Shown: positions 1-53,345 of the stretch, in pieces
Numbering within the stretch: position 1 is the first letter of the stretch
How the letters are laid out: each line of letters starts with the position of its first letter
Assembly: GCA_016930185.1 (NCBI GenBank)
Contig: JAFGHK010000008.1
Coordinates: 1-53,345 of the forward strand
Direction: 5' to 3'
From: Dehalococcoidales bacterium
GTDB taxonomy: Bacteria; Chloroflexota; Dehalococcoidia; Dehalococcoidales; RBG-16-60-22
Length of the DNA: 53,345 bases
Notes under the pieces: generated by a model
The model's input: only the letters and a program-made list of their open reading frames with translations
What the model was told of the DNA's origin: nothing
Databases searched by the model: none
Position numbers and translations under genes: made by a program

Positions 1-2
1 TC

Positions 3-1145
3 CGGGCCCAGGTGGCTGCATTCTTGGAAAAAGAAGTCCCCTGGGAATACCGGGATAAACGCCTCACTTTCTTCGATATGTCCGCCCAGTCCGACTGGAT
101 TCAGGTACATCGTGCTATGGCGGAGAAGTTGGGTGAAAAGGGGTGGCTTTCCATGCACTGGCCCGAAGAATACGGCGGGCATGGAGTCTCTCCTTTCTAT
201 CGGCTTATTTTAAGAGAAGAACTTTCCAGATATCATTCGCCGGGCTACGATTCAATTGGCTGCGGCATCGTGGCGCCGGCCCTTCTGCTTAAAGGCAGTG
301 AAGAACAAAAGAAACAACACCTGCCGGGCATTGCCTCCGGCAAGACCATCTGGTGTGAGACGCTTAGCGAGCCTAACCACGGCTCCGACCTCGCGGCGAT
401 TGAGGTCTTTGCTAAAGAAGAAGCGGACTGCTTCGTCGTGAATGGACAGAAAATATGGACCACCAACGGGCACTTCGCCGACTGGAATGCCTTGATTGTA
501 CGCACCGACCGAGAGGCAAGTCCAAATTACCGCGGTCTAACCTTTTTCCTGGTGGACATGAAAACCCCCGGTATAACTGTAAATCCTGTTATAAACATGG
601 CCGGGCACCATGAGTTTAACGAAGTCTTTTTTGAAGATATTCGCATTCCCAAAGAGAACATCGTCGGTGGGTTGAATAAAGGCTTTTACGTGGTGATGTC
701 TCTCCTCGACTACGAGCGCACCACCGATACAGTCTATGCTATAGCAGCGACGTATTTAAAAGATCTGGAGGAATACGCGCGAGAAAACAACCTGCTCAAT
801 CCGTTCATGGAAAACCAGTTTGCACGGTTCAAAGCGGAATGTGAGGTAGCCCGCCTGTTGCATTACCGTTGCACCTGGATACAGAGCCAGGGCATGGTGC
901 CCAATCACGAGTCGGCCATGAGCAAGATGTTCAGCTTCGAGTTGCACCAGAGAATATCGGATTTTGGCATGGAGGTGGCGGGACCTTACAGCCAACTTAC
1001 GGAAGAATCGGCACTGGCGCCGATGTTTGGCAGAATACCCTCTTGTTACCTGCGCTCTTTTGCCTATAGCCTAGAACAGGGGACATCGGAAATCGACCGC
1101 GATGTCATCGCCCAGCGCGGACTGGGACTGCCGCGCTTACGCTAG
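3..1145 (+). CDS. Acyl-CoA dehydrogenase, 5'-truncated by the window edge
   Basis: FAD-dependent acyl-CoA dehydrogenase, expected to introduce the alpha-beta double bond into an acyl-CoA and pass electrons to ETF. The reading frame is open to the left edge, and the codons before the first possible GTG (at 12) give R-A-Q-V-A-A-F-L, which matches the family's N-terminal helix. The true start therefore lies outside the window and that GTG is an internal valine. Visible family motifs are the FAD/substrate segment WCETLSEPNHGSDLA, the KIWTTNG segment, and a C-terminal SLEQGTSEIDRDVIAQRGLG that matches the usual GTSEIQRNIIAxRVLG. It is followed after 20 bases by a second, different acyl-CoA dehydrogenase, so the two probably act together. 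The substrate cannot be read from sequence. Confidence 0.93.
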   Translation, partial: RAQVAAFLEKEVPWEYRDKRLTFFDMSAQSDWIQVHRAMAEKLGEKGWLSMHWPEEYGGHGVSPFYRLILREELSRYHSPGYDSIGCGIVAPALLLKGSEEQKKQHLPGIASGKTIWCETLSEPNHGSDLAAIEVFAKEEADCFVVNGQKIWTTNGHFADWNALIVRTDREASPNYRGLTFFLVDMKTPGITVNPVINMAGHHEFNEVFFEDIRIPKENIVGGLNKGFYVVMSLLDYERTTDTVYAIAATYLKDLEEYARENNLLNPFMENQFARFKAECEVARLLHYRCTWIQSQGMVPNHESAMSKMFSFELHQRISDFGMEVAGPYSQLTEESALAPMFGRIPSCYLRSFAYSLEQGTSEIDRDVIAQRGLGLPRLR

Positions 1146-1165
1146 AGATATTCTGGAGGAATAAC

Positions 1166-2287
1166 TTGGATTTCGGTCTTAATGAACAACAGGAAATGAT
1201 GCAGACGCTGGCCAGGGACTTTTTAATCGGCGAATATACTGATAAAGTCCTCAAAGCCATGGTCAAAGACGAGAAGGGCTATACTCCAGAACTCTGGAAA
1301 AAGATGGCGGAGATGAACCTGACCGGGCTCTCCATCCCTGAACAATACGGCGGTATCGGTGACTTTCTGGATTTGATTGTGGTGCTGGAGGAAATGGGGC
1401 GTGTATGTTTTCTGGGGCCCTATTTTGCGACGTTGGTTTTGGGAGCATCTATAATAGCTGGGACCGGTAACGAGGAGCAAAAAAGGAAATATCTAACTGA
1501 CATTGCCGAGGGTAAAATTAAAGCAACGCTGGCAATCGCCGAATCAAGAGTAAAATATGATATAGATGAGATAGAGTCAAACGCTGTCTCGCAGGGCGGC
1601 TTCTACGTCTTGAACGGCAGGAAGTTATTCGTACCGGATGCGCAGTCGGCGGACTATATCATTTGCGCCGCTCGGGTGAACGATGCCAAAACTAAACAGG
1701 AAGGAATCACGTTATTTATAGTTGAAGCAAATACACCGGGTATATATATAAAACCGCTGCCTACAGTCGCCGGTGACAAGCAATGTGAGGTCACTTTCGA
1801 GAATGTGAAAACATCTGCAAAAGACATCCTGGGAGAAGAAAACGGGGGCTGGCCTTATGTTGAAAGAGCCCTCCAGCGAGCCAATGTCGCCCGTTGTGCC
1901 GAGATGGTCGGCATGGCGGAACAGGCCTTGAAGCTGACGCTGGACTACGCCAAGGATAGGACGGCTTTCGGGCATCCCATCGGGGCATTCCAGAGCCTGC
2001 AGCACCGCTGCGCTGATATGCTGGTTGATATCGAGGGCTCGAAATTTGCCACCTACCAGGCGGCCTGGAAAATCAACCAGGGTCTTGATGCCGCCATGGA
2101 AGCGTCAATAGCCAAGGCTTTTGTCAGCAACGCCTGCCAACAGGTCATGGCTTCTGCTCATCAGGTACATGGTGCTATTGGTTTCACAGAAGACCACATA
2201 CTGCATTACTATACTAAGCGCACCCGCGCCTACGAGTTCAGCTTCGGCGGTGTTGATTACCAACTGGGGAGGCTGGCCTCATTCTAA
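1166..2287 (+). CDS. Acyl-CoA dehydrogenase, second subunit-like paralogue
   Basis: 373-residue acyl-CoA dehydrogenase family protein. It starts at a TTG (1166) with a clear GGAGGA ribosome binding site 7 bases upstream, in the 20-base gap after the previous dehydrogenase, so the two are co-transcribed. The N-terminal helix MDFGLNEQQEMMQTLARDF, the middle beta domain and the C-terminal helical bundle (ARCAEMVGMAEQALKLTLDYAKDRTAFGHPIGAFQ) are all present. The tail ends RTRAYEFSFGGVDYQLGRLA and lacks the GTSEIQR-type motif of the upstream gene. This divergence is typical of adjacent dehydrogenase pairs that form mixed oligomers, known from steroid and cyclic-substrate degraders. Mixed-complex formation here is inference. 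Confidence 0.93.
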   Translation: MDFGLNEQQEMMQTLARDFLIGEYTDKVLKAMVKDEKGYTPELWKKMAEMNLTGLSIPEQYGGIGDFLDLIVVLEEMGRVCFLGPYFATLVLGASIIAGTGNEEQKRKYLTDIAEGKIKATLAIAESRVKYDIDEIESNAVSQGGFYVLNGRKLFVPDAQSADYIICAARVNDAKTKQEGITLFIVEANTPGIYIKPLPTVAGDKQCEVTFENVKTSAKDILGEENGGWPYVERALQRANVARCAEMVGMAEQALKLTLDYAKDRTAFGHPIGAFQSLQHRCADMLVDIEGSKFATYQAAWKINQGLDAAMEASIAKAFVSNACQQVMASAHQVHGAIGFTEDHILHYYTKRTRAYEFSFGGVDYQLGRLASF

Positions 2288-2386
2288 TCTAAAGCTAAAA
2301 GTACTTGTATGGACACTTGCCCCATTTTTTCGGACAAGACCATTCAGCTTTGAAATAACTAACGTATATGGTAAGATTGTGAGCAA

Positions 2387-4330
2387 ATGAAGAACCAGAA
2401 ATACACCGTAGTCTTTCAGCCTTCCGGACGACGGGGGAAAGTGGCGGACGGCACGACTATTCTCAATGCAGCGCGGCAGCTGGGGGCTGAAATTGAAAGT
2501 GTCTGTGGCGGCAAGGGAGCCTGCGGCAAGTGCAAAATCAGAATTGAAGAAGGCTATTTTGCCAAATATGGCATATCATCTTCGGTAAAATCTACCTCCA
2601 CCAGAGATGAAGTCAACGCCAAATTCCTTAATAAACAACAGCTAAAACAGAACTACCGTCTTGCATGCCAGACTCAAGTGCATGGCGATGTGGTTGCTTT
2701 TGTCCCTGAGGAAAGCCGCAAGGGGCAGCAGGTAGTGCGTAAGGAAGCCACCGCCAGGAAAATTAAACTGAATCCGGCGGTAAAGAAATACTATCTGGAA
2801 CTGAAGCCTGCCAGCCTCGATGACGGTATAGGTGATTACGAACGAATGCAGGCGGCGTTAAAGAAACAATACAAATTATCAAACCCTGCTATTGATTATC
2901 CTGTACTTCTGGAAATGCAGAAAACGGTGCGTAAAGCAAACTGGAAGGTGACCACATCGGTCTGGAAGAACAGTGAGATAATCGATATTGAAGTGGGGGA
3001 TGTTAAGAAGGGCTACGGACTGGCCGTGGATATTGGCACTACTACTGTGGCCGGATATCTCTGCGAACTGACCACTGGCAAGATACTAGCTACCGAAGCC
3101 ATGATGAACCCCCAGGTTGCCTACGGTGAGGACGTAATGTCGCGCATCGGTTATGCTGCTAAAGAAAAGGGCGGACTTAAAAAGCTGAATGACGCTATTA
3201 CTAAGGGATTGAACAAGATTATAGGTGAAATAGCTAAAAAAGCAGGTATTAAAAGCTCTGATATTATAGATATGACGGTAGTGGGCAATACCTGCATGCA
3301 TCACTTGTTCCTTAACATCAACCCCCAACATCTTGGCAAGGCGCCGTTTACCCCGGCGATACATCACTCGGTAGATGTGAAAGCGCGTGACATGGGTATT
3401 AAAATTGCGTCCGGAGCTTACGTGCATGTCTTGCCTATAGAAGCAGGATTTGTTGGGGCGGATAACGTTGGCGTACTCATCGCCGAGGAGCCTTATAACC
3501 AGGACGAAATGCTGCTGATTATAGATATTGGCACTAACGGCGAACTGATATTAGGAAATCGTAAGAAACTCATGTCTTCATCGTGCGCCACCGGGCCTGC
3601 CTTTGAGGGCGCGGAAATAAGGCACGGCATGCGGGCGGCGGCGGGCGCTATTGAGAAGCTGAAAATCGACCCCAAGACTAAAGAAGTACAGTTCAAGGTC
3701 ATCGGAAACGATAAGTGGAACACCGAGGATAAAAAGATAGGTGCTAGGGGCATCTGTGGCTCCGGCATATTCGATGTCGCCGCGCAGGTATTCTTAGCGG
3801 GGATTATCGACAAAAGCGGTCGTTTCAACATGAAAATGAAGTCGCCGCGCCTGCGACTTAATGGAGATGGGGAGGCGGAATTTGTCCTTGCCTGGGCTAA
3901 GGAGACGGCGATAAACCAGGATATCGTTGTCTGCCAGAAGGATATCCGGGCAGTTCAACTGGCCAAGAGCGCCATGTACTCCGGGGCGAAAATAATGATG
4001 AAGCGTATGGGCGTAAGTAAAATCGACCGCGTAATACTGGCGGGGGCCTTCGGGAGTTATATCGATAAGACATCGGCGGCGGTTATCGGGCTTTTCCCGG
4101 ACTGCGACCCCAAGCGTGTCTATGCGGTGGGCAATGCTGCCGGGGACGGCGCGCGCATCGCTCTGCTTAATGTGGATAAACGTGATGAAGCGGACCTTTG
4201 GGCGAGGCGCGTTGAATATATTGAATTAACGCTCGAACCGGAATTCAACAATACGTTCACCAAGGCTCTGAATTTTCCTAACGCCGAGGACAAATTCCCC
4301 AGCCTGAATCATATCCTCCCAAAACAATAA
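2387..4330 (+). CDS. RACo-like corrinoid-protein activator: 2Fe-2S ferredoxin domain plus ASKHA ATPase
   Basis: 647 residues. Residues 5-105 form a plant-type [2Fe-2S] ferredoxin domain with the expected cysteines C40, C46, C49 and C94. A linker follows, then a DUF4445-type ASKHA domain with the two phosphate-binding loops DIGTTT (215-220) and DIGTNGEL (about 380) and a late ILAGAFGSYID segment. In this family (RACo/RamA type) the protein reduces inactive cob(II)alamin on a corrinoid protein to Co(I), with ATP hydrolysis and an electron from the iron-sulfur cluster. No corrinoid protein or methyltransferase lies in the window, so the partner is unseen. ATG at 2387 is preceded only by a weak purine stretch. 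The 99-base upstream gap and the following DUF169 gene suggest a transcription unit separate from the dehydrogenases. Confidence 0.88.
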   Translation: MKNQKYTVVFQPSGRRGKVADGTTILNAARQLGAEIESVCGGKGACGKCKIRIEEGYFAKYGISSSVKSTSTRDEVNAKFLNKQQLKQNYRLACQTQVHGDVVAFVPEESRKGQQVVRKEATARKIKLNPAVKKYYLELKPASLDDGIGDYERMQAALKKQYKLSNPAIDYPVLLEMQKTVRKANWKVTTSVWKNSEIIDIEVGDVKKGYGLAVDIGTTTVAGYLCELTTGKILATEAMMNPQVAYGEDVMSRIGYAAKEKGGLKKLNDAITKGLNKIIGEIAKKAGIKSSDIIDMTVVGNTCMHHLFLNINPQHLGKAPFTPAIHHSVDVKARDMGIKIASGAYVHVLPIEAGFVGADNVGVLIAEEPYNQDEMLLIIDIGTNGELILGNRKKLMSSSCATGPAFEGAEIRHGMRAAAGAIEKLKIDPKTKEVQFKVIGNDKWNTEDKKIGARGICGSGIFDVAAQVFLAGIIDKSGRFNMKMKSPRLRLNGDGEAEFVLAWAKETAINQDIVVCQKDIRAVQLAKSAMYSGAKIMMKRMGVSKIDRVILAGAFGSYIDKTSAAVIGLFPDCDPKRVYAVGNAAGDGARIALLNVDKRDEADLWARRVEYIELTLEPEFNNTFTKALNFPNAEDKFPSLNHILPKQ

Positions 4331-4368
4331 ATAGCTTGACGGCTGTTTAGTCGTAAGGAGAATGTAAA

Positions 4369-5124
4369 ATGAATCCATTAAAGCAAGACCTATCCATATA
4401 CCGTAAGTTTAACTTTAAAAAGCCTCCAGTATGCGTTAAGTTCTTGTCTACCAGACCGGAAGGGATTGAACAGCTGGATAAAAGCCTGTCTTTTTGTGAA
4501 ATGCTCAAAGAGGCACAGGAAAGGGGGGCTCCGTTTTACTTTGCAAAGGAGAATGAGAATTGTTTTGGTAAAGCCCTGATGGGAATGGAGGATTTACCCG
4601 CATTCGCTGAAGCTGGAGAGGTAGGTATTAGGCTAGAGATATTCCAGGAGCCTCGGGCGAACAGTCACCTCTATCAATACCTTAATCTCCTGCCGAGGGG
4701 CATCGTTAACTATGTGGCATATTCAACACTGGACAAACTTAAATTCGAGCCGGACCTCCTGATTATTCTGGCAAGTCCCAGTCAGGCAGAAATTATTCTA
4801 AGGGCGATGTGCTATTCTACCGGTGTATTAAGAGAATCTAAAACAACCGGTGTATTGGGGTGCCACTGGATTTATAATTATCCCTATCGAAGCGGTAAGG
4901 TAAACTTCACTGTTACCGGACTGGCTTTTGGTATGAAATCAAAAGAGGTTTTTGAGGAAGGGTGGGTATTGATATCCATACCCTATAACTGGATACCGGT
5001 TATAACGAAAAATTTACATGAGATGAAATGGGTCCTTCCTTCTTACACGGAAGGCAGGGAACAATTTTTAATACGGGAAAAAACCAATATTGATGAATTA
5101 GCTCGTAAGATAGAGAATCCCTAA
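4369..5124 (+). CDS. DUF169 family protein
   Basis: 251-residue soluble protein of the DUF169 (COG2043) family, recognised by the opening pattern LxxYRKFNFKKPPVCVKFL, the cysteine region SLSFCEMLKEAQERGAPFYFAKENENCFGKA and the later GCHWIYNYPYRSGKVNFTVTG. Function is not established. Members are frequent in anaerobes and often sit with corrinoid or methyl-transfer genes, which agrees with the RACo-like gene 38 bases upstream. Start ATG 4369 has a good AAGGAG site (4355-4360). The conserved cysteines might bind metal or a cofactor, but that is a guess. Confidence 0.75.
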   Translation: MNPLKQDLSIYRKFNFKKPPVCVKFLSTRPEGIEQLDKSLSFCEMLKEAQERGAPFYFAKENENCFGKALMGMEDLPAFAEAGEVGIRLEIFQEPRANSHLYQYLNLLPRGIVNYVAYSTLDKLKFEPDLLIILASPSQAEIILRAMCYSTGVLRESKTTGVLGCHWIYNYPYRSGKVNFTVTGLAFGMKSKEVFEEGWVLISIPYNWIPVITKNLHEMKWVLPSYTEGREQFLIREKTNIDELARKIENP

Positions 5125-5143
5125 AGGAAGGAATTAATATAAA

Positions 5144-5461
5144 ATGATTGCCGTGATTGTAAAATTCCAGGTTAAGGATGAAGTCAAGAAACAATTATCC
5201 GATATTGCGGTAGCCAGAAAGCACATCTGGAAAGTAGTGGAAGGCTGCCGTAAAACCCCCGGACTAAAGGAAAAACATTTTATTATGGACCCTAAAACCG
5301 CCGCCCAGGGAGCCATGCTGGTATGGGAAAAACAGGAAGACTTTGACGCCTATCTAAAGTCGCCGGAATATAAAGCAACCGTGCTGGATATCTGTAAAGG
5401 TGAACCCAGCATTGAAATATACCAGTATACAGCTAACTTAACCGACGGCGTACTGATATAA
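5144..5461 (+). CDS. Small dimeric alpha/beta-barrel protein (ABM/YdhR-like)
   Basis: 105 residues with the pattern of the antibiotic-biosynthesis-monooxygenase-like ferredoxin fold: a first strand MIAVIVKFQV, a long helix with a PGL turn (VEGCRKTPGLKEKHFI), a strand around GAMLVWE, and the helix EDFDAYLKSPEYKATV. Such proteins are usually homodimers; some are cofactor-free oxygenases, others only bind small molecules. It sits 19 bases after the DUF169 gene with an AAGGAAGG ribosome binding site, so it is probably the last gene of that unit. No catalytic residue can be assigned, and an oxygenase role seems unlikely if the host is anaerobic. Confidence 0.6.
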   Translation: MIAVIVKFQVKDEVKKQLSDIAVARKHIWKVVEGCRKTPGLKEKHFIMDPKTAAQGAMLVWEKQEDFDAYLKSPEYKATVLDICKGEPSIEIYQYTANLTDGVLI

Positions 5462-5528
5462 TACAGCTAAATGTGACAATAGTTACAGTGTACACAAATC
5501 CCCGGTGATATACTTATATAAAGATATT

Positions 5529-6506
5529 ATGAGTCTTATTGTATCTGAAAGTAGCCTTAGCGACCTGCAAGCTTACCAGTCTGATTTCGAGCAATCGTTA
5601 AAATGGCCGTCTGTTTTTATGTTGCCGGAGTGGATGCAGACGTGGTGGCAGATTTTCGGGGAAGGGCTCAAGCCTTATATACGCATAGTCAAAGATGGTG
5701 ACAAAATAATCGGCATCGCGCCGCTGATGACTAAGGACAATACCGCTTATCTCATCGGCAGTACTGATGTCTGCGATTATGTTGATTTTATTGTCGTTCC
5801 TGGCAGTGAGCAGGAGTTCTTCAATACATTGCTCGATGATTTAAAGAAAAACGGTATTAAAACTCTGGATTTAAAACACGTGAGGCCGGACTCAACCGTG
5901 ATGAATAGCCTTATTCCCCTGGTGGAAGGCCGTAAGTGTAAAGTCACCAGCGAGCAGGAAGCGGTATCTTTTGAAATGGATTTACCCTCATCCTACGATG
6001 AGTATATTCAAGTGCTCTCCACCAAGCAGCGCCACGAGGTCAGGCGTAAATTAAGAAGGCTTAATGAAGAAGGCAAAATAGAATACCGTTTTATCGAGGA
6101 GTGTAGCGAGTTACCAGCCGCCCTTGATACCTTTTTCAGGATGTTTACGGAGAGCCGGGAGGACAAAGCCGCTTTCCTGACCGATCGAATGAAGTCATAC
6201 TTCCGCTTGCTGGCGGATAACATGAGAAAAATCGGCTTGTTGAAACTCGGTGTTCTTGAGCTTGATAGCAAACCTGTAGCTGAAATAATGTGCTTCGATT
6301 ATAACGACTGTATCTATTTGTATAACAGCGGCTACGACCCGCAGTATGTTTCCTTGAGCGTGGGGCTTTTAAGCAAGGTATTTGCCATCGAAGACAGTAT
6401 TGCCAGAGGGAAAAAGAGGTTCGACTTTCTTAAGGGTGCCGAGACTTACAAGGGACATCTTGGAGGGCAAGAGGTGCCGCTCTACCGCTGCCAGATATTC
6501 ATATAG
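5529..6506 (+). CDS. GNAT/BioF2-like acyltransferase (CelD/BcsL type)
   Basis: 325 residues when started at ATG 5529; a GTG at 5505 would add eight residues, and neither start has a strong ribosome binding site, so the start is uncertain. The N-terminal half contains FMLPEWMQTWWQIFG, typical of this family's substrate domain. The second half contains LSTKQRHEVRRKLRRL followed by an acetyltransferase fold (LGVLELDSKPVAEIMCFDYNDCIYLYNSGYDP) and ends with FDFLKGAETYKGHLGG, the usual family signature. Related proteins modify exopolysaccharide, capsule or peptidoglycan precursors with an acyl or amino-acyl group. The glycosyltransferase 21 bases downstream supports an envelope polysaccharide role. 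Confidence 0.78.
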   Translation: MSLIVSESSLSDLQAYQSDFEQSLKWPSVFMLPEWMQTWWQIFGEGLKPYIRIVKDGDKIIGIAPLMTKDNTAYLIGSTDVCDYVDFIVVPGSEQEFFNTLLDDLKKNGIKTLDLKHVRPDSTVMNSLIPLVEGRKCKVTSEQEAVSFEMDLPSSYDEYIQVLSTKQRHEVRRKLRRLNEEGKIEYRFIEECSELPAALDTFFRMFTESREDKAAFLTDRMKSYFRLLADNMRKIGLLKLGVLELDSKPVAEIMCFDYNDCIYLYNSGYDPQYVSLSVGLLSKVFAIEDSIARGKKRFDFLKGAETYKGHLGGQEVPLYRCQIFI

Positions 6507-6527
6507 TATAATTAGCTGGGAAAAGCA

Positions 6528-7760
6528 ATGATTGATAATAAACTAAAGATAGCCATAATCAGTGCGCATTCCTGCCCTGTAGGCGACCTGGGGGCTAAGG
6601 ACACGGGGGGTATGAGTGTTTATATCCGAGAGCTTGCCCGCGAGCTATGTAAAGAAGGCCATACCATCGATATTTACACGCGCGTGCATGACCCGGCTGA
6701 CCTGCGTATGGAAGACCTGTATGAAGGGGCAAGACTGATTCATCTAAATGCTGGCAAAGAAGCCACGATTCACAAAATGGACGTATATTTTTCCCTCCCG
6801 GAATTTACACTCAATCTTGAGAGTTTCTGGAAGAATAACGGCCTGGAATACGATATCGTGTTCAGTCATTACTGGATATCAGCGCTGGTGGGTAAATACC
6901 TCCAGCAGACGCGGCAAATACCGTATGTCAATATGTACCATACCCTCGGTGCGGTGAAAAATGCTATCGGTATCGGTGAGAGTGAACCAGCTCTGCGTAT
7001 CTTATCGGAAAGGGAGACGGTAAGTGAATGCCAGCGTATTATCGTAGCGACGGAGAAAGAGAAGCAGCAGCTAATAGCCTATTACGGTGCCTTGCCGGAT
7101 AAGATCGGCGTGGTGCCCTGCGGCGTCAATATGGGGCTCTTCAAGCCGGTGGATAAAATAACTGCCAGACAAAAACTGGGGTTTACGGACGAAAAAATCG
7201 TGTTATTTGTCGGCAGGATTGACCCGCTAAAAGGTATTGATAAACTGATACGTTCAATATCATTATTAAAGAATTCGGAAAAAATCAGGCTGGTGGTAGT
7301 GGGTGGAGATGAAAACAGCCAGCCGGAACTTGAAAAACTGAAAAACCTGGCCGATGAGTTGAATATCAGGGACCATGTGGATTTCAGGGGGCTGGTCAAG
7401 CAGGAGAAGCTGCCGTATTTCTACAGCGCCGCCGATATTTGTGTCGTGCCTTCTTATTATGAAAGTTTCGGGCTGGTGCCCCTGGAATCGCTTGCCTGCG
7501 GCACACCGGTAGTAGCCACAGACGTAGGCGATTTGAGAAACATCATCAAACATGGTGAAACCGGCTATATCCTAAAGGATAATTCACCCGAAGAAATCTC
7601 ACGGGCGATTACATCGCAACTCTCTTTACCGCGCAAGGATACGAAGTCTATCATGTCTATCAGAGAGTCGGTAAGTAAATGGGACTGGCCTAACATCGCA
7701 GGTAGAATCGCCGTTGAAATGCGGCTGGCGCTGGATACTCGTACCAAAGTGGCAGTCTAG
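6528..7760 (+). CDS. Glycosyltransferase family 4 (GT-B fold)
   Basis: 410 residues with the two Rossmann-like halves of GT4 enzymes. The N-terminal half has SAHSCPVGDLGAKDTGGMSVY, the glycine-rich acceptor loop (DTGGMSVYIRELARELCKEGH). The C-terminal donor domain has FVGRIDPLKGIDKLI and the E(x7)E motif in YESFGLVPLESLACGTPVVAT. The pattern resembles MshA/sucrose-phosphate-synthase-like enzymes that retain anomeric configuration and use a nucleotide sugar. Donor and acceptor cannot be predicted. It is probably co-transcribed with the upstream acyltransferase (21-base gap; GGGAAAAG site before ATG 6528). Together they suggest synthesis and modification of a surface glycan or glycolipid. Confidence 0.88.
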   Translation: MIDNKLKIAIISAHSCPVGDLGAKDTGGMSVYIRELARELCKEGHTIDIYTRVHDPADLRMEDLYEGARLIHLNAGKEATIHKMDVYFSLPEFTLNLESFWKNNGLEYDIVFSHYWISALVGKYLQQTRQIPYVNMYHTLGAVKNAIGIGESEPALRILSERETVSECQRIIVATEKEKQQLIAYYGALPDKIGVVPCGVNMGLFKPVDKITARQKLGFTDEKIVLFVGRIDPLKGIDKLIRSISLLKNSEKIRLVVVGGDENSQPELEKLKNLADELNIRDHVDFRGLVKQEKLPYFYSAADICVVPSYYESFGLVPLESLACGTPVVATDVGDLRNIIKHGETGYILKDNSPEEISRAITSQLSLPRKDTKSIMSIRESVSKWDWPNIAGRIAVEMRLALDTRTKVAV

Positions 7761-7836
7761 TTTGCGGTCTAAATATTTTCGGGTCTCAAGAATAATCTTA
7801 TTGTTGAAATAAGACTCTAGGCTTAAGATCAGTCCT

Positions 7837-8472
7837 TCACATCAACCAGGTAACATCCCCGCAGATATCAGTGCAGCGGGGCCTTGAGGCAAAGGCAGCA
7901 TATTCCTCTCTGGCTCTTTTAACCGTGGTGCTGTCGCCATGGCCGGGGAAAAGAACAGTGTCATTGGGAAGACAGAATATTTTTTCAGTGATTGACTTCA
8001 ATATCCTCTGAAAATCCTCCGGTGTTTCCGTGTGTCCCGGCCCGCCCGGGAAAATGGTGTCGCCCACGAATACGTATTGCCCGATTCTAAAGCACAGGCT
8101 CCCTGGTGTATGTCCGGGCGTATGTATCACCTGGATTTCCAGATTGCCCAGTTTCAAGCTGTCGCCGTCTTTCAATAGAATTTCCGGTGGAGTCTTCAAC
8201 TGCAAGGAATCCAGTAGATGAGCAGCCAGAGGCACTTTCAAACGCGAGCGTAATGAAACAATGACGCCTGTATGGTCGAAGTGGTCGTGGGTAAGTAGTA
8301 TATACCTGGGTTTTGTCCCCTTTAAACTCGCAATAATATCGGCAGCTCTTGCCGGGGCGTCCACCACCAGGCTTTCCTTCGTTTTCAAGCATACGGCGAT
8401 ATAGGCATTGGTCTCATAATGCCCCAGCGTCAGCCTGTCGATGAATACGTCATTATTATTTATCATAGCCAT
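7837..8472 (-). CDS. Metallo-beta-lactamase-fold hydrolase (glyoxalase II-like)
   Basis: 211 residues with the full zinc-binding signature: LTHDHFDHTG (HxHxDH), then HTPGHTPGS, GDTIFPGG and FPGHGDST, which supply the remaining histidines and the bridging aspartate. This is the layout of glyoxalase II and related thioester hydrolases (YcbL type) that act in the cytoplasm. Start is ATG 8472 or ATG 8466; there is no convincing ribosome binding site for either. It converges on the glycosyltransferase and is divergent from the PAP2-like gene. A second, distantly related family member lies at 21339-21953. Confidence 0.87.
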   Translation of the reverse strand: MAMINNNDVFIDRLTLGHYETNAYIAVCLKTKESLVVDAPARAADIIASLKGTKPRYILLTHDHFDHTGVIVSLRSRLKVPLAAHLLDSLQLKTPPEILLKDGDSLKLGNLEIQVIHTPGHTPGSLCFRIGQYVFVGDTIFPGGPGHTETPEDFQRILKSITEKIFCLPNDTVLFPGHGDSTTVKRAREEYAAFASRPRCTDICGDVTWLM

Positions 8473-8535
8473 TTTTAATAACTTTTTGCGTCGGGAGAGA
8501 TATTTAGGCTACTATAAGTATATCATTAGGCTGAT

Positions 8536-9120
8536 ATGAGAAAAAGATTGGCCAGACTGATTTCCAATACGCTTAACCCTTTCGTAGTAAGCGCTGTCGT
8601 TATCATATTGCTTGCTTTCAGGGAAACTTTCGCCGCGTCGGAAGCGATAAAATGGGCTGCCATATCCCTGGCGCTTAGCGTCCTGCCGACTTTCATAGTA
8701 GTGATTTTTCTTGTGTATAGTAAAAGGATGGACGGTTTTTTCAGCACTACGCGCGAGGAGCGTAATATTGCCTATCTCTTTGCCAGCGGCCTGGGTGCTA
8801 TCGGATGCGGGCTATTGTGGCATTTAAGTGCCCCGGAAATACTGGCTATTACCTTCACAGCAGGCCTTATATCGATGGTACTATTTACAGCGATCAACTA
8901 TTACTGGAAGGTAAGCCTGCATACGGCTTTCGTTTCGGCTTCTTTAACTATAATGATTATAGTATATGGAACGGAGGCGGTGTGGGCTGTAATTTTTCTG
9001 CCGCTGGTTGCATGGGCGAGAATAGAGTTGAAACAGCACTCAATAACACAGGTAATTGTTGGTAGTCTGCTGGCGGCTTTGATTACGGCAGGAATATTCT
9101 GGGGATTCGGGGCAATATAA
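8536..9120 (+). CDS. PAP2-superfamily-like integral membrane protein
   Basis: 194 residues with about five to six hydrophobic segments (around 15-28, 41-60, 80-96, 103-120, 130-146, 150-160 and 173-193). Three short motifs suggest a divergent PAP2 phosphatase: REER (73-76), KVSLH (125-129) in place of the usual PSGH loop, and ARIELKQHSITQVIVG (161-176) matching SRxxxxxHxxxDVxxG with Arg162 and His168 kept. If active it would dephosphorylate a lipid or isoprenoid phosphate at the membrane. The aspartate after the last histidine is a glutamine here, so activity is uncertain. It is divergent from the metallo-hydrolase; a 53-base gap precedes the TraB-like gene. Confidence 0.65.
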   Translation: MRKRLARLISNTLNPFVVSAVVIILLAFRETFAASEAIKWAAISLALSVLPTFIVVIFLVYSKRMDGFFSTTREERNIAYLFASGLGAIGCGLLWHLSAPEILAITFTAGLISMVLFTAINYYWKVSLHTAFVSASLTIMIIVYGTEAVWAVIFLPLVAWARIELKQHSITQVIVGSLLAALITAGIFWGFGAI

Positions 9121-9173
9121 AAAGAGTGTATAATAGATTGATATAGACGGACCTTGATTAAGGAGGAAAAGGA

Positions 9174-10103
9174 ATGAAATATCTTCAGCGGGTAGCGATT
9201 GGTATTCTGGTTGTTATAATCACATTTATTCTTCCTATAATGACCGCCTGTCCCTCACAAGATACAACAAATACAAGCGGTAAACTATTTATCTGGAAGA
9301 TATCATCAGAGACCACTCACATATACCTGTTAGGCTCGGTACATGTTGCCAGCATGGACCTTTATCCTCTGGACGATACCATTGAAAGTGCCTTTAACTC
9401 TGCTGATTATCTTGTAGTAGAAGTGAACACAAATAATCTCACCCAGTTTCATGCCGCTCAATTGCTACTGGATTATGGGACGTATCCTGAGGGGGACGGA
9501 TTCAAGAATCACGTACCGGAAGAACTTTACAACAAACTGGATGAACAATTTAAACAATGGGGTATAGCGATGGCCATGCTGGATGAATATAAACCTTTCG
9601 TGATATACAATTTTATGAGCCAATATATGCTGGAAGGTCTGGGCTATAGTTTTGAATACGGCTTAGATTTGTATTTTATGGATAAAGCTGAAGAAAGTAA
9701 TAAATATATCCTGGAGTTGGAGACATCGGAGTTCCAGCTTTATTTATTGAGTTCCATTCCGGATGAAAATATCATCACGGCCATGGAATACGATATAGAT
9801 AATCCAGAAATAGAAAAATATCTGCACGACCTGTTTACTGCCTGGGTGGACGGAGACGCTGCCGCGATGGAGACAATTGTGTTTGAGGCTCTTGTTGAAG
9901 AGCCTGATATGGGGCCTTATTATGAAATGATGTATGACCAGCGTAACTTCAATATGCTGGAAAAAATCACCGATTACCTGGCCGATGACGAGGTTTATTT
10001 TATCGTTGTGGGCGCCGGACACCTGGTTGGTGAAAACGGCTTGCTTAACCTGTTGGACGATGTGGGGTATGAAGTGGAACAGCTAGAAAGAAGCGGCAGC
10101 TAG
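9174..10103 (+). CDS. TraB/GumN family lipoprotein
   Basis: 309 residues. The N-terminus has a lysine, a hydrophobic stretch (8-22) and a cysteine at 26 in IMTAC, so it is probably an exported lipoprotein. The mature part begins GKLFIWKISSETTHIYLLGSVHVA, the hallmark GxH strand of the TraB/GumN (COG3735) family, and ends FIVVGAGHLVGENGLLNLL, the second conserved GxxH motif. The family is thought to be a metal-dependent hydrolase/protease related to Tiki proteins, though bacterial roles are poorly known. A strong AAGGAGG site precedes ATG 9174, and a TATAAT at 9129-9134 could be its -10 box, without a clear -35. The last 4 bases overlap the end of ftsK on the other strand. Confidence 0.82.
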   Translation: MKYLQRVAIGILVVIITFILPIMTACPSQDTTNTSGKLFIWKISSETTHIYLLGSVHVASMDLYPLDDTIESAFNSADYLVVEVNTNNLTQFHAAQLLLDYGTYPEGDGFKNHVPEELYNKLDEQFKQWGIAMAMLDEYKPFVIYNFMSQYMLEGLGYSFEYGLDLYFMDKAEESNKYILELETSEFQLYLLSSIPDENIITAMEYDIDNPEIEKYLHDLFTAWVDGDAAAMETIVFEALVEEPDMGPYYEMMYDQRNFNMLEKITDYLADDEVYFIVVGAGHLVGENGLLNLLDDVGYEVEQLERSGS

Positions 10104-12454
10104 CTGGTTTCTTCTTCTCTGTCCTCTTCTTCATCCAGGCTTTCGATAAAGGAGTCACCGACGTACTCGTCTTTTTCCTGCGCTAAAACGGCGTCAAGCT
10201 GTTCTTTAAGACGGGCGGCGCGCGGGTAGCCGATATGAAGTCGGCGCTGCAGGAAAGAAGTGGATACTTCTTCATGCTGCCTGGCAAGCTCTTTGGCCTG
10301 TTCCAGTAGGGGGTCGCGGGGATGCCCGCCGATAGTCCCTGAAGGCGCAGCAGCTACCAGTGTCTCCATCTTGAGCCTATCCGGTTCTTCCTTCCTCTGA
10401 CCGCCCCAGAAATAGACTAGGCGCTCTATCTCGGGGTCGGAAAGGAAGCATCCCTGTAAGCGCTTGGGCTTGGCGGCCTCGGTGGGCATGTAAAGCATAT
10501 CGCCGCGTCCTAGGAGCTTCTCCGCGCCGGCGCCATCGAGAATGGTACGCGAGTCCACCTGCGAGGTAACGGCGAAGCTGATACGGGTAGGGAAATTGGC
10601 TTTTATAAGGCCGGTAACTACATCTACTGAAGGACGCTGTGTGGCCACGACCAGGTGGATGCCGGTGGCTCGGGCAAGCTGGGCCAGGCGGCATAGGTTT
10701 GTTTCAACTTCGTCGTATCCGGCCATCATCAGGTCGGCCAGTTCATCGATAACCAGGACGAGATATGGCATTTTATCGGTGCCTTCTTTGTCTTTATTAT
10801 AGCCTTCGATATGACGAGCGCCGGCAGTTGCCAACTTCCTGTACCGCTGTTCCATTTCCTGGCAGAGCCAGCGTAAAGCATTTAAGGCCTTATCTATATC
10901 AACGATGACGGGTGTAGCCATATGGGGAATGCTGTTGTACTGTGTCAACTCCACCCTCTTGGGGTCGATGAGGATAAAGCGGATATCGTTGGGGGTATTG
11001 TTCATCATAAGACAGCAGATGATGGTGTTTAAACAGACCGTCTTGCCGCTGCCCGTCGCCCCGGCTATAAGCAGGTGGGGCATCTTGGTCAAATCGGCGG
11101 CGATAGATTCGCCTCCGGCCCCCTTACCCAGTGCTAGAGCCATACTGGTCTTGCTTAACAGCTTCTGGAAAGCGCTGGTCTCGACAACTCCGCGCAGGCT
11201 GACCATATCCGAGGTCATGTTCGGTACTTCCACGCCGATATATGATTTACCCGGCACAGGCGCTTCTATCCTGATTGTAGGGGCAGCCAGTGCCAGTGCT
11301 AGGTCGTTGGCCAAAGAATTAATCCTCTCCACCTTTACCCTGGTCCTGGATATTTCCTCTCTCCGTACCTGTATATTGCCGTCGCGGTCTCTTTCTTTAA
11401 TTTCTTTATACTTAATGTCCCAGCCGGGCTCCACGCCGAACTGGGTGACCGTAGGCCCGGCATTAATCTGAACCACCTTGGAGTTCACGCCGTAGCTGGC
11501 AAGAGTATCTTCTATAAGACTGGCCCTTTGCAGATTATCTGCTTCGCTGAACTGTACTTCGGGTGATGTGTCCAGGATATCGATAGGCGGCAGCTGCCAC
11601 CCGTCGATTTCCACGAGATCGCCGGACTGACCGTATTTCTTCCAGACATCGGTGGCTACCTGGCGTAGCCCCTGGTCGGTCGGCACAATATCAGCAGATT
11701 TGGCAGCCTTCTTTAATTCGGCGGCTTTTTCAGCAGCTTCTATCAGTCTTTTGGTCGATTTTGATATCTCCGGCGGGACTAGCGGTTGCTCCATATCAGA
11801 AGGCAGGGCCGGCTTGCTTTCGTAGGAGGGCCGCGGGTGAATTACGCGCGGCTGCTGCCTGTCCTGAACAGGAGCTTTAGGCGTTGGTTTTGCCATGATG
11901 AACTGATAGAACCAGTTGAGGCATTTCTTTAGAACATTTAAACTCTCGCGGGGCAGCATGAAAACAGTGCCGGCAAGAGCGTAACCTAAAACACATAGTA
12001 TCCCCAGAAAGGTACTCAATGAGTCTGTACCGAGATTACCCACAATCGTTTTACCGAAACTGCCCCCCAGGCCGTTAGGTGTAAGCAGGTTCTGGTACTG
12101 TATCAAGCCCAGTACGCCCCACGCGGCTAGGACAAAGAAAATACTGCCTATCCAGCGGTTCCAGTATTTTAAAATAACGTAGAGTCTGCGGCGCCAGCCA
12201 AGCGCGACCAGGGAAATAATCAAAACGGCAAAAAACACCAGTCCCCACCCGATAGCCTCGAAAACATCTAGGAAAAAGTCGTTTACCTCACTATGGAAGA
12301 CGGCCACCAGCGCCACGATGACAAAGAGGACAACCAGGTACCAGAACGGTCTGGAAGTGAAAAACCGGTAAGTGCTTCCACCGGACGTCCCTCGTCTCGA
12401 AGGATTATTCCTGGTGCGGGACTTTAATTTATCCATCGGGTTTTTTCTGCGCAT
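10100..12454 (-). CDS. ftsK: DNA translocase FtsK/SpoIIIE
   Basis: 784 residues. Four predicted membrane helices lie between about residues 31 and 170. A charged linker follows, then the motor: the alpha domain (ETSAFQKL...), the RecA-like beta domain with Walker A GATGSGKT (465-472) and the Walker B region LVLVIDELADLM, ARATGIHLVVATQRPS, and a C-terminal gamma winged helix (STSFLQRRLHIGYPRAARL) that reads KOPS-type sequences. The protein pumps chromosome DNA at the division septum and activates XerCD recombination; a Xer recombinase is encoded at 38078-38974. Start ATG 12454 has a GGAG site 4-7 bases upstream. It is the last gene of the minus-strand unit udg-rnj-ftsK, 13 bases after RNase J. 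Confidence 0.96.
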   Translation of the reverse strand: MRRKNPMDKLKSRTRNNPSRRGTSGGSTYRFFTSRPFWYLVVLFVIVALVAVFHSEVNDFFLDVFEAIGWGLVFFAVLIISLVALGWRRRLYVILKYWNRWIGSIFFVLAAWGVLGLIQYQNLLTPNGLGGSFGKTIVGNLGTDSLSTFLGILCVLGYALAGTVFMLPRESLNVLKKCLNWFYQFIMAKPTPKAPVQDRQQPRVIHPRPSYESKPALPSDMEQPLVPPEISKSTKRLIEAAEKAAELKKAAKSADIVPTDQGLRQVATDVWKKYGQSGDLVEIDGWQLPPIDILDTSPEVQFSEADNLQRASLIEDTLASYGVNSKVVQINAGPTVTQFGVEPGWDIKYKEIKERDRDGNIQVRREEISRTRVKVERINSLANDLALALAAPTIRIEAPVPGKSYIGVEVPNMTSDMVSLRGVVETSAFQKLLSKTSMALALGKGAGGESIAADLTKMPHLLIAGATGSGKTVCLNTIICCLMMNNTPNDIRFILIDPKRVELTQYNSIPHMATPVIVDIDKALNALRWLCQEMEQRYRKLATAGARHIEGYNKDKEGTDKMPYLVLVIDELADLMMAGYDEVETNLCRLAQLARATGIHLVVATQRPSVDVVTGLIKANFPTRISFAVTSQVDSRTILDGAGAEKLLGRGDMLYMPTEAAKPKRLQGCFLSDPEIERLVYFWGGQRKEEPDRLKMETLVAAAPSGTIGGHPRDPLLEQAKELARQHEEVSTSFLQRRLHIGYPRAARLKEQLDAVLAQEKDEYVGDSFIESLDEEEDREEETS

Positions 12455-12467
12455 AAGTCTCCTGCCG

Positions 12468-14129
12468 TTAGACCTTTACCATGAACGGGAGAATCATGGG
12501 GCGGCGCTTGGTGCGTTCGTAATAGAACTTATCTAAAGCATCTCTAACCTTGGTGTTTATGAAACTCCACTCGGTGACACGACTGCCGCTGTGGTCGAAC
12601 GTTTTCATCAGGAGTTCGCGGCTCTCTTCTATCATTTTAGCGGACTCTCTGGTATCAATAAAGCCACGCGTAACGATATCGGGTCTACCCACCAGTTTGC
12701 CGCTCTGCCGGTTTACGGCGATTATTACGACGACGATGCCGTCGCGGGAAAGCATCTTTCTGGTGCGGAGTACGACCCCTCCGATATCACCGACGCTTAA
12801 ACCGTCCACATACACGTGCCCCGACGTCACCTTACCGTTTTTTTTCGCGGCATTGGCATTAACCTCGAGGATATCGCCGTCTTCCAGAACGAAGATATTC
12901 TCCGGTGGAATACCCACCGATTCTGCCAATCGGGCGTGCAGGCTAAGGTGACGGTACTCGCCGTGGACAGGAGCGAAAAATTTTGGTTTTACCAGACTCA
13001 AAATAAGCTTGAGTTCTTCCTGACTGCCGTGACCGTGGACATGAACCTGCCCAAGTTTGCTGTAGATAACACTGGCGCCTTGCCTGAACAGATTGTCAAC
13101 AGTCCTGTTTACCAGCGACTCATTACCGGGGACAGGTGTCGCTGAAAGGATTATGGTATCACCACGCTGAATGTGAACGTGTTTATGGTCACGGTTGGCC
13201 ATTCGTACCAAAGCTGAAGTCGGTTCTCCTTGGCTGCCGGTTGTAACCAGCACGATTTTATTGGCAGGTAAACCTTTGATTTCTTCAATTCTACCCAGGA
13301 TGCCATTGGGAGCGTTTAAATAACCCAATTCCAAGGAAATACGCACCGTCTCGGTCATGCTCCGCCCGACTACGAAAACACGCCGCTGGTGCTTGGCGGC
13401 GGCATCTATAACCTGTTGAATACGTGAAATAAGCGAAGAGAAGGTGGTTACAATAACCCTGCCCGGGGCGTTTGCAATGAAATGCTCCAGTGATTCCCCG
13501 ACCGACTGCTCGGAAGGGGTATAACCGGGCAATTCGGCATAGGTGGAATCGGAGAGGAGGAGCAATACTCCTTTTGCCCCCAGCTGGGCCAAGCGCGAGA
13601 GGTCGGTAGGTCTGCCGCTGACGGGTGTGTGGTCGATTTTAAAGTCGCCGCTGTGAATCACCACCCCTTCGGGCGTGTGGATGATAATACCGGAAGCATC
13701 GGGGATGCTGTGGCACACGGGGAATAGCTCAATGCGGAATTTACCCAGCGTAATCTGCTGTCCGTGATTTAGTATTTTAAGATTAACTCCCTGGCGGGTC
13801 TTCCTTTCCTTTAGCTTGACGCGGATAAGACCGTTGGTGAGTTTTGTGGAATAGACCGGCACATTGTCAAGCTGCGGCAGTATATAGGGCAGGGCGCCGA
13901 TGTGGTCTTCATGGCCGTGGGTGATGATGATTCCCCTGACTTTTCCTTTTCTCTCGCTAACGTAGGTGAAGTCTGGAATTACCAGGTCGATGCCGAGCAT
14001 TTCTTCTTCTGGGAACATCAGGCCGGCGTCGATGACGATGATGTCGTTTTCATATTCAAGCACCATCATGTTTTTGCCGATTTCTCCCAGTCCCCCGAGG
14101 GGAATAATTTTTAGTTTTGATTTAGGCAT
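12468..14129 (-). CDS. rnj: Ribonuclease J
   Basis: 553 residues, normal length for RNase J. The metallo-beta-lactamase core carries HGHEDH (H71, H73, D75, H76) and HSIPDASGIIIHTPEG. The beta-CASP domain contains the SDSTYAE motif and GRSMTETVRISLELGYL, and the late signature PVHGEYRHL is followed by a C-terminal domain. RNase J combines 5'-3' exonuclease and endonuclease activity and matures or degrades RNA in bacteria that lack RNase E. ATG 14129 follows a GAGGT site and lies 5 bases after the uracil-DNA glycosylase stop, showing translational coupling in one operon. Confidence 0.96.
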   Translation of the reverse strand: MPKSKLKIIPLGGLGEIGKNMMVLEYENDIIVIDAGLMFPEEEMLGIDLVIPDFTYVSERKGKVRGIIITHGHEDHIGALPYILPQLDNVPVYSTKLTNGLIRVKLKERKTRQGVNLKILNHGQQITLGKFRIELFPVCHSIPDASGIIIHTPEGVVIHSGDFKIDHTPVSGRPTDLSRLAQLGAKGVLLLLSDSTYAELPGYTPSEQSVGESLEHFIANAPGRVIVTTFSSLISRIQQVIDAAAKHQRRVFVVGRSMTETVRISLELGYLNAPNGILGRIEEIKGLPANKIVLVTTGSQGEPTSALVRMANRDHKHVHIQRGDTIILSATPVPGNESLVNRTVDNLFRQGASVIYSKLGQVHVHGHGSQEELKLILSLVKPKFFAPVHGEYRHLSLHARLAESVGIPPENIFVLEDGDILEVNANAAKKNGKVTSGHVYVDGLSVGDIGGVVLRTRKMLSRDGIVVVIIAVNRQSGKLVGRPDIVTRGFIDTRESAKMIEESRELLMKTFDHSGSRVTEWSFINTKVRDALDKFYYERTKRRPMILPFMVKV

Positions 14130-14134
14130 ATAGT

Positions 14135-14737
14135 TTAAACCTCGAACATATTAAGTTGTTGTGGCGGTGGTTCTTCTTCCTTTACTTGGTTAATCTCTGC
14201 CATAAGCTTGGGGATTTTCTGCATATCGGCTTCTATCTCATTACGCAGGCTTTGCTGGTGTAAAGCCGCTGCCGGATGATACATGGCAAGATAAATAATG
14301 CCGTCCCGCTTTACCGCCGTCCCGTGTATTTTACTGATACTCTTACCCGGGAAATACCTAGCCATAGAATAGCGCCCCAGTGTAACAATCATTTTTGGCT
14401 TGATAATTTCAATCTGCTTGTCGAGCCATTCTCGGCAGTTCTGGATTTCCGTGGGCAGGGGGTCGCGGTTATCGGGGGGACGGCACTTGATGACATTGGC
14501 GATATATACCTGCTGGCGGTTCAGGTTAATGGAGAGGAGCAGTCTATCCAGGTACTGGCCTGCCTGCCCCACGAACGGACGTCCCTGCTGGTCCTCGTGC
14601 CAGCCGGGCGCCTCGCCGATGAACAGAATATCAGAGTCATCTGCCCCTTCGCCGGGAACGACTTTAGTGCGTAATCTGGAAATATCGCATTTATGGCAGA
14701 GGGCTATTTGCTGATAGAGTTCAGTCAGTGTGGACAT
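14135..14737 (-). CDS. Uracil-DNA glycosylase, family 4 (iron-sulfur type)
   Basis: 200 residues. Four cysteines (C14, C17, C85, C101) in the spacing of type 4 uracil-DNA glycosylases bind a [4Fe-4S] cluster. The active-site loop reads GEAPGWHEDQQGRPFVGQAG (41-60), and the late loop MYHPAAALHQ supplies the second catalytic motif. The enzyme removes uracil from DNA as the first step of base excision repair. It is the first gene of the unit with RNase J and FtsK, and a sigma70-like promoter lies 20-48 bases upstream. The C-terminal tail EEEPPPQQLNMFEV is a flexible extension; its LNMF segment resembles a clamp-binding motif, which is only a suggestion. Confidence 0.94.
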   Translation of the reverse strand: MSTLTELYQQIALCHKCDISRLRTKVVPGEGADDSDILFIGEAPGWHEDQQGRPFVGQAGQYLDRLLLSINLNRQQVYIANVIKCRPPDNRDPLPTEIQNCREWLDKQIEIIKPKMIVTLGRYSMARYFPGKSISKIHGTAVKRDGIIYLAMYHPAAALHQQSLRNEIEADMQKIPKLMAEINQVKEEEPPPQQLNMFEV

Positions 14738-14756
14738 CTCGGTAGTCTCTGCAAGT

Positions 14757-14785
14757 ATGATAACACCGTGAATATGTCAAGTCAA
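14757..14785 (-). promoter_or_regulatory. Sigma70-type promoter for udg-rnj-ftsK
   Basis: On the minus strand TTGACT (-35) is separated by exactly 17 bases from TATCAT (-10); each box matches five of six consensus bases. Transcription would start about 12 bases before the glycosylase ATG at 14737, giving a very short leader. Confidence 0.6.
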
Positions 14786-14863
14786 TTGATATACGGTGAT
14801 TTCGTGATATCGAAAACGGCGTTGTCAACAGGTAAAATTGTGTCCTCAAGAAGCTATGACTGA

Positions 14864-16459
14864 TTACAGCGCCACCAGCTTTACGGAATAGACGTCAGGG
14901 ATAGCCAGAATCTGCCGCTGGGCTTTTTCCGGCAGTGGCTCGTCCAGGTTAAGCACCAGCAGCGCCTGACCTCTAGGCTTGAGGCGACCGAGATGCATCG
15001 AGCTGATGTTTACGTTGGCATCGCCGGTAATCTTACCCACCGCCCCGATGAATCCGGGCCTATCCCGGTGGTCGCTGAACAGGAAGTATGAGTCGGGTGT
15101 CGGCACGATATCCAACCAGTAGTCTTTGATACGCACGATGTGCGCTTCATTATGCATAATCGTACCAGCTACCGCCCAGACTCCCTCTGTAGTGGTTATT
15201 TCCACGGTGAGGAGGCTGGCGTAGTTTGCGCAAGTGGCTTCCTTTTCCTCGACAATCGTCAGGCCGCGCTTGGCGGCAATGACGTTGTAGTTCACTATAT
15301 TTACCCTTTCTTCACTGAATCCCTCAAGTATTCCCCCGATAACAGCCGCCTTAATCGGGTTGGTATCGTAGTTAGCGATATCACCGTTGTACTTGATGCG
15401 GATTGTCTTTGACTGCCCCCCGGCGAGTTTATAAACTAATTTGCATAGAGAATTGGCCAATTTCAGGTACGGTTCCAGTACCGTCAGCGTTTCCGACGTT
15501 ATATAGGGGACGTTGATAGCTGCTCTTGCGGGCAGGCCCTGGAAAATATCGACTATCTGCTCAGCGACGTCCCTGGCGGCCAGCACCTGGGCTTCCGTAG
15601 TGGAGGCGCCGAGATGGGGTGTCACGATTATTCTGTCCTCGCTGAAAAGGACACTATCGGTGCAAGGCTCTTTCTCGAAAACATCGACAGCTGCTCCGGC
15701 GACCTTTTTATCCTGTATCGCTTTGACCAGCGCGTTGTCATCGATAAGACCGCCCCGTGCGCAGTTAACAATGCGGAGGTTGGGCTTGACCATAGCCAGT
15801 TCCTTAGCGCCGATATACCCCTTGGTCTGGGGTGTCAGGGGGATGTGTAGGGTGATGAAGTCCGACTCCTTGAGTAGTTTTTTCATATCCACAAGTTTTA
15901 CACCGATCTTCTTGGCGTATTCGACGGATACGAGGGGATCGGTTCCGATAAGCCTCATCTCAAATGCCTGCGCCCGCTTGGCCACCTCTGACCCCACGTT
16001 GCCCAGCCCGATGATGCCCAGGGTCTTGCCTCTTAATTCCGTTCCCATGAATTCGCTGCGCTTCCAGGCGCAGCTTTTCAGTGATGTGTTGGCCTGTGGA
16101 ATGTTGCGCGCCAGCGCCAGTATTAAAGCTATCGCATGTTCCGCGGCGGACACTGTATTTCCGGTGGGCGCGTTGATAACCACGATGCCGCAGCGTGTCG
16201 CCGCTTCTACATCTACGTTATCGATGCCCACGCCGGCCCGGGCGATAACCTGGAGGTTCTTGCCTGCCTCGATGATAGCGGCGGTGACTTTGGTCTGACT
16301 GCGTACAATCAGCGCGTCGTACTCGCCGATAATCGCAGTGATTTCCTCAGGTTTCAGTCCGGCCTTAATATCAACCTGTGCTTTTTTCAGCAGGACCTCG
16401 ATCCCCTCTTTTGAAATAGGGTCGGTTACCAGTACCTTCTTTCGCTTTTTATCCGCCAT
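14864..16459 (-). CDS. serA: D-3-phosphoglycerate dehydrogenase
   Basis: 531 residues, the long SerA form. The substrate/NAD domains contain the Rossmann loop LGIIGLGNVGSEVAKRA (about 145-161) and the catalytic regions NCARGGLIDDNAL and VTPHLGASTTEAQ. These are followed by the intervening (ASB) domain and a C-terminal ACT domain (RPGFIGAVGKITGDANVNISSMHLGR) that usually mediates serine feedback. It oxidises 3-phosphoglycerate to 3-phosphohydroxypyruvate, the first step of serine synthesis. ATG 16459 has an AAAAGGA site and lies 19 bases after an aminotransferase gene that could perform the next step. Confidence 0.97.
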   Translation of the reverse strand: MADKKRKKVLVTDPISKEGIEVLLKKAQVDIKAGLKPEEITAIIGEYDALIVRSQTKVTAAIIEAGKNLQVIARAGVGIDNVDVEAATRCGIVVINAPTGNTVSAAEHAIALILALARNIPQANTSLKSCAWKRSEFMGTELRGKTLGIIGLGNVGSEVAKRAQAFEMRLIGTDPLVSVEYAKKIGVKLVDMKKLLKESDFITLHIPLTPQTKGYIGAKELAMVKPNLRIVNCARGGLIDDNALVKAIQDKKVAGAAVDVFEKEPCTDSVLFSEDRIIVTPHLGASTTEAQVLAARDVAEQIVDIFQGLPARAAINVPYITSETLTVLEPYLKLANSLCKLVYKLAGGQSKTIRIKYNGDIANYDTNPIKAAVIGGILEGFSEERVNIVNYNVIAAKRGLTIVEEKEATCANYASLLTVEITTTEGVWAVAGTIMHNEAHIVRIKDYWLDIVPTPDSYFLFSDHRDRPGFIGAVGKITGDANVNISSMHLGRLKPRGQALLVLNLDEPLPEKAQRQILAIPDVYSVKLVAL

Positions 16460-16478
16460 AGGACTATCCTTTTAAGAA

Positions 16479-17570
16479 TTATTTTTTGAATCCGGCTATT
16501 GGCAGCGTTTTTTGTATTGCTGTCAGTATCTCTTTTATGTCCTTTTCATCTACAAGGCCGAGATGACCAATGCGGAATATCTTGCCTTTTAGGGTCTGCT
16601 GTCCTCCCGCCAGAACAACCTTGTATTGCTCCCGCAGGACCTGGCGGAATTTATTAACGTCCATACCAGCCGGAACACTCACGGCGGTAACTGTGTTAGA
16701 AGCATAGGCCGGGTCGGCAAATAGCGGGAGCCCCAGGTTTTTTATGCCCTCGCGTGTCATATTCCCGATGCGTTCGTGCCGGGCAAAAACATTATGGATT
16801 CCCTCTTTCAGCATCATCTTAAGGGCGACGGTAAGTCCGTAAACCACGGATAACGCCGGCGTCCAGGGGTTTTCCTTCTTTTCATCATACATATTCTTTG
16901 CCCTTACAAAATCCCAGTAGAAATTGGGCATTTCCGCCGACTCGCGGGCTTTCCATGCCTCCGGGCTGACGCTGACCATCGCCAGGCCGGGCGGGACCAT
17001 CCAGCCCTTTTGCGAGGCGGTAATCACAACATCGCACCTCAGCTCATCAACGGGAAGGTTAATAGAACCAAGGCTGCTTATGGCATCCACAATAAGCAGC
17101 TTGCCGGAACCCTTAACGACCTTGCTTATGGCTTTAAGGTCGTTGGTTACGCCGGTGGAAGTCTCGTTATGTGTGACCATCACGGCTTTAATGTCGGGAT
17201 TGTCTCTAATCGCTTTCTCTATAACACCGGGGTCGGCAGCTTTGCCCCACTCCACTTTGTAAGAGAGAACGTCCGCTCCGAAGGTGGCGGCTATATTGGC
17301 AAAGCGGTCGCCAAAAACACCGATAGAGACAGATAAGACCTTATCACCGGGCGATAGCGCATTGACGATAGCAGCTTCCAGGCCGCCAGTGCCGGACCCG
17401 GTTAAAATCAGTACATCGTTCTTGGTCTGGAATATTTTTTTCAGGTTCTCGGTCACTTCGGCAAGCATCGCGTGGAATTCAGGGCCGCGGTGGTTGACCA
17501 TCTGCCACGCCATGGCCTTAAGGACCTCTGGCGGGCACGGAGTAGGGCCGGGAACGCGTAACTGTGTCAT
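16479..17570 (-). CDS. Class V aminotransferase (alanine-glyoxylate / serine-pyruvate type)
   Basis: 363-residue PLP enzyme of fold type I, class V. It has the cofactor phosphate loop GSGTGGLEAAIVN, the HNETSTGV segment, the aspartate region LLIVDAISSLGSINLPVDEL and the PLP lysine in ASQKGWMVPPGLA near residue 187. Its closest described relatives transfer amino groups between alanine, serine, glyoxylate or pyruvate. Directly upstream of serA (19 bases), it may act as the phosphoserine aminotransferase of this organism; no SerC-like gene is in the window. Alternative roles in serine or glycine interconversion cannot be excluded. A strong AAGGAG site precedes ATG 17570. Confidence 0.9.
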   Translation of the reverse strand: MTQLRVPGPTPCPPEVLKAMAWQMVNHRGPEFHAMLAEVTENLKKIFQTKNDVLILTGSGTGGLEAAIVNALSPGDKVLSVSIGVFGDRFANIAATFGADVLSYKVEWGKAADPGVIEKAIRDNPDIKAVMVTHNETSTGVTNDLKAISKVVKGSGKLLIVDAISSLGSINLPVDELRCDVVITASQKGWMVPPGLAMVSVSPEAWKARESAEMPNFYWDFVRAKNMYDEKKENPWTPALSVVYGLTVALKMMLKEGIHNVFARHERIGNMTREGIKNLGLPLFADPAYASNTVTAVSVPAGMDVNKFRQVLREQYKVVLAGGQQTLKGKIFRIGHLGLVDEKDIKEILTAIQKTLPIAGFKK

Positions 17571-17596
17571 TTTTTCTCCTTGAGTATTATTTTATA

Positions 17597-18838
17597 TTAA
17601 ATAGTTTTTAAATAACGTCTTTTACCGACTTTTATTATTACACCCTTGTTCACGGATTCATTAAAGTCATCTATTTTTTTACCGTCCGAGGTTACGGCAC
17701 CCTGTTTAATCAGGCGTACCGCTTCACTGCGGCTAGCTGTTAAACCAGAATCCACGAGAAGCTGGCTGATGGTAATTCCAGGCTCGATGCGGTACTCTTC
17801 TACCTCATCTGGTATTTCTTTTTTTTGAACGGTTTTCTCAAAATGTTCCTCCGCCGTACGGGCATCTTTAGCGCTGTAAAACCGGGTAACAAATTCTCTT
17901 GCCAGGCGCTTTTTAAGGGACATGGGGTTAACGCCTCTTTCTATCTGCTGTTTAAATTTCACCAGCTCTTCGTCCGGGACATCGGTCAACATCTCGAAGT
18001 ACTGCATGAGAATGCTATCGGGGATGGACATCGTTTTTCCGTAGATTTCCTCCGGCGGCTCGGCGATGCCGATATAGTTACCGCGACTCTTGCTCATTCT
18101 GTCATTGCCGTCTGTGCCCACCAGTACCGGGTAGGTCAAGCACACCTGCGGCTTTTGCCCGAATGCTTCCTGCAGCCTGCGGCCCGCCATCAGGTTAAAA
18201 AGCTGCTCCGTGGCTCCCAGCTGGACATCTGTCTTTAGATGAACGGCATCATAGCCCTGCGCCAGCGCGTAGAGCAGCTCACGCAGCCAGATTGGATCGC
18301 CTTTGTCCAGACGATTTCGTATCCTGTCGCGGGCAATGAACTGCTGCACGGTAAAGCAGGAGGCCATACTGATAACGTCGGTAAAGGTCAGCTTGCTTAG
18401 CCAATCGTAATTATATTTAATAGAAGTCTTCTTTTTATCCAGTATTTTAAAAGCCTGCTCGGCGTAGGTCCTGGCGTTTTTCATAACCCTTTCCTTTAAC
18501 GCTACCACCCGCGCTTCGTCGCGGTCACTGGGGTCGCCGATGAGCGTGGTAAAAGTGCCGATAACAAAAGTCACATCATGCCCGAAGTCCTGGAACTGGC
18601 GTAATTTATTCATGGGGATGGTATGCCCCAGGTGGAGGTCGGGGGCAGTTACATCGAAGCCGCAATAGACACGCAGCGGCCGTCCTTCCTTTTGAGCTTC
18701 AATCAGCCGCTGCCGCAGCTCTTTGGCCATCTGTTCTTTTATCTGAAGGTCACCGAACTCGGAACCGCGCATGTAAGTGGCAACCTGTTTATCTATTGGG
18801 TCCACTGCGGATACTCCTGAAGCTTTTACTCTAGCCAT
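17597..18838 (-). CDS. tyrS: Tyrosyl-tRNA synthetase
   Basis: 413 residues. The class I signatures are HLGH (69-72, the HIGH motif) and RMSKSRGN (about 250, the KMSKS motif), and a C-terminal S4 RNA-binding domain ends the protein (GITISQLLVDSGLTASRSEAVRLIKQGAV). This is the TyrRS clade with the conserved YCGFDVTAPDLHLGH opening. ATG 18838 has a GGGAGT site and overlaps the end of ribF by 8 bases, so the two are translationally coupled. No T-box leader is possible directly upstream because ribF occupies that DNA. Confidence 0.97.
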   Translation of the reverse strand: MARVKASGVSAVDPIDKQVATYMRGSEFGDLQIKEQMAKELRQRLIEAQKEGRPLRVYCGFDVTAPDLHLGHTIPMNKLRQFQDFGHDVTFVIGTFTTLIGDPSDRDEARVVALKERVMKNARTYAEQAFKILDKKKTSIKYNYDWLSKLTFTDVISMASCFTVQQFIARDRIRNRLDKGDPIWLRELLYALAQGYDAVHLKTDVQLGATEQLFNLMAGRRLQEAFGQKPQVCLTYPVLVGTDGNDRMSKSRGNYIGIAEPPEEIYGKTMSIPDSILMQYFEMLTDVPDEELVKFKQQIERGVNPMSLKKRLAREFVTRFYSAKDARTAEEHFEKTVQKKEIPDEVEEYRIEPGITISQLLVDSGLTASRSEAVRLIKQGAVTSDGKKIDDFNESVNKGVIIKVGKRRYLKTI

Positions 18839-19787
18839 TCTTTTCTACTCCCGTTGAATCGAGGATGGCTTTTCCCCTGATAATATCTTCGGAGACCTGT
18901 TTTTGCAACTCATCGATATTATCAAACTTCTTTTCTTCACGGATACGGGAAATAACATCCAGCTGCAGGTCGGTGCCGTATAAATCGCCGTGATAATCGA
19001 TGAGATGTGCTTCTATCGTTCGTTTATTGACGCCGAAAGTAGGATTTTTACCGATATTTATCATGGACTGGTAAACGTTTCCATTAAGATAAGCCCGGCC
19101 GGCATAAACGCCGTCGGGGGGCAGCACATGCTCTGACGCTACTTCCAGGTTGGCGGTAGGAAAACCTAGGCTTACGCCGCGTCCGTACCCGGTGACAACC
19201 TTGCCTGTAATGTCAAATGGCCTTCCCATAAGCTCGCTGACTTTCACCATATCACCTGCCGCCAGCGCCTTACGAATCGTGGTGCTGCTGACCGTCTCTC
19301 CGTTTATTTTTAGCGGAGGCACTATAATAACATCAAAGTTCATGCTTGTACTTAGTTTTCTAAGATTTTCCGTATCGCCTTCTCGTTCCTTGCCGAGTGC
19401 AAAGTCCTCGCCTATCACCAGCCCACGCATTTTCAGGTATTTTTGCAGGAGCACAATGAACTCGCGGGCGCTTAGCTGCGCCAGTTCCGGGGTAAACGAT
19501 AGGGGAACCACCATCGTCACACCTTCCTGCTTGAGCAGCTTGAGCCTCTCCTCTATGTCCGTTAGAAAGGGAAGCTTGTTGCGGTGTGACAGCAGCCTCT
19601 CCGGATTATGCCGGAAGGTGACCACACCGGATACCATTTTCCGTGTTTTCGACTGTTTCAGCAGCTCGGCCAGCAGCAATTTATGACCGAGATGCACTCC
19701 GTCAAAAACACCGATAGTAAGAACGGACTCTTTATCGGAAGAAAATCGGGCTAGCTCTTCCTCGACCAGCACGCCTCTACTCCTCAC
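18831..19787 (-). CDS. ribF: Bifunctional riboflavin kinase / FMN adenylyltransferase
   Basis: 318 residues. The N-terminal FAD synthetase domain has TIGVFDGVHLGHKLLL, and the C-terminal riboflavin kinase domain has GYGRGVSLGFPTANLEV and LPPDGVYAG. It makes FMN and FAD, which the many flavoproteins nearby need (acyl-CoA dehydrogenases, ETF, nitroreductases). The start is taken at GTG 19787; GTG 19772, five codons in, has a better placed GAGGAG site and is a good alternative. It is the first gene of the ribF-tyrS-aminotransferase-serA run. Confidence 0.95.
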   Translation of the reverse strand: MRSRGVLVEEELARFSSDKESVLTIGVFDGVHLGHKLLLAELLKQSKTRKMVSGVVTFRHNPERLLSHRNKLPFLTDIEERLKLLKQEGVTMVVPLSFTPELAQLSAREFIVLLQKYLKMRGLVIGEDFALGKEREGDTENLRKLSTSMNFDVIIVPPLKINGETVSSTTIRKALAAGDMVKVSELMGRPFDITGKVVTGYGRGVSLGFPTANLEVASEHVLPPDGVYAGRAYLNGNVYQSMINIGKNPTFGVNKRTIEAHLIDYHGDLYGTDLQLDVISRIREEKKFDNIDELQKQVSEDIIRGKAILDSTGVEKNG

Positions 19788-19925
19788 GCCGTCACTGATT
19801 CCTTAGGCATTATTTGAGTATAATACCCTGCGGGAACAGGTCGGCTAATCACTTAAATGTTATCATATGCCCAGATAGGCGTCAAACGTAAAATAACATG
19901 GATACAGTCGTAGAGATGGTGCCCG

Positions 19926-21236
19926 TTAATCGAAACGATAGGATAGAAGGCCGGCCGGCACCTTGGGGTAAAAGTAGGTTGATTTTCGGGGCATGCGGTC
20001 GCCGCTGTCGGCGATGGTTTTAATCACTGCGGGCTTGATGGGATTGACGATGATGCCCAGCTGGTATTCTTGGTTCAGCACCCTTTTTATCGCCGTTTCG
20101 GCATCGTAGCTGTAGTCCAGGAAAGTCCCCGCTTTTTCATGGCTTAAGCCGAGGAGTTCCTCCAGTATCACGTGGTCGACGATACTGACATCCAGTTTTT
20201 GGTAGAATTCCGAGTGGAAAGCCGGGAACATGGGACGGATTTCTCTAAAATCGCGGACTGAAATTACCTGTAAATGGCCAGGCTTGAGGCCGCATAAAAG
20301 CAGCTTTGTTTCATCTCCATCATCGGTCAGCAGCGTGTTTATCTGTGATTTAATGTCTTTTTTAATGGCATAATCTTTAACATTAAAGAAAGTATCCAGT
20401 CTTGCCAGCAGGTCGTCCAGCGCCGATTGCTCCATGCCGCGGAGCAGGCGGTGCGCTGGCAGAATTACGAGGCCGGGGTCGGCGATGTCAATCAGCGTCA
20501 TCAAGACGAAATCATAAGGGGCTTCTCCGGCGTTTGCCGTGGAGGCGCTGTGCCTTTCACGCTGATAGACCAGCGCGCTCTCATAGCGGTGATGGCCGTC
20601 GGCGATGTAAAGAGGTTGGTCAGCCAGACAGCCTTTAATCCGCCCGATAGCTTGTTCATCGGTGATGGCCCACATACAGTGGCTCTCTCCGTCAACGTTA
20701 GAAATCTGGAAGATTGGCTTATGATGTGCCTGCTTCTTCGGTATCGAGGCAATCTCCTTGCCGTTATCCTCGTAAAGCGACATTACGGGGCTGGTATTAG
20801 CCTGTAGCGCCCACAGCATGTTCAGGCGGTCGCTTTTGGCACTGGTAAGCGTCCCTTCATGGGGGCGGACAACCATCCTGCTCCAGTCCTCCAGTCTGAC
20901 GAGGCAGTTGATGGTGGTTCGCTGGAGTTTCTTACCCTGGTGTGTGAAGGAATGCTCGTCGATGTAGAGCGAGGGGCTTTCATCGATGACCAGGATGCGC
21001 CTGTCCAGCCAGTCCTTAAAGCTAGCCGCGGCGCGTGTGTATTTATTGAAGGTGTCCTTGTCCTGCGGCAGCTCCCTGCCGTACTCGATACGCACGAAAT
21101 TATAGTCGCTGTGCTGGTATAACTCCTGCTGAAGCTGGGGTGTAATAATGTCGTAGGGAGGGCAAAGGACCTTAGCCAGGTCTTTGATGAGTGAAGGGTT
21201 GTAATGTAAGCCCTGGAACGGGCGGATATCAGCCAA
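19926..21236 (-). CDS. DUF1015 family protein
   Basis: 436 residues of the DUF1015 (COG4198) family, clear from the opening ADIRPFQGLHYNPSLI, CPPYDIITPQ, the central YIADGHHRYESALVYQRER and RVLNQEYQLGIIVNP near the end. Biochemical function is unknown. Anaerobes often encode it near serine or amino-acid genes, as here beside the ribF-serA run, and a role as a HipA/kinase-like or hydroxy-acid enzyme has only been speculated. Start is TTG 21236 with a GGGAGG site 5-6 bases upstream. Confidence 0.85.
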   Translation of the reverse strand: MADIRPFQGLHYNPSLIKDLAKVLCPPYDIITPQLQQELYQHSDYNFVRIEYGRELPQDKDTFNKYTRAAASFKDWLDRRILVIDESPSLYIDEHSFTHQGKKLQRTTINCLVRLEDWSRMVVRPHEGTLTSAKSDRLNMLWALQANTSPVMSLYEDNGKEIASIPKKQAHHKPIFQISNVDGESHCMWAITDEQAIGRIKGCLADQPLYIADGHHRYESALVYQRERHSASTANAGEAPYDFVLMTLIDIADPGLVILPAHRLLRGMEQSALDDLLARLDTFFNVKDYAIKKDIKSQINTLLTDDGDETKLLLCGLKPGHLQVISVRDFREIRPMFPAFHSEFYQKLDVSIVDHVILEELLGLSHEKAGTFLDYSYDAETAIKRVLNQEYQLGIIVNPIKPAVIKTIADSGDRMPRKSTYFYPKVPAGLLSYRFD

Positions 21237-21338
21237 ATCAGCCTCCCAGCGGTTGAATAGGGTATTCCAGTCCAGTTTAACTTATAGCTAGAAATGAAGC
21301 AAGTAGTTCGGGTATACTGTTTAGTATCGGAGGGTGCC

Positions 21339-21953
21339 TTGATTATACGTAAACTGACCGTCGGGCCGTACGCCAGCAACTGCTACATCGTCGGGGATGA
21401 AGCCACTAAAGAGGGCATGATTATCGACCCCGGCGCTAACGGTAGAGAGATACTGGCTAAAGTCGATGAGCTGGGACTGCAGGTCAAGACTATCGTCCTG
21501 ACCCATCGCCATCCAGACCACGTGGGCGCCGCAGGACAGGTGATGCAGGCCACGAAGGCCGAACTGGCAGCGCACGAGGAGTGCGCTAAATACCTTCCGC
21601 AGTCGCCGAGCTACATGTACGAAGAGCCTTTCCAGGGAGCACCGAAGCCAAAGCGTATTCTTAAAGAAGGGGACAATATCGATATCGGCGGGCTGCATTT
21701 CAAGGTGCTGGAAACGCCGGGGCACACGCCATGCGGCATAAGTATAGCAGGGGAGGGGCACGTGTTTACGGGGGACACGCTCTTCAACTACGGCATCGGG
21801 CGGTACGACCTGATTGACGGCGACTACGACGCGCTTATAAATGGAATCAAGACGAAGCTGCTGACCCTGCCGCCGGAGACGGTCGTGCACCCGGGACACG
21901 GACCGGACTCGACGATTGCCACGGAGATAAGGGCGAACACGTTTTTGAGATGA
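21339..21953 (+). CDS. Metallo-beta-lactamase-fold hydrolase (glyoxalase II-like)
   Basis: 204 residues from TTG 21339, chosen because GGAGG ends 5 bases upstream and the protein then opens LIIRKLTVGPYASNCYIVGD, the standard family N-terminus; an ATG at 21294 would add 15 unmatched residues. Zinc motifs are LTHRHPDHVG, ETPGHTPCGIS, GDTLFNYGIGR and VHPGHGPDS. The layout is that of glyoxalase II/persulfide-dioxygenase-like hydrolases. It is transcribed divergently from the DUF1015 gene. Natural substrate is unknown. Confidence 0.87.
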   Translation: MIIRKLTVGPYASNCYIVGDEATKEGMIIDPGANGREILAKVDELGLQVKTIVLTHRHPDHVGAAGQVMQATKAELAAHEECAKYLPQSPSYMYEEPFQGAPKPKRILKEGDNIDIGGLHFKVLETPGHTPCGISIAGEGHVFTGDTLFNYGIGRYDLIDGDYDALINGIKTKLLTLPPETVVHPGHGPDSTIATEIRANTFLR

Positions 21954-21968
21954 CGCCGGTTTTTCAGC

Positions 21969-22108
21969 TACGATTCGTTTTGTAAAAAGGCACTTTATAA
22001 AATTTTTTATTTCAAAGCTAAAGAGGGTGTCTTTTCAGGATTTTTAGCTACGATTCGTTCCGTTAAATTTTCAGGTGTTTTTGATGGTCCAGATACGATT
22101 CGTTCCGT
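21969..22108. repeat. Short repeat cluster (core TACGATTCGTTCCGT)
   Basis: The core occurs at 22049-22063 and 22094-22108, exactly 45 bases apart, and a shorter copy (TACGATTCGTT) lies at 21969-21979, 80 bases before. The two full copies encode the TERIV repeats of the small protein on the minus strand. The third is beyond its stop codon and in another frame. Confidence 0.8.
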
Positions 22109-22447
22109 GAAAAACGATTGATTTTGCTGTATCTTTTTGAACGCAGCCCGGATAAAGGATTTGAAAAGGGCATGGTCTTTTTTGCTTAAACTGGAATTAG
22201 AAAGATACCATTTAGAGAGTATTTTAGAGGCTTCCATGAGAACGCGGCGGCTATCCGGGGCAGACTTGAGAGCGGAGGCAAGCTTGATGCGCAGGGCAAT
22301 AAGCGCGGGTGCCTCACCGCCCCGGTTGAGAATATTGGCGAGCTCGTAAAGCTGGTCAACAGACAGGCGGGAAGAATACAAGCCGTGCTTGCGGGCGTTC
22401 TGGTTGCCGGGCTGACCGCCCCTTCGACGTTTTGGTTTACGTTCCAT
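22007..22447 (-). CDS. Small basic protein with GGQPGNQNARKHG motif and C-terminal ERIV repeats
   Basis: 146 residues from ATG 22447; an earlier start would add an unconvincing hydrophobic stretch. No ribosome binding site is obvious. The N-terminus, KPKRRRGGQPGNQNARKHG, is a basic motif seen at the front of many small phage- or mobile-element-associated proteins, and a helical middle follows. The tail contains two 15-residue-spaced copies of TERIV, encoded by a DNA repeat that continues past the stop. I do not recognise a function; DNA binding is plausible from the basic N-terminus. It lies between normal housekeeping genes and an AT-rich methyltransferase gene, in what looks like an acquired island. 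Confidence 0.55.
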   Translation of the reverse strand: MERKPKRRRGGQPGNQNARKHGLYSSRLSVDQLYELANILNRGGEAPALIALRIKLASALKSAPDSRRVLMEASKILSKWYLSNSSLSKKDHALFKSFIRAAFKKIQQNQSFFTERIVSGPSKTPENLTERIVAKNPEKTPSLALK

Positions 22448-22696
22448 ACTTGATATTAGCACGGGTGTTCTGGCGGGTAAAGGGGATTTTGTCGTGGGTT
22501 TGGGGGGTAATAACCAAGTTACAAGAAACAAGATACAAACAAAAATCAAATTTCAAAGGCCAAATTTCAAAGATTGGGAGTTTTTTGTTTGGGGGAGGGG
22601 TGGTGTATAATGCAGGAAAGAAAATCCCCCTTAATCCCCCTTTTTCAAAGTGGGAAACTGGAAAGGGAGTGCTTTGTTTGGGGGAGGGGGGTGGGA
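22448..22696. repeat. Non-coding stretch with degenerate palindromic/MITE-like repeats
   Basis: No gene is visible. A 25-base block occurs twice (22576-22600 and 22665-22689) with two mismatches, 89 bases apart, and ends in GTTTGGGGGAGGGG. Between the copies is AAAATCCCCCTTAATCCCCC (22621-22640), the kind of C-run that with a facing G-run makes short dispersed palindromic elements in many genomes. Before them lies an A-rich, CAAATTTCAAA-like stretch (about 22517-22570). It looks like decayed repeat debris at the edge of an insertion. Confidence 0.5.
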
Positions 22697-25165
22697 TTAT
22701 AATAAATCCAATTGTTCTGGCGATTTCTTTTTCTTAGTTGATAATATACCTGCTATATCACTAAGTTGTTTTTTTTGGTTTTTCAAAGTGTTTATGTTGT
22801 TTTGTAAGGAATCATAATAAAGTATTTGCCATTTATCATGTTCAAACCATTGACCAAACATTGGTGATTTTAGTTTCTTAGACAGTTGATTGGCACGTTC
22901 ATCCGGTAAAACCATATATTTATTTGTATGATAAGGTATAGATGATACGCGTCTAAGAGCTTCTGTCATTGCAGTAGTATTTTCTACTTCAAATACTGTA
23001 TCAATATTCCCGTCCTTATACCATAAAAGGTCAATATTTATCGTATCATCTAATTGGTCTTTACTTAATCCTGAAATCATCAACTTTTTAGGTTTACAGA
23101 AATCTGCAAGGGGGGTAGTTACGCCTGCTGCACCTTTTAAGACTGATGATTGCTCTTTAAGTCCGACCCATATATTAAAACCTAAACTTTTGCCGATATC
23201 AGCTAACCAGCTGATAATTTGTGCGTGTTGAGTGGCACGATGGGTAACGAGTGGTTTAAGTTTCCAATACCCTCCAGATTCCTTCTTGGCATATTCTTTT
23301 AGTATATCCATAAGGCTAAGACTATCAGAAGTTAAAGAGTTCGGGAATTCAATACTTACTGCTTCCCAAAGCTGGGTGAAAGTCACCTTATACTCACTCA
23401 TTAATTTACGCAAGACTGTTTGCTCTACGCGTTCTGATAATGGGATTTCAAAATGTGGAATAATTGATGTGTCTTTAAACCACCAAAGCTCACCTTCTAC
23501 ATCGCCTATAGCTCCAGGGACTAAGGTAAATTCTTTACCGATATGATTTTTCAACACTGTCTTTACATCTAGACCTGTATGAAGGGCTAAGAAATAACCA
23601 TGTTTTGCTAGCACAGGATCAATATAATTGATAATTATAGTATAAGGGGTTTCTTCTCCTCTTTCAGCAAGCAATTGCTTCGTTGTCTCAACAACAATGT
23701 TCTCGAATCTGGTTTCATCAATTTCTTTAGGACTGACAGCCTCTTTACCGACTAGAGGCTTATGAAAACGTAAATAGAAGTCTCCATTCGCTGAACCGAA
23801 TGGCTGAAGTAGCGACTTAGCAGATGGCCTTGCAAGTTCCTGCCAATGTATCTTCTCAAAATCAAAACCAGCAAAATTACCAGCCCTGATAGTGGAATTT
23901 CTCACTCTAGTAGCAGGGTTATGGAAGGTTACAGTCAGGTAGTGGTCATCACGAAGGACATCATACATTTCCTTAAAGGCGGTAGACAGCATACGATAAT
24001 AAACATCAAAATCCTTACCCTGTCGCTCATTATGTATGACCTCATTTCCCAAACTCTCAATATACCCTTTGGAATTCCCAAACCATGCTGTCCATAAAAA
24101 CAATAATTCCCCATATTGTATTGAACTATCATATGGAGGGTCAGTAAAAATATAGTCAATCATTTTTTTAGGTATTTCTTTCATAAAATCCAATGAATTA
24201 GCTGTTATAATTAAGATATTAGCTGTACCGTTCAATAATTGATTTATATTTTTAGCAATACGTACATCTTTTAGTTCATTGTTAGATTGTTTTTTGGCTT
24301 TTAATAGACCTTGATGACCAATTATAGAACTGTAAAATTTGTTCCAAACATTTTGCTCCATGTGAAGTCCTGAAGGATACCAATAACTGTGTTGAGTCCA
24401 CGCGGAACTAAAGGGTGTAAAATGCCCTCCTTCTGAGATAGGACTCATATGTGTGCAGAGATGAACCATAGAAGTAAAAGCCATCTTAAGCATGAATCTC
24501 AAGTCTGAATCAGGCTCTTTTTCTATGGCATCTCGCAACATAGCTAATGCCAACAAATTACGATGGGTAAACAGTTGGTCTAAAGATTCATACTTTTCCT
24601 TTTTCATAAATGGTTTACCGTCATTGTAATATAGTGCTTGTTTTGGATAAGGCAAAGTAATTTCAGTTTTTTCTATTTTCGCCAACCAGCTTTTATCAGA
24701 CGAAAGTAAATTACAACCTTTTTCTTGTCTATCTCCACAATGTGGACATTTATACCGTATATCATGGGGGTTTTTACCATCCCATACCATGCATTCGAAT
24801 TCTATTTTTTTATGACATTCCCTACATTCAGTCTGATATAGTTCAAGGATTTCTTTTTTAACTCTTTTTTCAACTCTTTCATAAGCTTTGAGTAATTTTA
24901 ATAGACTAATCGGGGTTATAGTAGCCAACAGGATATTATTTGCAGTAAGTGATAAGTCAATGGTAATAACCCTGCGACCTCTACGCAAAGCCTCTATTGC
25001 CGTTACACCGCTTCCACTAAATGGGTCTAGTATGATGCCATCTTTAGGACAATATGTTTCTATAAACTGCCCAACAACGTTCCATGTTTTTCGTGCCCAA
25101 TACTTGTGCCAATTATACATTGGAGTATGAGCTTCGGCTGGTAAATTACTTTGAATGTGTTTCAT
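22697..25165 (-). CDS. Fused DNA methyltransferase with zinc ribbon and C-terminal PD-(D/E)XK-like domain
   Basis: 822 residues. The SAM-binding motif DPFSGSG (47-53) follows YNWHKYWARKTW. A zinc ribbon is inserted at C114/C117 and C140/C143, and the catalytic DPPY (342-345) is followed by DSSIQYGELLFLW. DPPY marks an amino methyltransferase (N6-adenine or N4-cytosine). After a winged-helix-like stretch (about 570-640), the C-terminus carries D712, E726 and E728 in IDLLWYKDGNIDTVFEVENT, the D...ExE pattern of restriction-type nucleases. The protein may thus be a single-chain restriction-modification enzyme, or a methylase with a decayed nuclease. Its DNA is clearly more AT-rich than its neighbours, indicating transfer. 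A bidirectional terminator separates it from the pyrophosphatase gene. Target sequence is unknown. Confidence 0.82.
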   Translation of the reverse strand: MKHIQSNLPAEAHTPMYNWHKYWARKTWNVVGQFIETYCPKDGIILDPFSGSGVTAIEALRRGRRVITIDLSLTANNILLATITPISLLKLLKAYERVEKRVKKEILELYQTECRECHKKIEFECMVWDGKNPHDIRYKCPHCGDRQEKGCNLLSSDKSWLAKIEKTEITLPYPKQALYYNDGKPFMKKEKYESLDQLFTHRNLLALAMLRDAIEKEPDSDLRFMLKMAFTSMVHLCTHMSPISEGGHFTPFSSAWTQHSYWYPSGLHMEQNVWNKFYSSIIGHQGLLKAKKQSNNELKDVRIAKNINQLLNGTANILIITANSLDFMKEIPKKMIDYIFTDPPYDSSIQYGELLFLWTAWFGNSKGYIESLGNEVIHNERQGKDFDVYYRMLSTAFKEMYDVLRDDHYLTVTFHNPATRVRNSTIRAGNFAGFDFEKIHWQELARPSAKSLLQPFGSANGDFYLRFHKPLVGKEAVSPKEIDETRFENIVVETTKQLLAERGEETPYTIIINYIDPVLAKHGYFLALHTGLDVKTVLKNHIGKEFTLVPGAIGDVEGELWWFKDTSIIPHFEIPLSERVEQTVLRKLMSEYKVTFTQLWEAVSIEFPNSLTSDSLSLMDILKEYAKKESGGYWKLKPLVTHRATQHAQIISWLADIGKSLGFNIWVGLKEQSSVLKGAAGVTTPLADFCKPKKLMISGLSKDQLDDTINIDLLWYKDGNIDTVFEVENTTAMTEALRRVSSIPYHTNKYMVLPDERANQLSKKLKSPMFGQWFEHDKWQILYYDSLQNNINTLKNQKKQLSDIAGILSTKKKKSPEQLDLL

Positions 25166-25222
25166 TTATGACCTATTTTACCATAATAATTAAAACAATT
25201 TGATAAGAGCAAACAATAAGGA

Positions 25223-25252
25223 AAAGGGGCGGGGTTTTATTCCCGCCCCTTT
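25223..25252 (-). terminator. Rho-independent terminator after hppA
   Basis: An 11-bp perfect stem, AAAGGGGCGGG paired with CCCGCCCCTTT, encloses an 8-base loop. On the minus strand, 8 bases beyond the hppA stop, the stem runs into TTTTCCTT; the plus strand also has a T-rich tail. Confidence 0.85.
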
Positions 25253-25260
25253 CTTTTAAT

Positions 25261-27423
25261 TTAGATAAACAACGGGCACATGACGAGGGTGATGGTGGCG
25301 AGGAGCTTGACCAGCACGTGGAGGGAGGGCCCGGCGGTGTCTTTAAGCGGGTCGCCGACGGTATCGCCGACGACAGCCGCGGCATGAGTATCGGTCTTCT
25401 TACCGATTACATTACCCTTATCGTCCTTAAGCTGGCCGTCCTCAATCATCTTCTTGGCGTTATCCCAGGCGCCGCCGCCATTGTTCATGAACGACGCCAT
25501 CATGATACCGCCGATAGTGCCAACCATCAGCACCGCGGCGACTACCATCGCGGCATCATAGTCCAGCGGAAGATATTTGAATACAACCCCAATGACAATT
25601 GGACTTAATACCACCAACAGTCCGGGTGCAATCATTTCCCGGAGACCGGCGCGGGTGGTGATATCCACAGCCCTTCCGTAATCGGGCTTGTGGGGATTAT
25701 CCGGGTCTTTAGGATTCAGAATTTCCGGGTCTTCCCGGAACTGCCGGCGGACCTCCTCGATGATTTTCGAGGCAGTCTTGCCGACTGCTTTGATAGCCCA
25801 GGAGCTGAAAAGATAGACAATCATCACCGCCAGCAAAGCGCCGACGAATACCTCGATTTGAGCTATGTTTACCAAGTTATACTGGCCTTCAGTGCCGAAC
25901 TTGATAAGCGAAACCCTGTCGAGGTAAGCCTGGAAGAGCAGGAAAGCCGCCAGACCGGCGGAAACCATGGCGTAGCCCTTGGTCAGCGCCTTGGTGGTAT
26001 TGCCCACGGCATCCAGACGGTCGGTGATTTTACGCACTTCAGGTCCGGCTCCCGCCATCTCGTTGATGCCGTTAGCGTTATCCGTAATCGGGCCGAAGGT
26101 GTCCATGGACAGCACGTAGGGGCAGGTCATCAGCATGCCCATCGTAGCCACGGCAGTGCCGAAAGCGCCGGCGCCAAGCACGCCGCTCTGGTCGCCCATC
26201 CAGTAAGCCACCAGCAGCGCCACACCGATTATAAGCGCCGTGGCAAAGGTCGTTGACATGCCCACGGACATGCCCATGATTATATTCGTCGCAGGGCCTG
26301 TCTTGGACGCCTCGGCAATCTCCTTGACGGGTCGATAGCGCGACTCCGTATAGTACTGGGTAACAAAAACAATCACGACGCTGGCAGCGATGCCGACCAT
26401 GCCGGCCCCGAAAAGCCACCAGTTATCCAGCATGTAATAGACCGTTACTGCCAGACCGACTGCCGAAAGCGCAATGGCGACAAAGTAACCGCGGTTGAGG
26501 GCATCCATGGCGTTCTCATTCTCTTTAGCCCTGACAACGAGCAGTCCGACAATACTGGCAATCATACCGAAGCCGCGGACGCAAAGCGGGAACAAGACCC
26601 AGGCGACGTTTCCCGTAGCCAGATACGCAAAGATGCCGAGAATCATCGCGCCGATGTTCTCCGCGGCGGTTGACTCGAAAAGGTCAGCGCCACGTCCGGC
26701 GCAGTCGCCGACATTATCACCTACGAGGTCGGCAATAACGGCGGGGTTACGCGGGTCGTCCTCCGGGATGCCGGACTCGACCTTACCTACGAGGTCGGCG
26801 CCGACATCGGCGGCTTTAGTATAGATACCGCCGCCCAGCTGGGCAAACAGGGCGACGAAGCTGGCGCCGAAGCCAAAACCTACGATAAGGTGCGGGGCAA
26901 TATGGGGGTTATCCTGGCCGCCGTAAGCGAAAAAGATAACGGTTACACCGATGAGGCTTAGCGCAGTGATTAAAAAGCCTGAAACCGCGCCACCGCGCAG
27001 GGCAACATTAACGGCTTCTTTAAGACTTTTCTGGGCGGCGGCGGCACAGCGGACATTCGATTTCACAGCGATGTACATGCCGATGAAACCCGCCAGGCCG
27101 GAACAGAACGCGCCTACCAGAAAGGCTATCGCCGTACGCAGGCCTACATTCAGGTCACTGTAGCCGAACTGGTCTACGCCGGTATGTCCCAGAGCGCCTA
27201 CCAGAACACCGATGATAATTGCGATTCCAAGCGAATAAATGGCTATGGTAGTGTACTGGCGTTTCAGGAATGCCCAGGCCCCCTGGAAAATAATATCTCC
27301 GATTTCCTTCATCTTGGGAGTACCAGTGGGCCGCTTCATGACGTTCCTGATGAGGAAAATCGCGAATATGACCGTGATTACACACGCCACCGGGACTATC
27401 CAAAAAATACCTGGTAAAGACAT
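25261..27423 (-). CDS. hppA: Membrane-bound proton-translocating pyrophosphatase, K+-independent type
   Basis: 720 residues with about 16 membrane helices. Pyrophosphate-binding signatures are intact: DVGADLVGKVESGIPEDDPRNPAVIADLVGDNVGDCAGRGADLFES-type region (split here by description only), plus TDTHAAAVVGDTVGDPLKDT near the C-terminus. The segment GNTTKALTKG near residue 477 has lysine where potassium-dependent enzymes have alanine, which marks the K+-independent H+-pumping subfamily. It couples hydrolysis of pyrophosphate to proton export. Pyrophosphate from the acyl-CoA ligase and tRNA synthetases could feed it. ATG 27423 has a GAAAGGGGG site; the end is followed by a strong terminator. 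Confidence 0.97.
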   Translation of the reverse strand: MSLPGIFWIVPVACVITVIFAIFLIRNVMKRPTGTPKMKEIGDIIFQGAWAFLKRQYTTIAIYSLGIAIIIGVLVGALGHTGVDQFGYSDLNVGLRTAIAFLVGAFCSGLAGFIGMYIAVKSNVRCAAAAQKSLKEAVNVALRGGAVSGFLITALSLIGVTVIFFAYGGQDNPHIAPHLIVGFGFGASFVALFAQLGGGIYTKAADVGADLVGKVESGIPEDDPRNPAVIADLVGDNVGDCAGRGADLFESTAAENIGAMILGIFAYLATGNVAWVLFPLCVRGFGMIASIVGLLVVRAKENENAMDALNRGYFVAIALSAVGLAVTVYYMLDNWWLFGAGMVGIAASVVIVFVTQYYTESRYRPVKEIAEASKTGPATNIIMGMSVGMSTTFATALIIGVALLVAYWMGDQSGVLGAGAFGTAVATMGMLMTCPYVLSMDTFGPITDNANGINEMAGAGPEVRKITDRLDAVGNTTKALTKGYAMVSAGLAAFLLFQAYLDRVSLIKFGTEGQYNLVNIAQIEVFVGALLAVMIVYLFSSWAIKAVGKTASKIIEEVRRQFREDPEILNPKDPDNPHKPDYGRAVDITTRAGLREMIAPGLLVVLSPIVIGVVFKYLPLDYDAAMVVAAVLMVGTIGGIMMASFMNNGGGAWDNAKKMIEDGQLKDDKGNVIGKKTDTHAAAVVGDTVGDPLKDTAGPSLHVLVKLLATITLVMCPLFI

Positions 27424-27519
27424 TTTCCCCCTTTCTCTGTAAGCAGGTACAGATGCATATATTTCCGGGTGTTTCCCCCCAAATCTACCCGGCTAGTTTG
27501 GATACTTTATAATACAAAA

Positions 27520-27545
27520 GAGCAGGAGATACCAACCCCCTGCTC
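27520..27545 (-). terminator. Probable terminator after the PPOX-fold gene
   Basis: A 7-bp stem GAGCAGG/CCTGCTC with a 12-base loop is followed on the minus strand by TTTTGTATT. It lies about 95 bases past the PPOX-family stop and before hppA, separating the two transcripts; the promoter for hppA must lie at or just after it. Confidence 0.6.
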
Positions 27546-27638
27546 AATTTCATGCTACTATTGCCAAGAACATGGTTATCCATGATTATAATATGATTTT
27601 ATCTTGTTGTCTATTCCTTTTTTAGATGCCAGTCGTTA

Positions 27639-28067
27639 CTAACCGAACTTTATCCTCGGCAGGTCGGCCTCTTTCATGGTGTCGGCCATCGTCCAGAAAT
27701 AGGCTTCGCCGGTGTAAACCTGATAGATGGCCAGCAGGGGATTATCCGGCGTGGTAATGCCGAAGTTCTTGACGAAAGGTCTTTCCTCGAGGCACCTGGC
27801 CCTTATTTTTGCATCGGTGACGGGTCTGGTCTTGCCGGAAACGCGCATTACCTTGCTGAAATCCTTAGCCTGGAAGTAGATTTCTACCTTTGGATTTGCA
27901 TCAAGCTGCTTACTCACGGCCTTGACCGACTGCATCTGCAGATAAAAGCCGGTCTCGTCAGCGTACCACATGCCCATAGCCCTGACCCTCGGCTGGTCAC
28001 CCTCGGCGGTAGCCAGATAGCAGGTCTTGTTGTCGTTAGCGAATTTGATACAGTCTTTAAAGTCCAT
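27639..28067 (-). CDS. Pyridoxamine 5'-phosphate oxidase-family (flavin split-barrel) protein
   Basis: 142 residues with the family's opening CIKFANDNKTCYLATAEGDQPRVRAMGMWYADE and the strand pattern FYLQMQSVKAVSKQLDANPKVEIYF. This is the split-barrel fold that binds FMN or F420; members include small flavin reductases and general stress proteins, and only some are pyridoxamine oxidases. The FMN-contacting RVRAMG segment is present. A clear AGGAGA site precedes ATG 28067, and the gene lies 24 bases after an acyl-CoA ligase gene, so the two are probably co-transcribed. Substrate not predictable. Confidence 0.82.
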   Translation of the reverse strand: MDFKDCIKFANDNKTCYLATAEGDQPRVRAMGMWYADETGFYLQMQSVKAVSKQLDANPKVEIYFQAKDFSKVMRVSGKTRPVTDAKIRARCLEERPFVKNFGITTPDNPLLAIYQVYTGEAYFWTMADTMKEADLPRIKFG

Positions 28068-28091
28068 TTTTTCTCCTATTAGTACACGATT

Positions 28092-29666
28092 TTATTTTTT
28101 GGGGTTCCATCTCACGTCTTTATAGCGGTCTCTTATCTTGGGCTTTTCTATTTTGCCGGTGGGATTGCGCGGCACATCGCCGAAGAGGATGAGCCTGGGC
28201 CAGGCGTACTTGGGAAGCTTCGGCTCAAAATAAGCCCTAACTTGCTGCTCGGTCAGCTCAATACCCTCTTTAGGCTGGACGATGGCGGCAACAACCTCAC
28301 CGTACCTTTCGTCAGCTACACCGATAATCGCCACGTCCTTGACTTCCGGCTGGCCGATGAGCACCGATTCGAGGTCGACGGGATAGATGTTCTCGCCGCC
28401 GCTGATGATAAGGTCTTTCTTGCGGTCGATATAAGATATGAACCCCTCCTCGTCCTGCTTGACGAGGTCGCCTGTGTAGAGCCAGCCGTCTTTCAGCGTT
28501 TCGGCTGTCTTTTCCGGGTTTTTATAATAGCACTTCATTACATTGGCGCCGCTGATTATCATTTCGCCTACCGTGCCTGGAGGAACATCATTGCCTTTTT
28601 CGTCAACCACGCGGGCATCAAGGTTAAGCCTAGGATAGCCGAAGGAGCCGAGTTTATGCAGGTTTTCCAGTCCCAGGTGCATGCAGGGTCCCGAGGATTC
28701 GGTAAGACCGTAGTTTTCCTCGTACTGGATATCAGGGAAGAACTTGAGGAAACGCCTGACCAGCACCGGCGGGATAGGCTGGGCGCCGGAGTGGACCAGC
28801 CGCAGCGCACTTACATCGTAGTCGGACAGCTTGAGGTCGCCTCTATCAAGGGCGGTAACGATATCCTGCAACCACGGAACCAGCAGCATACTGATAGTGA
28901 CTTTTTCTTTACTGTATAATTCAAGAATCAGCTTGGCGGTTACTCTCTCGCCGCCGGTTGTCATGACGGCCCTGCCACCCCCCATGAGACTGCCGAACCA
29001 GTGCATCTTGCCGCCGGTATGGTAGAGGGGCTGGATGAGCAGGAAGCAGTCTTTGCGGTTTTCCCGGTGGGAGAAGTTTTCGTTCACGGCCGTGTGCTCA
29101 AGGCTGCTGTGGCATAAAAGGGTGGCCTTGGGGTCGCCGGTGGTGCCGGAGGTGAAGTATAAACCAGCTTCATCCTCGCCGGTCAATTGAATACCGGGAG
29201 CAAGCGGAGAAGCCTTAGCCAGCGCGTCCTCGAAAGGCTCCATGCCCTGCGGAAGATTATCACCGACGTATAAATATTGCTTGATAGTCTTAAGGTCTCC
29301 ACGGATTTCAGCAACTCTCTCCGAGAAACTCTCGTCGAGAACCATAATTTTCGGTTCTGCGATATCAATACAGTATTTAATCTGCCGGGCGATGAACCGG
29401 AAGTTCAGCGGCGCGGCAATAGCACCGGCTTTAAGGATGCCGAAATAGGCTTCCAGCCAGTTGAGCGAATTCATCATCAGGTGAACAACCACATCGCCCT
29501 TTTTAATACCGCGGTCGATAAGCGCGTTAGCGACGCGGTTAGCCCTTTCATCGAACTGTTTCCAGGTGAGTTCCTTTCTAAAGCCCGTACTGGGTGTGAT
29601 TTCTACAAGAGCGATAGAGTCGGGAGTCAGCCTGGCATTCCTGGCGAGTATCTCTGTGATGGTCAT
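28092..29666 (-). CDS. Acyl-CoA synthetase (AMP-forming, fatty-acid-CoA ligase type)
   Basis: 524-residue member of the ANL adenylating superfamily. Core motifs are YFTSGTTGDPKATLL (about 175-190, P-loop), YGLTES, GWLYTGDLVKQDEEGFISYIDRKKDLIISGGENIYP (hinge region) and the C-terminal catalytic lysine in RNPTGKIEKPK. It activates a carboxylic acid with ATP and CoA, releasing AMP and pyrophosphate. Chain length or aromatic specificity cannot be read. It fits functionally with the acyl-CoA dehydrogenases at the window start and with EtfAB. ATG 29666 follows an AAAGGAG site. Confidence 0.93.
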   Translation of the reverse strand: MTITEILARNARLTPDSIALVEITPSTGFRKELTWKQFDERANRVANALIDRGIKKGDVVVHLMMNSLNWLEAYFGILKAGAIAAPLNFRFIARQIKYCIDIAEPKIMVLDESFSERVAEIRGDLKTIKQYLYVGDNLPQGMEPFEDALAKASPLAPGIQLTGEDEAGLYFTSGTTGDPKATLLCHSSLEHTAVNENFSHRENRKDCFLLIQPLYHTGGKMHWFGSLMGGGRAVMTTGGERVTAKLILELYSKEKVTISMLLVPWLQDIVTALDRGDLKLSDYDVSALRLVHSGAQPIPPVLVRRFLKFFPDIQYEENYGLTESSGPCMHLGLENLHKLGSFGYPRLNLDARVVDEKGNDVPPGTVGEMIISGANVMKCYYKNPEKTAETLKDGWLYTGDLVKQDEEGFISYIDRKKDLIISGGENIYPVDLESVLIGQPEVKDVAIIGVADERYGEVVAAIVQPKEGIELTEQQVRAYFEPKLPKYAWPRLILFGDVPRNPTGKIEKPKIRDRYKDVRWNPKK

Positions 29667-29846
29667 CGTCCGGCTCCTTTAAATCTAATTTGAAATATGA
29701 TATCCGGAGAGAAAAAGGCGCACCTGCGGTGAGTTAAAGCAAAGGAATAATTACTTATTGATTCAATCATCGAGCTGCTGTTTGAAAGCGAGACGAACAC
29801 CATTGATTATAGTCTGTTTAATCGTAAAATGTCAATTCGGTTAGCT

Positions 29847-29875
29847 TTGAGAGGTCTCTAATGCTGTGCTATAAT
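29847..29875 (+). promoter_or_regulatory. Sigma70 promoter with extended -10 for prfA-prmC
   Basis: TTGAGA (29847-29852) is followed after 17 bases by TATAAT (29870-29875), preceded by TGC to form an extended -10. Transcription would start near 29882, giving a leader of about 16 bases with a GAGGAT ribosome binding site. Confidence 0.75.
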
Positions 29876-29897
29876 TTTATAGAGGATAATACCAAAA

Positions 29898-30968
29898 ATG
29901 ATAGACCAACTCGATAAAATAGAAAAGCGCTACCGGGAAATCGACAGGAAGCTGTCACAGCCCGAAGTAGCCACCGATATCAACCAGGTACAGGCGCTAT
30001 CTCAAGAACGGGCCAAGCTTGAGGATGTCGTCCTTAAATACCGCCGATATAAAAAGGTCGTTAAAGAGCTTGACGACGTAAAGTCGATGAGCACCGGCGG
30101 AAACGACGAGGAAATGAGTTCTCTTATCAAGCAGGAGGACGCCGCTTTACAGGAAGAGCTGGACAAACTGACCGAAGAACTGCGTTTGGCTTTACTGCCC
30201 AAAGACCCCAACGACGAGAAGGATATCATCATGGAAATCAGGGCAGGCACGGGAGGCAACGAGGCGGCACTGTTTGCCGCCGACCTTTACCGCATGTACA
30301 GTCGCTACGCCCAAGGCCAGGGCTGGAAAACCGATATCATGAGCACCAGCGAAAGCGGGATAGGGGGCTTTAAGGAAATCATCTTCGAAGTGAGAGGCAA
30401 AAACGCGTACAGTCGGTTGAAATACGAAAGCGGCGTGCACCGGGTGCAGCGCGTGCCGGTTACCGAAGCATCCGGCAGAATTCATACCTCTACGGCTACG
30501 GTGGCCGTCCTGCCCAAGGCGGAAGAGGTGGATATAGACATCAACCCCGACGACCTGAAAATAGACGTTTTTCACAGCGGCGGGGCGGGGGGCCAGAACG
30601 TCAATAAGGTTGCCACGGCGATACGCGTCACGCACATGCCCACTGGTATGGTCGTCGTTTGCCAGGACGAGCGCTCCCAGCTGCAGAATAAAGTCAAGGC
30701 TCTGTCGGTTTTAAGAACGCGCCTGCTGGACATTGAGAGGAGCAAGCAGGAGGAAGAAATCACTTCCAAGCGCCGCTCGCAGGTAGGCACCGGGGAGCGC
30801 GCCGAAAAGATAAGGACATACAACTATCCGCAGGACCGAATATCCGACCACCGCGTCAATATCAACCTGCATAATCTGCCGCGCTTCATGGAAGGCGAAA
30901 TCGACGAGCTTGTAGACGCACTGGCAAGAGCCGAACACGAAAGACTGCTCGAGGAACAGAAGGGTTGA
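29898..30968 (+). CDS. prfA: Peptide chain release factor 1
   Basis: 356 residues, standard RF1 length. The GGQ motif (231-233) sits in HSGGAGGQNVNK, and the stop-codon recognition tripeptide is PVT (187-189) in RVPVTEASGRIHTS, which distinguishes RF1 from RF2. It releases the finished protein at UAA and UAG codons. The 3' end overlaps the TTG start of prmC, whose product methylates the GGQ glutamine, so the enzyme and its substrate are translationally coupled. Confidence 0.97.
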   Translation: MIDQLDKIEKRYREIDRKLSQPEVATDINQVQALSQERAKLEDVVLKYRRYKKVVKELDDVKSMSTGGNDEEMSSLIKQEDAALQEELDKLTEELRLALLPKDPNDEKDIIMEIRAGTGGNEAALFAADLYRMYSRYAQGQGWKTDIMSTSESGIGGFKEIIFEVRGKNAYSRLKYESGVHRVQRVPVTEASGRIHTSTATVAVLPKAEEVDIDINPDDLKIDVFHSGGAGGQNVNKVATAIRVTHMPTGMVVVCQDERSQLQNKVKALSVLRTRLLDIERSKQEEEITSKRRSQVGTGERAEKIRTYNYPQDRISDHRVNINLHNLPRFMEGEIDELVDALARAEHERLLEEQKG

Positions 30969-31810
30969 ATATCAAACAGGCGCTGTTTCGAGCCAAGATG
31001 CTCCTCGCAGGAAATAATATCGAAGATGCTTCAATCGAAAGCGAAGTCCTTTTGGGGTATGTACTGGGAATAGACCGCGCCCGCCTGTTAGCTTCTCTCG
31101 ATGCCGATATAAGTCCTGAACAGAGACAAAATTTCATGAAACTCGTTGCAAGGAGGTCAAAGGGCGAACCAACGGCTTATATCACGGGACACCGCGAGTT
31201 CTACGGACTTGATTTTAACGTCAACCCCCAAGTTTTGATACCACGCCCCGAGACCGAACTGCTGGTGGATAGAGCTATCAGCCTGTGCCGCGAATATAAG
31301 TACAACAAGATAGCCGATATAGGGACGGGCTGCGGGGCGATTGCCGTAAGCCTGGCAGTTACTATGCCTGGCATACATATTTACGCTACCGATATATCCG
31401 ATGGAGTTTTGAGGGTAGCCGGGCAAAACGCTGCAAAACACGGCGCAGAAGATAGAATTAAGTTTTTAAAGGGCGAGCTGCTGGAGCCTCTCCAGGAGCC
31501 TGTAGATTTGATAATAGCCAATCTGCCGTACGTAAGGCAAAGGGAAATACCTGCAAAAGGGCCTTTGAGCTATGAACCTGCAAGCGCTCTGAACGGTGGT
31601 GAAGAGGGGCTGGATAAGATAGGGGGGTTATGCCGTGGGGTGGGGAGCAAGCTTAATAGCAACGGGAGCCTGCTACTGGAAATAGGGCAGGGCCAGGGAG
31701 AGGCGGTAAAGGTTATTTTACATAAATATTTTCCTCTGGCAGATATTGAAATTGAAAAAGACCTTGCCGGCATCGAACGCATGGTCGTTCTACGTTTGAC
31801 ACAGTACTGA
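30965..31810 (+). CDS. prmC: Release factor glutamine methyltransferase
   Basis: 281 residues. It has an N-terminal helical substrate domain, RPETE (94-98), the SAM loop DIGTGCGAIAV (118-128) and the catalytic NLPY (186-189). It methylates the glutamine of the GGQ loop of release factors, raising termination efficiency. Start is TTG 30965, whose TTGA overlaps the prfA stop by 4 bases; AAGGG sits directly upstream. The end is followed by a 56-base gap before etfB. Confidence 0.95.
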   Translation: MNIKQALFRAKMLLAGNNIEDASIESEVLLGYVLGIDRARLLASLDADISPEQRQNFMKLVARRSKGEPTAYITGHREFYGLDFNVNPQVLIPRPETELLVDRAISLCREYKYNKIADIGTGCGAIAVSLAVTMPGIHIYATDISDGVLRVAGQNAAKHGAEDRIKFLKGELLEPLQEPVDLIIANLPYVRQREIPAKGPLSYEPASALNGGEEGLDKIGGLCRGVGSKLNSNGSLLLEIGQGQGEAVKVILHKYFPLADIEIEKDLAGIERMVVLRLTQY

Positions 31811-31866
31811 ATTCAATGATAAATTAAGTCTGAATCCCAGAGCATTTTAAGCAAAGGACTATGCCA

Positions 31867-32652
31867 ATGAATATAATCGTGTGCGTAAAACAGGTCATCG
31901 ACCCGGAGGCTCCGCCAGCCAGCTTTAAGATAGATACGGAGCATAATAAAGCGGATATGCACGGCGCGCCGCCGGTTATCGACCCTTACGGAGAGTACGC
32001 CGTCGAGGCGGCTTTACGCCTCAAGGAAGCTAATGGTGGAACGATTACAATAATGGTAATGGGTGTAAACCTGCTGCGAGAGGTCGTTAAGAAACCCCTA
32101 GCCATGGGCGCCGACGAGCTTATTCTACTTGAGGACGAGGCATTTACTAAAGGCGATGGGTGGTCGACAGCCCAAGCACTCGCCCTGGCGATTAAAAAGA
32201 AGGGGGATTACGACCTCATTTTGTGCGGCCGGGAGGCATCCGATACCAACGCAGGGCAGACAGGCCTTGCCATTGCTGAAATCCTCGGACTGTCCTGTAT
32301 CAACCTGGCGCGCAAGATTGAAGTCGCTGATAGTACACTTAAAGTAGAGAGAGTTAATTTATCCGGATATGACGTTATCGAATCAAGCCTGCCAGCGGTT
32401 ATAACTATAAGCAATGAAGTCGGCGAGCCGCGCTATCCTACGATTAAAGGGATTATGGCGGCTAAGAAAATTGAGCCGGTTATCTGGAAGCCTAACGATA
32501 TAGGGCTTGATGCACATGCCAGTGTCAAGACGAAACTACACAGGCTCTTCCAGCCGGTCCACGAAGGCAAATGCGAATTTGCCGAAGGAGATACAGAGGA
32601 GGAAATGGCTGTAAACCTGGCAAACAAACTTAGAGAGTCGAAGACAATATAG
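31867..32652 (+). CDS. etfB: Electron transfer flavoprotein beta subunit
   Basis: 261 residues from ATG 31867, which is better placed than ATG 31861 relative to the AAAGGA site. The N-terminus MNIIVCVKQVIDP is typical, and the nucleotide-binding loop CGREASDTNAGQTGLAIAE and the late VINLPAVITISNE-like region (ESSLPAVITISNEVGEPRYP) are intact. With EtfA it forms a heterodimer that binds FAD and AMP or a second FAD and takes electrons from acyl-CoA dehydrogenases. Whether this is a bifurcating ETF cannot be settled by eye. Confidence 0.95.
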   Translation: MNIIVCVKQVIDPEAPPASFKIDTEHNKADMHGAPPVIDPYGEYAVEAALRLKEANGGTITIMVMGVNLLREVVKKPLAMGADELILLEDEAFTKGDGWSTAQALALAIKKKGDYDLILCGREASDTNAGQTGLAIAEILGLSCINLARKIEVADSTLKVERVNLSGYDVIESSLPAVITISNEVGEPRYPTIKGIMAAKKIEPVIWKPNDIGLDAHASVKTKLHRLFQPVHEGKCEFAEGDTEEEMAVNLANKLRESKTI

Positions 32653-32669
32653 AGTATTTGAGGTGACTG

Positions 32670-33671
32670 ATGATGTCAGATAATACAGGCGTAGCTGTTT
32701 ACTGTGAAATAAAAGATGATAAAATCATGCCCATCGCCGCCGAAGGCCTGGGTGTCGGGAGGAAGCTGGCGGACAGTCTCGGGCAGGAACTTGCGGCCGT
32801 CATACTGGGCAGCGGGGTGGGGACTTACGCTCAACAGGCTATTGAGTATGGGGCAGATAAGGTGTACGTTGTCGATGATGCGCAGGTTAAGGAATATCAG
32901 CCTGATGTTTACGTAAGCGTTCTGGAGAATGCGGCTAAAAAGATTAAGCCTCAAATAGTAATTATGGGGCAGACCGACGCCGGGCGCGAGATTGCCCCCA
33001 GGATGGCTTACCGTTTGGAAACAGCAGCTATATTAGACTGTGTTGACCTCGATATCGATTCTGATACAAAAAGATTGCTGCAGACCAAGCCTGTGTACGG
33101 GGGCAATGCCCAGGCGGTCTTTGTCAACGAGACCGACCCCCAGATAGCAACCATACGCACCAAGGCCATGGAAGCCCTTGAACCGGACGCCTCCCGCAAA
33201 GGGGAGGTGGTGAATATACCGGCGGAAATCGATGCTGCTGCTTTAAAAACTAAGATAGTGCAGAGAGTAGCGGAGGAAGTAGCCGGCATTAAAATAGAAG
33301 ACGCGTCGATAGTCGTTTCCGGAGGCAGGGGCATCGGCAGCGTGGAAGGATTCAAGCAGCTTGAAGAGCTGGCAACACTGATGAAAGGCGCCTTAGGCGC
33401 CAGCAGGCCCCCCTGCGATAACAACTGGATACCTGAAACGGCACAGGTTGGACTGACGGGTAAAATCATCGCGCCGGATGTCTATATTGCTGTGGCGATA
33501 TCAGGCTCCAGCCAGCACATGAGCGGCTGTTCCGGCGCCAAGACGATTGTGGCGATTAACAAGGACAAGGAAGCCAATATCTTCCGCTACGCGAGGTACG
33601 GGGTGGTGGGGGACTGGAAAAAGGTGCTGCCGGCGTTTACCGAGAAGCTTAAGGAACTGATGGCTTCTTAA
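32670..33671 (+). CDS. etfA: Electron transfer flavoprotein alpha subunit
   Basis: 333 residues. The C-terminal FAD domain is complete: VVSGGRGIGSVEGFKQLEELA, GASRPPCDNNWIPETAQVGLTG, PDVYIAVAISGSSQHMSGC and ANIFRYARYGVVGDWKKVLP. It pairs with EtfB encoded 17 bases upstream and carries the FAD that passes electrons onward. GAGGTGA precedes the start; ATG 32670 and ATG 32673 are both possible. A strong terminator follows. Confidence 0.96.
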   Translation: MMSDNTGVAVYCEIKDDKIMPIAAEGLGVGRKLADSLGQELAAVILGSGVGTYAQQAIEYGADKVYVVDDAQVKEYQPDVYVSVLENAAKKIKPQIVIMGQTDAGREIAPRMAYRLETAAILDCVDLDIDSDTKRLLQTKPVYGGNAQAVFVNETDPQIATIRTKAMEALEPDASRKGEVVNIPAEIDAAALKTKIVQRVAEEVAGIKIEDASIVVSGGRGIGSVEGFKQLEELATLMKGALGASRPPCDNNWIPETAQVGLTGKIIAPDVYIAVAISGSSQHMSGCSGAKTIVAINKDKEANIFRYARYGVVGDWKKVLPAFTEKLKELMAS

Positions 33672-33694
33672 ATTATTCTCACTTACCAAAAATT

Positions 33695-33724
33695 AATGAC
33701 GCCCTGGAAAACCGGGGCGTCATT
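33695..33724. terminator. Bidirectional terminator between etfA and the EF-G-2 gene
   Basis: AATGACGCCC pairs perfectly with GGGCGTCATT and the stem continues inward (one G-T pair, two G-C pairs) to an AAAA loop. GTTTTATT follows on the plus strand and TTAATTTTT on the minus strand, so it can end both converging transcripts. Confidence 0.85.
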
Positions 33725-33747
33725 GTTTTATTAAGCTAAATATAAGG

Positions 33748-35802
33748 CTAGCTCTTTTCTTCCTTTTCCGCCTGTTTCTGGGCTACAAGCTTCTGGGTAA
33801 TGGTTGCGGGGACCTCCTCATAATGGTCGAACTCCATGGTATAGGTAGCACGGCCCTGCGTCATCGATTTAAGGTCGATACTGTAGCGCTGGACTTCCGC
33901 CAGGGGCACCTGCGCCTCAATGACATTGGTGTCGCCCTCCGGGTTCATGCCCAGCACACGGGCGCGCTTGGTATTGAGGTCGCCGATGATATCCCCGGTA
34001 AGGTCGTTGGGGACAGTCACCTTGAGATTCATGATAGGTTCCAGCATGATAGGCTGTCCCCCCGCCAGGCCTTTTTTGAATGCCCCGGCCCCGGCTATTT
34101 TAAAACATATTTCTGAAGAATCGACCTGGTGAAAGCTGCCGTCGTAGAGGGTGGCTTTAACGCCGATAACCGGGTACCCGGCCAGACAGCCTTCGGAGTA
34201 GGCCTCCACCACTCCCTTTTCCACGGCCGGAATGTAGTTCTTGGGCACTGACCCACCGACGATTCTATCGGCGAACTCGTTATCGCCACGTTCAGGCAGC
34301 GGCTCAAGCTCAAGTAAAACGTGACCGTACTGCCCGTGACCGCCGGACTGTTTCTTGTGCTTATATTCGGCCTTTGACGACGCCGTGATTGTCTCGCGGT
34401 AGGGGACTTTAGGAATCGTCAGCTCAACATTCACGCCGAACTTGCGCTGCATTTTTTCCGCCGCTACGGAAAGGTGGGTATCCCCCATGCCGGAAAGAAT
34501 GGTCTCGCCGGTGCCCAGTTCACGGTGCACATCAAGGGTGGGGTCTTCTTCCGTAAGGCGGGACAGCGCCGAACTCATTTTATCGATATCAGCTTTACTC
34601 TTAGGATGCACGGCTTCACGGAAAATAGGGGTGGGGAACTTGACGGGGGTAAGTTTTACCTGCTTTTCCTGGGCGCACAAAGTATCTCCGGTGACGGTGA
34701 CATTCAGCTTGGCAACCGCCCCGATATCACCGGCCCTGACTTCCGCGGCTGGCTCCTGTGTTTTGCCTCTCATGAAATACAACTGCCCGATACGCTCGCC
34801 GGCGTTCCGGGTGGAATTGAATACCTGCGAGTTGCTGGTGAAAACACCGTTATAAACACGGAAATAAGTCAATTTGCCGACATAGGGGTCGGCCGTAGTT
34901 TTGAAAACGAGCGCCGCCAGAGGGGCAGTTTCCGACGGCTCAACGGCTCCGCCTGCAGCGGCTACTTTTTGCTCTCCGGGCAGGGGCAGGTAATTGTATA
35001 TGGCGTCAAGCACACGGTCGACGGCTATATTAAGTAATGCCGAACCTGCCAGTATAGGCACGATTTTGCCGCTAATTACGCCCAGTCGCAGAGTCTTGGT
35101 GAATTCTTCTTGAGTAATTTCCTCGCCGCCGAGATATTTCTCGATGAGCTTATCATCCAGCTCGGCGATGGACTCTACAAGCTTTTCCCGGTACGAGTCC
35201 ACCCGGTCTTTCAGTTCCGCAGGGATTTCAGCTTCCCTGGACGGCGAACCGGTATAGGCCTTCATCGCAAGCAGGTCAACCACGCCTTTGAAACCGGACT
35301 GGGCCCCGATAGCTACCTGTAAGGGGCGGCATTTTTTACCGAGCTTAGCCTGAATATCTTCAACTACTTTAAAAAAGTCAGCGTTCTCACGGTCCATCTT
35401 GTTGATATATATCAGCCTCGGCAATTTGGCTTCTTCGCAGTAGCCCCAGACCATCTCGGTGCCGACTTCCACGCCAGAGGCGGCGCATACGGCGACAACA
35501 GCCCCCTCGCTGACGCGCATGCCAGCTTTTACCTCACCTACGAAGTCGGTATATCCGGGGGCATCGATGATGTTTAGTTTACGCTCCTTCCAGTTTAAAG
35601 GCAGTAAAGATAGATTTATGCTGATGCGCCGCTTGGCTTCATCGGGGTCATAATCGGATACCGTCGAACCGTCATCGACTTTGCCCAAGCGCTTGACCAC
35701 GCCGGCATTGAAAAGCATCGCCTCGGAAAGCGAAGTCTTCCCGGCACCGCCATGGGACAACAATACTACATTATGAATATTACCAAGTCCGTATTTAGGC
35801 AT
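33748..35802 (-). CDS. Elongation factor G-like GTPase (EF-G-2 type)
   Basis: 684 residues with all five EF-G domains. The P-loop is GGAGKT (18-23), the G3 motif is DAPGYTDF (80-87) and G4 is NKMD (134-137). Ordinary EF-G has DTPGHVDF; the histidine that aids GTP hydrolysis is a tyrosine here (Tyr84). The same change, with DAPGY, is known in the second EF-G of Thermus thermophilus, which still works in vitro, and related proteins occur in mycobacteria. It is therefore likely a paralogue, not the main translocase. A role in translation under special conditions is inference. AGGTGA precedes ATG 35802. Confidence 0.88.
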   Translation of the reverse strand: MPKYGLGNIHNVVLLSHGGAGKTSLSEAMLFNAGVVKRLGKVDDGSTVSDYDPDEAKRRISINLSLLPLNWKERKLNIIDAPGYTDFVGEVKAGMRVSEGAVVAVCAASGVEVGTEMVWGYCEEAKLPRLIYINKMDRENADFFKVVEDIQAKLGKKCRPLQVAIGAQSGFKGVVDLLAMKAYTGSPSREAEIPAELKDRVDSYREKLVESIAELDDKLIEKYLGGEEITQEEFTKTLRLGVISGKIVPILAGSALLNIAVDRVLDAIYNYLPLPGEQKVAAAGGAVEPSETAPLAALVFKTTADPYVGKLTYFRVYNGVFTSNSQVFNSTRNAGERIGQLYFMRGKTQEPAAEVRAGDIGAVAKLNVTVTGDTLCAQEKQVKLTPVKFPTPIFREAVHPKSKADIDKMSSALSRLTEEDPTLDVHRELGTGETILSGMGDTHLSVAAEKMQRKFGVNVELTIPKVPYRETITASSKAEYKHKKQSGGHGQYGHVLLELEPLPERGDNEFADRIVGGSVPKNYIPAVEKGVVEAYSEGCLAGYPVIGVKATLYDGSFHQVDSSEICFKIAGAGAFKKGLAGGQPIMLEPIMNLKVTVPNDLTGDIIGDLNTKRARVLGMNPEGDTNVIEAQVPLAEVQRYSIDLKSMTQGRATYTMEFDHYEEVPATITQKLVAQKQAEKEEKS

Positions 35803-35909
35803 GAAATCACCTGCTCTCTAGATTCTTCGATTATCATTATAACCGCAGTCGGTCGAACACGGCAAGCGTGCATACGGTATGAGACGCGGCCTAACAGTGA
35901 GGTTATTTA

Positions 35910-36497
35910 TTACTTTCCGAAACTGTCCTTAGATACAATCTCGGACAGTTCTTTACGCGGCGGCGCTTTGCCTTCATGTTCGGGCACGCCGAGAGGGAAC
36001 AGAGTGACGGCGCGGTATCCCTCGGGCACGTTCAATATCTTTTCTACTTGAGGCGCGTCAAAGGCGCCTATGATTACTGTCCCAAGGCCCTGCGCATGGG
36101 CGGCCAAGACCATATTCTGCACGGCCAGGGCGACATCGAACATAAACCAGTCGCCTTTATCCGTCACGTATTCAGGTTTACCGCCGGGCGTACCATGACC
36201 GGCGCCGGCACTACCGATTCTGGCGCAGACAACTATAATAACGGGGACATTATTCATAGCCCCAGAAGCCGGATTCGGCACTTCCTTATCCGGCAGCTTG
36301 ATTTTCTTCAACGTATCGGCTATTTTTGCCTTCACCGCAGCGTCACGGACGACCACAAAACGCCAGCACTGGGTATTGCCCCAGGAAGGCGCCCAGCGCC
36401 CGGCATCTAAAATCGTCTCTATTTTTTTGTCGTCAACGGGGTCGGTTTTATAGCGTCTGATGCTTCTACGACTTTTGATAGCTTCAAATAAATCCAT
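35910..36497 (-). CDS. Nitroreductase-family protein, copy 1
   Basis: 195 residues of the FMN-dependent nitroreductase fold, with the N-terminal FMN-binding signature IKSRRSIRRYKTDPVDD and WAPSWGNTQCWRFVVVRD, and a dimer-domain region MVLAAHAQGLGTVIIGAFD. The family reduces nitro groups, quinones or flavins with NAD(P)H, and some members have roles in cofactor chemistry. The protein is closely similar along its length to the one encoded 20 bases upstream, so the pair arose by tandem duplication. ATG 36497 has an AGGAAG site. It is the last gene of the xer-pcm-nitroreductase run. Confidence 0.9.
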   Translation of the reverse strand: MDLFEAIKSRRSIRRYKTDPVDDKKIETILDAGRWAPSWGNTQCWRFVVVRDAAVKAKIADTLKKIKLPDKEVPNPASGAMNNVPVIIVVCARIGSAGAGHGTPGGKPEYVTDKGDWFMFDVALAVQNMVLAAHAQGLGTVIIGAFDAPQVEKILNVPEGYRAVTLFPLGVPEHEGKAPPRKELSEIVSKDSFGK

Positions 36498-36517
36498 ATG
36501 TTCTTCCTATCTATTAT

Positions 36518-37087
36518 TTAAAATTTTTCCATAAATATTACTTCGGACAGTTTTTTGCGTGGGGATACCTGGCCTTTACCGGCGGGCACGCCCAGAGGCG
36601 TCATGGTGACTGCGGTACAGTCGCCGGTCACGCCGATTATTTTTTCTACTCTGGCAACATCAAAGCCGCCGACGATTACCGTACCCAGTCCCAGGGCGTG
36701 GGCGGCAAGGGTAAGGTTTTGCATCGCCAGGGCGATATCGAACATGTACCAGTACTCTCCCTTCTCGTTAAGAAGGGCTCCATCGCCGCTGCGGCCGGCC
36801 CCACTTTTTTCGGCGCATACAACGATTAACACGGGGGCATGCCTGATGGAAAGGGCAGCGGCGTTTTCTACCCATTCGCTATCAACACTCACTTTAGCGA
36901 GTGTATCGGCAACCGCGGACCTGGTCCTGGGGTCGCGTACCACGACAAAGCGCCAGCACTGCTGATTGCCCCAGGAAGGGGCCCAATGGGCAGCTTCGAG
37001 GACTTTCTCGACAGTCTTGTCATCGACGGGGTCGGGCTTATAATGCCGGATGCTTCTCCTGTTTTTAATAGCTTCAAAGATATCCAT
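36518..37087 (-). CDS. Nitroreductase-family protein, copy 2
   Basis: 189 residues, tandem paralogue of the next gene: IKNRRSIRHYKPDPVDDKTVEKVLEAAHW is nearly superimposable on the other copy's N-terminus, and WAPSWGNQQCWRFVVVRDPRTRS and LTLAAHALGLGTVIVGGFD follow at the same positions. FMN binding is expected through the RRS arginines. ATG 37087 follows GGAGGGAGAGA, a strong site, 22 bases after pcm. The second copy may differ in substrate, since the middle region (residues 75-110) varies most between the two. Confidence 0.9.
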   Translation of the reverse strand: MDIFEAIKNRRSIRHYKPDPVDDKTVEKVLEAAHWAPSWGNQQCWRFVVVRDPRTRSAVADTLAKVSVDSEWVENAAALSIRHAPVLIVVCAEKSGAGRSGDGALLNEKGEYWYMFDIALAMQNLTLAAHALGLGTVIVGGFDVARVEKIIGVTGDCTAVTMTPLGVPAGKGQVSPRKKLSEVIFMEKF

Positions 37088-37109
37088 TCTCTCCCTCCGT
37101 ATTAAAAGG

Positions 37110-37748
37110 TTAATTTTCCCAGGCGCCTTTGCCGATTAAGGCGACAAAGCGGCAGCCGCCGAGTTTTTCAACGCGGTTCTTATCTTTTTGCCGGGTCACT
37201 TTATAAAGCTCCTGGACATAGCGCGAGCCAGCCGGTATGACCATCCGCCCGTCGATAGACAACTGCGAAAGCAGGTCGACGGGTATATCGGGCGCGCCGG
37301 CGGTAACCATGATGGCATCGTAAGGCGCTCTTTCCGGCCAGCCTAGTGTTTCTTCAGCTATATATATTTCAATATTTTCATAGCCAAGGCTGCCCAAGAC
37401 TTCCCGCGCCGACTCCGCCAGGGCAGGCACGCGTTCCACGGAAATAACCGTGTCAGCCAGCTCGGCTAGGATAGCCGTCTGATAGCCGCTGCCAGTGCCT
37501 ATCTCCAGCACCTTTTCATTCCCCTTAAGCTCCAGCGCCTCCGTCATCAGAGCGATGATGTAGGGCTGGGATATTGTCTGTTCGTAGCCGATAGGCAGCG
37601 GGCCGTCTTCATAAGCCAGGTATCGGTTTTCCCGGGGTACGAATTGCTCGCGCGGTATATGCGACATGGCGGCCAGGACCCGCGTATCATTTATTTCCGC
37701 AGCAAGTTGCTTTGTCATTCCGGCTCTTGCCGTCGCGTAGTCCTTCAT
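37110..37748 (-). CDS. pcm: Protein-L-isoaspartate O-methyltransferase
   Basis: 212 residues from ATG 37748 (a TTG one codon earlier is less likely). The signature region is SHIPREQFVPRENRYLAYEDGPLPIGYEQTISQPYIIALMTE, followed by the SAM loop VLEIGTGSGYQTAILAEL and VTAGAPDIPVDLLSQL. It repairs damaged aspartyl residues by methylating isoaspartate. It lies 12 bases after the small tail-anchored protein gene and 22 bases before the nitroreductases in one minus-strand run. Confidence 0.95.
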   Translation of the reverse strand: MKDYATARAGMTKQLAAEINDTRVLAAMSHIPREQFVPRENRYLAYEDGPLPIGYEQTISQPYIIALMTEALELKGNEKVLEIGTGSGYQTAILAELADTVISVERVPALAESAREVLGSLGYENIEIYIAEETLGWPERAPYDAIMVTAGAPDIPVDLLSQLSIDGRMVIPAGSRYVQELYKVTRQKDKNRVEKLGGCRFVALIGKGAWEN

Positions 37749-37760
37749 CAAACTGTAAAG

Positions 37761-38057
37761 CTAGGCAATTATATAATACGCTACAATCAATAAGATGATG
37801 ATGATACCCGTTAAAATACCTATCCTCTTGAGGTCGCTGTTGATAAATTCATAATGCAGGGGCAGAGCTGCTGAAGCCGATGCCTTTTTTTGAACGGGGG
37901 CTTTTACCAGCGGAGCAGCAGCTACCGGGGCGCTTTCCCGGGCTATATTTCCGGAGGTCTCCTGTGGTAAGCCTGCGGCTGGTTGGGCTTGCCTGAATTT
38001 ACTCTTTTTCTTACTGCGATGACGCTTGCCTCGGCTGTGTTTGGATTTAGCTGGCAA
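37761..38057 (-). CDS. Small basic protein with C-terminal membrane anchor
   Basis: 98 residues, not recognised. The first 25 residues are extremely basic (AKSKHSRGKRHRSKKKSKF), a proline/alanine-rich stretch follows (about 26-66), and the last 20 residues are hydrophobic (GIITGIIIILLIVAYYIIA-like), so it looks tail-anchored with a nucleic-acid-like basic head in the cytoplasm. TTG 38057 has a strong AGGAGG site, and spacing to xer (20 bases) and pcm (12 bases) shows it belongs to the same operon, which supports a real gene. It could tether RNA or ribosomes to the membrane, but that is a guess. Confidence 0.7.
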   Translation of the reverse strand: MPAKSKHSRGKRHRSKKKSKFRQAQPAAGLPQETSGNIARESAPVAAAPLVKAPVQKKASASAALPLHYEFINSDLKRIGILTGIIIILLIVAYYIIA

Positions 38058-38077
38058 TCGATTGCCTCCTGAAGATA

Positions 38078-38974
38078 TTATTTAGCTCTCGGGTGTGACT
38101 TATCGTAAGTACGGCGTACCTGTTCAGTAGTCAGGTGAGTATAGACCTGGGTGGTGGAGATATTGGCGTGTCCCAGCAGTTCCTGCACCGACCTTAAGTC
38201 GGCTCCGCCGCCAAGCATGTGAGTGGCAAAGCTGTGCCGCAGTGTATGCGGGCTGACTTTAGGACCCAGGCCGGCCGACTTGGCGTATTCCTTTAGCTTT
38301 TGCCAGAACCCCTGCCGGGTGAGCCTTTCACCACGGGCGTTGAGGAACAAAGCCGTATCTTTCTTGCCGTGGGCAAGTTTGGGCCGGTCTTCATTAATAT
38401 AGTCCTGTACCGTCCTGGCGATGTTTTCATACAGGGGAATAATACGTTCTTTACGGCCCTTGCCGAAACACCGCACGAAGTAATCGGCTTTAGTATTAAC
38501 GTCGCCCAGATTCAAGGCCACCAGTTCGCTGATTCTCATACCGCTGGCGTAGAGCAACTCCAGCATCGCGCGGTCGCGTTTGGCTTCCGCCGTGGATAGT
38601 TTAGCTGGCTGCTCCAGCAGCAGGCGCACCTGATTGATGGGAATCGGCTTGGGTAAAGCCTTGCCCACGCTCGGCGAACTCATGTTTTCCGTGGGGTTGG
38701 TTTTAATGATGCCTTCCGCAACCAGAAAGCTGAAGAAAGACCTGGCAGCGGCTACCTTACGCGCCACCGTGGTCGCCACATAACCCCGCTCTTTGAGATT
38801 AAGCATGTAGCTTAACATCGTCTGCCTGTTGAAATTAGCCCAGGAAGACACCGACTCTTTACCCGCGAAATCGGCCAGTCCCGTAAGGTCGTTCCGGTAG
38901 GCGGAAATGGTATGCTCGGAGTATCCCTTTTCAACCGCCAGAAAATGTAAAAAGTTTTCAATCGGCTCTTTCAT
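38078..38974 (-). CDS. xerD: Tyrosine recombinase XerC/XerD
   Basis: 298 residues with all catalytic residues of a tyrosine recombinase: R147, K172, H243, R246 (HTLRHSF), H269 (LLGHANISTTQVYTH) and the nucleophile Y278. The N-terminal SAM-like domain (residues 1-85) and total length match XerC/D. It resolves chromosome dimers at dif under control of FtsK, which is encoded at 10100-12454. XerD is preferred over XerC from the C-terminal pattern, with limited certainty. ATG 38974 has a GAGGAG site. It heads a minus-strand run with the small basic protein, pcm and two nitroreductases, and does not look like an integrase of a mobile element. Confidence 0.92.
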   Translation of the reverse strand: MKEPIENFLHFLAVEKGYSEHTISAYRNDLTGLADFAGKESVSSWANFNRQTMLSYMLNLKERGYVATTVARKVAAARSFFSFLVAEGIIKTNPTENMSSPSVGKALPKPIPINQVRLLLEQPAKLSTAEAKRDRAMLELLYASGMRISELVALNLGDVNTKADYFVRCFGKGRKERIIPLYENIARTVQDYINEDRPKLAHGKKDTALFLNARGERLTRQGFWQKLKEYAKSAGLGPKVSPHTLRHSFATHMLGGGADLRSVQELLGHANISTTQVYTHLTTEQVRRTYDKSHPRAK

Positions 38975-39291
38975 ATCATCTCCTCATGGACAGTGTTATC
39001 ACGGCCCTGCCGTTAAGATTTACGCTTATATTTTAACATAATATTTTAACATAAAAAAGCCAATATCAATCAACGTGCCTAGAAATTATACCAGTTATTG
39101 ATAAATATTACTTAATTACCATGGAATGTTAGATGTGTTAAAAACGTGATGTAATTTTGAGGTAAAAATGATAACCCCCGTATTTGACCTTACGTATTAG
39201 CCATGACCAAAAAGCTATTGTAGCAGTGACGAAAGACATATAAGATGATTAACGTAGGGTGTATAACGCGATATAAAAAGGCAATCTTTTC
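38975..39291. other. Intergenic region between xer and the pilus operon, with a 13-base tandem repeat
   Basis: This 317-base AT-rich stretch separates the divergent xer and pilB genes and must hold both promoters. ATATTTTAACATA is repeated exactly in tandem (39028-39040 and 39041-39053), about 55 bases upstream of xer. No convincing pair of -35/-10 boxes is visible for pilB, and I see no tRNA, riboswitch or terminator. A weak AAAAAGG ribosome binding site precedes pilB. Confidence 0.6.
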
Positions 39292-40812
39292 ATGAGTTCA
39301 CCTATTGAAGAAATCAAGAATATCTTGAGTAAACAATCACCCGAGCCGGAAGCACTGCGCCTGATTCCGGAGACGCTGGCCCGCAAGCATGTTGCAATCC
39401 CACTCGCTATAGAGGGCAATATCCTGCGTGTGGCTATGGCTAATCCCTCCGATATCCTGGCACTGGAAGCCCTGGCGAGCTGGAGTCAGATGCGTATCGA
39501 GACCGAAGCCGCAACACAGGAAGAAGTGCTTGAGGCTATCGACTTTAATTATAAAAATTACGAGGAAATTGAAAAACAGATTTCAAACATAACACTTGCC
39601 GAGGTTGCTAAAGCCGATAAGCAGATTATTATCGACCCCAATACCGAGGCGGCGCCCGTAGCCCATGCATTAACTCTCATCATCGATGAAGCGGTCAAAG
39701 CCAGAGCTTCCGATGTCCACCTTCACCCGGGGGAGGATATTCTACGGGTACGCTTCCGTATCGACGGCACGCTGCAAGACATGTTTTCTTTACCCCTGAC
39801 TACCATGACGCAGCTTATATCCAGGATAAAAATAATGGGAAAAATGAATATCGCCGACCATCACCGCCCGCAGGACGGACAATTCTCGGTAAAAGCCAAA
39901 GGCCGGTTAATCGATATCAGGGTGTCCATTATCGCTACCGTTTACGGAGAAATGGCGGTCTTACGTCTCCTGGATAAATCAACTGCGACTCTAAATCTGA
40001 CCGAACTTGGATTTCTGCCCGAAAGTCTCGCCACGTATGAAAATATGCTCAAGGTACCTTACGGTGTTATCCTGGTCAGCGGGCCGACCGGAGCCGGCAA
40101 GACAACGACGCTTTACGCCTCGCTGAATTCGCTCGACCAGACATCGCGCAATATCATCACCGTAGAAGACCCTGTGGAGTACCGGTTTTCCAATATCAAC
40201 CAGATACAGGTCAACACGCGCGCCGGTATTACCTTTGCCAGCGGGTTGAGGTCGATACTTAGACTCGACCCTGACGTTATTTTAATAGGAGAGATACGAG
40301 ACGCGGAAACTGCCAACATCGCTATTCAGTCCGCCCTGACCGGCCACCTTGTTCTGTCATCTATCCACGCTAACGACTCCGTAGGCGTGGTATTACGTCT
40401 GCTGGACCTCGGTGTGGAGCCTTTCCTAGTATCGTCGGCCCTGATTGGGGTTGTCGCCCAGCGGATGGCGCGGCGTATCTGCTCCCATTGCGCCCAGGTT
40501 TCCAAGGCTTCTCCGGAAGAGACAATGATTTACGCCCAGGAAATGGGCGAGGAAAAAGAGGAGTTTATGCAGGGGACCGGCTGTAAATCATGTTCCAACA
40601 GCGGCTACCGGGGCAGGACGGGCATATTCGAGATTCTCGTTAACAACGATAATATCAAGTCTTTACTGCTAAAAGAGGCTTCGGCTTCCGAATTACGCGC
40701 ACAGGCTATTGAAGACGGGATGGTTACGTTGGTGAAAGACGGGATGAAAAAGGTGAAGAAGAACGTAACCACTCCTGCGGAGGTTATGCGTAATGCTTAT
40801 ACCGTTGTCTAG
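39292..40812 (+). CDS. pilB: Type IV pilus assembly ATPase PilB
   Basis: 506 residues. An MshEN-type N-terminal domain (about 20-85) precedes the ATPase core with Walker A GPTGAGKT (264-271), the Asp box ITVEDPVEYR, Walker B LRLDPDVILIGEIRD, the His box LSSIHAND, and a zinc-binding tetracysteine (CSHC and CKSC with GYRGRTGIFEIL). It powers pilus extension from the cytoplasmic face. The MshEN domain binds cyclic di-GMP in some relatives, so pilus assembly may respond to that signal. It is the first gene of the pilus run, followed after 36 bases by pilC. Confidence 0.95.
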   Translation: MSSPIEEIKNILSKQSPEPEALRLIPETLARKHVAIPLAIEGNILRVAMANPSDILALEALASWSQMRIETEAATQEEVLEAIDFNYKNYEEIEKQISNITLAEVAKADKQIIIDPNTEAAPVAHALTLIIDEAVKARASDVHLHPGEDILRVRFRIDGTLQDMFSLPLTTMTQLISRIKIMGKMNIADHHRPQDGQFSVKAKGRLIDIRVSIIATVYGEMAVLRLLDKSTATLNLTELGFLPESLATYENMLKVPYGVILVSGPTGAGKTTTLYASLNSLDQTSRNIITVEDPVEYRFSNINQIQVNTRAGITFASGLRSILRLDPDVILIGEIRDAETANIAIQSALTGHLVLSSIHANDSVGVVLRLLDLGVEPFLVSSALIGVVAQRMARRICSHCAQVSKASPEETMIYAQEMGEEKEEFMQGTGCKSCSNSGYRGRTGIFEILVNNDNIKSLLLKEASASELRAQAIEDGMVTLVKDGMKKVKKNVTTPAEVMRNAYTVV

Positions 40813-40848
40813 GGCTTTATTGTAATGGAATAAAGCTGGGGAATAATC

Positions 40849-42057
40849 ATGCTTTATCAATATATCGCCTGCAGCGAGTCCGGCGAAATCGTCAAGGGAA
40901 AACTGACTGCCAGCAGTGAAGACTCTATCGCCGAAATGCTGGGAGTTGCAGGATATCGCCTTATTAATTTGCGTCCTTTTATTCCTTTCTTAAGCCTGGA
41001 GAAGCTGTCGGCGCAATTATTCCCGGTCAAGCCGAACGATATAATCATGCTTTTTCGACAGCTGGCCCTGCTGCTTGAGTCGGGGGTCAACATCGTTACC
41101 TCGCTGGAGCTGATGCAGGAGCAAATCACGAACCGTACTTTAAGGAAGGTCATTACTGAAGTAATAGAAGATATCAGGGCAGGCAATCAGCTTTCTGTGG
41201 CAATGAGCCGGCACCCGGATGTGTTTCCTATCCTAGCCTGCCGGTCGTTAAGTATCGGCGAGCAGACCGGAGGTTTAGAGACGATGCTGCGGCAGGTTGC
41301 CGATTATATGGAGAAGGAGATTGCCTCTAAGAAGGGAATCAAGGGAGCCCTGATGTACCCCGCCATAGCCTTGGTTGTCACCGTTATAGTCGTCGGTGTG
41401 CTTATGTTTTTTGTAATACCCGCTTTCGCCGGATTCTATGCGGACCTGGGGGCGGAGCTGCCGAGCATAACTCAAATGATGCTGGACCTATCTGCAATTC
41501 TGCGCGATAACTTCATGATAATATTCCTGGTGATTTTAATAGCAGTAGCTCTGGCTTTTATTTATTTCAGGACGGAGGACGGAAAATATAACCTTGATAG
41601 AATTATGCTGCGCATACCGCAACTGGGCAGGGTAAGACATCTTAATGAGCTTTCCCGCTCCGCCCGGAGTATCTCTTTACTGTATGCAGCCGGTCTGCCG
41701 CTGACAGAAATCATGCCGCTTGTTATCCAGGGGTGCAACAACCGTGTGATGGCACAAGCTTTATACGGTGTCCAGACGGAAATGCTAAAAGGAGAAGGCC
41801 TGGCCAAACCGATGTCTAAAAACCGGCTCTTCCTGCCGATGATGGTACAGATGGTAAAAGTCGGTGAGGAAACGGGCAACTTAGACTCGTCTTTACAGGC
41901 AGTGGCCAACAATTACGAGGCGGAAGCCCAGGACAAGACCAAGTCGCTGATTGCCATGATACAGCCGATGATGACTGTTGTTATTGCCGGCGTTGTCGGC
42001 GTTATTGCTTTATCGATGGTCTCGGCAATGTACTCGATGTACGGGCAGGCATTTTAA
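40849..42057 (+). CDS. pilC: Type IV pilus inner-membrane platform protein PilC
   Basis: 402 residues with two GspF domains (about 68-190 and 270-392). Each domain carries the recognisable pattern, FRQLALLLESGVNIVTSLELM in the first and LSRSARSISLLYAAGLPLTEIMPL in the second. Three membrane helices sit near 165-190, 218-236 and 372-395. It forms the platform through which PilB and PilT act on pilin. ATG 40849 follows GGGGAAT. The next gene starts 28 bases later. Confidence 0.94.
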   Translation: MLYQYIACSESGEIVKGKLTASSEDSIAEMLGVAGYRLINLRPFIPFLSLEKLSAQLFPVKPNDIIMLFRQLALLLESGVNIVTSLELMQEQITNRTLRKVITEVIEDIRAGNQLSVAMSRHPDVFPILACRSLSIGEQTGGLETMLRQVADYMEKEIASKKGIKGALMYPAIALVVTVIVVGVLMFFVIPAFAGFYADLGAELPSITQMMLDLSAILRDNFMIIFLVILIAVALAFIYFRTEDGKYNLDRIMLRIPQLGRVRHLNELSRSARSISLLYAAGLPLTEIMPLVIQGCNNRVMAQALYGVQTEMLKGEGLAKPMSKNRLFLPMMVQMVKVGEETGNLDSSLQAVANNYEAEAQDKTKSLIAMIQPMMTVVIAGVVGVIALSMVSAMYSMYGQAF

Positions 42058-42085
42058 CCAGGCAAGCTATTATAGGACATAAGAC

Positions 42086-42652
42086 ATGAAAGGTTTCAAG
42101 TTCAGCAAAACAGGATTGCTTATTCTTGCGGCCGGCGCGTTTATCGTTGTGCTGGCAAGTCTCGGTTTCATGCGTTTCAGCCAGACATCGGAGCAGGACA
42201 GTCTTAATGATGATTTAGCTCTATCAGAGACAAGATTAAGCTTCATGGACATCCAGCCGTTACAGGTACAGCTAGCTGAACTCGAGGAACTGCTAAGCGA
42301 GAGTGAAAGCCTGCTGGCAGAAGTAAAACAAAGGCTGACCCAATCAGTTATCAGTGTTAATGTTACCGATAAATTTTATGAAATAGCCGCCTATCACAGC
42401 ATAATAGTCGATTCTATAAGCACGACAAAAAATCAGTCGGGGGATTATGAAGGTGTTGCCTGCACATTGATAACTATTAACGCTGGCGTCACCGGCGACC
42501 TATCGCATGTTATCGATTTTATTACCGGCCTGAACAACAATTTCACCACCGGATATGTTGAATCGGTACAGATAGTTGTTGGTGACGAGGAGGCTGCAGT
42601 CAGCACTTCGGCTAATATTATGATGGTCGTTTATGCGTATGAGGGTATATAG
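42086..42652 (+). CDS. PilO-like type IV pilus assembly protein
   Basis: 188 residues: one N-terminal membrane helix (about 11-29), a coiled coil (about 35-95, with leucine/glutamate-rich QLAELEELLSESESLLAEVKQ) and a compact C-terminal alpha/beta domain with LTQSVISVNVTDKFYEIAAYHSI. This is the architecture of PilO, which pairs with PilN on the outer face of the membrane. Identity rests on architecture and position directly before a PilM-PilN fusion, not on strong sequence signature. In most loci the order is M-N-O, so here it is swapped. Confidence 0.75.
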   Translation: MKGFKFSKTGLLILAAGAFIVVLASLGFMRFSQTSEQDSLNDDLALSETRLSFMDIQPLQVQLAELEELLSESESLLAEVKQRLTQSVISVNVTDKFYEIAAYHSIIVDSISTTKNQSGDYEGVACTLITINAGVTGDLSHVIDFITGLNNNFTTGYVESVQIVVGDEEAAVSTSANIMMVVYAYEGI

Positions 42653-42654
42653 AA

Positions 42655-44136
42655 ATGCCAGGAACAATTGTTTCACTATATATAGATGACGTAAGCCTAC
42701 GGTTAATGGTTACCCGCGGCAAGCGTATTGCCACGCTGGCCGAAACACCTCTTGATACCAGCCTGGGGGACATCGATACCAAAGAAAAAGAGGCCCAGCT
42801 GGCCGATATAATAAAAAACCTCCTCAAATCAAATAAGGTAACTTCCAGGAAGATAGTCCTTGGTTTGAGCGGGCTTCATTGTTTGACGCGTCCGCTTGTT
42901 TTGCCCCAGCTACCCCGGGCGATGTTGAAAGAGGCTATTACCAGGGAGGCCCAACGGGTATTGCCGGTGCCCATCGACCAGCTTTATCTTTCATGGCAGG
43001 TGATATCCACTTTGGAAGATAAACTGTATGTGTACATAGTAGCTTTGCCCCGTGAAATGGCGGATATGGTCGTAAGGGTAGTCAACCAGGCGGGTTATAA
43101 ACCGTACCTGATGGATATTAAACCCATGGCGCTGGCCAGACTCTGCAGAGAAAGCAATGCTGTTGTTATAGATGTGCAGGCTAAAGAATTTGACATCATC
43201 ATTATCAGCGATAATATACCCCAGCCAGTACGCACGGTGTCCTTCCCGAGTGAAGCGCTGTCCCTGGAGGAAAAATTCGACGTTATCGAAGACGATCTCA
43301 AGCGCACAATGCAGTTTTATAACAAAAACAATGCCGATAAAGCTATTCAACCGGATGCGACGCTACTAGTTTCCGGGGATCTGGCTACCGCTCCAGAACT
43401 CTACGAACCGCTGGCTAAAGAACTCGGTTTAAAAGCAGAATTGCTGGCTTCACCACTAAAAAGCATGAAGGACCTCGATGCCTCTCACTATCTGGCAAAT
43501 GTCGGCCTCACCCTTAAAGAAATACCCAGGGAAGCCGGGCCGCTGCTGCCGAACCTGAATGTCCTGCCATCGCCTTATCAACCTAAACAGGTATCTATGC
43601 GTCAGGTAATGGCAGTTCCGGCAGTCGCTATCGCCATAGCCCTAATAGTCATGATGATAATGACCGTTCAGGAGACAGCGGCAAATATCGACTTTTTAAA
43701 TACCCAAATAATCACTAATAATTTCACACTGGAGAAAAGCCAGGCGCAGAAAAGGGTCCTGATGAATAATGTTTCTGATTTACAGTCGAAAATCGCCATG
43801 GCCGATACGCTATATTCGGTTTATGCTAATGCGTTTATTGACATGAATAAGACCGGCGATTTGATGAATACCGATCTGAATACTATGGTAGACAACGTCG
43901 TCGATGAACTGAACCTGGCCACGCTGGTCCATGCAGGCGGACAAATAAGTATCGATGGAAGTGCTTCCAGCGAGCAACTGGTACTGGAGTACGTAAGGGA
44001 CCTCCTGGCCACAAACAGGTTCGATGAAATCACCATCGTCAATATTACCAGAGCAGCCATTGGGGAAGAGGATGGTGAAGAGATAGTCACCTATGGATTT
44101 TCACTAAAATGTTATTTAAAGGATGGCCGACCATGA
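42655..44136 (+). CDS. PilM-PilN fusion protein of the type IV pilus alignment complex
   Basis: 493 residues combining two proteins that are usually separate. Residues 1-300 are PilM-like (actin-fold, FtsA-related): VLGLSGLHCLTRPLVLPQLPRAMLKEAITREAQRVLPVPIDQL and VIDVQAKEFDIIIIS. Residues 306-493 are PilN-like: the short cytoplasmic NLNVLPSPYQP, which in PilN binds PilM, a membrane helix (about 318-340), a coiled coil and an alpha/beta domain. The fusion keeps the PilN tail exactly where it docks on PilM. ATG 42655 is 2 bases after the pilO-like stop, and its stop overlaps pilT, so the run is tightly coupled. Confidence 0.8.
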   Translation: MPGTIVSLYIDDVSLRLMVTRGKRIATLAETPLDTSLGDIDTKEKEAQLADIIKNLLKSNKVTSRKIVLGLSGLHCLTRPLVLPQLPRAMLKEAITREAQRVLPVPIDQLYLSWQVISTLEDKLYVYIVALPREMADMVVRVVNQAGYKPYLMDIKPMALARLCRESNAVVIDVQAKEFDIIIISDNIPQPVRTVSFPSEALSLEEKFDVIEDDLKRTMQFYNKNNADKAIQPDATLLVSGDLATAPELYEPLAKELGLKAELLASPLKSMKDLDASHYLANVGLTLKEIPREAGPLLPNLNVLPSPYQPKQVSMRQVMAVPAVAIAIALIVMMIMTVQETAANIDFLNTQIITNNFTLEKSQAQKRVLMNNVSDLQSKIAMADTLYSVYANAFIDMNKTGDLMNTDLNTMVDNVVDELNLATLVHAGGQISIDGSASSEQLVLEYVRDLLATNRFDEITIVNITRAAIGEEDGEEIVTYGFSLKCYLKDGRP

Positions 44137-45248
44137 CCGATATTATTAAGTTATTACAAACGGGCAAACAAAAAGGCGCCTCCGACCTGCACCTGGTTGT
44201 ATCAAGTCCTCCCTTATACCGTATTCACGGCAGTCTTCTGCCGGCGGATGAAATACCGGCATTATCGGCTGAGGATATAGAACAGGCGCTAAAGTCTATC
44301 ACGACGGAACAGGAAATGGCTGATTTTGCAAAAGACCTTGAACTTGATTTCGGCCGTACGGAACCGGAAGTAGGCAGAGTGCGTTTCAACGCCGCCAAAC
44401 AGCGGGGCAGTATCAGCCTGGTGGCGCGCTTATTGCCGTCAACCATCCCTTCCCTCGAAGAACTGGGCCTGCCGGCGGTCTGCAAAGAACTTATCAACCG
44501 CCCCCGCGGTCTGGTGGTAATCAGCGGACCTACTGGCAGCGGCAAATCCACGACCCTCGCCTCCATGATTCAGTATCTTAACCATACAGAAAGCCGCCGC
44601 GTGATTACGATAGAAGACCCAATCGAATACACCTATGAAAATGAAAAATGTACCATCACCCAGCGTGAACTCGGCCACGATACCCATTCCTTTGCCGAGG
44701 CGTTAAGGCATGTCTTGAGACAGGACCCGGATGTCATTCTGGTCGGTGAGATGCGCGACCTCGAAACAGCCTCGACGGCGCTTACCGTTGCTGAAACCGG
44801 CCACCTGGTGCTGACCACAGGACATGCCCCGAGTACGTCACAGGCTATCGAGCGTATCGCCAACATGTTCCCGCCCCACGAGCGTACGCTGGCGCAGACT
44901 CGTCTGGCATCGCTGCTTCTCGGCATCCTCTGCCAGTCCCTGGTGCCCAAAGCCGACGGCTCGGGACGGGTGGCAGCTATTGAAGTCATGCTGGCTAACT
45001 CCGCAATTAGAAACCTCATCAGAGACGGTAAGACCTTCCAGCTGCCCAATACTATCCGCATGAGCACGCAGCAGGGCATGGAGCTGCTCGACCAGGCGCT
45101 GGTCAGGCTTTATAAAAGCAATACTATTAAAAAGGAAATGGTATTCGACTTCTGTAATGACCGCGACGAAATAGTACGTCTTACCGGTGAAAAAGCAGAC
45201 GCAAAAACCAGTGAAAACCAGACCGTATTTACCCCCCAGTTTAACTAG
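44133..45248 (+). CDS. pilT: Type IV pilus retraction ATPase PilT
   Basis: 371 residues from ATG 44133, chosen because its ATGA overlaps the previous stop and AAAGGATGG lies just upstream; an ATG at 44109 would add eight residues. Walker A is GPTGSGKS (132-139), followed by ITIEDPIEYTYENEKCTITQRELG, the Walker B region RQDPDVILVGEMRDLETA, and the His box GHLVLTTGHAP. It lacks the PilB tetracysteine. AIRNLIRDGKTFQLPN matches the PilT AIRNLIREGK retraction signature. It depolymerises pili, giving twitching movement or DNA uptake. Confidence 0.95.
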   Translation: MTDIIKLLQTGKQKGASDLHLVVSSPPLYRIHGSLLPADEIPALSAEDIEQALKSITTEQEMADFAKDLELDFGRTEPEVGRVRFNAAKQRGSISLVARLLPSTIPSLEELGLPAVCKELINRPRGLVVISGPTGSGKSTTLASMIQYLNHTESRRVITIEDPIEYTYENEKCTITQRELGHDTHSFAEALRHVLRQDPDVILVGEMRDLETASTALTVAETGHLVLTTGHAPSTSQAIERIANMFPPHERTLAQTRLASLLLGILCQSLVPKADGSGRVAAIEVMLANSAIRNLIRDGKTFQLPNTIRMSTQQGMELLDQALVRLYKSNTIKKEMVFDFCNDRDEIVRLTGEKADAKTSENQTVFTPQFN

Positions 45249-45308
45249 GAATACACCCGATAACCAAATACCGAGCAGGTCTAAATATCAACCACGTGAC
45301 TCCTAATC

Positions 45309-45317
45309 TGCTATAAT
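45309..45317 (+). promoter_or_regulatory. Extended -10 promoter for the HDAC-like gene
   Basis: TGCTATAAT is a perfect extended -10 element, 32 bases before the ATG at 45350. No good -35 box is seen, which extended -10 promoters tolerate. It separates this gene from the pilus run. Confidence 0.6.
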
Positions 45318-45349
45318 CATATCAGGTTTCTTTGATGGAGGGAGTCACG

Positions 45350-46216
45350 ATGAAAAAGACCGGCGTATTTTACCACGATATTTGCGGTAAAGAAGCTTAT
45401 TCCAGTCTGGCCATGGGCGTTGCCGACGGATTTAAAGGCATAGAAAAGGCCGGACTATTTTCCAGGCCAAACATTACCCACTATGAATCAAGGCCGGCTA
45501 CCGAGGAAGAGATAGCCAGAATCCATACCAGAAAATGGATTGAAGAGGTGAAGCGCACCCAGTGGTGGCGGGTGTCCCTTTATTCTATCGGCGGGGTCCT
45601 TGAGGCGACGGAAAAGGTCTTAAGAGGAGAACTCGATAATGCGCTGGTAATCGCCGGGGTGGGCGGACACCATGCCCACAGGGACAGCGCCTGGGGAGGC
45701 TGTTATTTCAGCGTGACCGGACTGGCTATTCCCCATGCCCGCGAGCATTTTAAAGCCCGGAGATTCGCCATCGTGGACACGGATACACATCATGCCGACG
45801 GCGTGAGGGACATTTTCAAGGATGACGATGAAGTCCTGCATATCTGCTTCTGCCACGGTTACGGCTGGGACGAGGACCCTGACAGCTTAACGACCAACGA
45901 GACCAAGATGTGTTTCTCTCACGGCCATAACGATGCTTCGGAGATAGAAAACGTGCGGAGAGAAGTACCGGAAAGAGTTAAGAAATTCAAGCCGGACATG
46001 CTTTTCTGGATAATGGGTATGGATACTCACCAGGACAGCTATGGCACCCAGGCATTAACGGAAAAAGCCTATCCTGCGATGGCAGAAATTATAAAAGATA
46101 CCGCCGAGCAGTCCTGCGGCGGCAAGCTGATAGTCAAGACCTGCTGCAACGCCCCGCCCCATGCCACCTCGTACGCTTTGCCGGGCATTGTTAACATATT
46201 GGCTGAAATCGATTAA
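45350..46216 (+). CDS. Histone-deacetylase-superfamily hydrolase
   Basis: 288 residues from ATG 45350, which has GGAGGG 6 bases upstream. HDAC-fold residues are visible: the paired histidines GVGGHHAH (H107, H108), zinc ligands D145 and H147 in VDTDTHHADG, and D225 in IMGMDTHQDSYG. Bacterial relatives remove acetyl groups from acetoin-utilisation enzymes, polyamines or other small amides, and are not limited to proteins. The catalytic tyrosine loop that normally reads GGGGY near the C-terminus is not recognisable; the corresponding region reads CCNAPPHATSYALPG. The substrate is unknown. It is transcribed alone between pilT and the prepilin gene. Confidence 0.85.
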   Translation: MKKTGVFYHDICGKEAYSSLAMGVADGFKGIEKAGLFSRPNITHYESRPATEEEIARIHTRKWIEEVKRTQWWRVSLYSIGGVLEATEKVLRGELDNALVIAGVGGHHAHRDSAWGGCYFSVTGLAIPHAREHFKARRFAIVDTDTHHADGVRDIFKDDDEVLHICFCHGYGWDEDPDSLTTNETKMCFSHGHNDASEIENVRREVPERVKKFKPDMLFWIMGMDTHQDSYGTQALTEKAYPAMAEIIKDTAEQSCGGKLIVKTCCNAPPHATSYALPGIVNILAEID

Positions 46217-46235
46217 ACAATCGGAAGACAATAGA

Positions 46236-46277
46236 AAGCCTACCAGCTGACGAGGGAGTATTTTAGCTGGTAGGCTT
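46236..46277. terminator. Bidirectional terminator between the HDAC-like and prepilin genes
   Basis: A perfect 13-bp stem, AAGCCTACCAGCT with AGCTGGTAGGCTT, encloses a 16-base loop. It lies between the two converging genes, 19 bases after one stop and 37 bases from the other. T-rich tails are modest (ATTGGCTTTTAT on plus). Confidence 0.8.
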
Positions 46278-46314
46278 ATTGGCTTTTATATCATTCTTTC
46301 TTGATTATACCCGA

Positions 46315-46740
46315 TTAGGGATAATATATCTGGTTAACAGAGCCGTCTATTTCTATGTTATATCCACCAGATACACTGGTATAGCCACCGGCAAGGTAAT
46401 CACCCACAGTGTACGTAGTAGCGCCTACTGTTGCCACGTTGCAGTCGGTCCATGCTTCTGGTGTAGCGCCGCTAGTGGTTAAACCGAAGTTAATTGTTAC
46501 GCCATCATCGTTGCCTTGGCTTATGTTGGCAGATACTGCGTCGGCCATCGCTGCGGTGACTGCGGTAACGATGTTGGCAAGCTCGGTATCCGCAGCCTCT
46601 TCGGCTCCTCTGCCGATAAATTTACCGACGTTGGGTACAGCCACGGCAGCCAGCACACCGAGAATCGCCACGACGACCAGCAACTCAATCAGTGTGAAGC
46701 CTTTTTCCCCATAACGGAAACTTTTGAAGAACTTTTTCAT
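46315..46740 (-). CDS. Type IV prepilin
   Basis: 141 residues. The class III signal is KKFFKSFRYGEKG/FTLIELLVVVAILGVLAAVAVP, with cleavage expected between G14 and F15 and the invariant E19 (fifth residue of mature protein). The hydrophobic helix follows and a short beta-rich head (about 50-141) contains a C-terminal GGYTSVSGGYNIEIDGSVNQIYYP. It is the only pilin seen here and is probably the structural subunit or a minor pilin. It lies on the opposite strand from the assembly genes with its own strong GGAGGT site (46745-46750), allowing independent, higher expression. PilD, encoded next door, would process it. Confidence 0.93.
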   Translation of the reverse strand: MKKFFKSFRYGEKGFTLIELLVVVAILGVLAAVAVPNVGKFIGRGAEEAADTELANIVTAVTAAMADAVSANISQGNDDGVTINFGLTTSGATPEAWTDCNVATVGATTYTVGDYLAGGYTSVSGGYNIEIDGSVNQIYYP

Positions 46741-47043
46741 TGGTTACCTCCATAGTTGAACGTTAATAATTTTTCCCCTAAATAAAACTCTAACACAGCC
46801 ATATTATTGTACAATGGGGTATTAGTCCCACATTTATATGAGAATAAAGTCATAAGCAATTCCTGAAGCTAATCAATCTCCGTAAAAATCGGCTAAAATC
46901 AGCGCTTTTTCTTTAAAGATAACCCTTGATTGAACAGGGTAATTACCTGCATGAAAAAACATAGGTAGCCTGTTGACTATAAAGTAAAAAAACGTCAAAA
47001 TATATCAGCGGTGAGGAATAAAAGACGGAATAAGTTTAACTAA
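46741..47043. other. Intergenic region between the divergent prepilin and prepilin-peptidase genes
   Basis: 303 AT-rich bases. It contains the prepilin ribosome binding site at 46745-46750 and a perfect 10-base palindrome GGTAATTACC (46938-46947). A likely plus-strand promoter lies close behind the palindrome. The prepilin promoter must also be here but no clear boxes were found. No RNA gene is seen. Confidence 0.6.
46973..47001 (+). promoter_or_regulatory. Possible promoter for pilD
   Basis: TTGACT (46973-46978) is separated by 17 bases from CAAAAT (46996-47001). The -35 is good (five of six), the -10 is weak (four of six). It lies 42 bases before the pilD ATG. Confidence 0.4.
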
Positions 47044-47826
47044 ATGAGTATCCAGCTGACTATCCTTTTCACCCTGGCCGGTATCGCAATCGGCAGTTTC
47101 CTTAATGTATGCATCGACCGCCTGCCTTTAGGCAAGTCGCTTGTTTCTCCTCCCTCGCACTGCGACGCCTGCCAGCACCGATTGGGATTACTGGACAATA
47201 TTCCAATATTCAGTTATCTATTTCTGCGCGGACGCTGCCGGTACTGCGGCGCCCATATACCCATACGCGTATTTTTAGTTGAGTTTATTACAGGTGGCCT
47301 CTTCCTCCTGGCTTTCTGGCGCTACGGTCTAACAGCCCAGTTCGGCATCACCGCTCTCTGGTGCTGTGTTTTCATGGTGATAATATTCATCGACAAAGAG
47401 CATAAGTTGATTTTAAACGTGATAACCTATCCGGCGATGGTCATCGCCGTTGTCTTTCTGGCCATTCACACCTACGTTCCCGGGGCCGTTTTAATGCCCC
47501 CCGAGGCGACATTGATAAACGGGTTAATCAGCGCGGCGGCGCTCTTTATCTTCTTCTTTTTAATTGTGCTTATCAGGCCCGACGCTATGGGCATGGGCGA
47601 CACCAAGCTGGTGGCGCTGATAGGGCTTGTCAGCGGGTTCCCGCTGGTCGTCTTTTCCATGATAATCGGGATTGTGCTCGGGGGTATTGTTGCCGTAGTC
47701 CTGCTGGCGACGAGGAAAAAAGGGCGGAAAGACGTTATCGCTTACGGCACTTTTTTGGGGATAGGACCTATCGTTGCTTTAATATTCGCTCCGGAAATCA
47801 TCAACTGGTACCTCTCTTATTTCTAG
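47044..47826 (+). CDS. pilD: Prepilin leader peptidase / N-methyltransferase
   Basis: 260 residues, about eight membrane helices. The cytoplasmic loop has the paired CxxC motifs C40/C43 and C65/C68, typical of bifunctional enzymes that also N-methylate the new pilin N-terminus. The two catalytic aspartates of A24 peptidases are D117 (FIDKEHKLILN) and D186 (GMGDTKL). It would cleave the prepilin encoded at 46315-46740. ATG 47044 has only a weak purine-rich site. The 82-base gap to mfd contains a hairpin, so read-through into mfd is uncertain. Confidence 0.95.
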   Translation: MSIQLTILFTLAGIAIGSFLNVCIDRLPLGKSLVSPPSHCDACQHRLGLLDNIPIFSYLFLRGRCRYCGAHIPIRVFLVEFITGGLFLLAFWRYGLTAQFGITALWCCVFMVIIFIDKEHKLILNVITYPAMVIAVVFLAIHTYVPGAVLMPPEATLINGLISAAALFIFFFLIVLIRPDAMGMGDTKLVALIGLVSGFPLVVFSMIIGIVLGGIVAVVLLATRKKGRKDVIAYGTFLGIGPIVALIFAPEIINWYLSYF

Positions 47827-47858
47827 TCGCGCCATATTCTGTGATAAAATTATACGAA

Positions 47859-47888
47859 AGGGCTGGCCCATTTTTATGGACGAGCCCT
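47859..47888 (+). promoter_or_regulatory. Hairpin just upstream of the mfd ribosome binding site
   Basis: AGGGCT (47859-47864) pairs with AGCCCT (47883-47888), and an inner CCAT/ATGG stem closes a TTTT loop. The hairpin ends exactly where the AAAGGTG site of mfd begins. It has no T-run, so it is more likely to affect translation or be a weak attenuator than a terminator. Confidence 0.4.
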
Positions 47889-47908
47889 AAAGGTGTTTGG
47901 TAAATAAT

Positions 47909-50900
47909 ATGCCCGGACTGAATAAATTACTAAATTTAATAGAACCTATGCCGGTTTTTTATCGCCTGCTGGAAGAATTGAAGGATAACAAGGAAAATAC
48001 ATCGGTTGTCCTTAATTCTGCCAGACCTTATCTTATAGCGGCTTTGTTTGAAAACCTTAAGGCGCCGGTGCTTGTCATCACGGCGCAGCCGGAGAATGCT
48101 AAAAAGCTCCACGAGCAGCTTGCCAGTTGGTCACGTTCAAGTCAAATACACCTTTTCCCAGAACCAGACGCTCTCCCTTACGAACGACTGGCTGCCGATA
48201 TCGGCACGGAAATAGAAAGAATCAAGGTACTGGCAGCCCTAGTGGGAAGTAGTGACGAAGCAAGCGAGGCTGGACCTCCGCTGGTGATAGCCTCTGCGGC
48301 ATCGTTGATCTCAAGAACCAACGCTCATAATGATTTTGTAGCCTCGCGTAAGACTATCAATCTGGGGATGACTGTCGAGCCGTTCCGCCTGCTGGCCGAC
48401 CTGTCGGAAATGGGCTACCGAGTGGAAAATACCGTTGAAATACCCGGCACCATGAGCCATCGGGGCGGCATAATCGATATTTACCCGTCTGTAAGCGAAA
48501 CCCCCTTCCGACTTGAGTTTTTCGGCGATTCCATCGATAGTATACGAACCTTCGACCCGGCTACCCAGCGCTCAATTGAGAAAGTGGATTCGTTTTCGGT
48601 GGTCCCGGCCACGGAACTGCTGGCGCCGCGGCGTATGAACAAGCAGTCGCTGGAGGATATCCTGAACGGCATCGACCTGTCAGGGTGCACAAACGAGGTC
48701 AAGCAGCAGTTCCAACAAGATAAAGAGTCTTTCCTTACCGGCCAGTCGATGCCTGAAGCGCAGTTCTATACTCCATTTTTTAATCAAGATAATATCCTGG
48801 ATTACCTTCCGCCAGATACATTAATCGTCCTCGATGAGCCTTCGTCTATCACGCAGGCGGCCTCTGCGCTGGAAGAGGAGTTTAGCCAGATACGCTCGGA
48901 GAAACTGGAGCGCGGCGAGCTGCCCCGTAATTTTCCCCCGCCTTACGTTAGCCGGGATGAGCTTGAGGCTGTTATCAAGGACAAATGGAGCTTGAACCTG
49001 GAGGCCTGGGGCGTGGAAGGGGGGCTGGACTTTATCTCCGCGCCCGGCTATGCGGGTAAACTTACTTCTTTTATCGATAAGACAATCGAGTTATTGGGGC
49101 AGCAAAAGCGTATTATCATCGTCAGCCACCAGGCGAACCGGCTTTCAGAATTATTCACTGAAAAAGATATCATCGCCGCCCCTGTCGAGGAAGTCGAGCA
49201 GGCGCCCGGGCCCGGCAACATGGTGCTGGTGCACGGTTCTCTCCCGGAAGGCTGGGTGATGAGCGGCGATACCTACCTGTTTACAGACGCCGAAATATTC
49301 GGCTTCGTCAAGCAGCGTCGGCTAGTTAAGAAGCGCCCGACGGCAAGCCATAGAATTACGCTTGATTTTGTGCCCGATGACTACGTCGTCCACATAGAGC
49401 ACGGCATAGGCAGGTTTACCGGGGTGACGATGCTGAATACGGCAGGCAGCGACAAGGAATACCTGGTCTTGAAATACGCCGGCAACGATATCCTTTATGT
49501 CCCCACCGACCAGATAGACAGGGTAAGTAGATATATCGGCGCTGGCGACAGGACCCCAGTGCTTAGTCGGCTGGGCACGCAGGAGTGGGTGAGGACACGC
49601 CAGAGGACCAAGGAAGCGGTGGAAGTACTCGCCCGCGACCTACTTAATCTCTACGCCTCCCGGGAGGTCGTGCCGGGGTTTGCCTTCTCACGCGATACGG
49701 TCTGGCAACAGGAACTGGAGGCCGCCTTCCCCTATGTGGAGACCCCCGACCAGCTTGAGGCGCAGCAGGAAGTTAAAAGTGATATGGAAAAGTCCAGGCC
49801 GATGGACCGCCTCGTCTGCGGGGATGTCGGCTATGGCAAGACGGAGGTGGCTATCCGCGCCGCTTTCAAGTCCGTTCTGGACGGCAAGCAGGTGGCAGTC
49901 CTGGTGCCCACCACCGTGCTCGCTCAGCAGCATTTCGCCACCTTTTCCGAAAGGCTGGAGGCCTTCCCTGTAAAAGTAGAAGTGTTGAGTCGGTTCCGCT
50001 CCGACCGCGAGCAAAGCGATATCGTCGCCGGGCTAGCGGACGGCACGGTAGATATCTGCATCGGCACCCACCGCTTAATTCAGAAGGACATTATTTTCAA
50101 GGACCTAGGGCTCTTAATAATCGACGAAGAGCAGCGCTTCGGGGTCAATCACAAGGAATATCTCAAAAAGATGCGGCAGGAAGTGGACGTGCTTACCTTG
50201 AGCGCCACGCCGATTCCCCGCACCCTGCACATGTCGCTGGTGGGCGTGCGGGACATGAGCACCATGGAGACCCCACCCGAAGCCCGCCTCCCCGTCAAGA
50301 CCTATGTCGCCGAGTACAACGAACACCTTATACGAGAGGCAATAATAAGAGAGCTGGAACGTAACGGCCAGGTGTTTTTCGTGCACAACCGCGTGCAGAG
50401 CATCGCCATGATAGCGGCAGACCTGCGCGAGCTGGTGCCGGAGGCGGAAATCGCTATCGGACACGGCCAGATGCCGGAGGACGAACTGGAAAAGGTAATG
50501 ACCAACTTTGCGCAAGGCAGGATTGATGTACTCGTCTGCACCACTATTATCGAGTCGGGGCTGGACATGCCCAACGCCAATACCATCATCGTCAACAAGG
50601 CGGACAAGTTCGGGCTTACCCAGCTTTACCAGCTGCGAGGCAGGGTAGGGCGTGGCGCCAACCTCGCTTACGCCTATTTCCTCTACGACGGAGGCAAACG
50701 GCTTTCGCCGATAGCCCACAAGCGACTGCGCACCATTTACGAGGCTACGGAACTGGGCGCGGGTTTCGGCATCGCCATGAAGGACCTGGAAATACGTGGT
50801 GCCGGTACCTTGCTGGGCCCTCGCCAGAGCGGCCATATCACCGCGGTCGGTTTCAGCCTTTACACCCGATTACTAGCCGACGCTGTTGAAGAGCAAAAAG

Positions 50901-51358
50901 CGATACTGGCAGGCAAGGAAAAACCGCCGCCCCGTTTGCCCCCGCCGGCCATCGACTTGCCCCTCGACGCCTTTATCCCGGAAAGCTATGTATCCGACGT
51001 CGATACCCGACTTGAGCTTTACTGCACCTTAAGCAACGTGGAGTCGGCGGAGAAGCTGGACGATATCCTGAAGGAGTACACCGACCGCTTCGGCAAGCCG
51101 CCCGCGGAGATGCACAACCTCTTTTATGCCTTGAGAATCAAGGCGCTGGCGGCTAAAGCAGGCATCGAGTCCGTTTCAACCGAGGAGGGCCATATTATCT
51201 TGAGGCGCTTCCAGGGGATGCCTTTCGATGCGGAGAAATTCATGCAGTCCCTCACCGACGGCGTGATAGTGGGCAGGACGCAAATAAGGATTGATTACAG
51301 GAAGATAAGAGGGGGGTGGCGGGGGGTATTGGAGAGGGTGATAAAAGGATTGATTTGA
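47909..51358 (+). CDS. mfd: Transcription-repair coupling factor
   Basis: 1149 residues from ATG 47909; a TTG at 47897 is an alternative. The UvrB-like N-terminal module (about 20-330) is followed by the RNA polymerase-interacting domain ([19 protein letters not shown]), then the RecG-like translocase with Walker [17 protein letters not shown] (about 638) and [12 protein letters not shown] (about 737). Next comes [18 protein letters not shown], and last the TRCF C-terminal domain. Mfd removes stalled RNA polymerase and recruits UvrA for repair. It is near usual length and appears intact. It is followed by a toxin-antitoxin pair with its own promoter. Confidence 0.97.
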
Positions 51359-51408
51359 CATAAGGGGGAAGGATAAAAACATGCTTAAGTATCATCTCTT
51401 ACTCCGTA

Positions 51409-51417
51409 TGTTATAAT
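51409..51417 (+). promoter_or_regulatory. Extended -10 promoter for hicBA
   Basis: TGTTATAAT is a full extended -10 element 23 bases before the hicB ATG. The 10-base palindrome ATTAATTAAT (51420-51429) lies at the expected start of transcription and could be an operator, though such AT palindromes also occur by chance. Confidence 0.6.
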
Positions 51418-51440
51418 ATATTAATTAATGAGGTGCGGAA

Positions 51441-51665
51441 ATGACAAAGAGTTTTAAAGTAGTCCTTGAGCTTAATGAAAAAGGCGGGTACACGGTACAC
51501 GTACCCTTACTTCCCGGCTGTATAAGCGAAGGCGATACGCGAGAAGAAGCTCTGGCGAATATCAAAGAGGCTATCGAACTTTACATTGAGAGTCTTACGG
51601 ATGACAACTTACCAGTTCCTTCCGAAGATTCTGTTGAAGAAGCGGTCGTAGAGGTCACTTCGTGA
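51441..51665 (+). CDS. hicB: HicB-family antitoxin
   Basis: 74 residues with the HicB partial RNase H-like fold: FKVVLELNEKGGYTVHVPLLPGCISEGDTREEALANIKEAIELYIESL. It lacks a clear C-terminal DNA-binding helix, so autoregulation may need another mode. It should bind and block the HicA nuclease encoded next. GAGGTG precedes ATG 51441. Antitoxin-first order is common for this family outside Proteobacteria. Confidence 0.9.
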   Translation: MTKSFKVVLELNEKGGYTVHVPLLPGCISEGDTREEALANIKEAIELYIESLTDDNLPVPSEDSVEEAVVEVTS

Positions 51666-51883
51666 AACTCCCGCGGGTAAGCGGTAAAAAGACCATAGAT
51701 ACGCTTTTAAAAGCTGGGTTCACAGTTCACCGTATTCACGGCAGTCACTATATTCTTAAGCAATCCCAGACAGGGCGCAGGGTAACCGTCCCATACCATC
51801 GTGAAGAACTCGCTATAACAACACTGAATTCAATTCTAAAGCAGTCAAGCATCAGCCAAGAGACATTTATTAGTCTATTGTAA
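51662..51883 (+). CDS. hicA: HicA-family mRNA-interferase toxin
   Basis: 73 residues with a double-stranded-RNA-binding-like fold. The opening LPRVSGKKTIDTLLKAGFTVHRIHGSHYIL contains the catalytic histidine of the GSH motif (H29), and RRVTVPYHREELAITTLNSILKQSSIS completes the family pattern. HicA cleaves mRNA during translation when HicB is lost. Start GTG 51662 overlaps the hicB stop as GTGA, so the toxin is made only after the antitoxin. Confidence 0.9.
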   Translation: MKLPRVSGKKTIDTLLKAGFTVHRIHGSHYILKQSQTGRRVTVPYHREELAITTLNSILKQSSISQETFISLL

Positions 51884-51985
51884 ATTACACCCCACTTTTT
51901 ACTATTTATGAAACCCTCCCCATTGACTATCCAGCGTACTTGATGTACGTTATTATATATGGATTCACTTCGTGAGGTAGGATAA

Positions 51986-52465
51986 ATGTTCAAGAAAGTT
52001 ATCTTCGGGGCTTTATTATTAGTTATAGTCGTTTTTGCTTTCGGCTGTCCCTCGGCGAAGACAACAACAACGACACCACAGGCCAATGTACATACCATCA
52101 GCGAGACCACCATCTCGCCCAACTGGGCGATGAGGCAAATAGAAATCACGCTGGAAGGGGAGACCAAGATTGTACTTACCCTGGAGGACGGGGACAAAGT
52201 GGACGGCTTTTTCTACCTTACCTCCGGTGAAAATATAAGCTTCAGTATTTCCGGCACCTCGCTTATCTATGAATCCATAGCGACCGGCACGTCGGAAAAG
52301 AGCGTTTCTTCAGACCGGTTCTCCTTCACCGCCAGCCAGTCGCAGGGCCTGGCTTATACTCTCAAGCTCAAGCCCGAGAGTCAGGATGCCGCCAGCGCTA
52401 CCGTAGTTATCCAGCTTATTTATCCTGCCTCCGGTGAAATACTCATACCCATCGGGACAAAGTAG
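51986..52465 (+). CDS. Lipoprotein with a beta-rich (GOLD-like) domain
   Basis: 159 residues. The signal peptide MFKKVIFGALLLVIVVFAFGC gives a lipobox with the lipidated cysteine at 21, followed by a threonine-rich spacer. The mature part has an alternating beta pattern: LEDGDKVDGFFYLTSGENISFSISG, then SSDRFSFTASQSQGLAYTLKLKP and a final hydrophobic strand. This resembles GOLD-like domains common in surface proteins of Chloroflexota and archaea, but the match is by pattern only. Function unknown. It is followed 2 bases later by a membrane-protein gene, so the two are co-expressed. Confidence 0.75.
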   Translation: MFKKVIFGALLLVIVVFAFGCPSAKTTTTTPQANVHTISETTISPNWAMRQIEITLEGETKIVLTLEDGDKVDGFFYLTSGENISFSISGTSLIYESIATGTSEKSVSSDRFSFTASQSQGLAYTLKLKPESQDAASATVVIQLIYPASGEILIPIGTK

Positions 52466-52467
52466 CC

Positions 52468-53208
52468 GTGTCCAGTGTTTACTCACGCTTTCTCACCAGC
52501 TTTAATAAAACATGGCAGTCTTTCTATCAGGGGCTCAAGAGCAGAACCGTCAGGTCTATCGAGACTGAAATACTGCCGTTTTTACGTCGCTGGAATATCC
52601 ATACCGTCTTTGCCATAGCCGGCATCTTAGCCCCCTTGTTGCTCATTATCGGCGATATTTCGGCATCCGTAGTAGCCGGCGACTACAGCATGTTGCAGAA
52701 TTCCATAAGCAGCCTGGCTTTGACCAAAATAGGCTGGATGCAGACGATTGGCTTCCTTTTCCTGGGCCTGCTGGTAGAGGTATTCACCGCCGGACTTCTT
52801 TTCAATATCAGGGGGAAAAGACTATTCTATATTGGCATATTATTCTTTGTTATCTTCGGGTTTGCTTTACTGCTTATCGGGGCTTTCCGCACCGACCCCG
52901 TTGGCGCTGAGCGTACGATAGAAGGGAGAATCCACGGCCTGACCGCCCAGACCGCTTTCACGATATTCCCGGTAGCTTTGTTGTGCCTGCTTTCCAGCAT
53001 CAAAAACGACCCCAACTGGCAGCGTTTTTTCCGCTATACGCTGGTGACCCTGATTCTGGGGGTCGTCCTGATTATCGTTATCCGTGTTGCCCAAGAGCCG
53101 AACCAAGTTTTCGGCCTGATGGAGCGGTTAATTGTTCTTAACATGCTCGTCTGGGTGGAGGTAGCTGCCATCAATCTATTCGCCATGTCTCTCAAGAGGA
53201 ATAGCTAA
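52468..53208 (+). CDS. DUF998-family membrane protein
   Basis: 246 residues with about six membrane helices from residue 48 onward and a basic N-terminal tail in the cytoplasm. The pattern NSISSLALTKIGWMQTIGFLFLGLLVEVF, followed by FRTDPVGAERTIEGRIHGLTAQTAF, is that of DUF998, whose members have no firmly known role. GTG 52468 starts 2 bases after the lipoprotein stop, so translation is coupled. Together with the lipoprotein it could form a small envelope module. Confidence 0.82.
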   Translation: MSSVYSRFLTSFNKTWQSFYQGLKSRTVRSIETEILPFLRRWNIHTVFAIAGILAPLLLIIGDISASVVAGDYSMLQNSISSLALTKIGWMQTIGFLFLGLLVEVFTAGLLFNIRGKRLFYIGILFFVIFGFALLLIGAFRTDPVGAERTIEGRIHGLTAQTAFTIFPVALLCLLSSIKNDPNWQRFFRYTLVTLILGVVLIIVIRVAQEPNQVFGLMERLIVLNMLVWVEVAAINLFAMSLKRNS

Positions 53209-53306
53209 TTACGCCTCCTCCGCTTGACGCCTTATGTCCACTCTAGTATCATCTTATTGGCAATTGTAAAAACCGGAGAATATGCAAAAAGCGAGTGTGA
53301 TATCTA

Positions 53307-53345
53307 ATGATAGTCGAAATGCGGACGGGCGCCACTAAAAAAGAA
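53307..53345 (+). CDS. Probable start of DAHP synthase (aroF type), truncated by the window edge
   Basis: Only 13 codons are present, reading MIVEMRTGATKKE. This resembles the N-terminus of the small class I DAHP synthases (MIVVMKPGATEEEI), the first enzyme of the shikimate pathway. The frame stays open to the end. No good ribosome binding site precedes the ATG, and 13 residues are few, so the call is tentative. Confidence 0.5.
   Translation, partial: MIVEMRTGATKKE

Follow-up and report, generated by a model that had tools for sequence, protein, structure and literature searches.

A predicted BrxXI-type DNA methyltransferase with a C-terminal restriction-type nuclease domain at a variable site in a Dehalococcoidales bacterium

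The DNA analysed here (the window, a whole stretch of 53,345 nucleotides from a Dehalococcoidales bacterium) encodes an 822-aa protein in a minus-strand ORF with an ATG start and no internal stops. Upstream of this gene lies an H+-pyrophosphatase gene; downstream are a 180-aa ORF and then a convergent MBL-fold hydrolase gene. Other neighbours are ribF, prfA and prmC, with FtsK and TRCF farther away. None of the neighbours checked is an S, R, ATPase or helicase partner, nor is any a BrxC/DUF499 ATPase, helicase or PglZ gene. The gene is AT-rich (GC 0.36, GC3 0.29), as a first-pass annotation made from the sequence alone had stated; the neighbouring genes measured have higher values (GC 0.49-0.57, GC3 0.50-0.69), with the exception of the 180-aa ORF (0.47 and 0.46). 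Every motif quoted in that annotation lies at its given residue in the translation. The features of the locus are as follows.

22697..25165, minus strand: whole gene, predicted methyltransferase-nuclease fusion (ORF, 822 aa; full-length homologues)
25007..25108, minus strand: motif X-like KYWARK and motif I DPFSGSG (SAM binding), residues 20-53
24266..24916, minus strand: insert between motifs I and IV, presumed target-recognition domain, residues ~84-300 (alignment, model, BrxXI description)
24737..24826, minus strand: four-cysteine zinc ribbon, residues 114-143 (invariant; 53-54 of 55 Chloroflexota relatives)
24131..24142, minus strand: motif IV DPPY (N6-adenine type), residues 342-345
23258..23719, minus strand: helical/winged-helix DNA-binding-like linker including PLSERVEQ...FPNSLTSD, residues 483-636 (alignment, model)
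22796..23254, minus strand: predicted PD-(D/E)XK-type nuclease domain, residues 638-790 (REase_II match, models, alignment)
23030..23032, minus strand: D712, first presumed catalytic acid (invariant in 24 aligned relatives; 54 of 55 Chloroflexota)
22982..22990, minus strand: E726-x-E728, second presumed catalytic pair, ExE replacing ExK (alignment)
22700..22714, minus strand: QLDLL, residues 818-822, putative beta-sliding-clamp-binding tail (consensus QL[S/D]LF)
25222..25253, no strand: bidirectional terminator-like hairpin (strong) between the pyrophosphatase gene and the window gene
21954..25260, no strand: variable site between the conserved MBL hydrolase and H+-pyrophosphatase genes (relatives G008, G005, G011 and G006)

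The gene has been horizontally acquired into this variable site, in agreement with the foreign origin first proposed for it, because it is absent from relatives in the family, the site is empty in G008 and the GC3 is 0.29. The nuclease domain occurs in 1 of 31 genomes of the family, that of the window, and is absent from the 30 others. The full-length gene was found in none of 100 relatives, which gave partial, methylase-type matches only. The pyrophosphatase-MBL junction measures 114 bp in G008 and carries other cargo in G005, G011 and G006. The 180-aa ORF (22007-22549) occupies the same variable site and could be placed in no family, its weak match being to a phage terminase small subunit (E-value: 0.03). 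An imperfect 36-bp G-rich direct repeat (81%) is found at 22576-22611 and 22665-22700, just beyond the 3' end of the window gene, and a repeat of ~30 bp, TACGATTCGTT, is present nearby in three copies (21958-22112).

The first half of the window protein is predicted to be a BrxXI/PglXI-type N6-adenine methyltransferase. DPFSGSG occupies residues 47-53, and the DPPY form of motif IV is of the N6-adenine type. The Pfam family N6_N4_Mtase matches the protein, with the C-terminal part of the profile coming first, and the top match in the defence library is PglXI (E-value: 3.6e-37). BrxXI (PglXI) of type 3 BREX has a target-recognition insert of ~250 residues with a four-cysteine zinc finger between core strands 2 and 3 and HTH-like domains after the core, a layout common to related BR-system methylases (PMC12839542). 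The window protein has an N6-methyltransferase core with such a four-cysteine insert (C114, C117, C140 and C143) between motifs I and IV. The gap of 290 residues before DPPY and the zinc ribbon within it, at first regarded as unusual, are ordinary for BrxXI-type methylases and can be considered family features because BrxXI and the BR-system methylases share this layout. The linker that follows gives weak Stork_head winged-helix matches in relatives. Foldseek with the full-length protein returned one spermidine synthase fold and otherwise only matches of methyltransferase type.

Residues ~638-790 are predicted, from sequence and models, to form a divergent PD-(D/E)XK-type domain. This region is matched by PDLC03534 (REase_II), a PADLOC profile of type II restriction enzymes (E-value: 1.9e-8); the profile also matches 16 of the 24 aligned relatives and plasmid-encoded relatives of 420-440 aa (E-values as low as 2.4e-14). 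The C-terminal domain matches nothing in Pfam, NCBIfam or, by sequence, PDB, and Pfam searches with 24 members gave no recurring family for it. AlphaFold models built from six or seven sequences recover the core order a-b-b-b-a-b, which is the PD-(D/E)XK core, in two cases (helices 638-644 and 647-660; strands 664-667, 713-717 and 720-727; helix 733-740; strand 748-753). Confidence in this region is about 70-90 by pLDDT (domain pLDDT 80, pTM 0.78); D712 comes before strand 2 and E726-x-E728 ends strand 3. Foldseek searches with the nuclease domain gave no match with an E-value <0.01 among solved structures and viral models. The non-significant matches do contain proteins of the expected kind: XisH, Card1, MUS81-EME1 and EcoT38I appear alongside unrelated folds (solved structures), and a restriction endonuclease, Mrr and MmcB appear among others (viral models).

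The first-pass annotation had described a single chain carrying a methylase and, C-terminally, a restriction-type nuclease, and this description is borne out by the motifs, the PDLC03534 match and the models. Neither of the two outcomes named there as refuting it was observed: the predicted C-terminal fold is the PD-(D/E)XK core, and the presumed catalytic acids are conserved among homologues, D712, E726 and E728 being kept down to 24% identity. In every member seen, E or D stands in place of the lysine of (D/E)xK, with D and the first E conserved, and nuclease activity is therefore not assured. BamHI is a known active enzyme with an ExE site.

The window protein closes with QLDLL, in which the last place is taken by L rather than F. 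The consensus for beta-clamp binding is QL[S/D]LF (PMC3919608), and a pentapeptide of this type is thus present in a tail predicted to be disordered (pLDDT below 50), behind a linker that aligns poorly. Other members of the family end in QLVLI, QLTLV, QLALF, QLRMF, QLPLF and similar sequences. The motif is found in strict form in 14 and in loose form in 19 of 21 members, compared with 1 and 5 of 321 background ORFs, the 21 tails being related sequences and not independent trials; it persists where the linker fails to align. The window protein is possibly tethered to the clamp through QLDLL. A methylase of the same family on a viral contig (L045:793-2670), which has no nuclease domain, also ends in QLTLF.

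A scan of a genome collection recovered five homologues with 48-55% identity to the window protein, four of them complete and one (L013) cut by a contig end. They come from MAGs of distant lineages, labelled Roizmanbacteria, Puniceispirillum, KSB1, Bacteroidetes and one further bacterium. Scans of viral contigs recovered one full-length relative (L043, 37% identity), the contig of which also carries a phage terminase. The window protein, the five homologues and L043 share D712, E726, E728 and all four zinc cysteines without exception, and so these motifs are not due to chance. The methylase motifs are intact in 7/7 members of this architecture outside the Chloroflexota branch described below. 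The homologues are not found in obvious defence islands, a clustering that the first-pass annotation had proposed to check: two lie amid housekeeping genes (L016, between lysS and a MacB/FtsX-type permease gene; L014, between pgsA-like and pgpA genes), one interrupts fabD-fabG (L015, between a fabD-like and a short-chain dehydrogenase gene) and only one (L013) lies beside a defence candidate, downstream of PDC-S02. This candidate (L013:17-1060), identified by PADLOC, encodes a NucS_C/YhcG-like nuclease protein and is immediately upstream of a helix-hairpin-helix (HhH) gene and the methylase-nuclease gene.

Stand-alone genes of this kind, encoding a RadC N-terminal HhH domain of ~100 aa (UPF0758_N), directly precede three of the five outside homologues, either within 20 bp or overlapping (L013:1061-1381, L015:7650-7949 and L017:5937-6227). 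The HhH protein is possibly a DNA-binding partner of the outside homologues; it was rejected as a partner of the window enzyme, as no such gene precedes the window gene.

Each half of the protein also has relatives of its own. Relatives of the methylase half only (L018:2263-7582 and L019:4218-9377) are found on small plasmids, divergent from DUF2357 genes; that of Kurthia (L018) lies beside AAA ATPase and DUF2357 genes and that of Thiospirochaeta beside a DUF2357 gene. This arrangement resembles a McrBC-type system equipped with a methylase of its own. The nuclease half alone has relatives on plasmids of Sphingomonas and Caballeronia, where they lie in copper-resistance regions, and in Paraburkholderia, where other metal-transport genes are nearby. 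These proteins of 420-440 aa (L020:4263-5576, L021:4236-5495 and L022:4236-5495) have the same C-terminal domain, and two are annotated as type II restriction endonucleases. No DNA methylase is annotated adjacent to any of the three.

A search of the phylum showed that the C-terminal part recurs in Chloroflexota proteins of 900-1000 aa. In a second Chloroflexota family (f78), 57 of the 61 genomes carry a single match each. Among 55 such sequences (40 fetched for the test and 15 earlier, a few being from other families), no intact methylase motif IV is found, D being replaced by Q in 42, and most have D-L-x-G-R-G-G in place of motif I. Conservation of the zinc cysteines extends to 53-54 of these sequences, that of D712 to 54, E728 to 53, E726 to 51, H647 to 54 and R757 to 55, and the acidic triad is retained in 52. 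Ranked by conservation among 780 columns, D712 is 16th, E728 40th and E726 78th. As motif IV is lost and the nuclease acids are kept, the nuclease-type site is under selection in the absence of methylation. A relaxed form of the tail motif is found at most 25 residues from the end in 54 of the 55 sequences (the background ORF counts above refer to a stricter window). In a tree of the methylase domain, the dead-methylase sequences group together on one side of a branch (100/100), a topology compatible with a single origin of the fusion and with more than one. The near-universal presence of a relative with a dead methylase and a retained nuclease half may point to a function other than ordinary restriction alone. 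Replacement of mismatch repair by this core homologue was considered and rejected: of 16 Chloroflexota genomes carrying the homologue, 15 have a MutS_V domain (a count that does not distinguish MutS from MutS2), and no NucS_C match exceeded the cut-off in the Chloroflexota genomes searched.

The window protein shares features with several known systems. It resembles BrxXI/PglXI of type 3 BREX and the BR-system DUF1156 methyltransferases in its core, motif order, zinc-finger insert and HTH-like segment after the core. Unlike these systems, its gene has no BREX or DUF499 partners among the neighbours checked, and unlike their methylases, the protein has a C-terminal nuclease domain and a clamp-type tail and gives no Pfam DUF1156 match. 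Type IIG enzymes such as BpuSI and MmeI likewise combine modification and restriction-type domains on one chain, but with an N-terminal nuclease, a gamma-class methylase and a C-terminal target-recognition domain (PMC4081073). The window protein has motif I at residue 47, the presumed target-recognition domain between motifs I and IV, and the nuclease last (638-790); because its methylase is of the BrxXI type and not a gamma-class IIG core, the initial description of a type IIG enzyme with reversed domain order is wrong as a statement of membership. The PDLC03534-type proteins annotated as type II restriction endonucleases on Sphingomonas and Caballeronia plasmids have a homologous C-terminal domain (D...FEVEH) but an unrelated N-terminal part, with no methylase, zinc ribbon or QLxLF tail. 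NucS/EndoMS, the site of which is of the ExK type, also combines a C-terminal nuclease domain with a C-terminal clamp motif, but lacks a methylase and has no detected sequence relationship to the window protein. No description of the methylase-nuclease architecture was found in the open-access literature, subscription papers and REBASE lying outside the search.

The proposed model for the window protein, which starts from the observed architecture, conservation, acquisition and tail motif, is as follows. A target site on DNA would be recognised by the insert. The methylase would mark host copies of this site (m6A) during replication, with tethering to the beta clamp helping. Incoming DNA, being unmarked, would be cut by the C-terminal domain, and one protein would thus cover both halves of a restriction-modification system. 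We infer with about even confidence that the window protein is a solitary one-chain restriction-modification enzyme of this kind, possibly clamp-tethered. This reading is favoured by the intact motifs, the type II restriction enzyme homology, the conserved D/ExE residues, the lack of partner genes among the neighbours checked, the acquired state of the gene, the AAA and DUF2357 genes beside relatives of the methylase half and the tail motif; the ExE/ExD site, the non-significant fold matches and the homologues' settings outside defence islands count against it. Simple self-protecting restriction also does not explain the Chloroflexota branch, in which the methylase is dead and the nuclease site is kept. 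A rival reading is replication-coupled DNA surveillance, in which the clamp tail would bring the nuclease to new DNA and abnormal or wrongly modified DNA would be cut. The methylase fold would then serve chiefly to read DNA; it would still be catalytic in the window protein but dead in Chloroflexota. NucS/EndoMS offers a parallel, as it has a clamp motif at its C-terminus and its cleavage is stimulated by the clamp (PMC8228993), and a near-universal single-copy gene (57 of 61 genomes) with no intact motif IV but with its nuclease acids (52 of 55) and relaxed tail motif (54 of 55) is consistent with such a role. However, the window gene is accessory and foreign and its product keeps a full methylase, the MutS-type ATPase in 15 of 16 genomes leaves no evident gap in mismatch repair, and clamp binding is itself putative, so that surveillance seems rather doubtful as an explanation of the window protein.

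It is unlikely that the protein is an orphan adenine methyltransferase in which the PD-(D/E)XK-type domain serves as a non-cutting DNA-binding or sensing module. The ExE sequence where ExK is usual and the weak Foldseek matches would fit this explanation, and BREX-related proteins often contain REase domains that are inactive (PMC12839542). Even in proteins with a decayed methylase, however, the acids rank among the better-conserved positions, in contrast to the inactive REase of BrxHII, which has lost its motif (PMC12839542). Methylation- or modification-dependent (type IV-like) restriction, in which the methylase mark would be required for cutting rather than forbid it, is very improbable. 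Related methylases do adjoin McrBC-like AAA and DUF2357 pairs on plasmids, and relatives of the nuclease domain occur with no DNA methylase domain in the same protein, but no modification-binding domain was recognised and the idea is pure inference.

If the nuclease is active, the window protein would represent a compact restriction-modification layout that differs from type IIG, as well as a BREX type 3 methylase used on its own. The clamp-type tail suggests restriction or repair coupled to replication, and the core Chloroflexota branch provides a direct test of the role of a restriction-type nuclease once its methylase is gone. A tentative and somewhat speculative view of the whole is a family of clamp-tethered methylase-nucleases, the mobile members of which would carry out one-chain restriction-modification at the replication fork. 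The Chloroflexota branch would have been domesticated, its methylase becoming a dead DNA reader and its nuclease and clamp tag a near-universal surveillance enzyme. In another Chloroflexota genome, a related methylase ORF (L053:5344-8481) apparently ends in a dihydroorotate dehydrogenase Fe-S domain, which is possibly a fusion or an oddity of assembly or ORF calling. In several genomes the core Chloroflexota homologue has a TPR-repeat gene upstream of it (L060:9849-10817, L064:628-1464 and L065:2220-3224), and the two genes may be functionally linked.
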